From Actinomycetota bacterium (GTDB taxonomy: Bacteria; Actinomycetota; Acidimicrobiia; Acidimicrobiales; Ilumatobacteraceae): a stretch of DNA of 64,000 nucleotides. Positions 1 to 64,000 of the stretch are shown in pieces (within the stretch, counting starts at the first letter, position 1; each line of letters starts with the position of its first letter). The DNA lies in the NCBI GenBank assembly GCA_016213625.1, contig JACQZZ010000030.1, forward strand, positions 1-64,000, given 5' to 3'. The notes below the pieces were generated by a model that ran no database searches, was not told the DNA's origin, and saw nothing but the letters and a program-made list of their open reading frames with translations. Position numbers and translations under genes: made by a program.

Positions 1-1
1 A

Positions 2-109
2 CCCGTCGGCCTGGGGACGCACGACGACCTCGTCGCCACGTGCGCCACCTACCAGGAGATCGTGAACTCGCAGCTCACCGCCGACGAAGCAGCGGGGATG
101 ACGTCATGA
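2..109 (+). CDS. ABC transporter ATP-binding/permease protein, C-terminal end (partial)
   Basis: Only the last 35 codons are present; the rest lies before the window. The reading frame ends with the typical tail of an ABC exporter ATPase: a GTHDDL element (the G-x-H-x-x-L found after the H-loop), then a TYQEIVNSQL helix. Its TGA overlaps the ATG of the next ABC gene by 4 bp, so the two are almost certainly cotranscribed halves of a heterodimeric exporter. The substrate cannot be told from this fragment. Confidence 0.8.
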   Translation, partial: PVGLGTHDDLVATCATYQEIVNSQLTADEAAGMTS

Positions 110-1983
110 CCGAGTCCACCAAGCAGCAGCCGGCGCCGCCGAGCAGCGCGTCGGAGATGCGCAACGGTCGGTGGAACACGGTGGGAGTGCCCACCGAGAA
201 GTCCAAGGACTTCAAGGGATCCATCCGTCGACTGCTGGATCGCATGGGTCCCGAACGCGCCCGGCTGTGGCTGGTGCTCGTGCTCGCCGTCGGCAGCGTG
301 AGCCTGGTGGTCAGCGGACCGAAGGTGCTCGGTCATGCCACCAACATCGTGTTCGAGGGTGTCGTCAGCGGCGCGGGTGTCGACTTCGGCAGGCTCCACC
401 GAACGCTGTGGATCGCCGTCGGTCTCTACCTGTCGAGCTACGTCCTCTCCTACGGTCAGGCGTGGGTGCTGGCCGGCGTGGTGCAGCGCACGATGCGGCG
501 CCTGCGCACCGACGTCGAGTCGAAGTTGCACCGCATGCCCCTGAGCTACCTCGACACGCAGGCGCGCGGCGACCTCCTGAGCCGCGTCACGAACGACATC
601 GACAACGTGGCACAGAGCCTGCAGCAGAGCATCAGTCAGTTGCTCACGGGCGTGCTCACCATCGTCGGCACCATCGCGATGATGCTGTGGATCTCGTGGG
701 AGCTCGCACTCGTGGCGGTGCTCTCGGTGCCGCTGTCGATCTTCGTGATGAAGCAGATCGCCGGGAAGTCCAAGGGGCGCTTCATCGCCCAGTGGCGGCA
801 CACCGGCTCGCTCAACGCGCAGGTGGAGGAGACCTTCACCGGCCACACGGTGGTGAAGGCGTTCGGCCGTCAGCGCGAGGCGCAGGCCCGCTTCGACGCG
901 ACCAACGAAGAGCTGTACAGGGCCGGGTTCGCCGCGCAGTTCATCAGCGGCTGCATCCAGCCCGCCACCGTGCTCATCGGCAACCTCAACTACGTCGCCA
1001 TCGCCGTGCTCGGCGGGCTGAAGGTGGCGAACGGGTCGCTGGGCATCGGCGACGTGCAGGCGTTCATCCAGTACTCCCGGCAGTTCGCCCAACCGCTCAC
1101 GCAGACCGCGTCGATGCTGAACGTGCTGCAGTCCGGCATCGCCTCGGCCGAACGCGTCTTCGAGCTGCTCGATGCCCCGGAGCAGTCGCCCGACCCCGAG
1201 GTGAACCTCATCGCACGCGCCCCGCACGGCTCGGCCCGCGGTCGCGTGGAGTTCACGAACGTGTCGTTCCGCTACCTGGAGGACCGGCCGCTCATCGACG
1301 ACCTGAACCTGGTGGCCGAGCCCGGCCAGACCGTGGCCATCGTGGGCCCCACCGGTGCGGGCAAGACCACACTCGTCAACCTCATCATGCGGTTCTACGA
1401 GCTGAACGGTGGCCAGATCCTGCTCGACGGCCGCGACATCGCGACCATGCGCCGTGACGAACTGCGCGACCAGATGGGCATGGTGCTCCAGGACACCTGG
1501 CTGTTCGGCGGCACCATCCGCGACAACATCGCCTACGGCAACATCGACGCCACCGAGGAACAGATCCTGGCCGCGGCCAAGGCCTGCTACGTCGACCGGT
1601 TCGTGCACTCGCTGCCCGAGGGGTACGACACGGTGCTCGACGACGAAGGCACGTCGGTGAGCGCCGGCGAGAAGCAGTTGCTGACCATCGCCCGCGCCTT
1701 CCTCTCCGACCCCGCCATCCTCATCCTCGACGAGGCCACCAGCTCGGTCGACACCCGAACCGAGGTGCTCATCCAGCGGGCCATGGCGAAGCTGCGCGGC
1801 GGCCGCACGAGCTTCGTCATCGCCCACCGCCTGTCCACCATCCGCGACGCCGACGTGATCCTCGTGATGGACCAGGGACGCATCGTGGAGCAGGGTTCGC
1901 ACCACGACCTCCTGGTGCGTCAGGGCGCCTACTTCACGCTGTACAACGCCCAATTCGCGGGCGCCGCCACCGACCTCACCTGA
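106..1983 (+). CDS. ABC exporter, fused permease and ATPase (MsbA/LmrA type)
   Basis: This 625-residue half-transporter has an N-terminal six-helix membrane domain (about residues 60-345) and a C-terminal ATPase. Visible motifs are Walker A GPTGAGKTT near residue 413, signature VSAGE near 518, Walker B ILILDEATSSVD, and the switch histidine in VIAHRLST. The first signature position is V instead of the usual L. An upstream in-frame ATG at 40 would add 22 residues inside the preceding gene; the ATG at 106 overlaps the upstream stop and gives the normal family length. It probably pairs with the partial ABC gene before it. Substrate unknown: a drug, lipid or peptide is typical of the family. Confidence 0.93.
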   Translation: MTESTKQQPAPPSSASEMRNGRWNTVGVPTEKSKDFKGSIRRLLDRMGPERARLWLVLVLAVGSVSLVVSGPKVLGHATNIVFEGVVSGAGVDFGRLHRTLWIAVGLYLSSYVLSYGQAWVLAGVVQRTMRRLRTDVESKLHRMPLSYLDTQARGDLLSRVTNDIDNVAQSLQQSISQLLTGVLTIVGTIAMMLWISWELALVAVLSVPLSIFVMKQIAGKSKGRFIAQWRHTGSLNAQVEETFTGHTVVKAFGRQREAQARFDATNEELYRAGFAAQFISGCIQPATVLIGNLNYVAIAVLGGLKVANGSLGIGDVQAFIQYSRQFAQPLTQTASMLNVLQSGIASAERVFELLDAPEQSPDPEVNLIARAPHGSARGRVEFTNVSFRYLEDRPLIDDLNLVAEPGQTVAIVGPTGAGKTTLVNLIMRFYELNGGQILLDGRDIATMRRDELRDQMGMVLQDTWLFGGTIRDNIAYGNIDATEEQILAAAKACYVDRFVHSLPEGYDTVLDDEGTSVSAGEKQLLTIARAFLSDPAILILDEATSSVDTRTEVLIQRAMAKLRGGRTSFVIAHRLSTIRDADVILVMDQGRIVEQGSHHDLLVRQGAYFTLYNAQFAGAATDLT

Positions 1984-1984
1984 G

Positions 1985-1990
1985 TAGGCT
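1985..1990 (+). promoter_or_regulatory. Leaderless -10 element for the META gene
   Basis: TAGGCT lies with its last T exactly 7 nt before the ATG at 1997, so transcription would start at the start codon. No Shine-Dalgarno sequence is visible. This is the usual actinobacterial leaderless arrangement. Confidence 0.5.
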
Positions 1991-1996
1991 CCGCGC

Positions 1997-2689
1997 ATGG
2001 CCGACGCCCTGCACGACACCTCCTGGATCCTCTCCGGGCCGCTGGTCGCACCCGCCGACATCGACGTGGTCATCGCCTTCGACGACGGCGCAGTGAGCGG
2101 GTTCTCCGGGTGCAACCGCTTCCGCGGGCAGTACGTCGTGAGCGGCGAGGCGATCGAGTTCGGTCCGTTCGCCGGAACGATGATGGCCTGCGTCGAGGAG
2201 GCGATGAACTTGGAGCGCGACGTGTTGAGCCGACTCGGTTCCACTGTGCGCGCATCGATCGACGCCGGCTCGTTGCGACTGTTGGGCGCCGACGACGAAC
2301 TGCTGCTGGAGTTCACGGCCGTCACCGCCGACGGGCTGCAGGGCGACTGGGTGGTCAACGGCATCCACTACCCCGAACGCGACGCCATCATCTCCGCCCG
2401 GGGCGACCTCCCGGTCACGTTCGAGCCCCACGCCATCAGCGGCAACGCGGGCTGCAACCAGTTCCATGGGTCGTGCACCGTCACCGAGCACGCCCTGACG
2501 ATCGGCCCGCTGATGTCCACCCGCAAGTTCTGCGGCGACGACGACGCCGGCAGCGGCCCCACCATCATGGAGCAGGAGGCCGCGTTGCTCGCCGCGCTGC
2601 AGCAAGCCGTCGGTTTCCGCTTGGAAGGGTCGCGGCTCACGCTCACTCGACCCGACGGCGGCATCTCGGTCACGCTGCACCGCGCCTGA
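1997..2689 (+). CDS. Double META-domain protein (HslJ-like)
   Basis: The 230-residue protein holds two META domains in tandem, about residues 5-110 and 115-230. Each has the family core, SGCNRF...IEFGPF...TMMAC in the first and SGNAGCNQF...LTIGPL...TRKFC in the second. META domains occur in HslJ-like heat-shock or surface lipoproteins, but this copy has no obvious signal peptide, which is odd for the family. The start is supported by a leaderless -10 box. Function is unknown beyond the fold. It lies 13 bp after the ABC exporter and may be read separately from its own promoter. Confidence 0.8.
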   Translation: MADALHDTSWILSGPLVAPADIDVVIAFDDGAVSGFSGCNRFRGQYVVSGEAIEFGPFAGTMMACVEEAMNLERDVLSRLGSTVRASIDAGSLRLLGADDELLLEFTAVTADGLQGDWVVNGIHYPERDAIISARGDLPVTFEPHAISGNAGCNQFHGSCTVTEHALTIGPLMSTRKFCGDDDAGSGPTIMEQEAALLAALQQAVGFRLEGSRLTLTRPDGGISVTLHRA

Positions 2690-2691
2690 CC

Positions 2692-3570
2692 GTGCGGTTC
2701 TCGCGCATCGTCGTCGTCGACTGGAGCGCGAACGCGACACCGAAGCGCGGTGCCGACTCCATCTGGGTCGGGCTGTGGACGGTCGACAGCGGCAGCGCTG
2801 AACCGGTGAACCTTCCCACCCGGCATGCGGCCGTCGAGTTCCTCGGCGCGGTCTGCGCGGCGCCTGGGCGGACGCTGGTGGGGTTCGACTTCCCGCTGGG
2901 CCACCCCACCGGGTTCGCAGCCGCCGCAGGCTTCACCGGCACGCCGTGGCGCGCCACATGGGATCACCTCACCGGACATCTGCACGACCATCCGAACAAT
3001 CGCAACGACCGATGGGACGTGGCGGCCGAGCTGAACCGGCGGATGGGCATCCAATGGTTCTGGGGTGTGCCGAAGCAACGTGCGTCCGAGTGGCTGCACG
3101 CCACCAAGGCCACGCTGGAGGGGCCCGCTGCGGTGCGACCAGCGGAGTTCCGATCGGCCGAGGCTCGCCTGCGTCAGCAAGGACTGCGCCCGTTCTCGCC
3201 ACGCCAGTTGCTCGGTGCGGGCAGCGTCGGCAGCCAAGCGCTCACCGGCATCCCCGCCGCGGATCGACTGCGGCGGAGTCCAGCACTCGCCCACCGGGCA
3301 CGGGTGTTGCCGTTCGAGACGGGACTGATCGAACAGCCCGCGGCCGATGTCGACGACGCGATCGTGTTCGCCGAGGTGTGGCCGAGCGCCATCGACTTCG
3401 ATCACGTCGATCATCCCGTGAAGGATGCGCGTCAGGTGACCGCGCTCGCCGCTCACCTCGGCGCGCTCGATGCCGACGGTTCGCTGCCCGGTATGTTCGC
3501 CCCCGCCGTTGCGCTCGCGCATCGTTCCGAGGTCGAGGACGAAGAAGGGTGGGTGCTCGGCGTGACGTGA
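2692..3570 (+). CDS. Conserved protein with RNase H-like (DUF429-type) fold, function unknown
   Basis: The GTG start at 2692 is 2 bp after the META gene stop and gives 292 residues. The N-terminal segment VVVDWSAN...GADSIWVG and the later VGFDFPLG resemble proteins often labelled DUF429, or mislabelled as cobalamin (CbiG) or molybdopterin proteins. The two acidic positions (the D of VVVDWS and the D of GFDFPLG) fit an RNase H-like active site. The MGIQWFWGVPK and FAEVWPS segments look like conserved blocks. The family assignment is from memory of these motifs and is tentative. It probably forms an operon with the META gene. Confidence 0.6.
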   Translation: MRFSRIVVVDWSANATPKRGADSIWVGLWTVDSGSAEPVNLPTRHAAVEFLGAVCAAPGRTLVGFDFPLGHPTGFAAAAGFTGTPWRATWDHLTGHLHDHPNNRNDRWDVAAELNRRMGIQWFWGVPKQRASEWLHATKATLEGPAAVRPAEFRSAEARLRQQGLRPFSPRQLLGAGSVGSQALTGIPAADRLRRSPALAHRARVLPFETGLIEQPAADVDDAIVFAEVWPSAIDFDHVDHPVKDARQVTALAAHLGALDADGSLPGMFAPAVALAHRSEVEDEEGWVLGVT

Positions 3571-3580
3571 CCGCGGACGG

Positions 3581-5515
3581 TCAGGCCGAGGTGACTTCGA
3601 CGAAGGTGTCGTTGAAGCACGCCCCGTTCGCCAACGGATCACCCGTCGCAGGCGTGAGGGTGTTGACGCCCCATCCACCGGCGTGGTGCCGCAGCCACAC
3701 ACCCTTGCTCATCACCGCGACGCCCGGACGCGTGCCGTCGTGCACCTCGAGCGGCACGCTGATGCTTCCGGTGGGGCTGGTCACTCGCACCGACTGGCCC
3801 GCGGTCAACCCCCGGATCGCAGCGTCGTCGGGGTGCAGGAGCACTGCCGGCGACGGGCTCTGGAACTCACCGAACATCGAGTTGATCAACTTCGAGGTGG
3901 CCGGCGAGATGAGCGTGAGCGGGTACTGCGCGTCGTGCGCGACGGCTTCCCAGCGCGGCACGCCGTGCTCGGGATCGGCGAGGCGGGCGCGGCCCTCGTG
4001 CGGAAAGGTGTCGACGAACTGCCGCGTGGCGACCGATGCGATGCGCGGGCCGGCGTCGTCGATGCCGTCGAGCGGCGACGAGAGATACCAGTCGTGGCCC
4101 AGCGCCTTCGCCATCGCGTGGCCGACCTCGTCGTTGGAACGCGACTCCCCCACCCGGTCGATGACGGGCATCACCGGCAACACCGCGTACGAGCCGTAGC
4201 TGGACGTGGCGTCGTGGATCTCGAAACTGGTGGTGGCCGGGAGCACCACGTCGGCGAAGCGCGCCGTGTCGGTGAGCACCTGTTCGTGCACGACGGTGAA
4301 GATGTCGTCGCGCGAGAACGCCGCCACCACGGCCTGCGTGTCGGGACACATCACCAGCGGATTCGCGCCCTGTACGAACAGCACTTCGCATGGGTCGCCG
4401 GAACCGGGAGCCATCCACTTGCCGATCTGGTGCATCGGCAGCGTGCGCCGGTCGGGAGGGCTCATGGCAACGTCGGGCCACCGCCGCCGAGGTGTTGCCG
4501 CGCCGGCCGACGTGGCGCCGATGACACCGCTGCCGGGGACACCGAAGTGTCCGCCCAGGACGGGCAGCGACAGGATGGCGCGGCATGCGGCGCCGCCGTT
4601 GGCGTTTCGCTCGGGGCCCCAGCCGATGCGCAGCATCGACGGCCGGGTGGTGCCCCACCAGTCGGCGAGGGTGCGGATGTCGTCGGCGGCGAGGCCGGTG
4701 ACCTCGCTGGCCCGATCGAGCGACCACTCGCGCGCGGTGACCAGGAACTCCTCGGCGCCCTCGGCGTGCGCCGCGATGAAGTCGCGGTCCAACCACTGGT
4801 GGTCCGACCACAGATTGGCGATGGCGTAGGCGAGCGCCGCGTCGGTGCCGGGGTTGATGGCGAGGTGCAGGTCGGCGCGGCCGGCCATCGCCGTGCGCCG
4901 CGGGTCGATGACCACCACGCGAGCACCTTGATCGGCCGCCTGCTGCACGAGCGGCGGGAAGTGCGTGTTGCTCACCGTCGGGTTCGCGCCCCAGATGACG
5001 ACGAGGCGAGCGTGCACCACGTCGGCGGGATCGGCCGACTCCATCTCGCCGAACACGCTCTCCCACGAGACCCCCATCGTGTGCGCGCAGATGGTGTGCT
5101 CGACGATGGTGGCGCCGATGGCCGCGAAGAACGCCTCGGTGAAGCTGGCGCGCTCGACCAGGGCGGCCGAGGAGTTGTAGGTGAATGCCACGACACTGTC
5201 GGCGCCACGGGTGGCGATGGCGTGGCGCATGCGGGCCGAGATGAGCTCGAGCGCTTCGTCCCACGTGCCCTCGCGGAAGTCGCCCGCACCCTTGTCGCCG
5301 ACACGGATGAGCGGGGTCAGCACGCGCTCGGGGGCGTACACGCGTTGGGCGTGCCGCTTCACCTTGGCGCAGATCCATCCGTCGGTGAGGGGATTCTCGG
5401 GGGCAGCGTCGATGGCGACGATGCGACCGTCGGCCACGGTGACCGCCAACGAGCATGCATCGGGGCAGTCGAGCGTGCACGCGGTGTGCACGACGCGGGT
5501 GTCGAGCGGAGTCAT
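3581..5515 (-). CDS. Molybdopterin-dependent oxidoreductase, catalytic subunit
   Basis: This 644-residue member of the DMSO-reductase/formate-dehydrogenase superfamily begins with a 4Fe-4S site, C13-x3-C17-x3-C21-x27-C49. The bis-MGD binding domains follow: VIWGANPTVSNTHFP, VIDPRRT and LHLAINPGTDAALAYAIANL, then VLFVQGANPLVMCPD. A C-terminal molydop-binding beta-barrel starts near residue 535. The segment HTICAHTMG sits where many relatives place the metal ligand; I cannot assign the ligand residue. No iron-sulfur or membrane-anchor partner and no Tat signal is visible, so it probably acts in the cytoplasm with an unknown acceptor. Substrate unknown. It is convergent with the DUF429-like gene. 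Confidence 0.88.
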   Translation of the reverse strand: MTPLDTRVVHTACTLDCPDACSLAVTVADGRIVAIDAAPENPLTDGWICAKVKRHAQRVYAPERVLTPLIRVGDKGAGDFREGTWDEALELISARMRHAIATRGADSVVAFTYNSSAALVERASFTEAFFAAIGATIVEHTICAHTMGVSWESVFGEMESADPADVVHARLVVIWGANPTVSNTHFPPLVQQAADQGARVVVIDPRRTAMAGRADLHLAINPGTDAALAYAIANLWSDHQWLDRDFIAAHAEGAEEFLVTAREWSLDRASEVTGLAADDIRTLADWWGTTRPSMLRIGWGPERNANGGAACRAILSLPVLGGHFGVPGSGVIGATSAGAATPRRRWPDVAMSPPDRRTLPMHQIGKWMAPGSGDPCEVLFVQGANPLVMCPDTQAVVAAFSRDDIFTVVHEQVLTDTARFADVVLPATTSFEIHDATSSYGSYAVLPVMPVIDRVGESRSNDEVGHAMAKALGHDWYLSSPLDGIDDAGPRIASVATRQFVDTFPHEGRARLADPEHGVPRWEAVAHDAQYPLTLISPATSKLINSMFGEFQSPSPAVLLHPDDAAIRGLTAGQSVRVTSPTGSISVPLEVHDGTRPGVAVMSKGVWLRHHAGGWGVNTLTPATGDPLANGACFNDTFVEVTSA

Positions 5516-5582
5516 GACGCGGGTCTACTCGGTGCGCCTGGCCCCATCAAGCGCGTTGATCGCGACCGGGACGGTTCGTGGC

Positions 5583-6590
5583 TCATTCCGTGGTGTTCAC
5601 GGCCGACAGCTCACCGGTCGAGAACGTCACCGCCGGGCTGCTCCACACGTAGTCGGGCAGCGCCTCGGTGAACCCGCTCGCCCAGAAGGTGACTCGGTAC
5701 GTGATGCGCGCCTGCACGGTGACCGACCCAGGGCCCGGAGGGGTCCACATGCAGGGACCGTTCACCCCCGGCTCGGTCTGCACGGGCAGCACCGGCATCG
5801 CCGGCAACGCGACGGCGTCGGACACCGGGGTGCCGCCGCGCGCCAAGCAGGCCACCACCCCGTCGAAGGGAGTGGACGGCTGCGCCGGGTCGGGGGTGAA
5901 GCGCACCAGGAAGTCGAGCGCCAGCGGCTGGGTGAGCAGGTACAGCGTCCAGCCGCGGTAGTACGCAGGGTTGGATCGTTGTGGCCGCCACGCCGACGGT
6001 TGCACCGCCAGCCACGACGGATAGCGGGTGATCAACCCACCCCACCGATCGACGACCGGGTTGCGGAACACCACCGGCTGTTCGAGCTGCAGGGCGTTGT
6101 ACAACGAGGTGAGTCGGTTGAACGGGCTGAACAGTGGGTCGCGTGCCGCGACGTCGACGATGCCCACGAAGTGGACGATGGAATCGCAGAACACGGTGAA
6201 GTGGCGCACCGCGGTGGCGAGCGGTCCCTTGCTGACCGCAGGGTCGGTGACGTTCGGTTCACCGAACGCCTCGGGCAACCCCTCGACGAAGATCCACCGT
6301 GTGCTCTCCACCACCTGGCCGGGCAGGTAGGTCGCGCCGTTCGACGCCGTGCCACCGAACGGCGACGTGAACGTGCACGGCGCCCCGCGGCCGCCGTACG
6401 TGCGGAACGCCGACGACGACGGAATGGTCGTGTAGCGCGACAACCCACCCGTGCTGTTGCGCAGATCCACCGCCCGACCCCCCGGCACCACCAACGGCGG
6501 CGGCGGCTCTGGATTGTTTGTTCCCGCGGCGATGCAGGTCGACGGGGTGAGCCAGAGGGCCGGCGCCAAGAGCCAGCAAACGCGTCTCAC
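5583..6590 (-). CDS. Secreted hypothetical protein
   Basis: This 335-residue protein begins at a GTG whose GTGA overlaps the stop of the upstream lipoprotein gene, so the two are translationally coupled. Residues 1-22 form a signal peptide, followed by a short Pro-rich stretch and a globular domain with few cysteines. I do not recognise a family. Repeated aromatic and Pro/Gly-rich strands in the second half suggest a beta-rich extracellular fold. The pairing with the upstream lipoprotein suggests a shared job at the cell surface; what that is cannot be read from the sequence. Confidence 0.7.
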   Translation of the reverse strand: MRRVCWLLAPALWLTPSTCIAAGTNNPEPPPPLVVPGGRAVDLRNSTGGLSRYTTIPSSSAFRTYGGRGAPCTFTSPFGGTASNGATYLPGQVVESTRWIFVEGLPEAFGEPNVTDPAVSKGPLATAVRHFTVFCDSIVHFVGIVDVAARDPLFSPFNRLTSLYNALQLEQPVVFRNPVVDRWGGLITRYPSWLAVQPSAWRPQRSNPAYYRGWTLYLLTQPLALDFLVRFTPDPAQPSTPFDGVVACLARGGTPVSDAVALPAMPVLPVQTEPGVNGPCMWTPPGPGSVTVQARITYRVTFWASGFTEALPDYVWSSPAVTFSTGELSAVNTTE

Positions 6591-7333
6591 AGGCAGGCCT
6601 CAGGCTGAGTTCCGACACCAGTCACCTTCCAGGTTCCTTGAACCGATGCCATTCGGTAGCCCACCCCATCCGCAACGACTCCAATCGTGGAGCCCTCAGC
6701 CAACGAGCCATCCGGCATGCGGAACACTCCGCCATCCAGGACGCAGTCGAACACGATCCCGTCGGTCTCGGTCCGTTCATCACCGATCACCTGTGGTCGA
6801 AGCACGACGCCGACATCCAGATCCGCCACCTGGCCTTCGCGATCGCGCGCCTCGAGCCCAGGTCGATACACAGCCCCGCCGTCGGCGTACCACTCCTGCC
6901 ATCCGGGGTTGTCGAGATCCATCGGGCTCGTGGTCACGGCGGCGAAGTACACCAGGCGGGCTTGGAGGTAGGCCTCGATGAGGGGGCGGTCGGTCTCGTT
7001 GAACGTCCAGGTGATGCCGTTCGGCACGTCCTCGGTGATGGGCAGGTACACCCACAACTTCGGCATCAGTTCGTACACGAGGCCGGGGGTGGTGATGCCC
7101 GGCGCCGAGTCCACCTGCCGCCACGGGCCGTCGGCCGACAGCCCGATGGTGCCCGGCGCGGTGGTCACCGCGACGGTGCTCGACGGGCTGTCGGCCACGG
7201 TGGTCGGTGCCGCAGTGGATGCGACCGACGACGGCAGCACCGTGGTGGGGATGGTCGACAGGTCGGCAGTTCCTCCCCCGCCGCACGCGGCGAGGACGAC
7301 GCCCAGCGCGGGCAGGATGCGGTGTCGCGACAT
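6587..7333 (-). CDS. Putative lipoprotein
   Basis: The 248-residue product starts MSRHRILPALG and has a lipobox LAAC with the modifiable Cys at residue 17, so it should be anchored on the outer face of the membrane. A Thr/Ser/Val-rich linker (about 25-65) leads to a globular C-terminal region with no family I recognise. The ATG at 7333 is preceded by a good GGAGG ribosome site; an ATG at 7393 upstream has no such site and would bury the signal peptide. It is the first gene of a two-gene unit with the secreted protein at 5583-6590. Confidence 0.75.
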   Translation of the reverse strand: MSRHRILPALGVVLAACGGGGTADLSTIPTTVLPSSVASTAAPTTVADSPSSTVAVTTAPGTIGLSADGPWRQVDSAPGITTPGLVYELMPKLWVYLPITEDVPNGITWTFNETDRPLIEAYLQARLVYFAAVTTSPMDLDNPGWQEWYADGGAVYRPGLEARDREGQVADLDVGVVLRPQVIGDERTETDGIVFDCVLDGGVFRMPDGSLAEGSTIGVVADGVGYRMASVQGTWKVTGVGTQPEACL

Positions 7334-7623
7334 GTGGCCTCCAGTACGTCGACCCACCGGACCGTGGTGCGCCGTCGTCCACACTGGGCACATCGAGTCC
7401 AGCCGTTCGGAAAAATCATCCGCCCGCCGAAGTCATCCGTCCACAGGCCGTCGGTCACACTCCGCGTCCACGCACGCGCGCACCGCACGGCCGGCCAGCG
7501 TCCGCGATGCACGGCTTCACGCCGAGGGTCGTTTCCGCTCAGGGATGAGCGGCAGCGCGCCCGTGGGCGCCGGGACGGTCGAGGGTGGGCGGAATCGCGC
7601 CCGACCTGAATCGGGTGAGGGCC

Positions 7624-7648
7624 GGGGGCGGGGCGGGGCGGGCCGGGG
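7624..7648 (+). promoter_or_regulatory. G-quadruplex-forming run upstream of fixB
   Basis: Five runs of three or more G separated by one or two C occur in 25 bp (5, 4, 4, 3 and 4 G). This meets the usual G3+N1-7 quadruplex pattern with very short loops. It lies on the coding strand 57 to 81 nt before the fixB ATG and about 45 nt before its -10 box, a place where it could affect transcription initiation. Confidence 0.6.
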
Positions 7649-7691
7649 AGGTCGTGGGTGGGCGGCTGGGGCATCCTGGACGGCCACGACC

Positions 7692-7697
7692 TAATCT
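7692..7697 (+). promoter_or_regulatory. Leaderless -10 element for the fixB operon
   Basis: TAATCT ends 8 nt before the ATG at 7705, giving a leader of at most one or two nucleotides. There is no Shine-Dalgarno sequence between the two. No -35 match is obvious. Confidence 0.5.
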
Positions 7698-7704
7698 GCA
7701 GCCG

Positions 7705-8655
7705 ATGATCGCAGTGGTGGTGGTGCGTGACGGCCAGCTTCCGTCGGGTGGCGACGAGGTCGTGGCCGAGTGCTCGGGCCGCGCCGTGCTCATCGGGTCG
7801 GGCACCGCCGCAGCAGCCGCCGATCTCGCCGGCGTGGCCACCGAGATCACCGTGCTCGAGGTGGGCGGGTTCCAACCCGCCGACTGGGCCACGAAACTCG
7901 CGCCCCTGCTGCACCACGAGCCGGCGGTCGTGCTGCCCGGCTCGCCCGACGGGCGCGACCTCGCCCCTCGCCTCGCTGCCCTGCTGCACCGTCCGCTCTA
8001 CGCCGGTGCCATCTCGGTCACCCCGCATCGTGTGGAGCTCACCCGTCGCAGTAGCACCGAGATCCATCAGACGCACCCCGGCCCCGAGTTCGTCGCCACC
8101 ATGCAGCCTGGCGTGCGCGGTGTGGCCATCTCCGCCGACCTCACTGCGCCGGTCGTCACCGACGCCACGCCCACGCACCTGCCGCGCCAGCAGGTGCGCG
8201 ATGCGAGGGTGACCGAGGTGCTGCCACCCGACCCCGCCACCCTCGCCCGGGCCGAGGCGCCACGCATCATCGGTGGCGGCGCGGGGCTCGATGGCGAGCA
8301 CCGCATGGACCAACTGGCCGCGGTGGGCGCGGTCATCGGCGCGAGCATGGGTGCCACACGAGTCATCACCGACCGCGGCTGGGTGCCGCATCAGCGCCAG
8401 ATCGGCACCACCGGCGTGGTGGTCGACCCCGAGCTGTACCTCGCGTTCGGGGTGAGCGGTGCTGTGCAGCACACCAGCGGCCTGGGTGCGCCGCAGCACA
8501 TCATCAGTGTGAACACCGACGGCCACTGCCCGATGATGCAACTCGCCGATCTCGCCATCGTCGCCGACGCCAACGAGACGCTCGACCACCTCGCCGCGCT
8601 CCTCGGTGCATCCCTCCAGGCCACCCTCCACGACACGACCGAGCCGTCCGCATGA
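7705..8655 (+). CDS. fixB: Electron transfer flavoprotein alpha subunit (FixB-like)
   Basis: The 316-residue protein has the ETF-alpha N-terminal nucleotide-like domain and the C-terminal FAD domain. The FAD signature is clear: PRIIGGGAGL, TDRGWVPHQRQIG, LYLAFGVSGAVQHTSGL and VNTDGHCPMMQLADL. It should bind FAD and, with FixA, pass electrons from dehydrogenases to the FixC/FixX quinone reductase. Its stop overlaps the fixC ATG by 4 bp. Related ETF subunits in mycofactocin-bearing actinobacteria are annotated as mycofactocin-associated, and mftE/mftF lie 7 kb away; that link is inference. Confidence 0.9.
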   Translation: MIAVVVVRDGQLPSGGDEVVAECSGRAVLIGSGTAAAAADLAGVATEITVLEVGGFQPADWATKLAPLLHHEPAVVLPGSPDGRDLAPRLAALLHRPLYAGAISVTPHRVELTRRSSTEIHQTHPGPEFVATMQPGVRGVAISADLTAPVVTDATPTHLPRQQVRDARVTEVLPPDPATLARAEAPRIIGGGAGLDGEHRMDQLAAVGAVIGASMGATRVITDRGWVPHQRQIGTTGVVVDPELYLAFGVSGAVQHTSGLGAPQHIISVNTDGHCPMMQLADLAIVADANETLDHLAALLGASLQATLHDTTEPSA

Positions 8656-9959
8656 GCACACCCGACGTCGACGTCATCGTCGTGGGTGCCGGTCCCGCGG
8701 GTTCGTGCGCAGCCATCGTCGCCGCCCGCGCCGGGCTCGACGTGGTGCTGCTGGAGCGCGGTCCGTTCCCCGGCAGCAAGAACATGTACGGCGGGGTGGT
8801 GTACCCGCGCATCCTCGACACGCTCATCCCGAACTGGTGGGAGGAAGCACCCATCCAGCGCTGGGTCACGCGGCGGAGCACCATGCTGCTCACCGACACC
8901 CAGGCGCTCACCATCGACTTCCGCAGCGAGGCGTGGGGCGAGCCGCCGTACAACGGTGCCACCGCGTTCCGCCCCGACTGGGACCACTGGCTGGCCGGTC
9001 ACGCCGAGGCGGCCGGCGCGCAGGTGCTCACCGACACCACCGTGGTGGGCCTCATCCGCGACCCCGGCGGCGCCGTGGTCGGGGTCCGCACCGACCGTCC
9101 CGACGGCGACCTGCGCGCCAAGGTGGTCATCGCCTGCGACGGCGTGAACAGCTTCCTCGCCAAGGAGGCCGGGCTCTACGAACACACCGACGCGAAGCAC
9201 TACACGCTCGGGGTGAAGGAGACCCTCGCCCTGCCGAAGGAGGTCATCGACGAACGGTTCGCCGTACGCGACCGACACGGGGTCGACATCGAGATCCTCG
9301 GCTGCACGGGCAACGTGAACGGTGGTGGCTTCCTGTACACCGGCCTCGACACGCTCGCCGTCGGCGTGGTGTTGAAGCTGCCCAAGTTGGCGGCGCAGAA
9401 GAAGCGGCCGGAAGAGATCGTCGCCGGCTTGAAGCAGCACCCCGCCATCGCGCCCCTGGTGCAGGGTGCGGAGTTGAAGGAGTACAGCGCACACCTCATC
9501 CCCGAGGCCGGTCTCACGATGATGCCGAAGATGACCATGCCCGGCATGCTCGTCGCCGGCGACGCGGCGGCCCTGTGCCTGGCCGCGGGTATCTGGCTGG
9601 AAGGCGTGAACTTCGCGATGGCCAGCGGCATGTACGCCGGCGAGGCCGTCGTGGAAGCGCTCCAGGCCAACGACACCAGCGCCACCGGCTTGGCCGGCTA
9701 CCAGCGCCGCTTGAGCGACACGTTCGTGCTGAAGGATCACCGCAAACTGCACCGCGCACCCGAGCTGGTGCTGAGCGATCGTGTGCAGCATCTGTACCCA
9801 GGCATGGTGGCCAACGTGGCCGAGCGCATGTTCCGTGTCGACAACCCGCACCCCAAGCCAGGCCTTCGGCGCATCCTCAACGAGGAGCGCAAGAAGGCCG
9901 GCGTCCGTCGACGCGACCTGTTGCGCGACGGGTGGACCGGCTTCAGGAGTTTCGGATGA
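8652..9959 (+). CDS. fixC: ETF:quinone oxidoreductase flavoprotein (FixC-like)
   Basis: This 435-residue FAD protein opens with the Rossmann motif VDVIVVGAGPAGSCAA followed by an ERG at the end of the second strand, and has the conserved NMYGGVVYP segment of the FixC/ETF-QO family. A second FAD contact, AGDAAALCLAAGIWLEGVNFA, lies near residue 303. It lacks the C-terminal 4Fe-4S domain of mitochondrial ETF-QO; that part is the separate FixX gene downstream. Overlaps with both neighbours are 4 bp, so fixB-fixC-fixX are translated together. Expected role: accept electrons from the FixAB flavoprotein and reduce menaquinone at the membrane. Confidence 0.92.
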   Translation: MSTPDVDVIVVGAGPAGSCAAIVAARAGLDVVLLERGPFPGSKNMYGGVVYPRILDTLIPNWWEEAPIQRWVTRRSTMLLTDTQALTIDFRSEAWGEPPYNGATAFRPDWDHWLAGHAEAAGAQVLTDTTVVGLIRDPGGAVVGVRTDRPDGDLRAKVVIACDGVNSFLAKEAGLYEHTDAKHYTLGVKETLALPKEVIDERFAVRDRHGVDIEILGCTGNVNGGGFLYTGLDTLAVGVVLKLPKLAAQKKRPEEIVAGLKQHPAIAPLVQGAELKEYSAHLIPEAGLTMMPKMTMPGMLVAGDAAALCLAAGIWLEGVNFAMASGMYAGEAVVEALQANDTSATGLAGYQRRLSDTFVLKDHRKLHRAPELVLSDRVQHLYPGMVANVAERMFRVDNPHPKPGLRRILNEERKKAGVRRRDLLRDGWTGFRSFG

Positions 9960-10246
9960 CCGACCGCATCATCTCCTTCCAGGAACGGATGGACACCGCC
10001 GAGTTCCGAGTGCACCACCAGGCGCACATCGTGGTGGACAGCCGCGTGTGCGCCGACTGCAGCACGCGCGAGTGCGTCATCGCCTGCCCGGCCAACCTGT
10101 TCATCCCCACCAGCGACGGTGGCCTCGTGTTCAACTACGAACAGTGCTTCGAATGCGGCACGTGCTACATCGTGTGCAACCGAGAGGGCGCCATCAGCTG
10201 GTCCTATCCCGAAGGCGGCCACGGTGTCGTCTTCCGTCGCACGTGA
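9956..10246 (+). CDS. fixX: Ferredoxin-like protein FixX
   Basis: The 96-residue ferredoxin carries two four-cysteine groups: C32-x2-C35-x4-C40-x3-C44 and C64-x2-C67-x2-C70-x3-C74. The second is a standard 4Fe-4S site; the first has a widened spacing and may hold a second cluster or have only a structural role. It overlaps fixC by 4 bp and precedes fixA by 7 bp. FixX proteins supply the iron-sulfur part of the ETF-quinone reductase that is fused in mitochondria. Confidence 0.9.
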   Translation: MTDRIISFQERMDTAEFRVHHQAHIVVDSRVCADCSTRECVIACPANLFIPTSDGGLVFNYEQCFECGTCYIVCNREGAISWSYPEGGHGVVFRRT

Positions 10247-10253
10247 GCCACGG

Positions 10254-11048
10254 ATGAGCATCGTCGCCTGTGTGAAGTGGGTCAGCCATCCCGGCGAACC
10301 GCACGACGAACGCTTCGCCGGCATGTCCATGGCCGATCAGTCGGCGTTGGAGTTCGCGCTGCAACAGGGCGAACTGCTGGGTCAGCCGGTGACGGTCATC
10401 ACCGTCGGGCCCGCCGGCGCCGACAAGGTGCTGCGCGACGCGTTGGCCTGTGGCGCCACCCGCGCCATTCGCATCGAGGCACCCACCACCGCGGCGGGCA
10501 CCGATGTGGCCACGGCCATCGCCGACCACATCGCCGACGCCGAATGGGTGTGGTGCGGCGACTACTCGCTCGACCGCGGCGCCGGCAGTGTGCCACCGTT
10601 CATCGCCGCGCATCTCGGCGCCGAGCAGGCGCTGGGGGTCATCGCCGTCACGCTGCTCGGTGCCACGGTGCATGCCACCCGCCGGCTCGATGGCGGCCGC
10701 CGCGAACTGTTGGAGGTCACCGCGCCGGCGGTGGTGTCGGTGGAGGGTGCCACGGCACGCCTTCGCCGTGCCGGGCTGCAACACCTCCGGTCGGCCGCCG
10801 CCGCGACCATCGAGGTGATGCCGGCCACCACGCCCATCCATCGCGCCGAGTTCATGGTGCGGCCGTATCGTCCCCGCGCTCGCGAACTGCCGGCACCGAC
10901 GGGCGAGTCGCCGCTCGACCGCCTGCGCGTGCTCACCGACGCGGCCGCGGCCTCGGCAGCGCGAGGTGAGACGGTGCACCTCGCTCCGGCCGATGCCGCA
11001 GCTCGCATCGTGCACGCACTACGCGACTGGGGCTACCGCGACTCCTGA
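10254..11048 (+). CDS. fixA: Electron transfer flavoprotein beta subunit (FixA-like)
   Basis: The 264-residue product matches ETF-beta: N-terminal IVACVKWVSHPGE, then MADQSALEFALQQGE, VTVITVGPAGADKVLRDALACGATRAIRI, and the later WVWCGDYSLDRGAGSVPPFIAAHLG segment that lines the nucleotide pocket. It partners FixB. The gene order fixB-C-X-A differs from the classical fixABCX, with the beta subunit moved to the end. An in-frame ATG at 10119 lies inside fixX; the ATG at 10254 aligns with known starts. Confidence 0.9.
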   Translation: MSIVACVKWVSHPGEPHDERFAGMSMADQSALEFALQQGELLGQPVTVITVGPAGADKVLRDALACGATRAIRIEAPTTAAGTDVATAIADHIADAEWVWCGDYSLDRGAGSVPPFIAAHLGAEQALGVIAVTLLGATVHATRRLDGGRRELLEVTAPAVVSVEGATARLRRAGLQHLRSAAAATIEVMPATTPIHRAEFMVRPYRPRARELPAPTGESPLDRLRVLTDAAAASAARGETVHLAPADAAARIVHALRDWGYRDS

Positions 11049-11373
11049 CGCGCCGCCGAGGGCGAGTCCGACGGGCGCGAGGTCGTAGTACCAGCCGACG
11101 TCTCCGACACCCGCGCCGAACGCCCCGAGTGGCACTTCAGCGCGAACACACCGCCACGATGGCGAGCGTTCACCCATCGTTCGTCGCGCGGTCGATCTGA
11201 CCGGGATTCCGAGTGCTCCGTGGACCGGGCAGCCGCCCACTCGTGGTCGCCGGTGCTAGCCCCATCGTCCACTGGTCGCCGCGCCGAGACTGTTCGTACC
11301 GTGACGTTCGTCGAACCACCTCGGCACGAAGCGTCACCACAGCGGTGATCCCGACAGAACAGGCGAACGAATC
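11049..11373. other. Intergenic region before the small secreted protein
   Basis: This 325-bp stretch has no convincing gene. A small inverted repeat (TCACC-5 nt-GGTGA, 11334-11348) lies 25 nt before the next start and could be an operator or an mRNA stem. Minus-strand frames of 73-79 codons here show no domain and no ribosome site. Confidence 0.5.
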
Positions 11374-11724
11374 ATGAAGCTCAACCCTCTCACTGCAGCC
11401 CTCGTCTCCGGCGCCAGCATCCTCGGCTTCGCCGGTGCCGCCAACATCGCGTCGGCCGCCAGCGGCAACGGCGTCACCTCGATCACTCCGTGCGACGCGG
11501 CCGGGGTGTGCTCGGCCGGTGCCGCCGGCAGCTACACCGTCAGCGTCGGCGCAGCGAACGTCGTCACCATCACCGGCACGTCGTTCAACACCGGCTGGAC
11601 GTGCAACGTGCAGACGCCCACCGGCACCCAGACCCGCACGGAGTGCCGCAACGGCTCCGCGAAGGTCATCGCCCAGGCCACCATCCAGCACAATCAGTTG
11701 GTCGGCAAGACCGTCACCCGCTGA
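11374..11724 (+). CDS. Small secreted Cys-containing hypothetical protein
   Basis: The 116-residue product starts MKLNPLTAALVSGASILG and has a signal peptide ending near AASA at residues 26-29. The mature part of about 87 residues has four cysteines (TPCDAAGVC, WTCNV, TECRN) that could form two disulfides, and many Ser/Thr/Val as in a small beta-sandwich. I do not recognise a family. It stands alone, with a strong terminator behind it. Confidence 0.7.
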   Translation: MKLNPLTAALVSGASILGFAGAANIASAASGNGVTSITPCDAAGVCSAGAAGSYTVSVGAANVVTITGTSFNTGWTCNVQTPTGTQTRTECRNGSAKVIAQATIQHNQLVGKTVTR

Positions 11725-11755
11725 CACCCGACCACACGAGTTCTCTCGAGGAGGC

Positions 11756-11785
11756 GGTCCGGCACCCGATGGGTGCCGGACCGTT
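11756..11785. terminator. Bidirectional hairpin terminator
   Basis: A perfect 12-bp stem (GGTCCGGCACCC with its complement) closes on a 3-nt GAT loop at 11756-11782, followed by GTTTAG. It sits between two convergent genes and can serve both. Confidence 0.85.
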
Positions 11786-11808
11786 TAGTCATCGGGAGAC
11801 GAGTGGGT

Positions 11809-13413
11809 TCAGGCGCTCACCGGCGAAGGTTCGCCGTCCCGCAGCGCGTGCACCACGTGTGCGCCGTGCGCCCGGCTGGGCAGGAATCGCCACGCCAGTG
11901 CGGCACCGACCAGCACCACGCCCGCGGACACCCACGAGCCAGCGTGGAACCCCTCCATGAACGACGTGTTCACCGCGCCCTGCACGAGCTCCTGTGCGGA
12001 GGGGCCGAACTGGTCCCCGGCCACCTGAGCGACGGCGGCGCCGGCACCCACGGACTCCTTCGCCGTCGCCAACGCCTCGGCCGGCACCGGAGAACCGGCC
12101 AGGAGTTCCCCGAGCCTCGATGCGTAGACCGAGGCGAAGAGACTGCCGACGATGGCGACGCCGAGCGTGCCGCCGAGTTCGCGGGTGGTGTCGTTGACCG
12201 CCGACCCGACGCCCGCCTTCTCGGGCGGCAGCGAACCCATGATGGCCTCGGTGGCCGGCGCGTTCACCAGGCCGAGCCCTCCACCCATGAACAGCATCTG
12301 GCCGACGATGAGCCAGTACGACGAGTCGACCGCCAGCGTGGTGGTCCACGCGAAGCCGAGCGCCATCGACGCCAACCCGGCGGCGACGACCACCTTGGTG
12401 CCGAAGCGATGCGCCAACTTGGCCGAGAGCGGCGCGGCCACACCCGTGAACAACGCGAAGGGCACCGTGCGCACACCGGCCTCGAGCGTGTCGTAGCCGC
12501 GCACGAACTGGAAGTACTGGGTGACCATGAAGATGAAGCCGAACAGCGCGAAGAAGGCGAACGTCACCGACAGGCTGCCGGCGGTGAAGCGCATGTTGGT
12601 GAAGACGCCGACATCGAGCATCGGATGATCGATGCGCCGCTCCCACCACACGAACGTGGCCAGCAGCGCGGCCGCGGCGCCGAACGCGAGGGCCGACGTG
12701 ATGCTGAACCAGCCGTGCTGCGGCCCTTCGATGACGGCCCACACGAGCGCGGTGATGCCGGCGATGGAGAGCACGATGCCCGCCGGATCGAATCGGTGGA
12801 GCGTGGTGTCGCGCGACGTGGGCACCGCCAACCCGACCAGCACCATCGCGACCAGGATGACCGGCACGTTCACCAGGAACACCGAACCCCACCAGAAGTG
12901 ACGGAGCAGCAACCCGCCGCTCACCGGGCCGAGGGCGACGGCGAGGCCACTGGTGGCGGCCCACACGGCGATGGCCACCGCGCGCTGCTTGGGCACGGTG
13001 AAGACGTTGACGAGAATGGCCAGGGTGGCCGGGAAGATGAGCGCGCCACCGATGCCCATCACTGCTCGCCAGGCGATCAACTCGCCGGCCGAGCCGGCAA
13101 AGGCTGCGGCCACCGACGTGAGGCCGAAGATCGCGAGGCCGATCTGCAGCACACCCTTGCGGCCGACGCGGTCGCCCAGGCTGCCGGCCGCCATGAGGAG
13201 CCCGGCGAACACCAACACGTAGGCGTCGACGATCCATTGCAACTGGCTGGTGGTGGCACCGAGCTCACGGACGAATGTGGGCAGCGCCACGTTCACGATG
13301 GTGCCGTCGACGACGATGATGAACACGGTGGTGCACAGCACGGCGAGGATGAGCCACGGCGACCGTGCCGGCCGGGTGGCGGGTGGATCGAGCGAGTCGG
13401 TCGGTGCATTCAT
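11809..13413 (-). CDS. MFS drug exporter, DHA2/EmrB-QacA family
   Basis: This 534-residue membrane protein fits the 14-helix DHA2 proton antiporters. Motif A is GSLGDRVGRKG (about residue 77), motif D1 near the start is VVDGTIVNVALP, and motif C-like ALGPVSGGLL lies near 162. It should export cationic or amphipathic compounds. A GGAGGA ribosome site precedes the ATG. It is divergent from a TetR gene across a short operator-like region, the common drug-pump arrangement, so it is probably repressed by that TetR protein and induced by a pump substrate. Confidence 0.92.
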   Translation of the reverse strand: MNAPTDSLDPPATRPARSPWLILAVLCTTVFIIVVDGTIVNVALPTFVRELGATTSQLQWIVDAYVLVFAGLLMAAGSLGDRVGRKGVLQIGLAIFGLTSVAAAFAGSAGELIAWRAVMGIGGALIFPATLAILVNVFTVPKQRAVAIAVWAATSGLAVALGPVSGGLLLRHFWWGSVFLVNVPVILVAMVLVGLAVPTSRDTTLHRFDPAGIVLSIAGITALVWAVIEGPQHGWFSITSALAFGAAAALLATFVWWERRIDHPMLDVGVFTNMRFTAGSLSVTFAFFALFGFIFMVTQYFQFVRGYDTLEAGVRTVPFALFTGVAAPLSAKLAHRFGTKVVVAAGLASMALGFAWTTTLAVDSSYWLIVGQMLFMGGGLGLVNAPATEAIMGSLPPEKAGVGSAVNDTTRELGGTLGVAIVGSLFASVYASRLGELLAGSPVPAEALATAKESVGAGAAVAQVAGDQFGPSAQELVQGAVNTSFMEGFHAGSWVSAGVVLVGAALAWRFLPSRAHGAHVVHALRDGEPSPVSA

Positions 13414-13444
13414 CGGGGTTCCTCCGGGGGTGCGGCATGGGCTA

Positions 13445-13483
13445 TCACGTTGTTATTTGGAACGTTGTTATCACGTCGTTCAT
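13445..13483. promoter_or_regulatory. Operator region between the MFS and TetR genes
   Basis: GTTGTTAT occurs at 13449-13456 and again at 13464-13471, 15 bp apart, with a third partial copy GTCGTTCAT at 13475-13483. An inverted repeat GAACG (13460-13464) / CGTTC (13477-13481) overlaps them. The block lies between divergent genes and is much more AT-rich than its surroundings, as expected for a TetR operator and overlapping promoters. Confidence 0.55.
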
Positions 13484-13531
13484 TCCCAGTCACCTGCGCC
13501 GATCATGACCTTCGACACACCACCCTGCGAG

Positions 13532-13537
13532 TAGCGT
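13532..13537 (+). promoter_or_regulatory. Leaderless -10 element for the TetR gene
   Basis: TAGCGT ends 8 nt before the GTG at 13545. It overlaps the alternative GTG at 13536, which argues for 13545 as the real start. Confidence 0.5.
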
Positions 13538-13544
13538 GGAGCGG

Positions 13545-14138
13545 GTGACCAACGCATCGGCGACCGTGCTCGACGAGGTGGGCAACACGCTCCTCGCCGC
13601 CGCGTCGAACCTGTTGGCCACCGAAGGAGCCGGCGCGCTGACGGTGCGACGGATGGCCGCCGACGCGGGCATGAGCACGATGAACGTGTACTCGCGGTTC
13701 GGCGGCAAGAACGGCGTGGTCGAGCACCTCTTCCTCCGCGGCTTCGAACTACTCGCTGCGGGGATGAACGCCATCGAGCGCACCGACGACCCACTCGCCG
13801 ACCTGCAGGCGTGCGGCAGGTCGTATCGGCGGTTCGCGCTCGACCACCCCACGCTCTACTCGGTGATGTTCGAGCGAGTCGTCCCCGACTACGAACCCTC
13901 ACCCGCAGCGCTAGCGAGCGGGCTCGCCACGTTGCAGCAACTGGCCGATCGGCTGCAGCGCTGCATGGACGCCGGCGTCATCCGCCGTGCGCCACCGCTG
14001 CACGCAGCCGCCATGGTGTGGGCCACGTGCCACGGCGCGGTGAGCCTGGAGTTGAAGCAGAAGCTGGCGGTGGCCGTCGACTGGGAAGCCGTCTTCCTCG
14101 AAGCCACCGATGCGGTCATCCGGGGCCTCGGTCGATGA
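13545..14138 (+). CDS. TetR/AcrR-family regulator with WHG-type C-terminal domain
   Basis: The 197-residue product has an N-terminal helix-turn-helix (LTVRRMAADAGMSTMNVYSRFGGKNGVVEHLF, cut here only as key motif) and a ligand domain with the RFALDHPTLYSVMF pattern of the WHG/TetR_C_13 type. The GTG at 13545 is chosen because a TAGCGT -10 box ends 8 nt before it; a GTG at 13536 would add three residues. It probably represses the divergent MFS gene. It also leads a chain with a 4-bp overlap to the beta-propeller gene, so it may control mftE and mftF as well. It does not resemble MftR. Confidence 0.85.
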   Translation: MTNASATVLDEVGNTLLAAASNLLATEGAGALTVRRMAADAGMSTMNVYSRFGGKNGVVEHLFLRGFELLAAGMNAIERTDDPLADLQACGRSYRRFALDHPTLYSVMFERVVPDYEPSPAALASGLATLQQLADRLQRCMDAGVIRRAPPLHAAAMVWATCHGAVSLELKQKLAVAVDWEAVFLEATDAVIRGLGR

Positions 14139-15730
14139 GCTACTTCGCTCGACGCGGTGCGGTCTTCGTCGGCGCCATCGCCGTGGTCGGCCTGTTGGCC
14201 GGACTCGTGCACGAGGTGGTGAGCGACGACAGTTCGTCGAACGTGGCGCCGGGAACGGCCGAAGCTGCCACCGACACGGAAGCGACCGCCACTGACGCGA
14301 CAGCCGACACCGCCACGGTCACCGACAGCACGATGCCACCCACCACGGTGGAAGCACCGTTCGTCGCCCGCACCGACGTGGTGGTGGATCCCGCCTCGTT
14401 CGGTCGGCCCTACAGCACCACGGTGCCGGGTGTGCTCACCTTCCGCGGCAATCCCACGCGCAGCTACTACGGCACGGGTCCTGCACCCCGCACGCAGCCG
14501 CAGGTGTTGTGGCAATACCCCGGCACCGGCCAGCAGATGTGCGGCGAGAGCAGCGAGTACGGCAACGTGAAGGTGTGGTGTGGCACGGGCTGGACCGGAC
14601 AGCCGGCGGTGTTCGAGCGCGACGGCCGCACGTGGGTGGTGTTCGGGGCGTACGACTACAAGATCCACTTCGTCGACGCCGCCACGGGGCTCGACATCAT
14701 CCCGCCGTTCGAGACAGGCGACCTCGCCAAGGGCAACGTCACCATCGATCCCGATGGCTACCCGCTCGTGTACGCGGGCTCTCGCGACAACTACCTGCGC
14801 GTCATCGCCTTCGACGGCGCAGCGCCCCGCGAGCTGTGGAAGCTGAACGGCCGCACCGACGACCGCATGCACAACGATGACTGGGACGCGGCCCCGTTGG
14901 TCATCAACGACGTGCTCATCGAAGGCGGTGAGAACAGCTGGTTCCACGGGGTCGAGCTCAATCGCGGCTACGCCGCCGACGGCACCGTCACCGTGAACCC
15001 CGCGCTCGTGTTCCGCGTACCCGGCTGGGACCAACAGCTCATCGACGACCTCGGCTCGAAGGACCCGAAGCGGGTGAGCCTCGAGGCTTCGGTGTCGGTC
15101 AGCGGTGACACCGCGTGGCTCAACTCGTCGGGCGGTCTGCTGCAAGGGTGGGACATCTCCTCGGTCCGCACCGGGCAGGGGCAGCCCACCCGCACGTTCC
15201 GCTTCTGGACCGGCGACGACAGCGACGCCAGCGTCGTGCCGGATCCGTCCGGAGCGCTCTACGTGGGGGTCGAGGTCGATCGCAACAACACCCGCGCGCA
15301 GCAGGTGGGGCAACTGCTCAAGATCGACCCGTCGCGCCCCGACGATCCGGTGGTGTGGTCGATCGATGTGAACAACGGCGTCGACAGCGGCACCTGGGCC
15401 ACACCCATCGTCGCCGGCGACGTGGTCATCTGGAACACCAAGCCCGGCAAGGTGTACGGCGTGGATGCCGCCACGGGAGAGATCCTGTGGAAGCTCTCGG
15501 TGAGCGCCCCGGTCCTCAGTTCTCCCATCCTCGTCGACGGCGTGCTGATCCAAGCCGACGGCAGCGGCACCGTGCACGCGTTCGACCTGTCGTCGCCACG
15601 CACCCTGCCCACGGAGCTGTGGTCCATCACGCTCGACGCGAACGTCGAGAGCTCGCCGGTCATGTGGAACGGGCGCCTGTACGTGGGCACCCGCGCCGGC
15701 TACGTGTACTGCATCGGTCTGCCGTCGTGA
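14135..15730 (+). CDS. Membrane-anchored PQQ-like beta-propeller protein
   Basis: This 531-residue protein has an N-terminal membrane helix (about 9-28), a Thr/Ala/Asp-rich linker to residue 75, and a WD40/PQQ-like propeller. Blade motifs include FVDAATGLDI, GKVYGVDAATGEILWKLS and GRLYVGTRAGYVYCIG, the W-x-x-x pattern of BamB and quinoprotein repeats. It should sit outside the membrane. It overlaps TetR and mftE by 4 bp on either side, which ties it to mycofactocin maturation. I see no quinoprotein catalytic Asp or Ca site, so it may be a structural or binding protein. Function unknown; the context is the interesting part. Confidence 0.8.
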   Translation: MSYFARRGAVFVGAIAVVGLLAGLVHEVVSDDSSSNVAPGTAEAATDTEATATDATADTATVTDSTMPPTTVEAPFVARTDVVVDPASFGRPYSTTVPGVLTFRGNPTRSYYGTGPAPRTQPQVLWQYPGTGQQMCGESSEYGNVKVWCGTGWTGQPAVFERDGRTWVVFGAYDYKIHFVDAATGLDIIPPFETGDLAKGNVTIDPDGYPLVYAGSRDNYLRVIAFDGAAPRELWKLNGRTDDRMHNDDWDAAPLVINDVLIEGGENSWFHGVELNRGYAADGTVTVNPALVFRVPGWDQQLIDDLGSKDPKRVSLEASVSVSGDTAWLNSSGGLLQGWDISSVRTGQGQPTRTFRFWTGDDSDASVVPDPSGALYVGVEVDRNNTRAQQVGQLLKIDPSRPDDPVVWSIDVNNGVDSGTWATPIVAGDVVIWNTKPGKVYGVDAATGEILWKLSVSAPVLSSPILVDGVLIQADGSGTVHAFDLSSPRTLPTELWSITLDANVESSPVMWNGRLYVGTRAGYVYCIGLPS

Positions 15731-16413
15731 CCCGCTACCTCGGGCGCACCACCTGGACCGACCACTGGCAGGCCACCAAACGCCCGCTGCTGGCCGTGCC
15801 GGTGGGGTCGTGCGAACAACACGGGCCGCACCTGCCGCTCGACACCGACACGCGCATCGCCACCGCACTCGCCGAGAGCCTCGCCGACAAGTACGACGAG
15901 GGCGACATCCTGGTCACTCCCCCGCTCACCATCACCGCCAGCGGCGAGCACGCCGGATTTCCTGGCACGCTGTCCATCGGCACGCAACTGATGGAGCACA
16001 TCATCGTCGAGCTCGTGCGCAGTGCCGACTGGAGCGCGGGCGTCGTGCTCGTCAACGGTCATGGCGGCAACCGCGTGCCGGTGGAGCGCGCCGTGCGGCT
16101 GTTGCTCAGCGAGCAGCGCAAGGTGCTCTCGTGGTGGCCGCGCGTGAAGGGGGGCGATGCACATGCGGGCGACACCGAGACCTCGATGATGTTGGCCATC
16201 GCGCCACAGCTGGTGCGCATGGACCGAGCCGAGGTGGGCGTCACCGCACCGCTCGGCGACCTGATCGACGAGATCCGCGAGGGTGGCGTGCGCTCCGTCA
16301 GCCGCAACGGCGTGCTGGGCGACCCACTCCGCGCCACCGAATCGCACGGACGCACGATGCTCACCCGTTTGTCCATCGACCTCGTCGCGGCGGTCGACGA
16401 GTGGTGGGAGTGA
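15727..16413 (+). CDS. mftE: Mycofactocin biosynthesis peptidase MftE (creatininase family)
   Basis: The 228-residue protein shows the creatininase metal site: CEQHGPHLPLDTDT near residue 31, NGHGGN near 105 and HAGDTETSMML near 145. In mycofactocin synthesis MftE removes the leader from the MftC-modified MftA peptide, releasing the C-terminal Val-Tyr-derived AHDP. The GTG start overlaps the propeller gene stop, and mftF follows with the same kind of overlap. Plain creatininases use the same fold, but the direct mftF neighbour makes MftE the better call. mftA, mftB, mftC and mftD are not seen in this window. Confidence 0.88.
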   Translation: MTRYLGRTTWTDHWQATKRPLLAVPVGSCEQHGPHLPLDTDTRIATALAESLADKYDEGDILVTPPLTITASGEHAGFPGTLSIGTQLMEHIIVELVRSADWSAGVVLVNGHGGNRVPVERAVRLLLSEQRKVLSWWPRVKGGDAHAGDTETSMMLAIAPQLVRMDRAEVGVTAPLGDLIDEIREGGVRSVSRNGVLGDPLRATESHGRTMLTRLSIDLVAAVDEWWE

Positions 16414-17774
16414 CCCGCTACCGACGCGACCCGTCGTGGCGCGCGCCCGAGCGCGCCGACGGTCGTGGTGCCGTCGTCATCGCCGGGTCGCCACTGCGCC
16501 TGTTCCGCGTGTCGACGGGTGGCGCGCAGGTGCTCGCGCTCGCCGAGACGGGCGAGCAGCCGCCGACGGACACCGTGACGCGTATGCTCGATCGGTTCGT
16601 CGAGGCAGGGGCGCTGCACCCGGTGCACGAGGCCGGCCCGTACTCGCCGGCCGACGTCACCGTGGTGGTGCCTGCGTTCGGCGAGATCCCCCCGCTGCAC
16701 GCGGGGGTTCGCATCATCGTGGTCGACGACGGCAGCGCACCGCCGCTGCAACTGCCACCCGACTCGCCGCCGTCGGTCACCCTCACCCGTGTCGAGGCGA
16801 ACGCCGGCCCTGCGGCGGCGCGCAATGCGGGGCTGGACCAGGTGACCACTCCCCTCGTCGCGTTCCTCGACACCGACGTGCAGGTGCAGGACGGCTGGCT
16901 CGACGCACTGTTGCCACACTTCGCCGACCCACGAGTGGTGCTCGTGGCGCCCCGCGTGTGCAGCGCCACCGGGGCGTCCGGCCTCTCCCGCTACGAGGCG
17001 ACGCACAGCCCGCTCGACCTCGGTGCGCACCCCGCCCGCGTCGCGGCCGGCACGCGAGTGAGCTACGTGCCCGCCGCCGCCCTGGTGTGTCGCACCGACG
17101 TGCTGCGTGCCGCGGGCGGGTTCGATGCGGACATGCGCGTGGGCGAGGACGTCGACCTGGTGTGGCGCCTCACCGAACTCGGTCATCGGTGTCGCTACGA
17201 ACCCGAGTCCACCGTGCACCATCGGCCGCGACCCACATGGCCCGCCCTGTTCCGGCAGCGAATGGGCTACGGGCGGTCGGCGGCACCGCTGGCGCAGCGT
17301 CACCCCGGTGCCCTGGCTCCCGTGCGCATGAGCGGTTGGAGCGCCGGCGTGTGGGCACTGGTCGCGGCGCGCCGACCGATGTGGGCGCTGGCGTTGGCCG
17401 CCGGCACCACCGCTGCACTCGTGCGCAAGCTCCGGCACGTCCCGCCCACCGAGTCCGTCCGCCTCGCCACGCTCGGCCACCTCGCCGCTGGGCGCCAACT
17501 GGCGAACGCCGTCACCCGTGTCTGGTGGCCGCTTGCACTGGTCGTCGCAGTGTTCGTGCCCAAGTCGCGAGCCCTCCTCATCGCGGCCGTCGCCGCGCCA
17601 CCCGGCGCCGACGCGCTGCGGTCCCGGTCGGTCGCGCCGCTGCGCGATGCGCCCCTCCGCTGGGCCGACGACATGGCCTACGCCACGGGTGTGTGGCAGG
17701 GAGTGTTGCGTGAGCGTGAGCCGGGACCGCTCACGCCCGGGTTCACGACGTGGCCGCGGCGAGGCGACGGCTGA
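16410..17774 (+). CDS. mftF: Mycofactocin biosynthesis glycosyltransferase MftF
   Basis: This 454-residue GT2-family enzyme begins at a GTG overlapping mftE. A short N-terminal domain precedes the GT-A core: VTVVVPAFGE, IIVVDDGSAPP, GPAAARNAGLDQVTTPLVAFLDTDVQ (nucleotide and metal site DTD), YVPAAALVCRT, FDADMRVGEDVDLVWRL (catalytic ED). C-terminal membrane-associated helices follow from about residue 310. MftF adds a beta-1,4-glucan chain to premycofactocin. Its 3' end overlaps the convergent DUF4395 gene by 32 bp. The family match is strong along the whole length. Confidence 0.92.
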   Translation: MTRYRRDPSWRAPERADGRGAVVIAGSPLRLFRVSTGGAQVLALAETGEQPPTDTVTRMLDRFVEAGALHPVHEAGPYSPADVTVVVPAFGEIPPLHAGVRIIVVDDGSAPPLQLPPDSPPSVTLTRVEANAGPAAARNAGLDQVTTPLVAFLDTDVQVQDGWLDALLPHFADPRVVLVAPRVCSATGASGLSRYEATHSPLDLGAHPARVAAGTRVSYVPAAALVCRTDVLRAAGGFDADMRVGEDVDLVWRLTELGHRCRYEPESTVHHRPRPTWPALFRQRMGYGRSAAPLAQRHPGALAPVRMSGWSAGVWALVAARRPMWALALAAGTTAALVRKLRHVPPTESVRLATLGHLAAGRQLANAVTRVWWPLALVVAVFVPKSRALLIAAVAAPPGADALRSRSVAPLRDAPLRWADDMAYATGVWQGVLREREPGPLTPGFTTWPRRGDG

Positions 17775-18240
17775 TGTCGCTGCATTCCAGGCACACCGAT
17801 TCGGGCACCACTCCCACCCGCATCAGCAGTGAGAACATCGTGCAGCCGAGGCAGAACGCGAACACCGACTCGAGCGTGGCGGCCACCACGAGCCCGGCGA
17901 TCAGCACGAGGGCCACCGTGCCGGCGCCGAATGCCACGGCCGCGAGCGCACCGCCGCTGAACACCAGACCGACACCCTGAGCGAACCGCTTCGGCGGGCC
18001 GGCCACGAACGTGTGCTGGACACGCAACTTCGGCGTCACCACACGCGTGACGAACTGACCCAAGGGGCTGAAGCGCGGGCCACTGAGCACTCGGGCGAGG
18101 AACCCGTAGGCGAGCGGGACGAGCAACCACCACTGCTGGAACACGAGGTACGCGACACCCTGCAGGACGACACCCGCGGCCACCAGCCGCGCCGACGTCT
18201 CGTTGACCGGGTTGGGGAAGCCGAAGAGCCGCTCACGCAT
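17743..18240 (-). CDS. DUF4395-domain membrane protein
   Basis: The 165-residue protein starts MRERLFGFPNPVNETSARLVA and has about four hydrophobic segments. The FCLGCTMF motif near residue 134 and CLEC near 152 give two CxxC pairs typical of DUF4395 proteins, which are often found with thioredoxin-like or sulfur-relay genes. No such partner is next to it here. A leaderless -10 box (TACCAT) precedes the ATG. The gene converges on mftF and overlaps its end by 32 bp. Confidence 0.82.
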   Translation of the reverse strand: MRERLFGFPNPVNETSARLVAAGVVLQGVAYLVFQQWWLLVPLAYGFLARVLSGPRFSPLGQFVTRVVTPKLRVQHTFVAGPPKRFAQGVGLVFSGGALAAVAFGAGTVALVLIAGLVVAATLESVFAFCLGCTMFSLLMRVGVVPESVCLECSDISRRLAAATS

Positions 18241-18247
18241 GGTCTGG

Positions 18248-18253
18248 ATGGTA
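18248..18253 (-). promoter_or_regulatory. Leaderless -10 element for DUF4395
   Basis: On the minus strand TACCAT ends 8 nt before the ATG at 18240, with no ribosome site between them. Confidence 0.45.
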
Positions 18254-18384
18254 GACCGATAATCCCGATCAGACAACTCGGAATTCGGCATCCGGGTGCT
18301 TCCGCGCCACCCCGGGGGTGCACGGATGCACCCGGATCGCCGCAACCTCGTGGTGGGCCGGGCAGGCACTACCGTGGCCCCGAT

Positions 18385-19347
18385 ATGACCGTGCGCCTCA
18401 CCATCCATCGCGACGCGTGGCTCGCCCACGTGCGGCAGACGGCCAATGCGTACGGACACGGACTGGTGCCGGTGGTGAAGGGCAACGGCTACGGCTTCGG
18501 GCGTGGTGTCCTGCACGAGGTGGTCCGCGACCACGGCGCCGCTCGCGTGTGTGTGGGCAACGTGCACGAACTGCACGACGTACCACTCGCGTCGACCCCG
18601 GTGGTGCTCACCCCCACGCTCGCCGCTCCCACCAGCACTCGACCGGTGCTCACCGTCGGGCATGTCCAGCACATCGATGCCCTGGCTGGTTGGCCCGGGC
18701 GGGTGATGGTGAAGTTGGCCAGTTCGATGCAGCGCTACGGCGTGCCGCCCGGCGAACTGCCCGCGCTCGTCGCCCGTGCTCGCGACGCCGGGCTCACCAT
18801 CGACGCCTTCGCGCTGCACCTTCCGCTCGCGGGCGACGACCAGCAACGCCTCGCCGAGATCGACGCCTGGCTCCCCCATCTGGAACCCGGCGTCCCGGTC
18901 TGGGTCAGCCACCTCAGCCCTGCATCGTTCCAGTCATTGCGTGCCCAGCACCCCGACCGGGAGTGGGGCATCCGAGTGGGCACCGCACTGTGGCACGGCA
19001 TGCCGAAAGGCCCGTTCCTGCAACTGTCGGCCGAGGTCGTGCACACCCGCCCCGTCCACTCGGGAGCGGTCGCGGGCTACCGCCATGTCGCGGTGCCGAT
19101 CGCCGGCACCCTGGTGGCCATCGCGGCCGGCACCGCGGCCGGCGTCACCCCCCTCGACCACGCCGACCCCGCGCAGCGCAGTCCGTTCCACTTCGCTCGA
19201 CGGCGACTGCTGCTGGTCGAGCCGCCGCACATGCACACATCGCTCGTCGTCGTGCCGGCCGGCGATCCCTGTCCGGCCATCGGCGATCGAGTCGACGTGC
19301 AACGGCCGCTCACCTCCACCTTCGCCGACGAACTGGTGTGGGCATGA
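18385..19347 (+). CDS. Alanine-racemase-like PLP protein
   Basis: The 320-residue product has the fold-III PLP barrel of alanine racemases. The lysine motif is VPVVKGNGYGFGRG with K32 as the likely Schiff-base residue, and RVGTALWHG near residue 197 matches the alanine racemase RPGIALYG block. The C-terminal beta domain is short and the usual VPVGYADG block is replaced by VAIAAGTAAGV, so racemase activity on alanine is not assured. It overlaps the next membrane protein gene by 4 bp. Possible roles are amino-acid racemisation or epimerisation for the cell wall. Confidence 0.75.
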   Translation: MTVRLTIHRDAWLAHVRQTANAYGHGLVPVVKGNGYGFGRGVLHEVVRDHGAARVCVGNVHELHDVPLASTPVVLTPTLAAPTSTRPVLTVGHVQHIDALAGWPGRVMVKLASSMQRYGVPPGELPALVARARDAGLTIDAFALHLPLAGDDQQRLAEIDAWLPHLEPGVPVWVSHLSPASFQSLRAQHPDREWGIRVGTALWHGMPKGPFLQLSAEVVHTRPVHSGAVAGYRHVAVPIAGTLVAIAAGTAAGVTPLDHADPAQRSPFHFARRRLLLVEPPHMHTSLVVVPAGDPCPAIGDRVDVQRPLTSTFADELVWA

Positions 19348-20459
19348 CCACGTCCGACGCGTCCACGGCCGGCGTGGCGACCACCTCGTCAGAGCCACGC
19401 ATCATCGACCTCGACGTCACACGCGCCGTCGCCCTCATCGGCGTGTGCGTGATGAACTACCACGGCTACCTCATCCTGCGCGGTGCCGACCCGGGCGAAG
19501 GCTTCCTCGCCCGAGTGTTCAACCCGTGGGAAGGCCCGCTCTCCACACGGTTCGCGGCCACGTTCGTCACCGTTGCCGGCATGGGAGTGGCGCTGCTCAC
19601 CCGCCGAGCCGTGCAAGGCCGCGACCCGGTCGAGGTGCAGCGCGTGCGATGGGTGCTCATCCGTCGCGGCGTGCTGCTCTACGCGTTCGGCTTCTTCCTC
19701 AACTGGGTGTGGTCGGGCACGATCCTCTTCTACTACGGCGCGTACTTCCTGGTGGCCGCCGCCATCTTCACGCTCGGCAACCGGTGGATCATCGCCATCG
19801 GAGCTGGTGCCGCTGTCGCCTCGGCGGCCGTGCAGTGGTGGGCCATCGACCGGTCGGCGAACGGACACTCGGTGGCCTGGTTGCTCTCGGGTGATGCCAC
19901 CTCCAACACGTCGCCTCGCGACCTGGTGCTCGACACGTTCCTCCGCGGCACCCACCCGCTGTTCCCGTGGCTGGCATTCCTGTGCATGGGCATCGTGCTC
20001 GGCCGCGTGCTCCCGTTCAACAGCATCATGCGCGTGCAGATGGCCTTCGCCGGCGTGCTGTGCGTGGCCGCCGGCTACCTGCTGCGCGACACGATGCCGG
20101 TGCACGCCACACTGCGATCGACGTTCCCGTTCGACCGCGGGCTGCTCTACACGCTCACGGCCATCGGGTCGTCGCTGGTGGCGGTCAGTGTCGTCGGATG
20201 GATCGCGGAGGCCACTGCCGAGTCCACGGCGACACGCATGCTGGCCGTCACCGGTCGCACCACGCTCAGCCTGTACGTGTTGCACGTGTTGGTGTTCAAC
20301 CTGGTGGTCGACTGGCTCGGATGGGTGCAGCCGGCAGGGCTGAGCACGGCGTTGCTGTTCGCCCTCGGCTACTGGGTGGTCGCCATCGCGCTGGCCAACG
20401 CCTGGCACACGCGCTTCGAACTCGGCCCGTTGGAGTGGGTGTACCGACGGTTCAGCTGA
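19344..20459 (+). CDS. DUF418/YeiB-type multi-pass membrane protein
   Basis: The 371-residue protein has about ten membrane helices. The start region IIDLDVTRAVALIGVCVMNYHG matches the D-x-x-R-x-x-A-L-x-G block of YeiB and heparan-glucosaminide acetyltransferase-like proteins, and the C-terminal RTTLSLYVLHVLVFN block is the DUF418 signature. Such proteins are thought to be acyltransferases or transporters. It is coupled by a 4-bp overlap to the racemase-like gene, hinting at modification of a cell-envelope amino acid or glycan. It converges on and overlaps the YpfJ-like gene by 8 bp. Confidence 0.8.
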   Translation: MTTSDASTAGVATTSSEPRIIDLDVTRAVALIGVCVMNYHGYLILRGADPGEGFLARVFNPWEGPLSTRFAATFVTVAGMGVALLTRRAVQGRDPVEVQRVRWVLIRRGVLLYAFGFFLNWVWSGTILFYYGAYFLVAAAIFTLGNRWIIAIGAGAAVASAAVQWWAIDRSANGHSVAWLLSGDATSNTSPRDLVLDTFLRGTHPLFPWLAFLCMGIVLGRVLPFNSIMRVQMAFAGVLCVAAGYLLRDTMPVHATLRSTFPFDRGLLYTLTAIGSSLVAVSVVGWIAEATAESTATRMLAVTGRTTLSLYVLHVLVFNLVVDWLGWVQPAGLSTALLFALGYWVVAIALANAWHTRFELGPLEWVYRRFS

Positions 20460-21327
20460 GCTCGGCGAAGGTGTCGCACTGCTTCGGATCGAGCGAGTTG
20501 AACCCGACCATGAACCACGTGCGGCGCTGCTCGGCCGAACCGTGTGTCCATCGTTCGGGGTCGATGCGTCCGGTGGTCTTCTGCTGGATGCGATCGTCGC
20601 CCACGCCCTCGGCGGCCTCGATGGCCTCCTGGATCTCGTCGGGGCTGTCGAGCAGGCCGCGCTGGTTGGCGTCGCCCACCCACGCACCCGCGTAGCAGTC
20701 GGCCTGCAGTTCGAGCGCCACCGAGTACTGATTGGCCCGCGACGGGTCGGACTGCGACGCGCGCTGCACCTCGGCGTTGGTGCCGAGGATGTTCTGCACG
20801 TGGTGCCCGTACTCGTGGGCCAGGATGTACTGCTCGGCGAGGTCGCTGGTGGCGCCCACGAACTGGGTCTCGATCTGCTGCATGAAGCCGAGGTCGATGT
20901 ACACCAGGCCGTCGGCCGGGCAGTAGAAGGGACCGGTCTCGGGGCTGGCCATGCCGCACCCGGTCTGGCGCGGCTGATCGAACAGGCGGGTCTTGGTCTG
21001 CTGGTACTCCACGCCGAACGACGCCGGCAACGCGGTGGTCCAGTACTCCTGCACGTCGTTGGTGACGCCACACACGATCTGCTCGAGGTCGGTGGTGCAG
21101 GCGTTCTCGTTGGAGCCGCCCTGGTCCACCGACGCGCTCGATCCGTCGAGGGTCTGCGTGTCGTCGCCGAGCAACTTGGGCAGGAACACCACGGCCAGCA
21201 ACACGATGATGCCCAGCAGGCCACCGCCGGCCTTCATGCCGCCGGGGAGACCCATGCCGCCACCGCCACCACCCTGACCGCGGACGTCGTCGATGTTGGA
21301 ACTGTCGGTACTGCGGATCTTGGTCAC
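20452..21327 (-). CDS. Neutral zinc metallopeptidase, YpfJ family
   Basis: The 291-residue protein has a Gly-rich N-terminal tail (residues 16-35), one membrane helix (about 36-52) and an external peptidase-like domain. The zinc motif HEYGHH lies near residue 173, and the later LELQADCYAGAW block carries the expected third ligand Glu/Asp. A clear AAGGAG site precedes the ATG. YpfJ-like proteins are called neutral zinc metallopeptidases from the motif alone; substrates are unknown. It lies 39 bp downstream of the ROK gene and may share its transcript. Confidence 0.88.
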   Translation of the reverse strand: MTKIRSTDSSNIDDVRGQGGGGGGMGLPGGMKAGGGLLGIIVLLAVVFLPKLLGDDTQTLDGSSASVDQGGSNENACTTDLEQIVCGVTNDVQEYWTTALPASFGVEYQQTKTRLFDQPRQTGCGMASPETGPFYCPADGLVYIDLGFMQQIETQFVGATSDLAEQYILAHEYGHHVQNILGTNAEVQRASQSDPSRANQYSVALELQADCYAGAWVGDANQRGLLDSPDEIQEAIEAAEGVGDDRIQQKTTGRIDPERWTHGSAEQRRTWFMVGFNSLDPKQCDTFAELS

Positions 21328-21366
21328 GCCGAGGCTCCTTCGGGGTGCGGCGATGTGCCGACGAGC

Positions 21367-22341
21367 CTACGCCTGCGGTGCGACGGCTCGCTGCCCTGCG
21401 GCGCCGCGACGAGCACGGTGCACACCCCGCACCGCGACAGCACCGGCGCCGATGAGCGGACCGCGATCGCCGAGGCGCACCGGCGTGATGCGGGCGCCAC
21501 GCGAGAACGCGAGCTTGGTGTGCTCATCGAGGGTCTCCTGGGCGGAGTTGAAGAACGTGGCGCCGAACCCGAGTGCCACCGACCCGCCCACCACCACCAG
21601 GTCGAGGTCGAGCAGGTTGCACACCGAGGCCGCGGCGCGGCCCACCAGGCGGCCGGTGCGCTGCATGATCTCGTAGGTGGGCGAGCTGGGCGGCCGTCCG
21701 GTGATGGCTTCGATGGCGGCACCCGAGGCCTCGGCCTCCAGACAACCGCGGGCACCGCAGCTGCACCGACGACCATTGGGCTCGACGATGATGTGGCCGA
21801 CGTGGCCGGCGTTGCCTTCGGCGCCGTCGAGCAGCTGACCGTTGAGGACGATGCCGCCGCTCACGCCGGACGACACCACCATGGCCATGAAGCTCTGCCG
21901 CCCCTGTGCCGCGCCCAGCCAGCCTTCGGCGAGGGCGAGTGCCTTGGCGTCGAGGTCGCCGTACACGGGAAGGGCGGTGGCGGTGGCCAGGCGCTCGCGC
22001 AGGGGGAAGTTGCGCCACGAGTGCAGCCCGACGGGCGACACCGTCTCCGCGTGGGGGGTGATGGGGCCCGCCGCGCCCACACCGAGCGCAATGGGAATGA
22101 CCCGGTGATGGTCGCGAGCACGCTCCATCTGGCCGTCGATCAGGGTGCGCAGGCGGCCGAAGAGCGCATCACCCTGCAGATCGTGGTCGACCTCGATGGT
22201 GTCGCGGTCGATGAGCTCGCCCTGCATGGTGACCAGACCTGCCGACATGCTGACGGTGCCCACGTCGACGGCGAGCACGACATCGCCCACGGGCGGCGCG
22301 CGTCGCGGTTCGGGCGCGGCAACCGGTTCGGGTGACGACAC
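21367..22341 (-). CDS. ROK-family sugar kinase/regulator-like protein
   Basis: The 324-residue protein has the ROK phosphate motif LAVDVGTVSMSAG, the zinc-binding CSCGARGCLE block preceded by EGNAGHVGHIIVEPNG, and LVVVGGSVALG for nucleotide binding. There is no N-terminal helix-turn-helix, so it is a kinase (glucokinase type) and not an NagC-like repressor. The GTG start is one base from the stop of the upstream oxygenase gene, so translation is probably coupled. Sugar specificity cannot be read from sequence. Confidence 0.88.
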   Translation of the reverse strand: MSSPEPVAAPEPRRAPPVGDVVLAVDVGTVSMSAGLVTMQGELIDRDTIEVDHDLQGDALFGRLRTLIDGQMERARDHHRVIPIALGVGAAGPITPHAETVSPVGLHSWRNFPLRERLATATALPVYGDLDAKALALAEGWLGAAQGRQSFMAMVVSSGVSGGIVLNGQLLDGAEGNAGHVGHIIVEPNGRRCSCGARGCLEAEASGAAIEAITGRPPSSPTYEIMQRTGRLVGRAAASVCNLLDLDLVVVGGSVALGFGATFFNSAQETLDEHTKLAFSRGARITPVRLGDRGPLIGAGAVAVRGVHRARRGAAGQRAVAPQA

Positions 22342-22342
22342 G

Positions 22343-23311
22343 TCAGCTCACCCGGCGGGCGTGCTCGACCAGATTGATCTCGTACAACACCAGGTCGAGC
22401 GCGTCGGCGCTGATCATTCCCGACCAGCGCTGCGGGTGCTCGGGGGTGATGCACGAGGCCAACGGCTGCAGCAGCGTCCACGGGGTGGGATGGCAGAACT
22501 GCACCACGCTGTAGCGCTCGCCGGTGTAGCCGGGAGCCGCGACCACCCGATGCACGCCGGTGGGGATGACCCCGTTGGTGAGGCGCTCGAGCATCATGCC
22601 GGTGTTGATGATGACCTGGCCGGACGGTGCCACGGCATCCACCCACGCGCCGTCGACCAGCACCTGCAAGCCCGGTGCGGTGGCACGCGGCAGCGCCGTG
22701 ATGAGGTTGATGTCGCCGTGCGCGCCTGCCCAGACGTGCGTGGTGTCGGGTGCCTGCTCCATCGACGGGTAGCGGATGGCCCGGGTGAGCGTGGCGCCGT
22801 TGGTGGTCATCTCGTCGAAGAACGACTCGTAGCAACCGAGGCCCTCGGCGATGACGCGCAGGAATCGGCGCTGCAGATCCTCGATGGAGCGATGGAACGT
22901 GGCCAGCACCTCGGCGATACCGGGGACGGCGGCCTCGGGCAGCACCTGAGGGCCGTAGCGGTGGGGGTAACGGTCGCGCAGCGGGTGGCCCACGGGCAGG
23001 CTGATGCCCCAGTTGAGCATTTCCTTCCAGTCGGGAACGTCGCTGCTCGCGGCGGTTTCCACGAGGAGACCGGTGTAGCCGGTCTGGCCATGGCTCTCGG
23101 GGGCGACGAAGCTCTGCTTCACGTCGGCCGGCTTTTCGAAAAACTCCTTCAGCATCCCGTACGTTGTGTCGAGCATGTCCTCGGAGAGATCGTGGTGGGT
23201 GTAGACGAATCCGGTGGCCAGGCTGCGGCGCACGCCGTCGACCACGGCGCGACGCTGCGTGGCGTCGCCGCGCTCGAAAGCCAGCAGATCGACATCGAGG
23301 ATCTCGTTCAT
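22343..23311 (-). CDS. 2-oxoglutarate/Fe(II)-dependent oxygenase, isopenicillin-N-synthase-like
   Basis: The 322-residue protein has the IPNS-type double-stranded beta-helix. The iron site is HGD in AGAHGDINLITAL (about residue 205) with the distal His in GVHRVVAAP (about 262), and RYSVVQF supplies the R-x-S 2-oxoglutarate contact. The ATG at 23311 follows a leaderless TACGGT box; an earlier in-frame GTG lacks support. The substrate is unknown. It is coupled to a ROK kinase gene, an unusual pairing that may mean a hydroxylated sugar, amino acid or nucleoside substrate. Confidence 0.85.
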   Translation of the reverse strand: MNEILDVDLLAFERGDATQRRAVVDGVRRSLATGFVYTHHDLSEDMLDTTYGMLKEFFEKPADVKQSFVAPESHGQTGYTGLLVETAASSDVPDWKEMLNWGISLPVGHPLRDRYPHRYGPQVLPEAAVPGIAEVLATFHRSIEDLQRRFLRVIAEGLGCYESFFDEMTTNGATLTRAIRYPSMEQAPDTTHVWAGAHGDINLITALPRATAPGLQVLVDGAWVDAVAPSGQVIINTGMMLERLTNGVIPTGVHRVVAAPGYTGERYSVVQFCHPTPWTLLQPLASCITPEHPQRWSGMISADALDLVLYEINLVEHARRVS

Positions 23312-23318
23312 CTGCCCC

Positions 23319-23324
23319 ACCGTA
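23319..23324 (-). promoter_or_regulatory. Leaderless -10 element for the oxygenase gene
   Basis: TACGGT on the minus strand ends 8 nt before the ATG at 23311. It supports this start and marks the head of the oxygenase-ROK unit. Confidence 0.45.
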
Positions 23325-23388
23325 GCGTCCGGACCTGCCGTCACCAGGGGCCACCCGCGGGACGCCGCCGATGCTTGCGAGCGCACAA

Positions 23389-23410
23389 CGTCAAAGAATC
23401 GTCAAAGAAA
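23389..23410 (+). repeat. Tandem 11-bp repeat upstream of the ECF sigma gene
   Basis: CGTCAAAGAAT is followed at once by CGTCAAAGAAA. The pair sits about 80-100 bp before the sigma factor start and also upstream of the divergent oxygenase gene. It is AT-richer than its surroundings and looks like a binding site for a regulator or part of a promoter. Confidence 0.5.
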
Positions 23411-23489
23411 TGGCGAGATTCCTGCTCATCGAGCCAAACATACGGCATGGTGCCGACGTGTCCCCTTCGTGGAATACCTGGCTTCCAGC

Positions 23490-24002
23490 ATGAGTGAGTT
23501 CACCGACGCAGTCGTCGTCGAGGACCTCGAGACGCTGTTCCGCGCCCATTACGGGCGTCTGGTGCGCGCGCTCACACTCGTGTCCGGCAGCCAGGAAGCC
23601 GCAGCCGATGCGGTGCAGGAAGCCTTCGTGAAGGCCCATCTGCACTGGCGTCGGGTCCAACGCTATGACGACCCCGTGGGCTGGATCCGCCGGGTGGCCA
23701 TCAACAAACTGCGCGACGAGAACCGTCGTCAGGGACGCAAGAACAAGGCCGTGGAGCGCCTGCAAGGCGAGATGCGGTCCGACGGAGTGGAGTGGAGCGA
23801 CGGCGCCGACGCCGGAGCCCTGCTCGCCGGGCTGCCCAAACAGCAGCGTTTTGCGATGGCCTTGTTCTACGTCGAAGGGCTCAGCGTCGCCGAAGTGGCG
23901 AACACCCTCGACATCAGCGAAGGAGCGGTGCGCTTCCACCTCCACCAGGGCCGAACCCGCCTACGCGGCCAGGTGGCGGATCAGAAGGAGATCCTTGAAT
24001 GA
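23490..24002 (+). CDS. ECF-type RNA polymerase sigma factor
   Basis: The 170-residue protein has sigma region 2 (LFRAHYGRLVRALTLVSGSQEAAADAVQEAFVKAH pattern, here in part) and region 4 (LPKQQRFAMALFYVEGLSVAEVANTLDISEGAVRFHLHQGRTRL, in part) with the expected helix-turn-helix. It lacks regions 1 and 3, so it is an ECF factor of the SigE-like actinobacterial group. Its TGA overlaps the next ATG by 4 bp; that gene encodes a membrane protein in the usual anti-sigma position. It probably responds to an envelope signal. Confidence 0.9.
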   Translation: MSEFTDAVVVEDLETLFRAHYGRLVRALTLVSGSQEAAADAVQEAFVKAHLHWRRVQRYDDPVGWIRRVAINKLRDENRRQGRKNKAVERLQGEMRSDGVEWSDGADAGALLAGLPKQQRFAMALFYVEGLSVAEVANTLDISEGAVRFHLHQGRTRLRGQVADQKEILE

Positions 24003-24694
24003 GCGACTATCGCGACCCGGAACTCGAGCAGATGCTCGGCCGCCTCAGCGGCGCCTACCCCGATGCCAACACCGCCCTCGTGGCCGTCACCGGCCGAGTG
24101 CGCCAAGTGAAGCGCCGCCGTGCCTTCGTGGCCAGCACCGCTGCGTGCGCCGTGCTGTTCGGCGTGGGCGCCCTCGCCGTGCGCGGCGGCGACGCCGACC
24201 AGAACGTGCAGCCCGCCTCGGAATCGTCCAGCGAGTCCTCGAACGCCACCGTCACCAGCGTGTCCACCTCCGTGGACGACGCCAGCACCTCCAGTTCCGA
24301 CGAATCCACGTCGTCGGTCGACGAGACCTCCTCGTCGGTCGAGCCGGTCAGCTCGGCCAGTGTTGCCGGTGGCTCGGGCAGCCCCTCCAGCAACAAGGGC
24401 TCGAGCACCTCGTCGAGCTCGGGCAGCGGCAACTCCTCCGGCTCCAGTCACTCCACCGTCACGGTGCCGAACGGCCAGACCACGCACTCGTCCGCCGGCG
24501 GCAGCATCGTGGTGGCGGTCACCAATGGCGACCTGTCGCTCGTGTCCGACGCCCCCGCCGACGGCTTCACCACCGAGGTGAAGCACGATCGAGCCGACCG
24601 GGTGGAGGTCGAGTTCAGCGACGGCAGCACCACCTGGCGCATCCGGGTCGATCTCGTCGACGGCAGCCCTGTCGTCGAGATCAGCCAGGACTGA
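23999..24694 (+). CDS. Putative membrane anti-sigma factor with Ser-rich external region
   Basis: The 231-residue product has a cytosolic N-terminus of about 42 residues, one membrane helix (about 43-60), a long Ser/Thr-rich linker (about 70-155) and a small C-terminal beta domain (about 160-231). Position and 4-bp overlap with the sigma gene argue for an anti-sigma role. It lacks the HxxxCxxC zinc motif of ZAS-type anti-sigmas, and the cytosolic segment is short, so the role is inferred. The Ser-rich linker would span the cell wall. Confidence 0.65.
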   Translation: MSDYRDPELEQMLGRLSGAYPDANTALVAVTGRVRQVKRRRAFVASTAACAVLFGVGALAVRGGDADQNVQPASESSSESSNATVTSVSTSVDDASTSSSDESTSSVDETSSSVEPVSSASVAGGSGSPSSNKGSSTSSSSGSGNSSGSSHSTVTVPNGQTTHSSAGGSIVVAVTNGDLSLVSDAPADGFTTEVKHDRADRVEVEFSDGSTTWRIRVDLVDGSPVVEISQD

Positions 24695-24709
24695 TCCGGC
24701 AGCACTGAT

Positions 24710-24726
24710 CCGGCCCGGCCGGTTTT
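24710..24726 (+). terminator. Short hairpin with T run after the anti-sigma gene
   Basis: CCGGC (24710-24714), a 3-nt loop and GCCGG (24718-24722) are followed by TTTT. The stem is only 5 bp but GC-only, so this is a plausible weak terminator. Confidence 0.5.
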
Positions 24727-24755
24727 CCAAGAGCTGGCAGCGTTCATCCAAGAAA

Positions 24756-24776
24756 CGGAAGGACCAAAACCTTCCG
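24756..24776 (+). promoter_or_regulatory. Inverted repeat upstream of the Asp-rich gene
   Basis: CGGAAGG (24756-24762) and CCTTCCG (24770-24776) form a 7-bp dyad around a 7-nt A-rich spacer. It lies 57 bp before the next ATG and may be an operator or a leader stem. Confidence 0.4.
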
Positions 24777-24832
24777 AGCGCGGGCGGCGTGTCCTCTGTG
24801 TACTCACGATCGCCCCCACTTGGAGGAACCCC

Positions 24833-25279
24833 ATGGAATCGAACCGCCGCCGCCTCATCGTCATCAGCACCATCTCCGGCGTGATGGTCTTCGGCGCCGC
24901 CGGCTTCGCCGCGGCCGCCACAGGGGGTGCCGATCACGTGCGCATTCCCGTGGTGTCGCTCACCGTCCCCAACTCGGTCGACGACGACAGCGACGACGAC
25001 ACCACCACCTCGGCCACCGTCGCCGACTCGAGCAGCAGCTCCAGCACCGACCCCACCGTCACCGCGGCGTCGGTCGAGCCGTCGGTGAGCGCCAACTCTG
25101 TCGAGACCTCGAACTCCATCGACGACGACGATGACGACGACGCCACCAGCTCGTCGATCGACGACGACGACGATGACGACGACGACAACAGCGGCCACGG
25201 TGGCGGCGACGACGATGACGATGACGACGACGACAACAGCGGCCACGGTGGCGGCGACGACGACGGCGACGACGACTGA
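24833..25279 (+). CDS. Secreted Asp-rich protein with two perfect 16-residue repeats
   Basis: The 148-residue product has a signal or anchor helix (about 8-29), a Val/Ser/Thr region, and an acidic C-terminal half. Residues 110-125 and 126-141 are identical: nine Asp followed by NSGHGGG. The DNA repeat is 48 bp. Such Asp tracts with Gly/His spacers can bind calcium or other cations, but no known domain is present. A strong TGGAGGA site precedes the ATG. It follows the sigma/anti-sigma pair on the same strand and may be a target of that sigma factor. Codon choice within the Asp tracts (GAC/GAT) is slightly varied, so the protein sequence is conserved over the DNA. Confidence 0.75.
   Translation: MESNRRRLIVISTISGVMVFGAAGFAAAATGGADHVRIPVVSLTVPNSVDDDSDDDTTTSATVADSSSSSSTDPTVTAASVEPSVSANSVETSNSIDDDDDDDATSSSIDDDDDDDDDNSGHGGGDDDDDDDDDNSGHGGGDDDGDDD
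25163..25258 (+). repeat. 48-bp tandem repeat coding for the Asp/GHGGG units
   Basis: Two in-frame copies, offset by exactly 48 bp, encode the two 16-residue units. The NSGHGGG coding part is identical in both; the Asp part differs only by GAC/GAT changes. Confidence 0.7.
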
Positions 25280-25307
25280 CGCCTCCTCCGATCGGTGCGA
25301 CCTCGTC

Positions 25308-25313
25308 CATACT
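25308..25313 (+). promoter_or_regulatory. Leaderless -10 element for ung
   Basis: CATACT ends 7 nt before the GTG at 25320. It supports this GTG as the start and a leaderless transcript. Confidence 0.45.
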
Positions 25314-25319
25314 GGACGG

Positions 25320-25985
25320 GTGTCGACCACCGATTGGAACCCGGTCCTGCGTGGCGAGTTCGCCAAGCCGTACTGGCAACAACTGCAACGGTTCGTAGCG
25401 GGCGAGCGCGCCCGCTACGCCGTTTTTCCCCCTGATGCACAGGTCTTCGCGGCGCTGCACCTGACCACCTTCGCCGACACTCGCGTGGTCATCCTCGGTC
25501 AGGACCCGTACCACGGGCCGAACCAGGCCCACGGCCTCTGCTTCTCGGTGCAGCGAGGCGTGGCAGTGCCCCCGTCGCTGGCGAACATCCACAAGGAACT
25601 CACCGCCGACCTCGGTGTGCCGGCACCGCCGCACGGCAACCTCGAGGACTGGGCGCGCCAGGGCGTGCTGCTGCTCAACACCACCCTCACCGTGCGCGCC
25701 GGCCAGGCCGCCTCGCATCAGGGCAAGGGGTGGGAGGTGTTCACCGATGAGGTGCTGAAGGCGGTGAACCAGAAGTCGCACCCGGTGGTGTTCATTCTGT
25801 GGGGTGCGGCGGCGCGGCGAAAGAAGTCGCTGATCGACCTGCAGCGACACACGGTCATCGAGTCGGCACATCCATCACCGCTGAGCGCACACAACGGCTT
25901 CTTCGGGAGCCGGCCGTTCTCACGCACGAACGCTGCGCTCGAACAGGCCGGACTCCCACCCATCGAGTGGTGCATCAGAACGTGA
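25320..25985 (+). CDS. ung: Uracil-DNA glycosylase, family 1
   Basis: The 221-residue enzyme removes uracil from DNA in base excision repair. Family-1 motifs are clear: GQDPYHG with the water-activating Asp, LLLNTTLTV, and HPSPLSAHNGFFG with the transition-state His. Length matches the family (about 220). The GTG start at 25320 has a leaderless -10 box; the longer open frame upstream translates the Asp-rich gene out of frame and is not real. The stop codon lies inside a perfect 32-bp palindrome shared with the convergent transporter operon. Confidence 0.96.
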   Translation: MSTTDWNPVLRGEFAKPYWQQLQRFVAGERARYAVFPPDAQVFAALHLTTFADTRVVILGQDPYHGPNQAHGLCFSVQRGVAVPPSLANIHKELTADLGVPAPPHGNLEDWARQGVLLLNTTLTVRAGQAASHQGKGWEVFTDEVLKAVNQKSHPVVFILWGAAARRKKSLIDLQRHTVIESAHPSPLSAHNGFFGSRPFSRTNAALEQAGLPPIEWCIRT

Positions 25986-26009
25986 GTTCCGACGTCGGAA
26001 CTCACGTTC
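25978..26009. terminator. Perfect 32-bp palindrome between convergent genes
   Basis: Positions 25978-25993 are the exact reverse complement of 25994-26009, with no spacer. It includes the ung stop codon and ends 10 bp before the stop of the convergent substrate-binding gene. As RNA it would fold into a long hairpin from either strand, so a bidirectional terminator is the simplest reading. A protein-binding palindrome is also possible. Confidence 0.75.
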
Positions 26010-26019
26010 GGGTGCGAGG

Positions 26020-27807
26020 TCAGCCGGCGGGGCTGGGGTAGTCGCCTCGTTCTTCGCCGGCGGGTGGCGTCTCGTACAGGGCCACCGCTCCGTCGGCCAC
26101 GAACAGCTTGTCCTCGGTGGGCCATTCGCCCGGGAGGAACCTCGCGCCGCCGCCGACGTACTGGTACATCCCCGTGCCCTCCTTGCGGATCTCGTCGGGG
26201 CCGGTGGCTGCCGGGTCCCACCAGAACACGGTGGCGTCATCGACACCCTGGTAGTCCGTCACGCCCTCCCAGATGCCCTTGTCGCCGTAGCTCAGCGACG
26301 GCTGGCTGATGGCGCGCACCGTGGCGTCGGAGGCGAACAGTGCATCACGGAAGGACTCCGCCGTGACGTTCGGGCCCATGCCCTGCAGCACCGCGAACAA
26401 CAGTGCGGGGTTCGGGGAGATGACTCCGATGGTGTCGTCAGCGGGCGGCGGGGCCCCGTTGAACCATTCGTAGTTGGCGTACGACCCCGTGGTGACGGGG
26501 TTGCCTCGAGCAGCCAGCTGGGTGACGCCGAATGCGTGCGACCACTGCTGCGGGTCGTAGGTGCGGGCGAAGGCGGTCACGTCGACCAGGGTGCTGGCCG
26601 CGACCACCCACTCCGGGAAGTACTCCTGCGCGGTGGCTTCCTTGGTGAAGTCGCGAGGCGCCACCGGGTCGCCGCTGAACACGACGGTGGTCACCCCCGC
26701 TGCCTTCAGCTTGGTGATCACCTGTGATGCCTGCTGCTGGATGGTGGCAGGGTCGAGTTGGTAGGCGACCGTCTCGGCCAGCGGTGCGCCGAGCGCCTGC
26801 ATGCCGGCGGCGAAGCGGTCGGCGAGATCCTTCGATGCACCGCTGCTCTCCAGATACACCAACCCGAAGGTGCGCGGCGTGGCTTGCAGCGCCTCGCCGG
26901 CATGCTCGGCGTTCTTGCCGATGAGCTGCTTCTCGATGAACTCCAGCACGTGGGTCTGCTTCTGGATGGCGCTGCCGTCGAGGCCCCACACGTAGGGGTC
27001 GCGGTCGGTGTAGAACTCCGGTGGCTGCCCAGGGGTGCAGCCGATGCACAAGGTCTTGTTGAGAGCCAGCTCGTCGGCGAACGCGCTGGTCAGCGCCGGG
27101 CCGCCGATGACGGCGAACGGCTGGTACTTCTCCACGATGGCGGCCGCGTCGGCGCGTGCTGCCACTTCGTCGGTGGCGATGCCGGTGCCCTCGTAGGTGA
27201 CCAGGTTGATCGTGCGGCCGTACAACTCGTAGTACGCCTCGTAGTACTTGACGATGTTCTGCATCGTCTCGAATTGCTGGGCGTTGGTGTCGTCCACCGC
27301 GATGGCATCGGTGATGTACGAGATGACGGGGTCGGCGTCGGGACCCTCGTAGTAGACGATGGTGATCTCATCGGCGGTGACGCCGGTGGACGTGGCACCA
27401 CCGTTGTCGCCGGTGAACGGTGCGAAGCACTCCGACCGGAAGAAGTCGGGCACTGCGATGCGTCCGGTGGTGGTGTCGCAACGATCGCCCCACTCGATCT
27501 GGTCGGTCAGCCCGGCCTCTTCGGCCTGGGTCCAACTCATCGGGAAGGTGATCTCTCCCCCTGCGGCCACGGTGGTGTCGGTGCCAGCGGCAGTGGTGTC
27601 GCTGCCGCCTCCGGCCGCGGCGGTGGTCTCGACGGCCGCGGCGGTGGTGTCGCCACCGGCCGAGTCGTCGTCATCGTCGCCTCGTGTGGCGAGGAGGACC
27701 CCACCACCGATGAGCACGACGACGACCACTCCGATGATCGGCCCCCATCGCTTCATCTGACGGTTGCCCCCGCCCCCGGATGCACCGGATGCACTGGCTG
27801 CTTGCAT
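26020..27807 (-). CDS. Membrane-tethered substrate-binding protein of a Liv-type ABC transporter
   Basis: The 595-residue protein has one N-terminal membrane helix (about 22-42), an Asp then Thr/Ala-rich linker to about residue 90, and a type-I periplasmic binding fold. DEITIVYYEGPDADPVISYI and FAVIGGPALTSAFADEL fit Leu/Ile/Val-binding proteins. There is no lipobox; tethering is by the uncleaved helix. It is the last gene of a three-gene unit, 6 bp after the MFS-ATPase fusion. The ligand is unknown; LivJ-like proteins bind amino acids, amides or urea. Confidence 0.85.
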   Translation of the reverse strand: MQAASASGASGGGGNRQMKRWGPIIGVVVVVLIGGGVLLATRGDDDDDSAGGDTTAAAVETTAAAGGGSDTTAAGTDTTVAAGGEITFPMSWTQAEEAGLTDQIEWGDRCDTTTGRIAVPDFFRSECFAPFTGDNGGATSTGVTADEITIVYYEGPDADPVISYITDAIAVDDTNAQQFETMQNIVKYYEAYYELYGRTINLVTYEGTGIATDEVAARADAAAIVEKYQPFAVIGGPALTSAFADELALNKTLCIGCTPGQPPEFYTDRDPYVWGLDGSAIQKQTHVLEFIEKQLIGKNAEHAGEALQATPRTFGLVYLESSGASKDLADRFAAGMQALGAPLAETVAYQLDPATIQQQASQVITKLKAAGVTTVVFSGDPVAPRDFTKEATAQEYFPEWVVAASTLVDVTAFARTYDPQQWSHAFGVTQLAARGNPVTTGSYANYEWFNGAPPPADDTIGVISPNPALLFAVLQGMGPNVTAESFRDALFASDATVRAISQPSLSYGDKGIWEGVTDYQGVDDATVFWWDPAATGPDEIRKEGTGMYQYVGGGARFLPGEWPTEDKLFVADGAVALYETPPAGEERGDYPSPAG

Positions 27808-27813
27808 GCGCGT

Positions 27814-30741
27814 CTACCCCCTGTTGCCGCTGCGCGAGTGCGCCGCTGTGTTGTTCCCCAAATAGCTCTCTATCACGTCCGGATGATCGAGGACGTCGGA
27901 GGGCCGTCCGGACGTGAGCACGGCCCCCTGGTCCAGTGCGACCAATCGGTCGCTGATGGACGCGATGAGCGGGATGTCGTGCTCGATCACGAGCAGACTC
28001 GCCCCCATCTCGTCGCGAAGTCGGCGCAGCACCGGCGCCAGCGCCTCCACCTCGCGCTGCGCGATGCCACTCGACGGTTCGTCGAGCAACACCATCACCG
28101 GCCGATGGGCGGCGATGCACGCGAGGTCGACGATGCGCCGCGTCCCGGTCGACAGCTCGCGCACGAACGAGTTGCGATAGGCGCCCAGGTGCATCAGCTC
28201 GATGAGTTCGTCGACACGCAACGCCGTGCGTTCCTCGTCGTCGAACACCGCCGGCCAGCGAATGGCCGCGGCCAGCGCGCTGCGGTTGGAGACCCATCGC
28301 TCCAACGACACGGCCAACGTCTCGGCCACGGTCATGTCGGGGAACAACCGGGCATCCTGGAAGCTCCGTCCCAGTCCGGCCGCCGCCCGTGCGCTGGCGG
28401 GCATCTCGCCGATCTCGATGCCGTTCAGGACCACTCGACCCGTGTCGAGCGGGACGAAGCCACTGATGAGGTCGAAGATGGTGGTCTTGCCCGCGCCGTT
28501 GGGACCGATGACGCCGACGATTTCGCGCTCGCCGACGTCGAACGATGCGCCGTTGACCGCGCGGTTGCCACCGAAGGCGACGGCGATCTCGATCACCTGC
28601 ATCAGCGGCGCAACGTCGATGCCCGACGCACCCACCGGCATCGCCGGTTCCGTGCGCTCGCCCGGTTCGGCGGCGCCCGCGAGGAACACCGACCGCAGCA
28701 GGTCCTTGCGATCCAACAGATCCGCCGTGGGACCGCTGAAGCGAATGGTGCCACGCTCCATGAAGTAGGCGCGTTCGGCAATGGTGAGTGCGACGTTCAC
28801 GCTCTGCTCGACCAGGATGACGGCAGTGCCTTCGGCCGCGACGCGTTGGACGAGGGGAAGCAGTTGACCCACCACGACGGGGGCGAGCCCCAGCGACAGT
28901 TCGTCGATGAGCAACACCCGTGGCTTGGCCACGAAGGCCATGCCCAGCGCGAGCATCTGCTGCTGCCCGCCGCTGAGATCCGCCGCCGGTCGGTCGAGCC
29001 GATCACGCAGCACCGGGAACAGCGTGAGCACTTCCTCGACCGCGACCACCACGCCGTCGGGGTCGGCACGACGGGTCCAGCCGGCGAGTTGCAGGTTCTC
29101 GGCGACCGACAGTCCGCCGAACACCCCCTGCCCGCCCGGCATCTGGCTGATGCCGAAACCGGCGATCTCCTCCGGCGGCGCGTGCGTGACGTCGCGGCCG
29201 TCGAGGATGACCGCACCACGATCGGCCTCGACCACGCCACTGATGGCCTTCAACAGCGTGCTCTTTCCGGCGCCGTTGGTACCGAGGAGGGCGACGATCT
29301 CGCCCTCCTTGACGTCGATGTCCACACCGAACAGCACCTGCCGTCCGCCGTACCCGGCGTCGACGTTGCGCACGAGCAGCAGATCGGCTTGTCCCTGCCG
29401 GCGTTGGTAGAGCGCTTCGCTGCGGGCAGCCGACGCCTGCCACACCTGGGCGATGTCGGCATCGATGGTGTCCTTCGCCGAGCGCAGGATGAGGCTGCCG
29501 ATGATGAACAGCGGCACGAGCGTGAGCATGCCCCAGCGGATGCCGACATGCGTGCTGATCCACCCGATGACGGGAAGGATGAACAGGCCGGGGATGACCC
29601 ACAGCGAGGCCACGCTGAAGCCCGTGGCACGGGCTCGGGCGGGGATGGCCAAGGAGAGCGCCACCAGGATGCCCGGCCCCACCACGGCCAACGCCGCGGA
29701 GATGACGCAGTTCAGTGCCACCGCCACCACGACGTTCGGCGCCGCGGCGAAGCCGACCGACGCCACCGAGGTGATGACGGCGATGTTGGCGAGGAACTTG
29801 ATGAGGCCCCGCATGTCGCCCATGAAGTGCTTCGTGATGTAGCGCGTGCCGAGGACGAGCCCCCCGAGTCCGAACGGCTCGGCCACCGCGGCAGCGACGC
29901 CACGAGCGCGCTCGTCGAGGCCGAACTGTTGCTCGTAGAGCAACGCGGCGAGGGTGACGAACCCGATGAGGGCGGTGGCCAGGAACGGCAGGCTCCACCA
30001 CAGCCGCTGGAGGGTCTTGATCTTCTGCACCGTGCGCCAACTCTCGGCGAACGACGGCACGGTCTCCTCGGTGTTCACGACGTCGTCGCTGGCACCCGTC
30101 GCCTGTCGTTCCCATCGTCCACGCACGGGTTCGCGCAGGCGGAAGGCCAGCAGCGCGAACACGACGGTGGGGATGACGAACACGAGGAACGGGGTGCGCC
30201 AACCGAAGTAGTACGCGAGCAGACCGGCGCTGAGGGGCCCGACGAACGCACCCACGGCGTTGGCGGCTCGGTGCGTGCTGAACACCTTGCTGCGCGCTTC
30301 GATGGGGTAGTAGTCGGCCAGCAGCGAGTTGTGAGTGGGGTCGATGACGGCCTTGCCGAGCGCGCTGCCGCTGCGGGCGATGGTGAGCATCACGACCCCG
30401 GTGGCCAGACCGGTGAGTCCGCTGAACGTGGCCCACACGAGCGCTCCGACGATGGCCAACGGGACGCGCTTCGAACGGTCGGCGTACTGCGCGATGGGCA
30501 CCTGCAGTGCGAGCGCGGCGATGGACGCGAGTGCCACCAGGCTGAGCGCGCCCGTGTTGTCGAGGTTGAACTCGTCGCGGATGTTGGGCAGCAGGATGCC
30601 GAAGGCCGTACGGTCCAACTCGTCGACCGCGTTCAGGCCGAACAGCACCACGAGCGGGAACGCCGACTCACCGTTGCACACGCCGCGCAACCACTCCATC
30701 GGATGCGCGAGGTGCGCCAGGAACCGCTTGAACGCACTCAT
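27814..30741 (-). CDS. Fusion: MFS membrane domain - LivF ATPase - LivG ATPase
   Basis: This 975-residue protein joins three usually separate proteins. Residues about 25-425 form a 12-helix MFS domain with the motif-A-like YADRSKR. Residues 453-685 are a LivF-type ATPase: Walker A GTNGAGKST at 487-495, signature LSGGQQQ at 589, Walker B LLIDELSLGL. Residues 710-965 are a LivG-type ATPase: Walker A GPNGAGKTT, LSTG in place of LSGG near 863, Walker B VLLDEPSSG. Its ATG overlaps the permease stop by 4 bp. Both ATPases look intact apart from the altered LivG signature. Why an MFS carrier is attached to a Liv ABC importer is unknown. Confidence 0.93.
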   Translation of the reverse strand: MSAFKRFLAHLAHPMEWLRGVCNGESAFPLVVLFGLNAVDELDRTAFGILLPNIRDEFNLDNTGALSLVALASIAALALQVPIAQYADRSKRVPLAIVGALVWATFSGLTGLATGVVMLTIARSGSALGKAVIDPTHNSLLADYYPIEARSKVFSTHRAANAVGAFVGPLSAGLLAYYFGWRTPFLVFVIPTVVFALLAFRLREPVRGRWERQATGASDDVVNTEETVPSFAESWRTVQKIKTLQRLWWSLPFLATALIGFVTLAALLYEQQFGLDERARGVAAAVAEPFGLGGLVLGTRYITKHFMGDMRGLIKFLANIAVITSVASVGFAAAPNVVVAVALNCVISAALAVVGPGILVALSLAIPARARATGFSVASLWVIPGLFILPVIGWISTHVGIRWGMLTLVPLFIIGSLILRSAKDTIDADIAQVWQASAARSEALYQRRQGQADLLLVRNVDAGYGGRQVLFGVDIDVKEGEIVALLGTNGAGKSTLLKAISGVVEADRGAVILDGRDVTHAPPEEIAGFGISQMPGGQGVFGGLSVAENLQLAGWTRRADPDGVVVAVEEVLTLFPVLRDRLDRPAADLSGGQQQMLALGMAFVAKPRVLLIDELSLGLAPVVVGQLLPLVQRVAAEGTAVILVEQSVNVALTIAERAYFMERGTIRFSGPTADLLDRKDLLRSVFLAGAAEPGERTEPAMPVGASGIDVAPLMQVIEIAVAFGGNRAVNGASFDVGEREIVGVIGPNGAGKTTIFDLISGFVPLDTGRVVLNGIEIGEMPASARAAAGLGRSFQDARLFPDMTVAETLAVSLERWVSNRSALAAAIRWPAVFDDEERTALRVDELIELMHLGAYRNSFVRELSTGTRRIVDLACIAAHRPVMVLLDEPSSGIAQREVEALAPVLRRLRDEMGASLLVIEHDIPLIASISDRLVALDQGAVLTSGRPSDVLDHPDVIESYLGNNTAAHSRSGNRG

Positions 30742-32954
30742 GCGGGTTCTCCTTCGCGCACGGCGACGGCATCGTCATCGGTGTCGTGGGCGCTGGCCGC
30801 GGCGACGATGGCATCGGTGGATTCGGCGATGATCGATGCCGCCATCTGCGCAGGCGTCGCCGGGTCGAGCGCGGGTTCGTCGGCGAGCGCGGCGACGACG
30901 CGGTCGTCGGGCGGCGGCTCGTCGACCCGATGACCGGTGAGGAGACGGACGAAGGTGTCGCGCAGCTTCACCCACAGGCTGCCGAGGCCGCCGGGAAGCA
31001 CAAGGAGCACGAGCAGCACGCCGAAGCCGGTCGAGAGCAGTTGCCATGCTTGGTCGTTGATGAACCACCGCGTGCCGCGCAGATACAGCGCTCCGAGGAA
31101 CGCTCCACCGAGCGAACCGAGACCACCGATGACGGCGCTGATGAACACGTTGAAGCTCTCACCGGTGGTGAACGAGTTGATGCTGAAGCCCTTGTTCGTC
31201 TGGACCAGCAACGCGCCACCGACCCCGGCGACCACGCCGGAGATGACGAACGCGGTGAGCTTCGCTCGCACGATGTCGACCGAGAAGCTCTGGGCCGCCC
31301 GCTCGTTCTCGCGGATGGCGACGATGACGCGACCCGTGCGTGACCGACGGATGCCGCGCAGCGCGAGGTAGACGATGGAGAGCACGACCACCGAGTACGC
31401 ATAGAAGCGGGTAGGGGTGTCGATGCGCAGTTGCCCGAACAGCGGCGCACGTTCGAAGCCCGCTTCCGCTCGCGGGAACCAGTGGAAGAACCGGTCGTTG
31501 AGCAACCAGTACTCCGTGGCGAGCGCCAACGCGAAGGTGGTGACAGCGAGGTAGAGACCGCGTAGGCGCAACGCCGGCACACCCACCAGGAACGCCGCGG
31601 CACCACCGGCGAGACCGCCCACGAGCAAGGACAGGGACATGTCGACGTTCCAGCGCGACGTGAGCGTGGCGCTGACGGCGCCGCCGATGCCGGCCAGCGC
31701 CATCTGACCGAACGAGATCTGCCCCGCCCACCCGGTGAGCACCACCAACGAGAAGCCGATGACCACGAATGCGACGAGCGCGGTGGCCTTGATGACGTTG
31801 TCGACCTCCAGCACCAGCGGCACCGACACCACACCGAGCACGGCCAACGCGATGAGCGTCCACTTCACCGTGGGCACCCAGCCCCAGTTGGCCAGATAGG
31901 GCGGCAGCGGCCGCACTTCCTCGGCACCCCGCCAGCTGCTCGTGGCGTCGTTGTCGCGACGCGACGTGCTCGCCGGCTGTGCCAGCAGCGCGATGAACAT
32001 CGCAGCGGCCATGATCGGGTAGGCGAGGTACGGCGACTCGGAGTTCCAGTTCACGCCCGACTCCAGCAACGACAACGCGATCGCCGCGCAGGCGATGGTG
32101 GGCAGTCGCTCGAGCCGCCCGATCACCAGCGCGGCCAGTGCCACGAGCAGAGCAGGCAGCCCCGCCGCGTAGCCGAGCGGGACACCGGTGATGCCGCTCC
32201 GCAGGAAGAGCGCCAGGAAGGCCAGCGCGCCGGCGATCGACCACACGATGGTGTTGAGACGAGCCACCGGGATGCCGAGCATCGCGGCTCGGTCGCTGCG
32301 CTCGGCGCTGGCGCGGATGGCGATGCCCAACCGGCTGCGGTTGAGGAACCACGCGACGAACGCGATCGACAGCGGACCGAGCGCGAGCGCGATGAGATGG
32401 TTGGCATTCAGGATGTAGCTGCCCGGTTCGGCCTGCCAGAACTTCAGCTGCCACGTGGGGGTGAACTTCCAGTCGACCGGGGGGTCCAATCGTTCGCTCG
32501 CCAGGTTCTTGCCCCACCAGCGGGGGATCAGGATGCCGAGGAGCACCAGCAGTTGACTGATGCCCAGGGTCGCCACCGTCACCACCATGCGCGGTGAACC
32601 GCGGAAGCGGCGGATGAACACCATCTCGACCAGCGCGCCCAGCATCAGCGCCATGGCCAACCCGGCACCGAGACCGAGGAAGTACGGCCACCCCCAGAAG
32701 AGGACGAAGGAGGCGGCGAAGCCCGTGGGCACCGTGCCCAGATCGGCCTGCGCGAAGTTGACCACACGGTTGGCGCGATAGATGAGTGCCAGACCGATGG
32801 CGAGCATCGAGGCGAGCACCCCTTTGACGAGGCTCTCCACCCACACGCCGAACGGCATGCCGAACTTGACGAGCTGGAGCAACACCACAGCCGCGACCGT
32901 GCCCCAGGCGACGGCCGACGTGTAGTTGACGCGTGTTGCCCCCCAGCGACGCAC
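30738..32954 (-). CDS. Fused LivH-LivM branched-chain amino acid-type permease
   Basis: The 738-residue protein carries two permease domains normally encoded by separate genes. The LivH half (about 1-300) has RANRVVNFAQADLG and ASAERSDRAAMLGIPVARLN; the LivM half (about 345-665) has LTGWAGQISFGQMALAGIGG and RENERAAQSFSVD. The acidic C-terminal tail is unlike known relatives. The GTG at 32954 is chosen because TACGGT ends 7 nt before it, and upstream frame is inside the acetyltransferase gene. It is the first gene of the Liv-type operon, 4-bp coupled to the fusion ATPase. Confidence 0.9.
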   Translation of the reverse strand: MRRWGATRVNYTSAVAWGTVAAVVLLQLVKFGMPFGVWVESLVKGVLASMLAIGLALIYRANRVVNFAQADLGTVPTGFAASFVLFWGWPYFLGLGAGLAMALMLGALVEMVFIRRFRGSPRMVVTVATLGISQLLVLLGILIPRWWGKNLASERLDPPVDWKFTPTWQLKFWQAEPGSYILNANHLIALALGPLSIAFVAWFLNRSRLGIAIRASAERSDRAAMLGIPVARLNTIVWSIAGALAFLALFLRSGITGVPLGYAAGLPALLVALAALVIGRLERLPTIACAAIALSLLESGVNWNSESPYLAYPIMAAAMFIALLAQPASTSRRDNDATSSWRGAEEVRPLPPYLANWGWVPTVKWTLIALAVLGVVSVPLVLEVDNVIKATALVAFVVIGFSLVVLTGWAGQISFGQMALAGIGGAVSATLTSRWNVDMSLSLLVGGLAGGAAAFLVGVPALRLRGLYLAVTTFALALATEYWLLNDRFFHWFPRAEAGFERAPLFGQLRIDTPTRFYAYSVVVLSIVYLALRGIRRSRTGRVIVAIRENERAAQSFSVDIVRAKLTAFVISGVVAGVGGALLVQTNKGFSINSFTTGESFNVFISAVIGGLGSLGGAFLGALYLRGTRWFINDQAWQLLSTGFGVLLVLLVLPGGLGSLWVKLRDTFVRLLTGHRVDEPPPDDRVVAALADEPALDPATPAQMAASIIAESTDAIVAAASAHDTDDDAVAVREGEPA

Positions 32955-32960
32955 GCCCGC

Positions 32961-32966
32961 ACCGTA
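32961..32966 (-). promoter_or_regulatory. Leaderless -10 element for the Liv-type operon
   Basis: TACGGT on the minus strand ends exactly 7 nt before the GTG at 32954. It lies in the 17-bp gap after the acetyltransferase stop, so the transporter can be read separately. Confidence 0.5.
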
Positions 32967-32971
32967 ACGGA

Positions 32972-33706
32972 TCAGCCGAGACCTCGGTGTACGCAGCTGA
33001 CCATTGTCGTGCGGGTCACCGAGGGCGTGCGACACCAGATGTCGTGATCCGTCTCGTGGAAGCCCTGTCGCTGCAGCCACGACACGAGCGGGTGGGACTC
33101 GAGCATCGACAGCGAGATCCTGTCGCCGGGCGCACCCGCGGCGATCACGTCCGACAGTGCACGTTCCGGCTCGTGACCGTCCACCCTCCACACCTCGACG
33201 TCGCCGACGCCGACGCGAACCACCGAGTGATTCGTGATGACCGCCCCCGACCGGCGGAAGTGATCGATCACCTCGGGGCGGTCGTGTTGCCAGGAACCGG
33301 GCATCAGCGGCGCGCTTCCGCCCACGGCGACCCCATCCATCGTGACCAGTCGTTCGTCGGCCACCATGCCGAACTCTGCGTAGAGCCGCAGCGCCGCCGG
33401 GTGTGTGGAACTGAAGGTGAGCCTCGAGGCGTGGTCGTCGAGCACCGAGCGGAGCAGTCGACGCCCGACACCGTGTGCGCGATGCGCGGGGTCGACGAAG
33501 AGGTCGCTCACCATGGCCGACCCTCGCACGGGCACCACGCCGGCGAAGCCGACGACGAGCCGATCCACCGTGGCCACCATCAACGTCCCGATCGATCCGA
33601 CGAACGCGAAGTACCGATCGTCGCCATCGGGCGACCCACCCGCGGCCGCGATGGCCCGGAGGGCGGTGAAGTCCGCCGGCACCGCCCGACGCAGCTCGAG
33701 GTCCAT
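32972..33706 (-). CDS. GNAT-family acetyltransferase
   Basis: The 244-residue protein has a GNAT core in residues 1-135: LELRRAVPADFTALRAIA at the start and VDPAHRAHGVGRRLL as the acetyl-CoA loop (R-x-x-G-x-G pattern with V/G). The C-terminal 110 residues may be a partial second domain. The substrate is unknown. The ATG at 33706 matches the normal GNAT start; longer frames upstream are noise. It lies just before the Liv-type operon on the same strand. Confidence 0.82.
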   Translation of the reverse strand: MDLELRRAVPADFTALRAIAAAGGSPDGDDRYFAFVGSIGTLMVATVDRLVVGFAGVVPVRGSAMVSDLFVDPAHRAHGVGRRLLRSVLDDHASRLTFSSTHPAALRLYAEFGMVADERLVTMDGVAVGGSAPLMPGSWQHDRPEVIDHFRRSGAVITNHSVVRVGVGDVEVWRVDGHEPERALSDVIAAGAPGDRISLSMLESHPLVSWLQRQGFHETDHDIWCRTPSVTRTTMVSCVHRGLG

Positions 33707-33793
33707 TGCGCCAGCTTGGCATCGACATCCGTCACCACTCTGCAACGCCGGTGACTTGAGTTGCACCGAATGAGTGGGCAGGCTGGAGGGGTC

Positions 33794-34345
33794 ATGCGCA
33801 TTCCCCCCGAAGCCCATCGATCTCTGGCCTGCCGCGTGTTCCTGCTCGTGGCCCTCGTGGCGGTCGCGGTGGCGTGCAGCAGCTCGTCGAGCACCAACGG
33901 CACCGCGCCGAGCACCACCACCTCGAGCACGACGACGTCGAGTACCACCTCGACGACGAGCACGACCACCACGCTGCCGCCCACCACGACCACCACCATC
34001 CCGTTGGTGTTCGCACCCGGCGTCGTGAAGGTGGCCAACGCCTCGGGGGTGAACGGTGCCGCCGGCTTCCTCTCCGACGAGTTGGCCGCGTTGGGCTTCC
34101 AGACGCGCAAGGCCACCAATGCCGCGGGGCCCGACGAAGACCTCCAGACGAGCAAGATCTACGTCATCGGCGGCAGCGAGCCGGTGGCCGAGTCGGTGAG
34201 CCGTCTGATGGGCGGCATCGAGGTGTTGCGCATGCCCACGCCCGCGTGGATCACCGGCGGCACCGCTGGCCTGGAGGACGCGACGGTGTTGGTCATGCTG
34301 GGCCACGACCTGGCGGGCAAGAAGCTGGCCGAGATGGCCGGCTGA
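33794..34345 (+). CDS. Lipoprotein with LytR_C domain
   Basis: The 183-residue product has a signal peptide ending in a lipobox-like VAVAC, a long Ser/Thr/Pro linker (about 30-75) suited to crossing the cell wall, and a C-terminal LytR_C domain (VKVANASGVNGAAGFLSDEL). LytR_C domains are found at the end of LCP cell-wall ligases or as stand-alone proteins; this one has no LCP domain. The ATG at 33794 is preceded by GGAGGGG. It is 40 bp before the BrkB-family gene. Confidence 0.8.
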   Translation: MRIPPEAHRSLACRVFLLVALVAVAVACSSSSSTNGTAPSTTTSSTTTSSTTSTTSTTTTLPPTTTTTIPLVFAPGVVKVANASGVNGAAGFLSDELAALGFQTRKATNAAGPDEDLQTSKIYVIGGSEPVAESVSRLMGGIEVLRMPTPAWITGGTAGLEDATVLVMLGHDLAGKKLAEMAG

Positions 34346-34372
34346 CCGCAGCCGCACGCGTTCACGATCACC

Positions 34373-34378
34373 TAGCCT
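34373..34378 (+). promoter_or_regulatory. Leaderless -10 element for the BrkB-family gene
   Basis: TAGCCT ends 8 nt before the ATG at 34386, with no ribosome site in between. Confidence 0.45.
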
Positions 34379-34385
34379 CCACACG

Positions 34386-35258
34386 ATGGCGCGCACGTCC
34401 TGGACCGAACAACCGCGCGTCGTCGCCATCCGCCGACGCGCTCCGGTGTTGAACGCAGCGGTTCGCGCGATCAACCGCTACACGCGGCACCGCACTGGAC
34501 GCAACGCCGCGCTGGTGTCGCACTACGGGTTCTTGTCGGTGTTCCCGTTGCTGCTGGTGTTCACCACGGTGCTCGGCTTCCTGCTCGACGACAACCCGAC
34601 CCTGCAGGAACAGATCATCGATTCGGTGCTCAGCCACATCCCCATCATCGGGCCCGAGCTGGCGAAGGATCCCGAGTCGCTCACCGGCAGCGTGCCAGTG
34701 CTGGTGTTCGGTCTGCTGACCGCACTCTGGGCGAGCCTCAAGGCGTTCAACGTGCTGCAGACCGCGCTCGACGACATCTACGACCTCCCGTTCGACGAGC
34801 GGCCGAACGTCATCGTCGTGCGCGGTCGGTCGTTGCTCGGCATCCTCATCGTCGGCGGCGGACAGATCGCGGCAGCAGTGCTCGCCGGAATCCTCGGCGT
34901 GTCGGGCGTGGAGTGGTACCACCGGCTGTGGCTCTTCACCGGTTCGGTGCTGATGAACACCGCGGTGCTGGCCGGCACGTACCACTTCCTGTGCAGCCTC
35001 CGGCCACGCTGGCGACGGATCGCGCCGGGCGCCATCGTCGGCGGCCTGCTGTTCTCGGCGCTGCAGGTGGTGGGCACCACGCTCGTGACCCGAGCCATCA
35101 CCCGCGCCTCACCCATCTACGGCACGTTCGCCACCGTCATCGGTCTCATCACCTGGCTCGGGCTGCACTCGATGATCCTGCTGCTCGGCGCCGAACTCAA
35201 CGCCGTGCTGCCACTGCGCCCGTACGACGAACCCGACGCTGCGCCGCGACCCACCTGA
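34386..35258 (+). CDS. YihY/BrkB-family membrane protein
   Basis: The 290-residue protein has about six membrane helices. The family marks are ALVSHYGFLSVFPLLLVF near residue 40, then a Leu/Gln-rich loop, ALWASLKAFNVLQTALDDIYD near 120, and GTFATVIGLITWLGLHSMILLLGAELNA near the end (motifs given in part). Often mislabelled RNase BN; the real function is not settled. It follows the LytR_C lipoprotein and has its own leaderless promoter. Confidence 0.88.
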   Translation: MARTSWTEQPRVVAIRRRAPVLNAAVRAINRYTRHRTGRNAALVSHYGFLSVFPLLLVFTTVLGFLLDDNPTLQEQIIDSVLSHIPIIGPELAKDPESLTGSVPVLVFGLLTALWASLKAFNVLQTALDDIYDLPFDERPNVIVVRGRSLLGILIVGGGQIAAAVLAGILGVSGVEWYHRLWLFTGSVLMNTAVLAGTYHFLCSLRPRWRRIAPGAIVGGLLFSALQVVGTTLVTRAITRASPIYGTFATVIGLITWLGLHSMILLLGAELNAVLPLRPYDEPDAAPRPT

Positions 35259-35263
35259 CCGGT

Positions 35264-35740
35264 TCAGGCGGTGACGACCTGCTCGAGGCGCTCGAGGGTC
35301 TTGGTCATCGCGTCGATGGTCTTCGACCGCAGGCCGCGCACGGCTCTGGGGTGCACCTCCTGGGTGATGTCCCACGTCTCGCGCACGAGCGTGCCGCCCT
35401 CGCGAGGTTCGAGTTCGTAACGCCAGATCCGACCGCCGGCCAGCCAGCGCATGAACGAGATCGACGGACGGGGCTGCCAGGCGATGCGACGGTTCTCCTC
35501 GAACTCCACCACGGTGCTGACCATCGAGTACGAGAGCCCTGCCTTCATCGACATCCCGAACTTCGAGCCGAGCGCCAAACGCTGCGAGCCCTCCGCCGAG
35601 TCGCGTACGGTGCCCGAGCCGTCGATCTCGTGGTGGCGCGAGGGATCGGCGAGCAGATCGAAGATCACGTCGGCCGGGGCCGGGATGAACCGCTCCACAC
35701 TGGCGATGTCGGGGTTGTCGGGAGTGGGAGTATCGGTCAC
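35264..35740 (-). CDS. SRPBCC-family lipid/ligand-binding protein
   Basis: The 158-residue product begins at a GTG (VTDTPTPDN) and matches polyketide-cyclase/START-like proteins: SVERFIPAPADVIFDLLADPSRHHEIDGSG at the start (given in part), a beta-sheet grip, and a long C-terminal helix (TIDAMTKTLERLEQVV). A hydrophobic cavity for a small ligand is expected; the ligand is unknown. The gene is divergent from the M15 peptidase gene across 67 bp. Confidence 0.83.
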   Translation of the reverse strand: MTDTPTPDNPDIASVERFIPAPADVIFDLLADPSRHHEIDGSGTVRDSAEGSQRLALGSKFGMSMKAGLSYSMVSTVVEFEENRRIAWQPRPSISFMRWLAGGRIWRYELEPREGGTLVRETWDITQEVHPRAVRGLRSKTIDAMTKTLERLEQVVTA

Positions 35741-35807
35741 GTCGCCTGTAACCGACGCTGACCAGGCATCATTCCCCAATCCGTCAAGAAGTCGGCAGGG
35801 CCGGCCG

Positions 35808-38087
35808 ATGACACAGGTGATGAAGTTGTCACGGCGCGCGCTCTCGGTGTGCCTCGTCGCCGTATTCGCGGTCGGTGGGGCACCGGTCGTCGACACCCCG
35901 ACGGCCGTCGTCGCGGCCGACGCGCCCTGGGTCCTGCCCACCTCGCCGCCTCGCTGCACGACCGAGCAGATGAACAGCGGCAACGTCGGTGCGTGCGTCA
36001 TCACCCTCGGCCCCGGCCTGCCGGAAACGCGCGGCTGGCCACAACCGCCCTTCCCCGAACCCGAGAATCCCACGGTCATCCCCTGGGTCGACCTCGGCAT
36101 CGGTGCGTCGGGCCCGATCGTGGCCAAGGTGCAGAGCGCCCTCGTGGCGTGGGGTGCCGACATCGCCGCCGACGGACAGTTCGGCCCGGTGACGCAGATG
36201 GCGGTGAAGAGTTACCAGACCGCGAACGGACTCGCCAGCACCGGCATCGTCGATCAGGCGATGGCCACCCTGCTCGGCGTGCAGAACACCACCGGCGGCA
36301 CGTTCCCTCCCAGCGGGTGGACGTGGTTGGGGTGGGGTTACAACTCCAGCCCCGCGCTGGCGGCGTTCGAGGCACAACTCGTGGGCAACCAGCAACAGAT
36401 CGGTGCCATGCGCCCCGGGTCACTCCGATCCTTCCCCGGTTCGCTGCCACTCTTCGAGAACTTCTACGCGGAGATCCAGGCACGGGGCTACGTCATCGGC
36501 GACGGCGGCAGCTACGTGTTCCGCTGCACGGCGAGCACCCGCAAGGACTGCGCGGGGCTCACCCGGGCCGCGCTGTCGAACCACGCCTACGGGCTCGCAT
36601 CCGACATCAACACGGCCAAGAACCCGATGAAGACCTACTACGGGGTGAACGGACAGACCGCCTGCCAGACGCCGGTCGTCACCGACATGCCCCAATGGGT
36701 GATCCAGACCGCGGAGAAGTGGGGCCTCTACTGGGGCGGGTACGGATGGTCGTCGGGATGCCAATCACCCGCCACGGTGCGCACCTCGGTGTCGCGCGAC
36801 CCGATGCACTTCGAGTTCAACGGCACCCCCGAACAGGCTCGGGCGATCCTGCGCTACAACCTCGGTGCCGGTGCGTGCATCAACCTCGTCGACGAGAACG
36901 CCTACATGTACCAGTGGTGCATGCTGGCCCGTGAGACACCCGGCCCCGGCTCGCGCATCGCCGTCGACACCAACGCTCCGGCCGGCGCGACCGCGGCGCT
37001 CGTGAACATCGCCACCACCTCGGCAGTGTCGAACGGGTACATCACGGCCGAGGATTGCGCCGCACGCCCGCTCGGGGTGCGTCAATGGTCGAACGGCAAC
37101 GTCAGAGCCGGGCGTACGGCCTCGGCCACTGCCATCGTCTCACTCGACGCGCAGGGCCGCTTCTGCCTCTACCAATCGAGCACGTTCCACAGCGTCGTCG
37201 ACGTGCAGGGCTACTTCATGCCGTCCGCCGCAGCACCCGCCGGGAACCTGTACACGCCCGTGTCGCCGGTTCGAGCGCTCGACACGCGCACGCAGCCGGT
37301 GTGCACCCCCGCGGGTTCGTGCATTCCGGTGGGACCCGTGCCGGCGGACATGAAGGTGGGCGTCACCGCGGTCACGTCCGTGTCTCCGGTCGCAGCGCTC
37401 ACCAACCTGACGGCGATCGATCCGAGCCAGCCCGGGTACGTCACCGCCGATGCGTGCGACAACCTCGTGCCCGGCCCGCAGACGCGCAGCAACCTGAACT
37501 TCACCATCGGCGAGACCATTCGAACGAACATGGCGGTGGTGCCGGTCGTGGTCAACTCCCTCGGCGCCCAGTTCTGCACCTACTCGCCGCGACAGATCCA
37601 AGAGATCGTCGATGTCGTCGGCTACTTCAACCCACCCGCGCAGGGTGGCCTGGGATACACGCCGGTCGGTCCCACCCGACTGGTCGACACCCGCGGCTGC
37701 TGGACCGACCCGGTCACCGGGGTGCAACGGTGCGGCGTCGCCAACGGTGCGGGCGCCATCATCCGCGCGCAGGCGCCCGCCGGTGCCAGTGCGGTGGTCA
37801 TCAACATCACGGGAGTCCAACCGGTGAGCGCCGGCATGCTCGTCCCTGCCGCGTGCGCCACGATGGCCACCGGCGGTGCGGCCAGCCCCGCGGTGCAGGC
37901 GAGCCCCGGCGGCAGCATCGCCAACCTCGCCGTGGTGCCGGTGGACGCCAACGGCATGTTCTGTGTGCAGATGACGAGTTCGATGCACGTCGTGCTCGAC
38001 CTGGTCGGAACGTTCTCGCCGACGGGCGACCTGCGCTTCGTGCCGGTCAGCCCGGTGCGCCTGCTGGACTCCCGTCCGCCGGCCTGA
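35808..38087 (+). CDS. Secreted peptidoglycan-binding D,D-peptidase with C-terminal surface repeats
   Basis: The 759-residue protein has a signal peptide (about 1-37), a peptidoglycan-binding-1 domain (about 98-155, FGPVTQMAVKSYQ), and an M15/VanY peptidase domain (about 215-340) with SNHAYGLASD (H259, D266) and DPMHFEF (H334) for zinc. Then come three repeats of about 130 residues that open with a (V)SPVRxLDTR-like block near 486, 622 and 750 and close with VVDVxGYF. Such repeats are common on actinobacterial surface proteins. A second ATG lies at 35820. The 3' end overlaps the convergent GH3 gene by 41 bp. Confidence 0.85.
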   Translation: MTQVMKLSRRALSVCLVAVFAVGGAPVVDTPTAVVAADAPWVLPTSPPRCTTEQMNSGNVGACVITLGPGLPETRGWPQPPFPEPENPTVIPWVDLGIGASGPIVAKVQSALVAWGADIAADGQFGPVTQMAVKSYQTANGLASTGIVDQAMATLLGVQNTTGGTFPPSGWTWLGWGYNSSPALAAFEAQLVGNQQQIGAMRPGSLRSFPGSLPLFENFYAEIQARGYVIGDGGSYVFRCTASTRKDCAGLTRAALSNHAYGLASDINTAKNPMKTYYGVNGQTACQTPVVTDMPQWVIQTAEKWGLYWGGYGWSSGCQSPATVRTSVSRDPMHFEFNGTPEQARAILRYNLGAGACINLVDENAYMYQWCMLARETPGPGSRIAVDTNAPAGATAALVNIATTSAVSNGYITAEDCAARPLGVRQWSNGNVRAGRTASATAIVSLDAQGRFCLYQSSTFHSVVDVQGYFMPSAAAPAGNLYTPVSPVRALDTRTQPVCTPAGSCIPVGPVPADMKVGVTAVTSVSPVAALTNLTAIDPSQPGYVTADACDNLVPGPQTRSNLNFTIGETIRTNMAVVPVVVNSLGAQFCTYSPRQIQEIVDVVGYFNPPAQGGLGYTPVGPTRLVDTRGCWTDPVTGVQRCGVANGAGAIIRAQAPAGASAVVINITGVQPVSAGMLVPAACATMATGGAASPAVQASPGGSIANLAVVPVDANGMFCVQMTSSMHVVLDLVGTFSPTGDLRFVPVSPVRLLDSRPPA

Positions 38088-40440
38088 GCTCGGCCGACGA
38101 GAATCCCACCAGCACCCTCGCATCGGCGTCGGCGAGCACGAACGCGTGCTGTGCAGGATCCCACCGACTGAACGCCCGCGGCGAGAGGTCGATCCGCGCC
38201 GTCGCTTCCCCACCGGGCTCCGCACGCACCTTGGCGAAACCCTGCAGTGTTCGCAGCGGACGACCGGCCGGCACCGAGGTCGGCTCGACGTAGGCCTGCA
38301 CGACCGTGGCACCCGCTCGCCCGCCGGTGTTGCGCACCGTCACGTGAGCGACGACGCCCTGTTCCGGTGAGCCCTCGATGCGCGTCGACACGATGTCCCA
38401 CGTGGTGTAGCCGAGCCCGTGGCCGAACGGGAACAGCGGCTCGATGTCGTGGGTGTCGTACCACCGGTGGCCGATGAGCAACCCCTCTGCGTACTCGGTG
38501 CGATCGTGCCTGCCCGGATGGTGCAGGAACGCGGGTGTGTCCTCCAACCGCCGGGGGAAGGTCACCGGAAGGCGGCCACCGGGCTCGGACACACCGAACA
38601 GCACGTCGGCCAGCGCGTCGCCGAACTCCTCGCCCGGGAACCACACCAACAGCACCGCGGCCACGTCGTCGAGCCACGGCATCGTCACCGGGGAACCGGC
38701 GTTCACCACCACCACCGTGCGCGGGTTCACCGCCGCCACGCGGCGCACCAGTTCGTCCTGGTCGCCGGGCAGTGCCATCGTGGTGCGGTCTTCACCCTCG
38801 GTCTCCCAATCGGCGTTGGTGCCCACCACCACGACGGCCACGGCAGCGTCGGCCGCGGCCGCCACGGCTCGGCTCAGCGCGTCGTCGCTGGCGGGCGGCG
38901 CGGCGCCGACGGCCATGCCGCGGAGCTGCGATCGCTCGACGGCGCCCAGCTCGATCTCCACCTGTCGCGCCACACCGGCCTCACAGGGCACGGCCACCCG
39001 GATCTCCGGACTGCCCAGCCCGAAGTACGACCCGCCGATCTGCGGCACGGAGAGGTCGACGAGCACCTCGCCGTCGAGGCGCAGCACGGTCGGCCCGACC
39101 GAGGTGAGGCTGATGGTCCAGTCACCGTCGGTCTCGGGGACGAACGTGCCCCCGAAGTGCGCCGTGAACGATCGGCGATCCACCCCGGGCGCCGGTGCGT
39201 CCATCCACAGGAAGTTGAGGCGATCGTGCAGGGCGGTGCCCACGTTGCCGGCCTCGTCGGTGTAGCGCGCCTCGAACGAACCTCGCATCGGTGGCAGGCG
39301 CTTCTCGATGCGGCAACCCGGCTCGTGGCGGACCGACACACCACGCTGCTGCAGCACCGGGAGCGGCATCACCCGGCGGGCCACACGCACCTGGGCGCTG
39401 CCGCCGCCCTGCACCTGTCCCCGGTCGGAGTTCGGGCCGAGCAGGGCGAGGTCGGTGTCGGTGGCGAGCGGCAACAGGTCGCCGTCGTTCTTCAGCAACA
39501 CCATGCCGGCGACGGCCGCCCGGCGGATGACCTCGCGGGTGGCGGGTGAGTCGTCGGTGGTCTCGTCGGCGCCGGCATCGAACACGCCGGCCCAGTCGAA
39601 CAGGCGCAGCAGCCGGCGGACCGACTCGTCCACTCGCTCCTCGGTGGTGCGGCCTTCCGCCAGCTCGCGCAGCAGCGCGTCGCCGCGCTCGCGGGGCGGC
39701 CCGGGCATCTCCAGGTCGAGACCGGCCTCCAGCGAGTTGGCCGCGCTGTGCGTGCCGAACCAGTCGCTGATGACCACGCCGTCGAAACCGAGGTCGTCGC
39801 GCAGCACTCCCCGGAGCAGTTCGTGGTGCTCACTGGCGTACACCCCGTTGATGCGGTTGTACGAACTCATCACGGCCTTCACGTCGGCACCGCCCTGATC
39901 GAGCGGGCGCACCGCGTGTTCGAACGGCACCAGGTACAGCTCGCGCAGCGTCACCTCGTCGACCTCGCTGGAGATGGTGTGTCGCTCGTGCTCGGTGTCG
40001 TTGGCGATGAAGTGCTTGATGCAGCAGGCAACTCCTTGCGACTGCACCCCCTTCACGTAGGCGACGGCGGTGTGCGCCGTGAGCACCGGGTCTTCGCTCA
40101 TGCACTCGAAGTTGCGGCCGCCGATCGGGGTGCGGTGGAGGTTCACCGTGGGCGCGAGCAAAACCTGCGCACTCTTCGACCTGGCTTCTCGACCGAGCGC
40201 TTCGCCCACCTCTTGCACCAGCGACGGATCGAACGAGGCACCGAGTGCCGTGGAACAGGGGAACGATGCAGATGGCGGACCGTTGAACGAGGTGCCCCGC
40301 ACGCCCGCCGGGCCGTCGGAGCACCGCATGGGTGGCACACCCGGTACGGCCGGCGTGTGCCAGTTGTCGTGGCCGGCCAGGAGCGACACCTTCTGCTCGA
40401 GGGTCAACGAGGCGAGGAGCGCCTCCACATCGATCGTCAT
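38047..40440 (-). CDS. Glycoside hydrolase family 3 beta-glucosidase with PA14 insert
   Basis: The 797-residue enzyme has the GH3 barrel (about 1-300) with K142-H143 and the nucleophile D226 in GVVISDWFG, the second alpha/beta domain (LLKNDGDLLPL...), a PA14-like carbohydrate-binding insert (about 400-530, FGGTFVPETDGDWTISLTS), and a C-terminal fibronectin-III-like domain. No signal peptide is present, so it should act in the cytoplasm on imported oligosaccharides. PA14-bearing GH3 enzymes usually cleave aryl- or oligo-beta-glucosides. The ATG at 40440 fits the family start. Confidence 0.92.
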   Translation of the reverse strand: MTIDVEALLASLTLEQKVSLLAGHDNWHTPAVPGVPPMRCSDGPAGVRGTSFNGPPSASFPCSTALGASFDPSLVQEVGEALGREARSKSAQVLLAPTVNLHRTPIGGRNFECMSEDPVLTAHTAVAYVKGVQSQGVACCIKHFIANDTEHERHTISSEVDEVTLRELYLVPFEHAVRPLDQGGADVKAVMSSYNRINGVYASEHHELLRGVLRDDLGFDGVVISDWFGTHSAANSLEAGLDLEMPGPPRERGDALLRELAEGRTTEERVDESVRRLLRLFDWAGVFDAGADETTDDSPATREVIRRAAVAGMVLLKNDGDLLPLATDTDLALLGPNSDRGQVQGGGSAQVRVARRVMPLPVLQQRGVSVRHEPGCRIEKRLPPMRGSFEARYTDEAGNVGTALHDRLNFLWMDAPAPGVDRRSFTAHFGGTFVPETDGDWTISLTSVGPTVLRLDGEVLVDLSVPQIGGSYFGLGSPEIRVAVPCEAGVARQVEIELGAVERSQLRGMAVGAAPPASDDALSRAVAAAADAAVAVVVVGTNADWETEGEDRTTMALPGDQDELVRRVAAVNPRTVVVVNAGSPVTMPWLDDVAAVLLVWFPGEEFGDALADVLFGVSEPGGRLPVTFPRRLEDTPAFLHHPGRHDRTEYAEGLLIGHRWYDTHDIEPLFPFGHGLGYTTWDIVSTRIEGSPEQGVVAHVTVRNTGGRAGATVVQAYVEPTSVPAGRPLRTLQGFAKVRAEPGGEATARIDLSPRAFSRWDPAQHAFVLADADARVLVGFSSAELRPADGSPAGAPG

Positions 40441-40475
40441 GTCGCCACATTGCCATGCGCGATCGCACAGCGCGG

Positions 40476-41837
40476 TCAGGCGGGAGGTGGCACGCTGCGG
40501 TCGCTCACCCAGTTGCCGTGGAAGCCGTACGGCACGCGCTGTGGCAGCAGCACTCGGGCAACGGGACCACGGGCGAAGTCCTGCGCATCGATGATGACGA
40601 GCTCGGCCGACGAGCTGGGCACGTCGTGCACGAAGGTGATGATCCAGCCGTCGTCCTCCGCAGACGAGTCGGGTCGGGCGACGAAGACCGGTTCTCCCCC
40701 ACCGCGGCCCGGACCGTGGTTCAACACCGTGCGTTCGCCCGAGGAGAGGTCGTACTTCACCGTCGCCCAATCGGGCCCGTTGGTGGGGCTGGCGCAATAC
40801 CCGTAGCGATACGGCTTGGCCGTGAGCGAGCCGCGGTGACGCGGGAACTCGGTCGAGGAATGGTCGATGACGGTGGTGCTGCACGTGCGCGCCCCCGGCT
40901 GCAGCACCCATCGCTCGAGCCGTGCGAAGTTGTCGCCGAAGGGGCCGAGGATGTCGGCGTCGAAGACGCGGTCGTACACGCACAGGTCGATGACCACTGA
41001 TCCGTCGGCCTGATCGAACGCGTTCATCGGGTGGAACACGTAGCTGATGGGCACGTCGATCCAGATGATGTCGGCAGCATCGCCCTCACGCGGGAGCAGG
41101 CCGAGTCGAGACCCGTGGTCGGGGTTCCAGCGGAACGGGAAGCGGCCGGCGAAGGCGAGGTCGAAATCGACCGTCACCGGCATGTCGTAGACGACGGCAT
41201 AGCGACCGGTGAGCGACATGTCGTGCAGCATGATCATCCCCGGCACAGGAATGTCGACCGTGCGCCGTACCCGGCCGTCGGTGCCGACCACGATGTACTG
41301 CACGTGGTCGGTCCAGTGCGGCCAGCCGTAGGCCATTGCGTGCATCTCGCCCGTGTCGGGGTCGACCTTCGGATGGGCGGTGAAGGCGCCCGGCAACGTG
41401 CCGAAGAAGTCGTTGCGGGCGATGGACTCGAGCTCGTAGGTGAGCTCGACCGGCGTGCCGCCGGCCTCCACCATCGCCCAGGTGGTGCCGGCGAACCCGC
41501 CGACGTTGGTGTTCGGCCCGCCACCGTTGCCCGACCAGTTCGCGCCCTCGATGTCGGGAAGACCCCGCGACTCGTTGAGGTCGCGAGAGCCGACGTAGCG
41601 ATTGCGGTACCACTCTGCGCGGCCCCCGCGCAGCCGCACGCCGTGCACCATGCCGTCACCCATGAACCAGTGGTGGTTCGACGGATCGGCTGGACCGAGC
41701 GGGTTCGGACCGTTGCGCAGGTACCGGCCTTCGAGGTCGGCAGGGATGGTGCCGATGACCTGCAGATCGAACGCGGTGACCTCGTGCTCGATCGGTGCGA
41801 AATTGCCGACGAGATAGCGATTGGCGGTGTCGGTCAT
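40476..41837 (-). CDS. Carotenoid cleavage oxygenase (RPE65/CCO family)
   Basis: The 453-residue protein has the seven-blade CCO propeller. The four iron-binding histidines are visible in TAHPKVDP, MLHDMSLT, FHPMNAF and the final GFHGNW. The start region YLRNGPNP...WFMGDGMVHG is typical. It should cleave a polyene or stilbene-like double bond with O2; bacterial members act on carotenoids, lignostilbenes or apocarotenals. An AAGGGGA site precedes the ATG. No carotenoid biosynthesis gene is nearby in the window. Confidence 0.93.
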   Translation of the reverse strand: MTDTANRYLVGNFAPIEHEVTAFDLQVIGTIPADLEGRYLRNGPNPLGPADPSNHHWFMGDGMVHGVRLRGGRAEWYRNRYVGSRDLNESRGLPDIEGANWSGNGGGPNTNVGGFAGTTWAMVEAGGTPVELTYELESIARNDFFGTLPGAFTAHPKVDPDTGEMHAMAYGWPHWTDHVQYIVVGTDGRVRRTVDIPVPGMIMLHDMSLTGRYAVVYDMPVTVDFDLAFAGRFPFRWNPDHGSRLGLLPREGDAADIIWIDVPISYVFHPMNAFDQADGSVVIDLCVYDRVFDADILGPFGDNFARLERWVLQPGARTCSTTVIDHSSTEFPRHRGSLTAKPYRYGYCASPTNGPDWATVKYDLSSGERTVLNHGPGRGGGEPVFVARPDSSAEDDGWIITFVHDVPSSSAELVIIDAQDFARGPVARVLLPQRVPYGFHGNWVSDRSVPPPA

Positions 41838-41878
41838 CGGGATCCCCTTCCCCTTTGCGACGCGGCCGGCGGAGTGCC

Positions 41879-41907
41879 GCTGATAACGACGTTACAACCG
41901 TCGTCAA
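41879..41907 (-). promoter_or_regulatory. Promoter and overlapping dyad before the carotenoid oxygenase
   Basis: On the minus strand TTGACG (41907-41902) is followed after 16 bp by TATCAG (41885-41880), a plausible -35/-10 pair. The inverted repeat ACGACG (41886-41891) / CGTCGT (41899-41904) covers the spacer and -35 box, as a repressor site would. Confidence 0.5.
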
Positions 41908-41917
41908 GCCCGACTGC

Positions 41918-43282
41918 TCATTCGGTGGGCAGCGGGAGCGCGAACCCGATCTCCGCGCCGCCACCATCGGCGTTGCGGGCGAACACCTGGCCACCGTGTC
42001 CCTCGATGATGGACTTGACGATCGAGAGCCCCAACCCGGACCCCGGCTTGCTGCGCATCTCCACCGATCGGTAGAAGCGGTCGAACAGATGCGGGATGTC
42101 GTCGGCCACCAGTCCCGGCCCGTGATCGCGCACGGCCACCAGCCCCTTCAAGACGCTCACCTCGACCGGCCCGTCGGGAGCGAACTTGCACGCGTTGTCG
42201 ACCAGGTTCTGCATCGCTCGTTCGAGCGCGTTGGGCCGAGCATCCAGCAGTGAGTCGTCGGCGTCGACGACCACGTCACGATTGAACCGTCGACGGGCAC
42301 GGGCAGCGGCGCGCTCGGCGATGTCGGCCAGTCGCACCGGTTGCACCAGTTCGTCGTCGCGCCGATCCGTCGCCAGCTCGACGAGTTCGTTCACCAGATC
42401 GGTGAGCTCTCGTGTCTCGCTGTCGAGGTCGTTCAGCAACTGCTCGCGGGACTCCGCCGGCAAGGTGTCGAACCGACGTCGAAGCACCGAGATGTTGGTC
42501 CGCAGACTGGTGAGCGGCGTGCGCAGTTCATGGCCGGCGTCCTGCACCAGTTGCTGTTGCTCCTGCTTGCTGCGCTGCAGCGCGTCGAGCATGCCGCGGA
42601 ACGCGCGGCCGAGCTGGCCGGTCTCGTCCTTGCCGTCGACGGGCACCTCGACGTCGAGCCTGCCGGTGTCGGCCACCTCGCCCGCGACGTCGGTGAGCCG
42701 TTCGAGACGCCGTGTCACCTGCCGGGCGATGAGCCAGCCGAGGAGCAGCGTGACCATCGTGACGAGGAGCACGGCGACCAGGGTGCTGCTCTGGATGCGC
42801 TCGATGGCCTGCTGGCTTTCGCGCAACGAACGCGCGAGCTGCACCGCTTCCGTGTCGCCGTACTGCACGGTGAGCATGCGATACGGCTCGCCGTCGATCT
42901 CGAACTCGCTCCAGTGCTGCGCCCTGGGATCCGACGACGTGGCAACGGCGATGTCGTCGTCGCTGACCGGGAGGTCGCCCGAGTTGGGTGAGAGGAGCAC
43001 GTTGCCGTCACCGTCGATGACCTGCACGAGCACCTGCTCGAAGCTACGCGGACGGTCGTGGCCCGGGCGCCGGCCACCGGCACCTGGCAGGTCGTCCTCG
43101 TCGCCGTCACCGTCGCCGATGGACGGCCGATCGGCGATCTCCCGTGCGGCCGCCTGCAGCGACCGTTCGACGGTCTCTTCCAACTCGTGCTTGGTGGCGG
43201 TGTAGGACGCGACACCGATGGCCACGGTGGCCATCGCCGCGATGGCGGTGAGGGCCAGGATGATCTTGAGCCGGAGGCTCAC
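41918..43282 (-). CDS. Sensor histidine kinase, MprB-like
   Basis: The 454-residue protein has two membrane helices (about 7-27 and 165-187) enclosing an external Asp/Gly-rich sensor of about 135 residues, a HAMP domain (about 188-240), the HisKA box QDAGHELRTPLTS with H251, and an HATPase domain (NLVDNACKF, DHGPGL, GSGLGLSIVKSI). It should phosphorylate the adjacent response regulator. Its GTG start overlaps the regulator stop by 4 bp. The external acidic stretch could sense cations or envelope damage; the signal is unknown. Confidence 0.93.
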   Translation of the reverse strand: MSLRLKIILALTAIAAMATVAIGVASYTATKHELEETVERSLQAAAREIADRPSIGDGDGDEDDLPGAGGRRPGHDRPRSFEQVLVQVIDGDGNVLLSPNSGDLPVSDDDIAVATSSDPRAQHWSEFEIDGEPYRMLTVQYGDTEAVQLARSLRESQQAIERIQSSTLVAVLLVTMVTLLLGWLIARQVTRRLERLTDVAGEVADTGRLDVEVPVDGKDETGQLGRAFRGMLDALQRSKQEQQQLVQDAGHELRTPLTSLRTNISVLRRRFDTLPAESREQLLNDLDSETRELTDLVNELVELATDRRDDELVQPVRLADIAERAAARARRRFNRDVVVDADDSLLDARPNALERAMQNLVDNACKFAPDGPVEVSVLKGLVAVRDHGPGLVADDIPHLFDRFYRSVEMRSKPGSGLGLSIVKSIIEGHGGQVFARNADGGGAEIGFALPLPTE

Positions 43283-43968
43283 GCCGCCCGCACCGTGTAC
43301 CCCACGCCGCGCACGGTGTGGATGAGCTTGCTGTCGTCGGGGCCCTCGAGCTTGCGGCGAAGATACGAGATGTACACCGCGAGGTTCTTGGAGTCGGGGC
43401 CGAAGTCGTACCCCCAGATGCGGTCGTAGATGGTGCTGTGCTCGAGCACGATGCCCTGGTTGCGCACCAGCAGTTCGAGCAGGTCGAACTCCGTTTTGGA
43501 GAGCTCCACCTCACGCTGGCCGCGCCACACGCGCCGCGACGTGGGGTCGAGCCGTAGGTCGGCGATCTGCACCGGCTCGGCGCCGCTCTGCTCGTCGTCG
43601 GGACGGGCTCGTCGCAGCAACGCGCGCAGACGGGCCAGCAGTTCATCGAGGTCGAACGGTTTGGGGAGGTAGTCGTCGGCGCCGGCGTCGAGACCGGCCA
43701 CACGGTCGGGTGTCTCGGTGCGGGCGGTGAGCATCAAGACCGGGATGCGGTTCTTCTCCGCTCGCAGGACGCGACAGACCGTGAGTCCGTCGACGTTGGG
43801 CATCATGATGTCGAGCACCGCGGCGTCGGGTTGGCTGGACTCGATGAGGGTGAGTGCCGCCGCTCCGTCGGGGGCCTGCACGACGTCGTAGCCCTCCAAC
43901 GTGAGCGCGCGAGAGAGCGCCTCACGGATGGCCCGATCGTCATCGGCGATGAGAATTCGTCCGCTCAT
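43279..43968 (-). CDS. OmpR-family response regulator, MprA-like
   Basis: The 229-residue protein has a receiver domain (DDD near residue 10, phospho-acceptor D53 in VLDIMMP, T/K switch residues LMLTA and LPKPF) and a winged-helix DNA-binding domain (about 130-229, KTEFDLLELLVRN, TVRGVGYTVR). The ATG at 43968 is 9 nt from a GAAGGG ribosome site; an ATG two codons upstream (43974) is only 3 nt from it. It forms a two-gene operon with the kinase. A large hairpin lies just upstream. Confidence 0.93.
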   Translation of the reverse strand: MSGRILIADDDRAIREALSRALTLEGYDVVQAPDGAAALTLIESSQPDAAVLDIMMPNVDGLTVCRVLRAEKNRIPVLMLTARTETPDRVAGLDAGADDYLPKPFDLDELLARLRALLRRARPDDEQSGAEPVQIADLRLDPTSRRVWRGQREVELSKTEFDLLELLVRNQGIVLEHSTIYDRIWGYDFGPDSKNLAVYISYLRRKLEGPDDSKLIHTVRGVGYTVRAA

Positions 43969-43997
43969 GTTCATGCGCCCTTCGCAGTGCACGCTCT

Positions 43998-44063
43998 CGA
44001 TCGGTCGGGGCCCGGGGAGGAGGGAACCGGCTCGGGGGACGGAGCCGGGGCCCCGACCGATCG
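43998..44063. terminator. Long nested hairpin between the Gln/Asp-rich secreted gene and the response regulator
   Basis: A perfect 16-bp inverted repeat (43998-44013 with 44048-44063), extended by CTCT/AGAG across a 1-nt bulge, encloses a second 7-bp stem CCGGCTC/GAGCCGG (44027-44048). No T run follows. It could end the upstream transcript or act as an attenuator before the two-component operon. Confidence 0.6.
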
Positions 44064-44082
44064 TAGAGGTTGGGGGTCGACG

Positions 44083-44856
44083 TCAGGCGTCTGCCGACGT
44101 CGGGGTGTCGGACGGGCCACCGTCGATGGAGCCGCCGGTGCCCGTGGTGCCGCTGGCGTCAGCGCCGTCGCCGTTGTCGTCACCGTCGTGGCCGGGGCCG
44201 CGGCCGCGACCGCCGGGGCCACCGAGTCCGCCGGGGCCGGCGGTCTGGGTGTTGTTCACCATGTCGGTGATGCGGGTGGTGGCGTCGGCGATGCGGGCGT
44301 CGGCGTCCTCCTGGGTGTGCTCACCGGCGGCGACCTCTTCGTCGAAGTGCGCCTGCACCTCGGCCACGAGGGCGTCGATGACGGCCTGGGCAGAGCTGCC
44401 GTTGGCCTCGGCGATCTGGGCGATGGTCTGGCCGCCTTCGATGGCGGTGCGCAGGTCGTCGACGGTGAGGCCGAGCAGCGTGGCGACGGTGTCGAGACCG
44501 CGGCCCATGCCGCCACGACCGCCCTGGTCGCCTCGGCCGCCGTCAGGGCGGCCCATGGGGCCGGCCGACTCGAGTGCGGTGATGACCTTGTCGAGCTGAT
44601 CCTGGGTGAGGGTGCCGTCGGCGACGAGCGGCTGGAGCACTTCCTGCAGCCGGGCCGTGTGGTCGCCGGCGGGATCAGCGGCGGCCGTGTCGTCGGCGGT
44701 GCCGGTGTCGTCGGTGGTCGTGTCGTCGGGGGCGACGGTGACGACGGCCGCATTGGAGGCGGCGCCGGCGTTGCCGGACATCTCCAGGATGAGGCCGGCG
44801 CCGGCGCCGGCCAACAGGCCGGCGGTGAGACCAATTGCAGTGACTCGCTTGTTCAT
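44083..44856 (-). CDS. Secreted hypothetical protein with helical repeat and Gly/Asp-rich tail
   Basis: The 257-residue product has an N-terminal signal or anchor (about 4-30), a Thr/Asp linker, a helical middle with the phrase QEVLQPLVADGTLTQDQLDKVI (in part) and TVATLLGLTVDDLRTAIEGGQTIAQIA, and a Gly/Asp-rich C-terminal tail. The helical phrases are like those in actinobacterial proteins of unknown function near two-component systems. The ATG at 44856 is followed by MNKRV. It lies upstream of the MprAB-like genes, separated by a hairpin, and may be sensed by or regulated by them. Confidence 0.7.
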   Translation of the reverse strand: MNKRVTAIGLTAGLLAGAGAGLILEMSGNAGAASNAAVVTVAPDDTTTDDTGTADDTAAADPAGDHTARLQEVLQPLVADGTLTQDQLDKVITALESAGPMGRPDGGRGDQGGRGGMGRGLDTVATLLGLTVDDLRTAIEGGQTIAQIAEANGSSAQAVIDALVAEVQAHFDEEVAAGEHTQEDADARIADATTRITDMVNNTQTAGPGGLGGPGGRGRGPGHDGDDNGDGADASGTTGTGGSIDGGPSDTPTSADA

Positions 44857-44950
44857 CGGGGTGGTGCCTTTCGAGATGGGGTGGCACCACACATGCTGCG
44901 CCCCGCAGGTAAAGCACCCACGGGCGGAACGTGAGAACGAGGTGAGAAGG

Positions 44951-46351
44951 TCAGTGCGCGGCTACCCAGGCATCGAACTGCTCCATCAGCGCCAGGAGGG
45001 CCTGTTCGACCACCTCGCTGAGCGCCGGGTGGATCCACACCTGCCCCACGGCCATCTCGTCGGCGGTGTTCCCGAGATGCATGCCCTGCACGAGGAGTTG
45101 CACCAGCATCGAGGCCTGCGGTCCGAGGACGTGAGCGCCGATGACCGTGCGGGTGCGCGGGTCGCCGATGAGCTTGCAGAAGCTGGTGGTGTCCTCCATC
45201 GCCCAGCCGTAGGCGGCACCGCCGTACCCGTGGGTGATCATGCAGTACGGCTCGCCCGACGCCTGCGCCTGTGCTTCGGTGAGACCGACGGCGCCGATCT
45301 GCGGGCTGGAGAACACGGCGTGCGGAGCGGGGCGCTGGTCGTAGGGACGGAGATCGTCGGGGTGCATCACGTTGTGCCGCACCACCTTCGCCTCACCGTT
45401 GGCCATGTGCTTCAACTGGTGACGACCGTTGATGTCGCCGAGTGCCCACACACCGGGCGCTGACGTGCGGCCGTACCCGTCGACCACGACGTTGCCCATT
45501 TCGTCGACCGCGATGCCACCGGCCTCGACGCGCAACTGGTCGCTGTTGGCGATACGGCCGGTGGCCACGAGCAGCACATCGCCGTCGATGGTGCGAGGGC
45601 CGCCATCGCAGGTGACTTCCACACGGATGCCATCGGCGGTCATGCGAACGTGGTCGACATGCGCACCGAGCGCGAGGTCGAATCGTTCGGCGGCGAGTTC
45701 GGTGAATCGCTGCGCCACGTCGTGGTCCTCGGCACGCATCAGCCCGTGGCCGCGGTTGATGATGGTCACCTTCGAGCCGAGCGAGCGGAACACGTGCCCG
45801 AGCTCGCAGGCGATGAAGCCACCGCCGAGGACGACGAGGTGCTCGGGCAGCCGGGCGATGCGCATGATGCTGTCGCTGGTGTGGAACGGCACCTGGTCGA
45901 GCCCCGGCACGTCGGGCACGTACGAGCGGGCGCCGGCCGCGATGACCACCTGTTCGCCGCGGATGACGGTGCCGCCCGCATCGAGTTCGCGGTCGCCCAC
46001 GAAGTGCGCGGAGTGCTCGTACACGTCGACGTTCGTCAGGCTGTGCCGATACTGCCGACCGCCTTCGGCGATGGGGTCGATGCGGCCGAACACACGGTGC
46101 ACCATCGCCTGCCAGTCGGCACCGTGGAACTCGGTGCGGATGCCGTACTTGGCACCACCCTCGGCCGCGTGCTGGGCGAGGTCGGCGGGGTAGATGAACA
46201 TCTTCGACGGGATGCACCCACGGTTCAGGCACGTACCGCCGAAGGCGCCGCGCTCGACCATCGCGATGCGCATGCCGTCCATCTCCGGTCCGATGATGGA
46301 GTTGCCGGATCCGGATCCGATGATGACGAGGTCGTACTGCTCGGTGCTCAC
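44951..46351 (-). CDS. mtr: Mycothione reductase
   Basis: This 466-residue flavoprotein disulfide reductase has the FAD motif YDLVIIGSGSGNS, the redox pair C41/C46 in GGTCLNRGCIPSK, the NAD(P)H motif VVLGGGFIACELGHVF, and the catalytic C-terminal HPALSEVVEQA. The GSGSGNS start and IPSKMF block match mycothione reductases over other family members. It regenerates mycothiol from its disulfide, keeping the cytosol reduced. The GTG at 46351 aligns with known starts; a GTG at 46369 would add six residues. It is divergent from superoxide dismutase. Confidence 0.88.
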   Translation of the reverse strand: MSTEQYDLVIIGSGSGNSIIGPEMDGMRIAMVERGAFGGTCLNRGCIPSKMFIYPADLAQHAAEGGAKYGIRTEFHGADWQAMVHRVFGRIDPIAEGGRQYRHSLTNVDVYEHSAHFVGDRELDAGGTVIRGEQVVIAAGARSYVPDVPGLDQVPFHTSDSIMRIARLPEHLVVLGGGFIACELGHVFRSLGSKVTIINRGHGLMRAEDHDVAQRFTELAAERFDLALGAHVDHVRMTADGIRVEVTCDGGPRTIDGDVLLVATGRIANSDQLRVEAGGIAVDEMGNVVVDGYGRTSAPGVWALGDINGRHQLKHMANGEAKVVRHNVMHPDDLRPYDQRPAPHAVFSSPQIGAVGLTEAQAQASGEPYCMITHGYGGAAYGWAMEDTTSFCKLIGDPRTRTVIGAHVLGPQASMLVQLLVQGMHLGNTADEMAVGQVWIHPALSEVVEQALLALMEQFDAWVAAH

Positions 46352-46393
46352 GGTGGTCCAGCGTGCCACCTGGCGTCGCCACCCGCACAGGGC

Positions 46394-46419
46394 TACGGTG
46401 AAATCCGACGAGAAAGGAG
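46394..46419 (+). promoter_or_regulatory. -10 element and ribosome site of superoxide dismutase
   Basis: TACGGT at 46394-46399 is followed by a short leader and a strong AAAGGAG at 46413-46419, 6 nt before the ATG at 46426. This gene, unlike many in the window, has a normal leader. Confidence 0.5.
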
Positions 46420-46425
46420 CAGGTG

Positions 46426-47040
46426 ATGACCCCGTACACCTTGCCCGAACTTCCGTACTCCCCCGGAGCGCTCGAGCCGCACTACAGCGGCGAGATCGTC
46501 GCTCTCCATCATGACAAGCACCATGCCGCGTACGTGAAGGGTGCGAACGACACGCTCGAACTGCTGGCAGCGGCCCGCGAGGCCGGCGACTACAGCCAGA
46601 TCAACATGCTGTCGCGGAGCTACGCGTTCCACCTGAGCGGCCACGTGCTGCACAGCATCTTCTGGACCAACATGAGCCCCGATGGTGGCGGTCGCCCCGA
46701 AGGCGAACTGTCCGCCGCCATCGAGGAACACTTCGGCGGCTTCGACCAGATGCAGGCGCAGCTCACCGCCGCGACGGTCAACGTGCAGGGCATCGGCTGG
46801 GGTGCACTCGCGTGGGAGCCCGTCAGCGGTCGGCTCGTCGTCGAGCAGGTGCACGACCATCAGGGCAACGTCGGTGCCGGGTCGGTGCCGCTGCTGGTCA
46901 TCGACTCGTGGGAGCACGCGTATTACCTGCAGTACAAGAACGTGAAGGCCGATTTCGTGAAGGCGTTCTGGAACATCGTCAACTGGCCCGACGTGGCACG
47001 TCGTTTCGCCGAGGCGCAGCAGGTGCCGCCCTCGGTATGA
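46426..47040 (+). CDS. sodA: Superoxide dismutase, Fe/Mn family
   Basis: The 204-residue enzyme converts superoxide to peroxide. Metal ligands are H28 (in LHHDKHH), H76 (GHVLHSIFW), and the Asp and His of [21 protein letters not shown] and [16 protein letters not shown] match mycobacterial-type enzymes. Metal choice between Fe and Mn cannot be decided by eye. It is divergent from mycothione reductase and overlaps the following Cys-rich gene by 4 bp, so all three may serve oxidative defence. Confidence 0.95.
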
Positions 47041-47696
47041 GCCACCACGAGGAGATCCTCGACGGCGACACGCTGTGGCGCTTCGAGCGCACATTCCTGG
47101 AGTCCAACTGGACCTGCATCTGGGGGCGCGGGTGCACGGGCATCCTCGACCAGCCGGCCGAACACCTCCAGCAGGGATGCTGTTCGGTCGGCGCCGAGGT
47201 CACCGATGTCGACGAGGCGATGAACGTCTCGGCGCTCGCCGCCACCGTGCCGTCGCACCTGTGGCAGTTCCACGACCGTGTCGACGCTGACGATGTCTTC
47301 AGCGACGCCACTCGAACCAACACCAAGGTGGTCGACGGCGCGTGCATCTTCCTCAACCGACCCGGCTTCTCCGGCGGCAACGGCTGCGCATTGCACCTCG
47401 CCGCGGTCGAGTTCGGTGAGTCACCGATCGACTGGAAGCCGTCGGTGTGCTGGCAACTCCCCATTCGCGTCGACTGGGAGATGCAGCCCGACGGCATCGA
47501 GCACGCCACCGTTCGTCGGTGGACCCGAGCCGACTGGGGCGACGAGGGCGAGACCATGGCGTGGTGCTGCACCGAGGGCACCGAGGCCTACGTGGGCGAG
47601 CACCCGGTCATCGAGTCACTCGGCGAGGAGTTGTCCGCCGTCGCCGGCCACGAGGTGTACGTCGAGCTGCGCCGCCGCCTCGGCCACCCCGCCTGA
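47037..47696 (+). CDS. Cys-rich protein, YkgJ/DUF3109-like metal-binding candidate
   Basis: The 219-residue product has nine cysteines at 27, 33, 48, 49, 103, 117, 138, 177 and 178. The first four and C103/C117 ([20 protein letters not shown], in part) match the cysteine-cluster proteins thought to bind zinc or an iron-sulfur cluster. The function is unknown. It is translationally coupled to sodA, which suggests help in metal supply or redox protection. The ATG is in the sodA stop overlap. Two perfect palindromes follow 60-110 bp downstream. Confidence 0.72.
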
Positions 47697-47946
47697 CCCC
47701 GCCTCCACCTCCGCTCGGACCCCGGGCTCGAACGTGCGAGACGCCCTTGGCGGCGGTTCTGTGAATTCACAGACGTGTACGTCACCTTCTGTGAATTCAC
47801 AGAAGGTGAAGTGTCGCGCCATACCCGCCGATCTGCTCGCTGGACAACCGTCGTCGGGTGCGCCAATCTGCGTCCAGCGACCGACGACCCACATCAGGAA
47901 TGGGAACGCAGGCCTGCCGAGCTGTTCGCCTCGAGCGGCGCTCGTG
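47697..47946. other. Intergenic region with palindrome array
   Basis: This 250-bp gap lies between convergent genes. It holds three inverted repeats at 47758-47809 and no gene I can support; short frames across it translate the palindromes as repeated peptides by chance. Confidence 0.6.
47758..47809. repeat. Two perfect palindromes with a third in the spacer
   Basis: A 16-bp palindrome with core TCTGTGAATTCACAGA occupies 47758-47773. A 28-bp perfect palindrome with the same core occupies 47782-47809. Their centres are exactly 30 bp apart. Between them GACGT-GT-ACGTC (47772-47783) forms a smaller dyad. The block could be a bidirectional double-hairpin terminator or a pair of protein-binding sites on one face of the helix. 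Confidence 0.8.
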
Positions 47947-48513
47947 TCAGCGGGTGGGGGCGTGGGGGAAGGTGACATCGGCTTCGGCGAGGCGGCGGCA
48001 GGCGCGGCGCTCGCGGCGGATGGGCCACCACTCGTAGAGGAAGATCTCCATCGGCTTCCACATGCTCACCCAGCCGACCACCAGCAGGCCCTCGTGCAAC
48101 ACCTCGAGGAAGGGGTTGGTGCTGCGCCCGATGACCTGGGCGACGCCGTTGAACCCGAAGATCGCGGCGATGCCGATGACGAGGCTGATGCGGCCCTCGC
48201 GCAGCAACTTGCTGAGCTGACGACCCGCCTGCCACTCGCGGTACTCGAAGTGGTTGTGGATGCCCGAGGAGATGACCTCCTCACGGCCCGCGAGGCGTTG
48301 ATCGGCGACCAGCACCTCGATGGTGATGGGCTCGTCCTTCTCCAGATCCTCCGCCCACTCCTCGATCCAGTCGGCGACCTCGGGGTTCAGCGAACGTTCC
48401 TCCAACGGCGTGGGATCCATCGCGTTGAAGATCTGTTCGACCGAGACGACGCGCACCTGAATGGGTGTCCCCTGCAGTTCCTCGTGAGAGCGGGGCCAGT
48501 TGCGCTGTTCCAT
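47947..48513 (-). CDS. Conserved hypothetical membrane protein
   Basis: The 188-residue product has a soluble N-terminal half (IQVRVVSVEQIFNAMDPTPLEER) and two hydrophobic segments near residues 108-128 and 138-155. I do not recall a named family, although the N-terminal block resembles proteins of similar size in other bacteria. The ATG at 48513 has no strong ribosome site and a weak GAGACT box 7 nt upstream. It lies 21 bp from the end of the acyl-CoA dehydrogenase gene's reading direction and may be downstream of it in one transcript. Confidence 0.65.
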   Translation of the reverse strand: MEQRNWPRSHEELQGTPIQVRVVSVEQIFNAMDPTPLEERSLNPEVADWIEEWAEDLEKDEPITIEVLVADQRLAGREEVISSGIHNHFEYREWQAGRQLSKLLREGRISLVIGIAAIFGFNGVAQVIGRSTNPFLEVLHEGLLVVGWVSMWKPMEIFLYEWWPIRRERRACRRLAEADVTFPHAPTR

Positions 48514-48534
48514 CCGCCCAGTCTCGCGGGCGCG

Positions 48535-49821
48535 TCAGCCGTTCTTGGGGAGTTCCGCCCAGCTCATCGTGCGATCGTTGTTGGGCTCCTTCGGCAGACC
48601 CAGCACACGCTCGCCGAGGATGTTGCGCTGCACCTGGTCGGTGCCGCCGTAGATGGGCGGCCCCTGCGCGAACAGCGCCAGCTCGGTGACGAACGGCATG
48701 GTGGTGGGCACGCCCGCCGCCTCGTTGCGCGCGCGGGCTTCGACGTTGTAGGCGTGCAGCGTGCCGTTCATCCCGGCCACGCGCATCCCGAGATCGCGGC
48801 TCTGGCGCATGATCTCGCTCATCGAGAGCTTGCCCACGTTCGGCGCCGACGGGATGTCGCGGCCCGCCGCCTTCTCGGCCTTCACTCGCAGGGTGAGCAT
48901 GCGGCCCACCTCGTGCAGGGTGTGGAGCTTCATCAGGTCCTGGCGGAACGAGGCATCGGAGATCATGCCGTTCTCCTTCGCCATCGCGATGAGCAGCTTC
49001 TCCATCCCGGCCGCCATCGCGCCGCCGGCCCCACCGGGGCTGGCCGGACGGACGAAGTCGCCGACGCGCTTGGGCAGATCGCCGGCGATGGAACCCGCGT
49101 TGGCGAGTGCCGCTGCACTGTGACCGCCGGCGCCGAGGCCGGCGCGCTCGAACATCAGCGTGGTGTTGGCGACCGCCCAGCCGTTGTTGGTGCCGCCGAT
49201 GATGGCGTCGTCACCCACGCGAGCGTCGCTGAGGAACACCTCGTTGAACAGCGCGCGGCCGGTCATCTCGCGCAACGGCCGCACATCGACGGCGCCGCCC
49301 TGGTGCATGTCCATCGCGAACCAGGTGATGCCCTGGTGCTTGGGAACGTCGGGATCGGTTCGGGCGATGAGCATGCCCATGTCGGCGATGTGGCCACCGC
49401 TGGTCCACACCTTCTGGCCGTTCACCACCCACTCCTCGCCGTCCTTCAGCGCCCGCGTGCCGAGGCCCGCGAGGTCGCTGCCCGCACCGGGCTCGGAGAA
49501 CAGCTGGCACCACGCGTGCTGGCCGGTGACGATGGGCAGTACGTACCGCTCGATCTGCTCCTGGGAACCGTGCACCGCGATGGTGGGAGCGGCGAGCAGC
49601 ATGCCCAGCCCGCCGGGCGCCGGCACCGCACCCTTGGCCACGATTCGCGAGCCGACCGCGATGGCCTCGTTGCGCGACACGCCCTTGCCGTACGCGTTGG
49701 CGGGCAGCGCAGGTGCGGCCCATCCAGAGGTACCGAGCCGCTGCCACCACTCGGCGACGGTGAGGTCGGGGTCCCAGTTGGCATCGAGCCAGGCATCGAG
49801 TTCGTCGAGGAGATCGCTCAT
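48535..49821 (-). CDS. Acyl-CoA dehydrogenase
   Basis: The 428-residue flavoprotein has the ACAD pattern: QLFSEPGAGSDLAGLGTRA (flavin and substrate contact), NGQKVWTSG, FNEVFLSDARV, and the C-terminal YGGTDQVQRNILGERVLGLP where the family often has I-x-x-G-T-S/A-E. Gly-Thr-Asp replaces Gly-Thr-Glu/Ser. The catalytic Glu could not be placed by eye. It should oxidise an acyl-CoA and pass electrons to ETF, for which fixAB in this window is one candidate partner. The ATG at 49821 is family-like; longer upstream frame is unlikely. Confidence 0.9.
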   Translation of the reverse strand: MSDLLDELDAWLDANWDPDLTVAEWWQRLGTSGWAAPALPANAYGKGVSRNEAIAVGSRIVAKGAVPAPGGLGMLLAAPTIAVHGSQEQIERYVLPIVTGQHAWCQLFSEPGAGSDLAGLGTRALKDGEEWVVNGQKVWTSGGHIADMGMLIARTDPDVPKHQGITWFAMDMHQGGAVDVRPLREMTGRALFNEVFLSDARVGDDAIIGGTNNGWAVANTTLMFERAGLGAGGHSAAALANAGSIAGDLPKRVGDFVRPASPGGAGGAMAAGMEKLLIAMAKENGMISDASFRQDLMKLHTLHEVGRMLTLRVKAEKAAGRDIPSAPNVGKLSMSEIMRQSRDLGMRVAGMNGTLHAYNVEARARNEAAGVPTTMPFVTELALFAQGPPIYGGTDQVQRNILGERVLGLPKEPNNDRTMSWAELPKNG

Positions 49822-49865
49822 CCCACCAGCTTCACCGATGACGATCGACCGGTGCGAGTCGGGCA

Positions 49866-50603
49866 TCACGCCGTGGCGGGCACCTCTGCCACGAACATGA
49901 TCTCTCCGGTCGCGACCGCTGCGCCCTCGCGGGGTTCCATCGTGATGGCCCACGCCGACGGGTCGGCCGGCGCATCGAGCATGCGGTGGACATGCCCATC
50001 ATCGGCGGGGTCGAGCACGTACATCGCCATCGACTGATCCGGCGTGATGAGCCACAGCTCGTACGCCTTGTCGCCGGGTGCCGGCGTGAGGTTCTCGCCC
50101 ACCAGCGCGGCCTGCCCCAAGGCGGGCGACCACATCACCTTGAAGCTGCCCGGCGCATCGGCCTGGTTCTCCAGGCTCAGCATCTGTACGTCGGGCTGGT
50201 CCATCAGGTGCGCAAGGTCGGCGGCGTAGGTGTCGTCGTTCCGGCCGGTGAAGGCCACCACACCCACGACCACGGCGACCATCGCCGCGGCGGCAGCGAG
50301 CACGATGCCGAGCGAGCGGGCCCGGCGTCGCCGCGCCAGCTCGTCGGTGGGCACGGCCCTCGCGAGGGCCGGCGACAGCTGGCGGGTGACGGCGATGTCG
50401 GCGAGCACGCGATCCTTCAGCGACGGCGGCGGCGGGGCGGCCAGCGACGACGCGACATGGGTCATCGTGTCGCGGAACGCGAGCACGTCGGCTCGACACA
50501 CCTCACACGACTCGTAGTGCGCCTCGAACGCAGCACGCTCGTGCTGGTCGAGTGCATCGAGCGCGTAGGCGGCAGACAGGTGGTGCAGATCGATGTCGCT
50601 CAC
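49866..50603 (-). CDS. rskA: Anti-sigma-K factor RskA
   Basis: The 245-residue protein has an N-terminal ZAS-type domain with H29-x3-C33-x2-C36, a membrane helix (about 94-117), and an external RskA domain that includes YELWLITPDQS. It should hold SigK inactive at the membrane and release it by regulated proteolysis when the outside is reduced or damaged, as in mycobacteria. Its ATG overlaps the sigK stop by 4 bp. Confidence 0.92.
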   Translation of the reverse strand: MSDIDLHHLSAAYALDALDQHERAAFEAHYESCEVCRADVLAFRDTMTHVASSLAAPPPPSLKDRVLADIAVTRQLSPALARAVPTDELARRRRARSLGIVLAAAAAMVAVVVGVVAFTGRNDDTYAADLAHLMDQPDVQMLSLENQADAPGSFKVMWSPALGQAALVGENLTPAPGDKAYELWLITPDQSMAMYVLDPADDGHVHRMLDAPADPSAWAITMEPREGAAVATGEIMFVAEVPATA

Positions 50604-51196
50604 GCCTCACCTCCCAACTCGTCGCGCAGACGGATCATCCCGTCGCGAATTCGGCTCTTCACGGTGCCTTCGGCCACGCCCAGCAAGACCGCGACCTCTC
50701 GATATGTGTGTCCCCCGAAGTAGGCCAGTTCCACGGCCTCACGCTGGATGTCGCTCAACTGTGCCAACGCCCGACGCACCCGTGCCTGATCGATCGACGT
50801 CTCCACTTCGGCCACCACCACGTCGTGGTCGCGAACGGCATGAGACGCGTCTCTGGTCTGCCGGTCACGCGATGCCTGCTCGCTGCGCACCCGGTCGATC
50901 GCTCGACGGTGCGCGAGTGTGGCTGCCCACGAGCGAGCCGAACCCTTGGTGCCGTCGAAGCGCGCCGCCAGGCGCCACAACTCGACGAACACCTCCTGGG
51001 TGACCTCCTCGGCCTGCGCAGGGTCGCGCACCACCTTCAACACCACACCGTGCACCATCGGCGACAACTCGTCGAAGAGGCCGGCGAATGCCGACTGATC
51101 GCCTCGTCCGGCGCGCAGGAGCAGGTGGCCGGCGACGTCGTCGCCCTCGATCATCTCGTCGGCGTGTCGGGCGCGCATCGACCTCAGGACTCCCAT
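50600..51196 (-). CDS. sigK: ECF sigma factor SigK
   Basis: The 198-residue sigma factor has region 2 (QSAFAGLFDELSPMVHGVVLKVVRDPAQAEEVTQEVFVELW, in part) and region 4 (LAQLSDIQREAVELAYFGGHTYREVAVLLGVAEGTVKSRIRDGM, in part). Pairing with rskA makes it SigK. The ATG at 51196 is the first candidate after the predicted promoter; ATGs 18 and 39 bp further in are possible. A CCATCC / CCGAAC pair upstream resembles the mycobacterial SigK promoter consensus, so it may regulate itself. Confidence 0.9.
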   Translation of the reverse strand: MGVLRSMRARHADEMIEGDDVAGHLLLRAGRGDQSAFAGLFDELSPMVHGVVLKVVRDPAQAEEVTQEVFVELWRLAARFDGTKGSARSWAATLAHRRAIDRVRSEQASRDRQTRDASHAVRDHDVVVAEVETSIDQARVRRALAQLSDIQREAVELAYFGGHTYREVAVLLGVAEGTVKSRIRDGMIRLRDELGGEA

Positions 51197-51241
51197 GTCG
51201 CCTCCCGGGCGCAGGTCGTACGGTGTGTCGTCACGCCCGGA

Positions 51242-51268
51242 GTTCGGAGCCGGCCCGTGTTCGGATGG
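51242..51268 (-). promoter_or_regulatory. Candidate SigK-dependent promoter upstream of sigK
   Basis: On the minus strand CCATCC (51268-51263) and CCGAAC (51247-51242) are separated by 15 bp and lie 46 bp before the sigK ATG. Reported mycobacterial SigK sites are close to CCATCC with a longer spacer to CCGAAT; the short spacer and last base are differences. Confidence 0.45.
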
Positions 51269-51343
51269 GTACGCGCGGACGACATCCCCACAGTGTGCCA
51301 ACAACCCCAGTGTGGTGGACGACGGGCCGTACGCGGCGGCGGA

Positions 51344-51349
51344 TAGCGT
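51344..51349 (+). promoter_or_regulatory. Leaderless -10 element for the 169-residue hypothetical
   Basis: TAGCGT ends 8 nt before the ATG at 51357. Confidence 0.45.
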
Positions 51350-51356
51350 GCACCGC

Positions 51357-51866
51357 ATGGCAGGGCGATCGCTCGGACGGCTCACCGCGAAGGTGATGCA
51401 CTCGGCGAAACCCGCCGTCGTGCGCGAGAAGGCAGTCGCCTTCGGGAAGCTGCTGAAGGACGAGTACGAGGCCGGCAAACGCGGCGATCCCGACCCGGTG
51501 ACCGACGGCGAGGCCGCCGACGAGGTGGCCACCGCGATGAAGAAGGTCGACTGGGCGAAGGTGAAGTCGGCCACCGCGGGCACCACCGCCGACGCCACTC
51601 AGCGCGTCAAGTCGATGGCGGCACAGGTCGACTGGGACAAGGTCACCCCTGTCGCGGCGCAGGTGTCGAGCGCGCTCATCGCCGCGGTCGCCTCAGGCCA
51701 GATCCCGCTGGGTGGGCACCTCGGCGGCCGTGTCGCCCGCACGATCATGAACGACCGCGACCTCGCCCAGAAGGTCGCAGCGTCGCTGGCCCGCACTCCC
51801 CAGCAGGCGCCCCCCGACTTCCGGCCCGTCATCGCCGGTGCCATCGAGACCACCGCCACCGACTGA
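51357..51866 (+). CDS. Hypothetical helical protein divergent from sigK
   Basis: The 169-residue product is mostly predicted helix, Ala/Lys-rich in its first half (VMHSAKPAVVREKAVAF, AMKKVDWAKVKSA) with a near-repeat VDWDKVT. A hydrophobic segment near residues 108-125 may contact membrane. No family is recognised. A leaderless box supports the ATG at 51357. It is divergent from sigK and could be a member of its regulon, but only position suggests this. Confidence 0.65.
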   Translation: MAGRSLGRLTAKVMHSAKPAVVREKAVAFGKLLKDEYEAGKRGDPDPVTDGEAADEVATAMKKVDWAKVKSATAGTTADATQRVKSMAAQVDWDKVTPVAAQVSSALIAAVASGQIPLGGHLGGRVARTIMNDRDLAQKVAASLARTPQQAPPDFRPVIAGAIETTATD

Positions 51867-51895
51867 GAGATGGCCGACCGCGTGCGCGAATGGGG

Positions 51896-53119
51896 TCAGA
51901 AGACGTGACCCTTGGGGATGACGACGATGCCCCGGTCACTGATGGTGAACCGCTCGGCGTCGGCGGCGCGATCGAAGCCGATGCGCGCGCCGGGCGGCAC
52001 CACGACGTTCTTGTCGATGATGCACCGGTTGATGCGTGCGCCGGGGCTGATGGACGACCCAGGGAACACGATGCTGTCGGTGACGTGCGCGTCGTGATGC
52101 ACCACCACGTCGGGCGACAGGATGGACCGCTCGACATGGCCGCCCGAGATGATGGACCCGGCGCACAACAGACTGCCGTCGACGAACGACGGCTCGCCAC
52201 CCGCACCGCGTGAGATCTTGGCCGGCGGCTGCGATTCGTGACTGGTGTAGACCGGCCAACGGCTGTTGTAGAGGTTGAACACCGGCACGGGGGCGATGAG
52301 GTCCATGTTGGCGTCGTAGTAGGAGTCGATGGTGCCGACGTCGCGCCAGTAGCCCTTCTCGCGTTCGTCCTGACCCGGGACGATGTTCTTGGAGAAGTCG
52401 TACACGTGGGCGACGCCGGCAGCGGTGAGCGCGGGGATGATGTGCCCGCCGATGTCGGTGTACTGATCGTCCTCACCGGTGGGTGAGACGATGTCGATGA
52501 GGGTGGACGTGTTGAACACGTAGTTGCCCATGCTGGCGAGGCACCGCGTGTCGTCGCCCGGCATCGTGGGCGGGTTGGGCGACTTCTCGTGGAACGCCTT
52601 GATCTTTCCGGCGGCATCGGACTCGATGACCCCGAACGACTTCGCCTCCTCGTAGCCGACAGGGATGGCCGCCACGGTGACACCGGCGCCGCTCTCCATG
52701 TGCTGGGCCACGAGCTGCCGAGGATCCATGCGGTAGATGTGGTCGGCGCCGAACACGCACACCACATCGGGGTCCTCGTCGGTGATGAGGTTGATGTTCT
52801 GGTAGATCGCGTCGGCCGAACCGGCGAACCAGTGTGGGCCACGACGCATCTGCGCGGGCACCGGGGTGACGTAGCTGCCGAGAAGCGTGCTGAAGCGCCA
52901 CGTCTGGCTGATGTGTCGGTCGAGGCTGTGGCTCTTGTACTGGGTGAGCACCACGATCTTCAGGTAGCGGGCATTGGCGAAGTTCGACAGTGCGAAGTCG
53001 ATGATGCGGTACCCGCCGCCGAACGGTACGGCGGGCTTGGCCCGGTCTTCGGTGAGGGGCAGCATCCGCTTGCCCTCACCACCCGCGAGCACGATGACGA
53101 GCACCTTTGGTTCGGCCAT
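51896..53119 (-). CDS. glgC: Glucose-1-phosphate adenylyltransferase
   Basis: The 407-residue enzyme makes ADP-glucose, the first committed step of glycogen. It shows LAGGEGKRMLPLTEDRAKPAVPFGG (regulatory and ATP sites), the GADHIYRMD block with the catalytic Asp, and a C-terminal left-handed helix repeat (SPDVVVHHDAHVTDSIV). Start at ATG 53119 is supported by TACATT 7 nt upstream. It is divergent from glgA over 104 bp, so the pair is likely coregulated. Confidence 0.96.
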   Translation of the reverse strand: MAEPKVLVIVLAGGEGKRMLPLTEDRAKPAVPFGGGYRIIDFALSNFANARYLKIVVLTQYKSHSLDRHISQTWRFSTLLGSYVTPVPAQMRRGPHWFAGSADAIYQNINLITDEDPDVVCVFGADHIYRMDPRQLVAQHMESGAGVTVAAIPVGYEEAKSFGVIESDAAGKIKAFHEKSPNPPTMPGDDTRCLASMGNYVFNTSTLIDIVSPTGEDDQYTDIGGHIIPALTAAGVAHVYDFSKNIVPGQDEREKGYWRDVGTIDSYYDANMDLIAPVPVFNLYNSRWPVYTSHESQPPAKISRGAGGEPSFVDGSLLCAGSIISGGHVERSILSPDVVVHHDAHVTDSIVFPGSSISPGARINRCIIDKNVVVPPGARIGFDRAADAERFTISDRGIVVIPKGHVF

Positions 53120-53125
53120 GAGGGG

Positions 53126-53131
53126 AATGTA
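53126..53131 (-). promoter_or_regulatory. Leaderless -10 element for glgC
   Basis: TACATT on the minus strand ends exactly 7 nt before the ATG at 53119. It is the best match to a -10 consensus among the leaderless starts here. Confidence 0.55.
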
Positions 53132-53223
53132 CATCGTGGTCACCCCCCATGGCATGGGTTACCGTCGCGGCGTGCAACGGACGCGACTCTCCACCGACGC
53201 GAGCGCCTGCATGTCGGCCTGAC

Positions 53224-54684
53224 ATGAGGGTGCTGTTCGTCTCCTCCGAGTGCTATCCGTTGGCCAAGACGGGTGGCCTGGCCGACGTCGCGGGTGCGTT
53301 GCCGTTGGCGCTCGCCCCGCTCGGCGTGGACGCACGCGTGCTGATGCCCGGCTACCCGGGCGTGCGCGACCAGTTGATCGGTACGACGAAGGTCGCCTCC
53401 CTTCCCGGCCTGTTCGGCGGCGACGCCACCCTCGTGGCCGGCACCACCGTCGCCGGGCTCCAGGTCCTGCTGATCGAGGCACCGCACCTGTTCACCCGAT
53501 CGACCGGCGGGCTGTACCTGGGCCCCGACGGCACGGACTGGCCGGACAACCACCTTCGGTTCGGTGCGCTCTCGTGGGTGGGCGCGGCCATCGCCATGGG
53601 CCGCGTCGGCACCTGGGCCCCCGATCTCGTGCACCTGCACGACTGGCAGGCGGGCCTCACGGCCGCGTACCTCCGCTACGACCGCGAGGCCGCTCGCGCG
53701 CCCGGCACGCTGCTCACCATCCACAACCTCGCGTTCCAGGGGTTGTTCCCGCCCGCCACCCGCGCCTCACTGTTGCTGCCGTCGCAGGCGCTCGACGTGG
53801 ACGGCATGGAGTACTGGGGCCAGTTGAGCTTCCTCAAGGCCGGCGTGCAGTGGAGCGACCGGTTGAGCACGGTCAGCCCCACGTATGCACGCGAGATCCT
53901 CACGCCGAACGAGGGCATGGGGTTCGACGGGCTGCTCCGCCTGCGGGCCCACGAACTCACCGGCATCGTCAACGGCATCGACGACTCGGTGTGGGACCCC
54001 GCCAACGACCCGCACGTGGGCACGCCCTACACGTCGCGCAAGCTCGCGGCGAAGGCGGCCAACAAGGCCGCGCTGCAGCACGAGCTCGGGCTCGAGGTGC
54101 GCGCCGAGACACCGTTGTTCTCGGTGGTCAGCCGCCTCACCACGCAGAAGGGCCTCGACCTGCTGGTGGCCGCGCTCCCGCGGCTCGTCGCCACCGGTGC
54201 ACAGCTCGTGGTGTTGGGCACCGGCGATCCCACGTTGGAGGCCGGATTCGTGGCGGCGTCGGTGGCGCACCCGGGGCAGGTGGCCACGGTCATCGGCTTC
54301 GACGAGGCGCTGTCGCACCGAATCCAGGCCGGAGCCGACGCGGTGGTGATGCCGTCGCGGTTCGAGCCGTGCGGCCTCACTCAGCTGTACGGCCTGCGCT
54401 ACGGCACGCTTCCCGTGGTCGCCCGAGTCGGGGGCCTGGCCGACACCGTCATCGATGCCAACGAGGCTGCGCTCCGCGACGGCGTCGCCACGGGCGTGCA
54501 GTTCAGCCCCGTCGAGGCCGACCCGCTGGCCGTCGCGATCGAACGAACGGTGGACCTGTTCCGCGACCGCACCGCCTGGCAGCGCACGCAGCGCCGAGCC
54601 ATGTCGCGCGACGTGGGATGGGATGTCGCGGCCGGTCGGTACCTGTCGCTCTACCAGGAGATCCTGGCGCACCGCAGCCGGTAG
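53224..54684 (+). CDS. glgA: Glycogen synthase, ADP-glucose type (GT5)
   Basis: The 486-residue enzyme extends alpha-1,4-glucan from ADP-glucose. It has the N-terminal KTGGLADVAGALP (ADP-glucose contact), HLHDWQAGL, VNGIDDSVWDP, and the C-terminal SRFEPCGLTQLYGLRYGTLPVVARVGGLADTV (in part) with the catalytic Glu. Length fits GT5 synthases. The ATG at 53224 aligns with known starts. Together with glgC it forms the core of classical glycogen synthesis; no branching enzyme is in the window. Confidence 0.95.
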   Translation: MRVLFVSSECYPLAKTGGLADVAGALPLALAPLGVDARVLMPGYPGVRDQLIGTTKVASLPGLFGGDATLVAGTTVAGLQVLLIEAPHLFTRSTGGLYLGPDGTDWPDNHLRFGALSWVGAAIAMGRVGTWAPDLVHLHDWQAGLTAAYLRYDREAARAPGTLLTIHNLAFQGLFPPATRASLLLPSQALDVDGMEYWGQLSFLKAGVQWSDRLSTVSPTYAREILTPNEGMGFDGLLRLRAHELTGIVNGIDDSVWDPANDPHVGTPYTSRKLAAKAANKAALQHELGLEVRAETPLFSVVSRLTTQKGLDLLVAALPRLVATGAQLVVLGTGDPTLEAGFVAASVAHPGQVATVIGFDEALSHRIQAGADAVVMPSRFEPCGLTQLYGLRYGTLPVVARVGGLADTVIDANEAALRDGVATGVQFSPVEADPLAVAIERTVDLFRDRTAWQRTQRRAMSRDVGWDVAAGRYLSLYQEILAHRSR

Positions 54685-54695
54685 CGTCGCTGCTC

Positions 54696-55148
54696 ATGGC
54701 GTACTGGTTGATGAAGTCCGAGCCCGACGTGTTCGGCTACGACGATCTGGTGAGGGTGAAGCGCGAAGGCTGGGACGGCATTCGCAACTACCAGGCACGC
54801 AACTTCCTGCGCGAGATGCGCAAGGGCGATCAGGTCATCTTCTACCACTCGAACGCCACCCCGCCCGGCGTGGCGGGCGTGGCCAAGATCGTGAAGGAAG
54901 CCGAGCCCGACCCCACGCAGTTCGACCCGTCCACCAAGTACTACGACGAGGGTTCGAACCCGGCCGACCCGCGGTGGGACTGGGTCACTGTGGCACCGGT
55001 GAAGCGCCTGCGGTTCATCCCGCTCGACGAGTTGCGCACGATGCCCGAACTGGTCGACTGCCGCCTGCTCGCTCGTGGCAATCGACTGTCGGTGATCCCG
55101 CTCACGGACGCCGAATTCGCGGCCATCGTCGCCCGCGGCGCGCGCTGA
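54696..55148 (+). CDS. EVE-domain protein
   Basis: The 150-residue protein begins MAYWLMKSEPDVFGYDDL and has GIRNYQARNFLREMRKGDQVIFYHS, the full EVE/THYN1 pattern. EVE domains have a PUA-like fold that binds modified bases; bacterial ones may recognise 5-methylcytosine-type or other modified nucleic acid. No restriction or modification gene is next to it. A TAGCGT box lies 9 nt before the ATG. The gene follows glgA by 11 bp. Confidence 0.92.
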   Translation: MAYWLMKSEPDVFGYDDLVRVKREGWDGIRNYQARNFLREMRKGDQVIFYHSNATPPGVAGVAKIVKEAEPDPTQFDPSTKYYDEGSNPADPRWDWVTVAPVKRLRFIPLDELRTMPELVDCRLLARGNRLSVIPLTDAEFAAIVARGAR

Positions 55149-55228
55149 CACAGCACGCGCACAGTTTCGCGCCTGAGCAGACGCGCGGCGGCGGCTGTTT
55201 GGTAGGGTCGCGTCGACAACTGAATTCC

Positions 55229-55363
55229 CCCTGCGGGGTTGGGTGAAATTCCCGACCGGCGGTACAGCCCGCGAACCCCTCGCCACTCGTTCTCGAACGA
55301 ACGGCGTGGGGCCGATCCGGTGAGACTCCGGAGCCGACGGTGACAGTCCGGATGGGAGCAGGG
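55229..55363 (+). promoter_or_regulatory. FMN riboswitch (RFN element)
   Basis: The region shows the RFN core: GGTTGGGTGAAATTCCCGACC at the 5' side (given in part), GGCGGTACAGCCCGCGA, GATCCGGTGAGACTCCGGAGCCGACGGTGACAGTCCGGATGGGAG (in part). Closing stem P1 pairs CCCTGC (55229-55234) with GCAGGG (55358-55363). It lies 98 nt before ribE and should lower riboflavin gene expression when FMN is plentiful. Confidence 0.95.
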
Positions 55364-55383
55364 CCACACGTGCGATCCGGTCG

Positions 55384-55397
55384 CGCCGTCTTCGGCG
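55384..55397 (+). promoter_or_regulatory. Small stem in the riboswitch expression platform
   Basis: CGCCG-TCTT-CGGCG forms a 5-bp stem 20 nt after the aptamer. No T run follows, so control is more likely at translation or by an alternative pairing with the ribE leader. Confidence 0.4.
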
Positions 55398-55461
55398 TGC
55401 CCGTGTCGTCCGCGTCGTCGTGCACCCGTTTTCCGGCATCACGACAGACAGGACGACACGA

Positions 55462-56037
55462 ATGTTCACGGGCATCGTCGAAGAACTCGGACGGATACAG
55501 GCCTTCGAAGGCCGACGGCTGCGCATCGGCGCGACCGTCGTGTTGGAGGACGTGCGCCTCGGCGACTCCATCGCCGTCAGCGGTTGCTGCCTCACGGTGG
55601 TGGCCATGGGCGACGACTGGTGGGAGGCCGACATCAGCCCGGAGACACTGGACCGCACCAGCCTGCGCGGTGTCGAGCCGGGAGCGATCGTCAACCTCGA
55701 ACGGTCGGTGAAGCTGCAGGACCGTCTGGGAGGACACCTCGTGCAGGGCCACGTGGATGCCGTGGGCGAAGTGGTCGAGCCGGTGCCGGACCTGCGGGTG
55801 CGGGTGCCCGACCACCTGTTGCGCTACATCGTCGAGAAGGGCTCGGTGACCGTCGACGGCGTGAGCCTCACCGTCGTGAAGCCGCTGCCCGACGGCTTCA
55901 CCGTGGCCATCATCCCGCACACGTCGGCGGTCACGTCGCTCGGCGCGAAGCGTCCGGGCGATCTGGTGAACATCGAGGTCGACGTGATGGCCAAGTACGT
56001 GGAGCGCCTGCTCCAGGAAGGACGTCCGACGTCATGA
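55462..56037 (+). CDS. ribE: Riboflavin synthase, alpha subunit
   Basis: The 191-residue enzyme dismutates lumazine to riboflavin. It has the duplicated lumazine-binding domains: [10 protein letters not shown] and [12 protein letters not shown]-like SGCCLTV in the first, [11 protein letters not shown] and VDGVSLTVV in the second. An AGGA site lies before the ATG; an ATG 42 bp upstream lacks support. It is the first gene after the FMN riboswitch and overlaps ribB by 4 bp. Confidence 0.96.
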
Positions 56038-56690
56038 GACATCCCTTCGACACGAATCCGTTCGATTCCATCGAGGCGGCCATCGCGACCATCGCCGCGG
56101 GCGGCATCGTCGTGGTGGCCGACGACGAGCACCGCGAGAACGAGGGCGACCTGATCATGGCGGCCGATGCCGCCACGCCCGAGACCATCGCGTTCTTCGT
56201 GCGCCACACCTCAGGCGTGATCTGCGCGGCACTCCCCGGCGATCAGTGCGACCGGTTGGCGTTGCCGCTGATGGTGCCACCCGACGAGAACGCCGACCAG
56301 TTCCGCACGGCGTTCACCGTCACCGTCGACCTCGCCGAGGGCACGAGCACCGGCATCTCCGCCGCCGACCGGGCGGCCACCCTGCGAGCGCTGGCCCACC
56401 ACGGGAGCACTCCCGAGATGTTCAACCGTCCTGGCCACATCTTCCCCTTGCGAGCTCGCCCCAACGGCGTGCTCGAGCGACCCGGACACACCGAGGCAGC
56501 CGTCGACCTGGCCCGACTGGCCGGCCGTCACCCCGCGGGTGTGCTCAGCGAGCTCGTGCTCGACGACGGCCGTATGGCCCGCCTCCCCGAACTGACCACC
56601 TTCGCCCGCGAGCACGCGCTGCCGCTCGTGAGCATCGCCGACCTCATCCACCATCGCCGCACCCTCGAGCTGGTCGGCGCACCCCTGTGA
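56034..56690 (+). CDS. ribB: 3,4-dihydroxy-2-butanone 4-phosphate synthase
   Basis: The 218-residue enzyme converts ribulose 5-phosphate to the four-carbon riboflavin precursor. [11 protein letters not shown] carries the acidic metal site, HTSGVICA and RPGHIFPL are the other family blocks. It contains only the RibB domain: the GTP cyclohydrolase II half that makes RibBA in most actinobacteria is absent. So GTP cyclohydrolase II must be encoded elsewhere. Confidence 0.94.
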
Positions 56691-56700
56691 CGGAGCAACC

Positions 56701-57174
56701 ATGACCACCTTTCACGCACAGATGCACGCCGCCGGGCTGCGAGTCGCGCTCGTGTGCAGTCGCTTCAACGACCTGATCGTCGGCCGCCTGGAGGCCGGCG
56801 CACGCGATGCCCTCACCCGCCACGGCGTCGCCGACGACGCGATCGACACGGTGTGGGTGCCGGGCGCGCTCGAGGTGCCGATGGCCGCCAAGGCCCTGGC
56901 CGACACCGGGCGCTACGACGCGATCGTGGGCCTCGGCGCGGTGATGCGCGGTGCCACGTACCACTTCGAGGTCGTCGCCAACCAGAGCGCGAGCGGCCTC
57001 AGCCGCGTGGCGATGGACACCGGCGTGGTCGTCACCAACGGCATCCTCACGGTGGACACGATGGACCAGGCGCTCGAGCGTGCCGGCAGCAAAGCCGGCA
57101 ACAAGGGTGCCGATGCGGCACTTGCCGCGTTGGAGACGGTGAACGTGCTCCGCGCCGCCATTCAGGCGGGATAG
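56701..57174 (+). CDS. ribH: 6,7-dimethyl-8-ribityllumazine synthase
   Basis: The 157-residue enzyme forms lumazine from the RibB and RibD/A products. Motifs: VALVCSRFND, VPGALEVPMAAK, GLGAVMRGATYHFEVVAN with the catalytic His, NGILTVDTMDQA, and AGNKGADAA. It follows ribB by 10 bp. Its last 13 bp overlap the convergent VOC gene. ribD and ribA are not in the cluster. Confidence 0.96.
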   Translation: MTTFHAQMHAAGLRVALVCSRFNDLIVGRLEAGARDALTRHGVADDAIDTVWVPGALEVPMAAKALADTGRYDAIVGLGAVMRGATYHFEVVANQSASGLSRVAMDTGVVVTNGILTVDTMDQALERAGSKAGNKGADAALAALETVNVLRAAIQAG

Positions 57175-57533
57175 GTGCGCAACTCGACGGTGTGACCGTC
57201 GGGGTCCTTCATGTAGATGCCCTGGCCCACACCACGCGCACCGAAGAGATTCATGGGCGGATGCACCTCACCGAACCGACCCGACGCGGCGAGCTCGGCG
57301 AGATCGACGTCGTCGACGACGAGCGCGAAGTGGTCGATGTTCACCCCGGTGATCGGGGCCACTTGCAGATCGATGATGGTGTGCTCGTCGACGCGCATCG
57401 ACACGAACGGCGCTTCACCCCGACGCCATTCCTCGAGCCGCACCGCGGCGAGTCCGAGTGACTCGTAGAACGCGACGGACCGCTCCATGTCGACCACTCG
57501 CAACACCAGATGATCAAGGGCAGTCACACGCAT
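57162..57533 (-). CDS. VOC-family metalloenzyme-like protein
   Basis: The 123-residue protein has one vicinal-oxygen-chelate domain: LDHLVLRVVDMERSVAFYESLGL at the start (in part) and KDPDGHTVELR at the end, with likely metal residues H8, H64-region Asp/His (NIDHFAL) and the final Glu. It could be a glyoxalase, dioxygenase or fosfomycin-resistance relative; the substrate is unknown. CAGAAT lies 7 nt before the ATG, a leaderless signal. It is divergent from the CRP/FNR regulator. Confidence 0.85.
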   Translation of the reverse strand: MRVTALDHLVLRVVDMERSVAFYESLGLAAVRLEEWRRGEAPFVSMRVDEHTIIDLQVAPITGVNIDHFALVVDDVDLAELAASGRFGEVHPPMNLFGARGVGQGIYMKDPDGHTVELRTYPA

Positions 57534-57574
57534 CCCACGATTCTGGCGCATCCGGCGATCGACGTGGCGCGGAC

Positions 57575-57580
57575 TAACCT
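57575..57580 (+). promoter_or_regulatory. Leaderless -10 element upstream of the CRP/FNR gene
   Basis: TAACCT ends 8 nt before an ATG at 57588 that opens a 9-codon frame, not before the regulator's own GTG. Transcription should therefore begin at the short frame. Confidence 0.5.
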
Positions 57581-57587
57581 GAACCGC

Positions 57588-57617
57588 ATGCAACGCGACA
57601 GGATCACCGCTCCGTGA
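57588..57617 (+). CDS. Leaderless 9-codon upstream reading frame coupled to the CRP/FNR gene
   Basis: The frame reads MQRDRITAP and stops at TGA 57615-57617. That TGA overlaps the regulator's GTG (57614) as GTGA, so ribosomes ending here could restart on the regulator. A leaderless -10 box precedes the ATG. It may be a control peptide or only a means of loading ribosomes. No protein evidence is available. Confidence 0.45.
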   Translation: MQRDRITAP

Positions 57618-58255
57618 GCAAGTTCGCGCTGCTCGACGGGCTGCCCGACGCCGACACCCGCGCGGTACTCGCTGCCTCCCGACGTCGCAAGTACCGACGC
57701 AACGAACCCATCTGCCGCGAGGGCGAGCCGGGCGACACGTTGCACCTGATCGACAAGGGACACGTCGCCATCCGTGCGGCCACCCCGCAGGGCGACACCG
57801 CCACCATGCGCGTGCTCGGACCCGGTCACTGGTTCGGTGAGATCGCCGTGCTCGAGGGCAGCCCGCGTGCTGCCACCGTGGTGGCGCTCGACGCCACCGA
57901 GACGCTCAGCCTGCACCGCGACGTCATCGAGCAGCTCCGCGGTCAGCACCTCTCGATCGACCGCATGCTGATGGCGGCAGCGCTGGTGGAGGTGCGCCGC
58001 CTCACGCGGGCGCTCACCGATGCGCTGTACACGCCAGTGCCCAAACGTCTCGTGGCCAGCCTGGCCGATCTGCTGGCCGTGTTCGACGACGGTGTCATCC
58101 CGCTCACCCAGGACGACCTGGCCGGTCTGTGCGGTACCACCCGTCAGACCGCGAACGAAGTGCTGCAGACCCTCGTGGCCAACGGCACCATCGCGCTCTC
58201 CCGTGGCCGCATCACCGTGCTCGACGCGTCGAAGCTCACCCGGTCCGCACGCTGA
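57614..58255 (+). CDS. CRP/FNR-family transcription regulator
   Basis: The 213-residue protein has a cyclic-nucleotide-binding domain (about 1-120, with REGEPGDTLHLIDKGHVAI and WFGEIAVLEGSPRAATVVA; R-x-x-T/S pattern suits cAMP binding) and a C-terminal winged HTH with LTQDDLAGLCGTTRQTANEVLQ. It probably activates or represses genes in response to a nucleotide or small ligand. No FNR cysteines are present. The GTG start is coupled to a short upstream frame. Confidence 0.9.
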   Translation: MSKFALLDGLPDADTRAVLAASRRRKYRRNEPICREGEPGDTLHLIDKGHVAIRAATPQGDTATMRVLGPGHWFGEIAVLEGSPRAATVVALDATETLSLHRDVIEQLRGQHLSIDRMLMAAALVEVRRLTRALTDALYTPVPKRLVASLADLLAVFDDGVIPLTQDDLAGLCGTTRQTANEVLQTLVANGTIALSRGRITVLDASKLTRSAR

Positions 58256-58294
58256 TCCGCACCACGTTCGTCCCGACGCAAGGAACCGTGGATC

Positions 58295-58300
58295 TAGTGT
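58295..58300 (+). promoter_or_regulatory. Leaderless -10 element for the 280-residue membrane-anchored protein
   Basis: TAGTGT ends 7 nt before the GTG at 58307. Confidence 0.5.
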
Positions 58301-58306
58301 GACGCC

Positions 58307-59149
58307 GTGGGGCGCAGTCGGGTTCGACGGCGAGTAATGATCGCAACGTTCGTCGTCGGCGCGTTCGCCGGCACGGCCGTGGTGGTGCGTCAGCTGTGGC
58401 TGAACGACTCAGCCCGCGTGATCGGCTCCGACGAAGCGGTGAAGCGGTTCCGCTCGCAGACCACCGTGGCCCCGATCGAGTCCACGACGTCGCTCGTGTC
58501 GCCGACGGATTCGGCGACGCCCGACCTGCCGACCGCGGCAGTGCCCGAACCCGGCGTGTACCGCTACGTCACGGACGGCAGCGAACAGATCGACGTCCTC
58601 GGTGGCGCCACCCACCCGTACCCGGCCGAGACCACGATCACGGTGTCGCCCGACGGATGTGGGGTGGTGCTGCGTTGGGACCTGCTCGTCGAGCGTCGAG
58701 AGGAGTGGCGGCTGTGCGCCGCCTCGGACGGCGTGGTGCTGCAGACGACCGGCGCGTTCTACCACGAGTTCTTCGCCCACGGTTCGCTCGAGGCCATGGT
58801 GTGCAACCAATCCGTGCTGCTCGTGCCACTCGACGGTGCCCCACGCGACCCCGTCACCCAACACTGCACACTCAACGACCGCGAGTGGCTGCCGGTGTGG
58901 GAAGTCATCGGCCCGGACACCCGCGCGGTGGACGGACAGGAGCTGTCGGTCACGCACGTGCGGATGACCGTGCAGGACGACGACGAGTACTGGGAGCACG
59001 TCGTGGCCGACTACTGGCTCGACCAGCGCGGCCTCCCCGTGTCGATGACCGCGGAGAAGGAGTCGAAGTCGTCGTCGGGCCTCGTCGGCGATGTGATCTA
59101 CCAGGAGCGCTACGTCGTCGACCTGGCGGCGCTGACGCCGCTCCGCTGA
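58307..59149 (+). CDS. Membrane-anchored hypothetical protein
   Basis: The 280-residue product has an N-terminal helix (about 11-30), a Thr/Ser/Pro linker, and an external domain from about residue 80 with four cysteines and many aromatic residues. I do not recognise a family. The GTG start is fixed by a TAGTGT leaderless box. Its stop lies in the first unit of a three-copy 17-bp repeat, and MoxR starts 110 bp later. It may be an accessory envelope protein. Confidence 0.65.
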   Translation: MGRSRVRRRVMIATFVVGAFAGTAVVVRQLWLNDSARVIGSDEAVKRFRSQTTVAPIESTTSLVSPTDSATPDLPTAAVPEPGVYRYVTDGSEQIDVLGGATHPYPAETTITVSPDGCGVVLRWDLLVERREEWRLCAASDGVVLQTTGAFYHEFFAHGSLEAMVCNQSVLLVPLDGAPRDPVTQHCTLNDREWLPVWEVIGPDTRAVDGQELSVTHVRMTVQDDDEYWEHVVADYWLDQRGLPVSMTAEKESKSSSGLVGDVIYQERYVVDLAALTPLR

Positions 59150-59192
59150 ACGACCCGGCCCGCTGAACGACCCGGTTCGCTGAACGACCCGG
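59144..59192 (+). repeat. Three tandem copies of a 17-bp repeat
   Basis: CGCTGAACGACCCGG plus two variable bases occurs at 59144, 59161 and 59178 with no mismatch in the 15-bp core. The first copy contains the stop of the preceding gene. The period is not a multiple of 3 so the repeats are not a protein repeat. They may be protein-binding sites upstream of moxR or a slippage-prone array. Confidence 0.75.
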
Positions 59193-59258
59193 ACGCGGTG
59201 ACGAGGGTCGCACCGGCCCACCTTCAGCCGAGTGCGTCCGATGCCGATAGACAGTCGT

Positions 59259-60224
59259 ATGACCGCCGTGCTCTCGACCGACCGCGCCCTCGCGCGCACC
59301 GCAGCCCACGAAGTGGCCGGACGACTGGTCGGGGCGGTGGGGTCGGTGCTGGCCGGTCGTCGCGACCAGATCGAGGTGGTGACGGCCTGCGTGCTCGCCG
59401 GCGGGCACCTGCTCATCGAGGACCTCCCCGGCGTGGGCAAGACACTGCTCGCCCAGTCGATGGCGGCCGCGGTCGGTGGGTCGTTCGCTCGGGTCCAGGG
59501 CACATCGGATCTGCTGCCGGCCGACGTGGTCGGCTCGCTCGCGCCGAACGCCGAAGGACTCGGGCTCCACTTCCGGCCGGGTCCGGTGTTCGCCAACGTG
59601 GTGCTCTTCGACGAACTGAACCGCGCCAACCCCCGCACGCAGTCCGCACTGCTCGAGGTGATGGAGGAAGGGCGGGTCACCGTCGATGGCGCGGGCCACC
59701 CCGTGCCCACACCGTTCACCGTGATCGCCACCCAGAACCCCATCGAGATGGCCGGCACCTACCCGCTCGCCGAAGGTGTGACGGACCGCTTCATGGCGGC
59801 CATCAGCCTCGGCCGCGCCGACGCCGACGAAGAGGTCGACGTGCTCACCGGTCGCCGAGGTCGAACGCAACTCGCCGAGGTCTCGCGGGTCGCCGACCTG
59901 AACGCACTGCTCGTCGCTCGCGAGTCGGTCGCCACGGTGCACCTGGCCGAGCCGGTGGCCCGGTTCGCTGTCGACATCCTGCGCGCCACCCGCACGCACC
60001 CTCGCATCCGCATCGGCGCCAGCACTCGTGCCGGCGTGTCGATGGTGGCGCTCGGCCGAGCGTTCGCGCTGATGGACGGCCGCGACCACGTCGCGCCGCA
60101 CGACATCACTCGCGCTGCCGGCTGTTCGCTGGCGCACCGTGTGGTGGTGGCAGGGCATGAACGTGGCGCCGCCGACGAGCTGGTGGCCGAGTGTCTGGCC
60201 GCGGTGCCGGCTCCCCGTCGGTGA
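59259..60224 (+). CDS. MoxR-type AAA+ ATPase
   Basis: The 321-residue AAA+ protein has Walker A LPGVGKT, Walker B VVLFDELNR, sensor 1 VIATQNPIEMAGTYPL and the C-terminal lid with arginine finger region GASTRAGVSM. MoxR proteins act with DUF58 and transglutaminase partners in chaperone or maturation jobs at the envelope. The ATG at 59259 is chosen for length; ATG 59241 and GTG 59232 are alternatives. The stop overlaps the next start by 1 bp (TGATG). Confidence 0.93.
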   Translation: MTAVLSTDRALARTAAHEVAGRLVGAVGSVLAGRRDQIEVVTACVLAGGHLLIEDLPGVGKTLLAQSMAAAVGGSFARVQGTSDLLPADVVGSLAPNAEGLGLHFRPGPVFANVVLFDELNRANPRTQSALLEVMEEGRVTVDGAGHPVPTPFTVIATQNPIEMAGTYPLAEGVTDRFMAAISLGRADADEEVDVLTGRRGRTQLAEVSRVADLNALLVARESVATVHLAEPVARFAVDILRATRTHPRIRIGASTRAGVSMVALGRAFALMDGRDHVAPHDITRAAGCSLAHRVVVAGHERGAADELVAECLAAVPAPRR

Positions 60225-63145
60225 TGCGGCTCGCGGGCGTCGCTCGCGGCGCGGGCGCATACGTCGCGGCCTGGGTGGGCGCGGCGATGATCGCACTGCT
60301 CACGGGCGCGACCGGCGTGGTCATCCTGTTGGCCGTCGGTGTGGTCTCCGCGGTCGCTGCCGTACTCGCGGGTCCGATGGCCCTGCGCCGAGCGGAGGTG
60401 CACTCGCTCGCGACCGCCACCGTGGCCACCGCCGGCGACGACCTCGCGTGGGTGGTGCACGCCTCCGCTCCTCGACCGGTGCACGCCGTCGTGCGACTGC
60501 ACGGCGCCGAGGTGGCATCGGGGTGGCTGGCCGACGGCACCACGATGTTGTCCGGGCACGCCCCGCGTCGAGGGGTGTACGACACGGCCGAGGTCGTGTG
60601 GTCCACCGCAGGACGGCTGGGGATGGTGTGGTGGCGGCGGCGCGGCCGGTTCACGTTCGCCCCGCTGCACTGCGGCCCGGTGCCGGCCGAGCGACCGGCA
60701 CCCGCCGTGCGCGCACCCGACGATCTCGATGGACCGGTGGCCACGAACGATCGGGCTGGGCACGACGAGGTCGATGGCGTGCGCCAGTGGCGCGACGGCG
60801 ACGAGGTGTCCACCGTGCACTGGCCGTCCACGCTCCGCATCGGCGAGTTCGTGGTGCGCCAGCGAACCCGCGAGCACGACGAACAGTGGGTGGTGTCGGC
60901 GCGCAGCGGCACCGGCGACCCCGACACCGAAGCGGCCGCGGTGCGCCGTGCCCTCGACGACTGCATGGCGCGCGGATCATCGGCCTCGGTGCAGCTCGAC
61001 GGCGGCGATCCGTTGCTGCTCCCCACGAGCGCCGCGGTCGTGCAATGGTGCGCTGCCTTCGAGCCCGTGGTCGAGCGGGTGCGTCGCCCCCCGTTCTGGC
61101 GGCGAGACCTCGGCGGTCGCGACCCGGAGCCCGACTCCACCTTGCGGCCGGCCGGGCGCTGGGCTGTCGCGGCCGCCGCCATCACGCCGATGGCCATGTT
61201 GCTGCAGCCGCTCGGCTACGGCCTGTTCCACGTGGCCGTGGTGGTCGCGGCGCTGGCAGCCGGTGCGCTGGTGACCACGCGCACTCGTGACGACGAACGA
61301 CTGAAGCGTCAGCTGCTCGGGTTGCTGATGGGTCTGATCGTGGGTGCGACGCTGGTGGACCCGTCGGCCATCACCGGCGTGATGACTGCGATGCGATTCC
61401 TGATGCCACAACTCCTGGTGACGCTGTGTGTCGTGCAGGGCTTCGAGTGCACCGATCGTCGAGGTGCGCGAGTCGCGCTCGCCTGTTCGGCACTGCTCAC
61501 CGCGTACGCGTCCGGTGTGCGCGTCGACACGGCGCTCGGCGGATTCATGCTGACTGCGGTGGCCACCCTCGCGTTCGCGTCGCAGGCCATCACGTCACCC
61601 GACCGGCGACAGCGAGGCACCGCCGACGAGCCCGCCACCGCATCGACGTCAGCACGCGGGGCCATCGTCCGCACCGGCGCGGTGATCGTCGCAGTGGCCG
61701 CGGTGATCGGACTGTTGGCCGTGGTGCCCGTGCCTCGCGGCCCGGCGCAGCTGACGCTGCCGTCGTGGTTGAGCGAGCGGCGCGAGGTGGACGCCACCGG
61801 CGAACTCGCCACCGCGACCGGGTCGCCGTTGTTGGGCGGACCCGTCCAGGGCGGCGGTGCGCGCACCGGTGCGGGCGCCGGCGGCTACCCAGGGTTCAGC
61901 AACTCGATGGACACGTCGCTGCGCGGCGATCTCGGCGACGAGGTCGTGCTGCGCGTGCGTGCACCGGCCGCGGACTACTGGCGCGGCCAGACCTTCACCC
62001 AGTTCGACGGTCGCAGCTGGACTGTCGAGTCGTTCGCCGGCGGCGAGGGCAACGAAGGCCCGGACCACCGCATCCCGCCGGCCGACGGCGACCTCGCCTA
62101 CCCCGGCGAGCCCGACTTCATCCAGACCTTCTACGTCGAGGTCGACATGCCGAACATCCTGTTCGCCGCGCCACGCCCGATGCGGGTGCTGCTCGATGCC
62201 ACGGTCTGGTACCGACCCGACGGCGCGCTGCGCGCCGACGTGGTGTTGCCCGCAGGCAGCGCGTACACGGTGTTGTCGCACCGCGCTGACACCACCACCG
62301 AGGGCTTGCGCGCCGACGGCGATCTGTCGAACCTGACGGTGCCCGACAAGTACCTCCAGGTGCCGGAGAGCACCAGCGATCGCACCATCGCGCTGGCCCG
62401 TGAGCTGTCGCTCGGCTCCACGCCCACCTACGACACCATCGTCGCGATCCAGGAATGGCTGGGCGAGCACGTCGAGTACGACCTCGATGCCCCGGTCCCG
62501 CCCGATGGCGCCGACGCGGTGGACCACTTCCTGTTCGAGTCGCAGCGCGGCTTCTGCGAGCAGATCGCCACTGCGACCGCCATCATGCTGCGCAGCCTCG
62601 GCGTGCCTGCCCGCATCGCCACCGGCTACGTGCCGAGCGATCGCGACGAGATCGCCGGGGTGTGGATCAGCCGCGCGCGCGATGCGCACGCCTGGGTGGA
62701 GGTCTGGTTCCCCAGCTTCGGATGGGTCGCGTTCGACCCCACCGCGTCGGTACCGTTCGCCGGCGAGTCACCCGCCCACACCATCGGCGGCGAGCTCGTC
62801 CAGGCGCTCGTGAACGTGGTGGCCGATCACCTCACGCTCATCGTCGGCGTGATGGTGGGCGGTGCGGCACTGCTGCTGACGATTCGAGTCGTGGCCGCAT
62901 GGTGGCGACGTCGGCGGCGTGGCCGCTGGGGTGTGCTCCAGGATCGTTTCGTGGCCGCTGCCGTGGCACGTGGCGCGGCCACGACCGCACCCAACGCCGA
63001 ACTGGCCGACGCGTTCGACGACGAGTTGGCGGCCATGGTGGCGCGCACGCTCGACGAGTGTGCGTTCTCGCCGTCGTGGCACGACGACGAGCACCGGTTC
63101 CACGATGTCGACGCAGCGGTGACCGCGCTCGAACACGCCGGCTGA
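60224..63145 (+). CDS. Fusion of DUF58 domain and TgpA-type transglutaminase
   Basis: The 973-residue membrane protein joins two proteins usually encoded separately. Residues about 1-295 are DUF58: two helices, then [28 protein letters not shown] (in part, the R-x-x-x-x-G-D-x-x-x-x-x-H-W core). Residues about 310-530 are a TgpA/DUF3488 membrane region, and about 720-850 a transglutaminase with Cys778 in RGFCEQIA, His in DAHAWVEVW and Asp in FDPTA. A membrane helix and DUF4129-like tail end it. With MoxR it should form an envelope-linked module; the real substrate is unknown. Confidence 0.92.
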
Positions 63146-63166
63146 CGTCAGCCGCTGGTGCGGGGG

Positions 63167-64000
63167 TCAGATGCGTTCGATGATGGTGGCGGTGGCCATG
63201 CCGCCGCCGGTGCACATCGTCACGAGGCCGGTCTGCAGGTCGCGGCGCTCGAGCTCGTCGAGCAGGGTGCCGATGAGCATCGCGCCGGTGGCACCGATGG
63301 GGTGGCCCAACGCCATGGCGCCACCGTTCACGTTGGTCTTGTCCCAGTCGGCACCGGTGTAGCGCAGCCACTTCATCAGTACGGCGGCGAACGCCTCGTT
63401 CACCTCGAACAGGTCGATGTCGGACAGGCTCATGCCGGCCTTCTTCAGTACCAGATCGGTGGCTGGCCCGGGAGCGGTGAGCATGATGACCGGCTCGTCG
63501 CCGGCGACGGCCGCCATGGTGACCTTGGCCCGGGGCACGTGGCCCTGCGCGCGGGCGTAGTCGGGCGATGCCAGCAGCACCGCGGCCGCGCCGTCGACCA
63601 CACCCGACGAGTTGCCGCCATGGTGCACATGGCGGATCTCGGTGACGTGGGGGTATGCCTTCATCGCCGTCTGATCGATGCTGAGCTCGCGACCTGCCAC
63701 CACGTGACCGCCCATTCCTTCGAAGCTGGGGCGCAGCTTGGCGAGATCCTGCAGCGTGGTACCCGCACGGGGGTGCTCGTCGTGGTCGAGCGCGAGGCGA
63801 CCGTCGTCGTGGAAGATCGGCACGAGCGACCGGTCGAAGCGGCCTTCGCTCATCGCGACCGCGGCGCGGGACTGGCTGTCCACCGCGAGCTGATCGAGCT
63901 CTTCACGGCTGAAGCCCTCGACCGACGCGATGAGATCGGCGGAGATGCCCTGGGGCACCATGTCGTACTGGTCGCGGAGGTGGTTGTTGTTGGCGGTGAA
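63167..64000 (-). CDS. Acetyl-CoA acetyltransferase (thiolase), C-terminal part
   Basis: About 277 residues are present; the N-terminus with the active-site Cys lies beyond the window. The open frame continues through 64000 without a start codon, so the ATG at 63961 is internal. Family blocks seen are [20 protein letters not shown] (in part), [24 protein letters not shown] with the catalytic His, and the final CTGGGMATA with the second catalytic Cys. It should act in beta-oxidation or acetoacetyl-CoA metabolism. It converges on the transglutaminase fusion. Confidence 0.92.

Follow-up and report, generated by a model that had tools for sequence, protein, structure and literature searches.

We show that a conserved operon encodes an ABC importer of the HAAT (Liv) type in which both ATPases, LivF and LivG, and a Spinster-like transporter of the major facilitator superfamily (MFS) form a single polypeptide chain. 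The operon was analyzed in a window of 64,000 nucleotides, the whole stretch of DNA under study, taken from a draft assembly in 117 contigs (Table 1). The actinobacteria carrying this fusion are little studied. Proton gradients usually power MFS carriers, and such secondary transport is conventionally set apart from ABC transport as a different mechanistic class; here the two are joined by a link that is covalent, conserved, and old.

The fusion gene begins with ATG and has no internal stops. Pfam searches of the product placed MFS_1 at residues 34–380 (E 1e-36) and ABC_tran in two stretches (3e-52), while the NCBIfam models matched a UrtE/LivF-like region at 456–675 and a LivG/UrtD-like region at 711–964, so that the chain runs from a 12-helix MFS through a linker helix to LivF and then LivG. 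Codon-position GC stays coding-like through both joins. At the MFS–LivF join, where the earlier note on this DNA had asked for a frameshift check, it is 0.77/0.48/0.77 and continuous, giving no sign of a frameshift. The AF2 model of the fusion reached a pLDDT of 91.1 and a pTM of 0.78. The ORF is one intact protein of 975 residues, and the claim that MFS, LivF, and LivG lie in one such chain is borne out.

Table 1. Features of the operon in the window, with one protein from related loci.
Feature	Position	Strand	Basis
MFS-LivF-LivG fusion, 975 aa	27814..30741	-	single ORF; Pfam and NCBIfam domains; AF2 model
MFS domain, aa 21-435, 12 TM helices, Spinster-like	29437..30681	-	MFS_1 E 1e-36; HnSpns 6e8j; SPNS2 8ex5
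Linker helix from TM12 to LivF, aa 426-448, conserved	29398..29466	-	DSSP on AF2 model; residue conservation
LivF ATPase domain, aa 453-690, canonical LSGGQ	28672..29385	-	UrtE/LivF matches; VIA Z 32.7 to Thermotoga 1ji0
LivG ATPase domain, aa 712-970	27832..28608	-	LivG/UrtD/LptB matches; motifs invariant
LSTG signature in LivG, aa 863-866	28144..28155	-	S864, T865, G866 invariant in 72 proteins
LivH-LivM fused permease, ~738 aa, GTG start at 32954 inferred	30738..32954	-	BPD_transp_2 twice, E 1e-52; UrtB/UrtC and LivH/LivM matches
Membrane-anchored type I (LivK-like) substrate-binding protein, 595 aa	26020..27807	-	N-terminal TM ~20-44; AF2 fold; hydropathy
~350-aa lipoprotein-like protein	L168:14472-15512 (-); L179:14177-15271 (-); L190:4770-5735 (+); L200:12318-13433 (-)		

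The 117-contig draft from which the window stems might suggest that an assembly, frameshift, or binning artefact produced the fusion, but we give this a vanishingly small chance, since the same continuous ORF occurs in independent genomes, isolates, and single-contig chromosomes, and codon-position GC is unbroken at the join. The full-length fusion recurs many times in 61 related genomes, at 88 down to ~40% identity and with continuous frames, and a scan of 84,980 species added 80 further loci. It is present in the cultured Ilumatobacter nonamiensis YM16-303, in the complete chromosome CP011489.1, and on two further chromosomes assembled as single contigs (G032 and G038). The loci read yielded 107 MFS-LivF-LivG proteins that are non-redundant at the 97% level, and the operon composed of LivH-LivM, MFS-LivF-LivG, and binding protein was found at more than 100 non-redundant loci in Acidimicrobiia and their relatives. 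The fusion gene nearly always follows a LivH-LivM gene and usually precedes a binding-protein gene. Genomes with this type of MFS numbered 90/296 in the class sample and 20/396 in the phylum sample. The earlier note had held that separate MFS and ATPase genes in related genomes would expose an assembly error; with the architecture fused at over 100 loci, assembly error as the source of the fusion is ruled out by recurrence. Judged from these sequences, this is a genuine fusion of ancient origin that has been widely conserved.

On the minus strand of the window, the LivH-LivM permease gene comes first, followed by the fusion gene and the gene for the 595-aa binding protein, and the proposal that three polypeptides make up the whole transporter agrees with these genes. 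The stop codon of the permease gene and the ATG of the fusion gene share the letters ATGA, and AAGGAG lies upstream. Only 6 bp separate the fusion stop from the binding-protein start; the three genes thus look like a single translationally coupled unit. The binding protein has one N-terminal hydrophobic segment (residues 22–40) and no cysteine before residue 110, which indicates that it is TM-anchored and excludes a lipoprotein, in line with the tethering claimed earlier. A low-complexity tether lies behind the TM helix. Although a Pfam search of this protein gave no match, its AF2 fold matches LivK/LivJ (Z 23, rmsd 3.7–3.9, ~335 aa), and the closest folds, within a narrow Z range, bind leucine, aromatic acids, and other ligands. 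LivF and LivG nucleotide-binding domains (NBDs), LivH and LivM subunits, and a type I binding protein were therefore all recognized by sequence or fold, and ATP-driven uptake of amino acids or organic acids would be expected of the system as a HAAT importer.

Every ATPase motif is intact in the LivF and LivG halves. Across 72 aligned proteins, both halves show little or no variation in the Walker A, Q-loop, signature, Walker B, and switch residues, and in LivG the first four motifs and H921 are invariant. The best Foldseek match of the modeled ATPase pair was the double-NBD chain DppD, a loose fit (TMt 0.64, rmsd 7.3 Å). The LSTG that had been noticed in place of LSGG in LivG is present and occurs in 127/129 LivG halves of MFS-LivF-LivG proteins. 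It was also found in proteins lacking the MFS, namely 8/8 LivF-LivG and 3/3 LivH-LivM-LivF-LivG chains, and in 9/11 LivH-LivM-LivG chains (10/11 with LSTGM counted). By these counts LSTG characterizes this entire LivG clade, whether or not an MFS is attached. Its equal presence in MFS-less LivF-LivG rules out any particular tie between LSTG and the fusion.

The arrangement in the window (LivH-LivM, MFS-LivF-LivG, and binding protein), which we call type 1, is one of several. In type 2, MFS-LivF accompanies a LivH-LivM-LivG chain, LivG being joined to LivM; other loci encode LivH-LivM, MFS-LivF, and a separate LivG, or an MFS-less set of LivH-LivM, LivF-LivG, and binding protein, and stand-alone MFS genes also occur among relatives. 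The genome of the window itself has a type 2 system (MFS-LivF plus LivH-LivM-LivG; contig C60, L160), and the cultured Embleya sp. NBC_00888 (Streptomycetaceae) has a complete type 2 set of binding protein, MFS-LivF, and LivH-LivM-LivG. In quick trees of both LivF and the MFS, for which SH-aLRT was the only support, MFS-LivF (with LivH-LivM-LivG) and MFS-LivF-LivG part near the base. MFS-less LivF-LivG operons fall inside fused clades, such as L206 with its LivH-LivM and type 1 binding protein, and no remnant of the MFS linker was seen in MFS-less LivF-LivG proteins. An old fusion with several losses would fit these quick trees, as would repeated gains. Since LivF-LivG without MFS and lone MFS genes both exist, the MFS is a separable module. 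One lone MFS gene (L185:8646-11699, minus strand; L133) groups with the type 1 fused MFS and has no ATPase gene nearby. At L212:3986-8068 (+), L225:4927-8697 (-), and L207:3-4085 (+), LivH, LivM, LivF, and LivG share one open frame, so that one polypeptide apparently makes up an entire HAAT transporter; the chains at L212 and L225 have no MFS.

The closest PDB sequence to the MFS domain is HnSpns (6e8j, E 4e-13). By fold it is nearest to SPNS2 (8ex5, VIA Z 41.9), tied with SPNS1 (9boi), and VAChT comes next within ~1.5 Z; the domain is Spinster-like, not strictly Spinster. Gating residues have been assigned in HnSpns, with Glu129 as the TM4 protonation switch (PMC9440201), and a role has been described for the extracellular salt bridge between TM2 Asp and TM7 Arg (Asp60/Arg289 in HnSpns; PMC13192786). 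The motif A charge relay of HnSpns (Asp87-Arg91-Asp142), TM1 Asp41, and TM4 Arg122 correspond here to D88, R92, D143, D43, and R123, which are kept at 98–100% in type 1 (107/108, 108/108, 107/108, 106/108, and 106/108, respectively). The TM4 glutamate switch is absent, its position being occupied by Lys130. Lys or Arg stands there in 48/65 type 1 proteins, against 2/21 Spinster-like MFS from the same class that are not fused; 14 of these 21 have Gln. The extracellular bridge is absent as well, with Asn62 and Gln271 at its two positions: TM2 Asp is kept in 6/65 type 1 versus 16/21 unfused proteins, and TM7 Arg in 6/65 versus 15/21, the latter alignment being less sure than at the N-terminal positions. 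Raw Fisher p values for these differences range from 2e-7 to 1e-8 and are overstated, since the sequences counted are related and not phylogenetically independent. The cytosolic TM6–TM7 loop carries E233, R236, and R246, conserved at 99% or more in type 1 and variable in type 2 and unfused proteins, and in the linker helix region A439, R447, and G450 are at least 90% conserved and D429 is invariant in A3.

An inert membrane anchor or assembly scaffold would be compatible with a fusion that fixes stoichiometry and with relatives whose importer has no MFS. We regard it as improbable: motif A, TM1 Asp, and TM4 Arg would not need to be retained at this level in a passive anchor, and the identity of the MFS to that of the window exceeds that of LivH, LivM, and binding protein in 46, 47, and 46 of 47 loci, respectively. 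The MFS domain thus seems constrained as a moving transporter core, and its residues point to a functional carrier whose proton coupling is altered. The type 2 MFS of L160 has lost motif A Asp as well as TM4 Arg, so that some members of the family, this one included, may be inactive as carriers.

At somewhat less than even confidence, we tentatively favor the view that this is an ordinary HAAT importer to which a second, functional permease is tethered, one that handles the importer's own substrate or a linked one, in either case a hydrophobic organic anion. Two observations speak for it: the gating core has been preserved, and conservation is higher in the MFS than in LivH, LivM, and the binding protein. 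One MFS-LivF-LivG chain would assemble 1:1 with one LivH-LivM chain, the LivF/LivG pair lying head to tail beneath LivHM. The anchored binding protein would hand its ligand to LivHM, and import would be driven by ATP. Speaking against this view, the importer itself does not need the MFS, because MFS-less LivF-LivG operons sit inside the fused clades. Least certain is the part of the MFS, which beside LivHM would act as a second alternating-access permease, its stoichiometry fixed by the conserved linker helix and its movement no longer driven by a Spinster-type proton switch. Its cargo may be the hydrophobic organic anion that LivHM imports, or another to which metabolism links it, with the MFS serving re-uptake, leak-back, or product efflux.

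The loss of the proton-sensing residues beside a preserved gating core is equally compatible with an MFS turned sensor. Such a transceptor for substrate or membrane energy would shift its conformation on binding a ligand and thereby gate ATP hydrolysis by LivF/LivG through the linker helix, whose conservation fits this role, as do E233, R236, and R246, invariant specifically in the fusion clade. Sensor kinase–MFS fusions form TCDB family 2.A.1.34 (listed in PMC3924187), and PMC12740885 presents yeast Snf3/Rgt2 as MFS proteins turned sensors. We nevertheless judge this explanation rather unlikely, as a pure sensor could do without 98–100% conservation of motif A, TM1 Asp, and TM4 Arg, and importers of the same clade exist without any MFS.

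The attached ATPases could also energize the MFS, besides or instead of LivHM, much as ArsA energizes ArsB, a carrier working with an ATPase. The proton-switch residues are lost in the very domain that gained the ATPases, and in both sister architectures the MFS is joined directly to LivF; however, LivHM is always encoded in the same operon and normally fills the LivF/LivG coupling grooves. MFS proteins are not known to have ABC coupling helices. Unfused class mates mostly lack the TM4 glutamate too, and we hold ATP driving of the MFS to be distinctly unlikely. The wider idea of an MFS without proton coupling that is driven or gated by the C-terminally fused ATPases, a hybrid primary/secondary transporter with two paths and one motor pair, is doubtful but not slight, because it pools ATP driving with ATPase-gated sensor and permease variants. 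With the proton-sensing residues changed and the gating core kept, the fusion makes coupling between an ATPase cycle and MFS alternating access directly testable.

Gene neighborhoods gave few clues to the substrate. Acyl-CoA ligase or dehydrogenase genes occur in the vicinity of a minority of loci only, and what window-type loci have in common is confined to synteny genes (uracil-DNA glycosylase, YihY-like, sigma factor, and GNAT). In the window, low-complexity ORFs with a high content of Asp or Ser/Thr overlap one another at 24833-25279 (+) beside the uracil-DNA glycosylase gene (25131-25982), and the upstream start listed for that gene is probably not its real start. At L193:10782-14291 (-), a type 2 operon (binding protein, MFS-LivF, LivH-LivM-LivG) has a linalool dehydratase/isomerase-family gene directly upstream (PF18566, E 5e-49), which makes a terpenoid substrate possible at this one locus. 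Pfam searches of 82 neighbors in two multi-copy genomes found no catabolic theme and exposed a link to MoxR, DUF58, and TgpA. One well-supported MFS-LivF-LivG clade (L165 to L172, L179, L190, and L200) is associated with genes for a MoxR AAA ATPase, DUF58, and/or a TgpA-type transglutaminase, often codirectional and with overlapping ends. In this clade the LivH half is strongly diverged, the binding-protein gene is at the far end or missing, and a secreted lipoprotein-like protein with no Pfam match lies between TgpA and LivH-LivM (Table 1). These features hint at a cell-envelope role, and not a nutritional one, for this branch. At L177, L178, L209, L210, and L213, a conserved secreted protein of ~310–375 aa, apparently with a C-terminal TM segment, directly follows LivF-LivG with or without the MFS.

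The open-access full text that was searched contained no account of an MFS joined to Liv ATPases. 'MFS transporter' or 'ATP-binding protein' labels in these lineages may conceal the other half of the protein. Compared to HAAT/Liv importers (LivFGHMJ; UrtABCDE; TC 3.A.1.4), the system has the same LivF, LivG, LivH, LivM, and type I LivK-like binding protein with all motifs, but LivH is fused to LivM and LivF to LivG, the MFS sits at the N terminus of LivF, the binding protein is held by a TM helix, and LivG has the LSTG of its clade instead of LSGG. Spinster proteins (HnSpns, MsSpns, SPNS1, and SPNS2), a family of lipid and drug transporters, provide the best fold (Z 41–42) and the nearest solved sequence, and the fused MFS retains their motif A charge relay, TM1 Asp, and TM4 Arg. 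This likeness rests on sequence and fold, and the MFS here differs in Lys130 for the TM4 Glu, in Asn and Gln for the TM2 Asp–TM7 Arg bridge, and in the two ATPases at its C terminus. The ArsA-ArsB arsenite pump also has a carrier cooperating with an ATPase, but from unrelated carrier and ATPase families and without a covalent importer fusion. Members of TC 2.A.1.34 join an MFS to an ATP-using cytosolic module, which is a kinase and not a pair of ABC ATPases, and no importer is involved. In Rhodococcus, CamM (MFS) and CamABCD (ABC) both re-import cholate intermediates (PMC6678751), a precedent for one metabolite class being served by both types of transporter; these are separate proteins, and the comparison with the fusion is one of function. 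Each half of the fusion belongs to a known kind, and the system is best placed among the HAAT importers, as one that carries a Spinster-like MFS.
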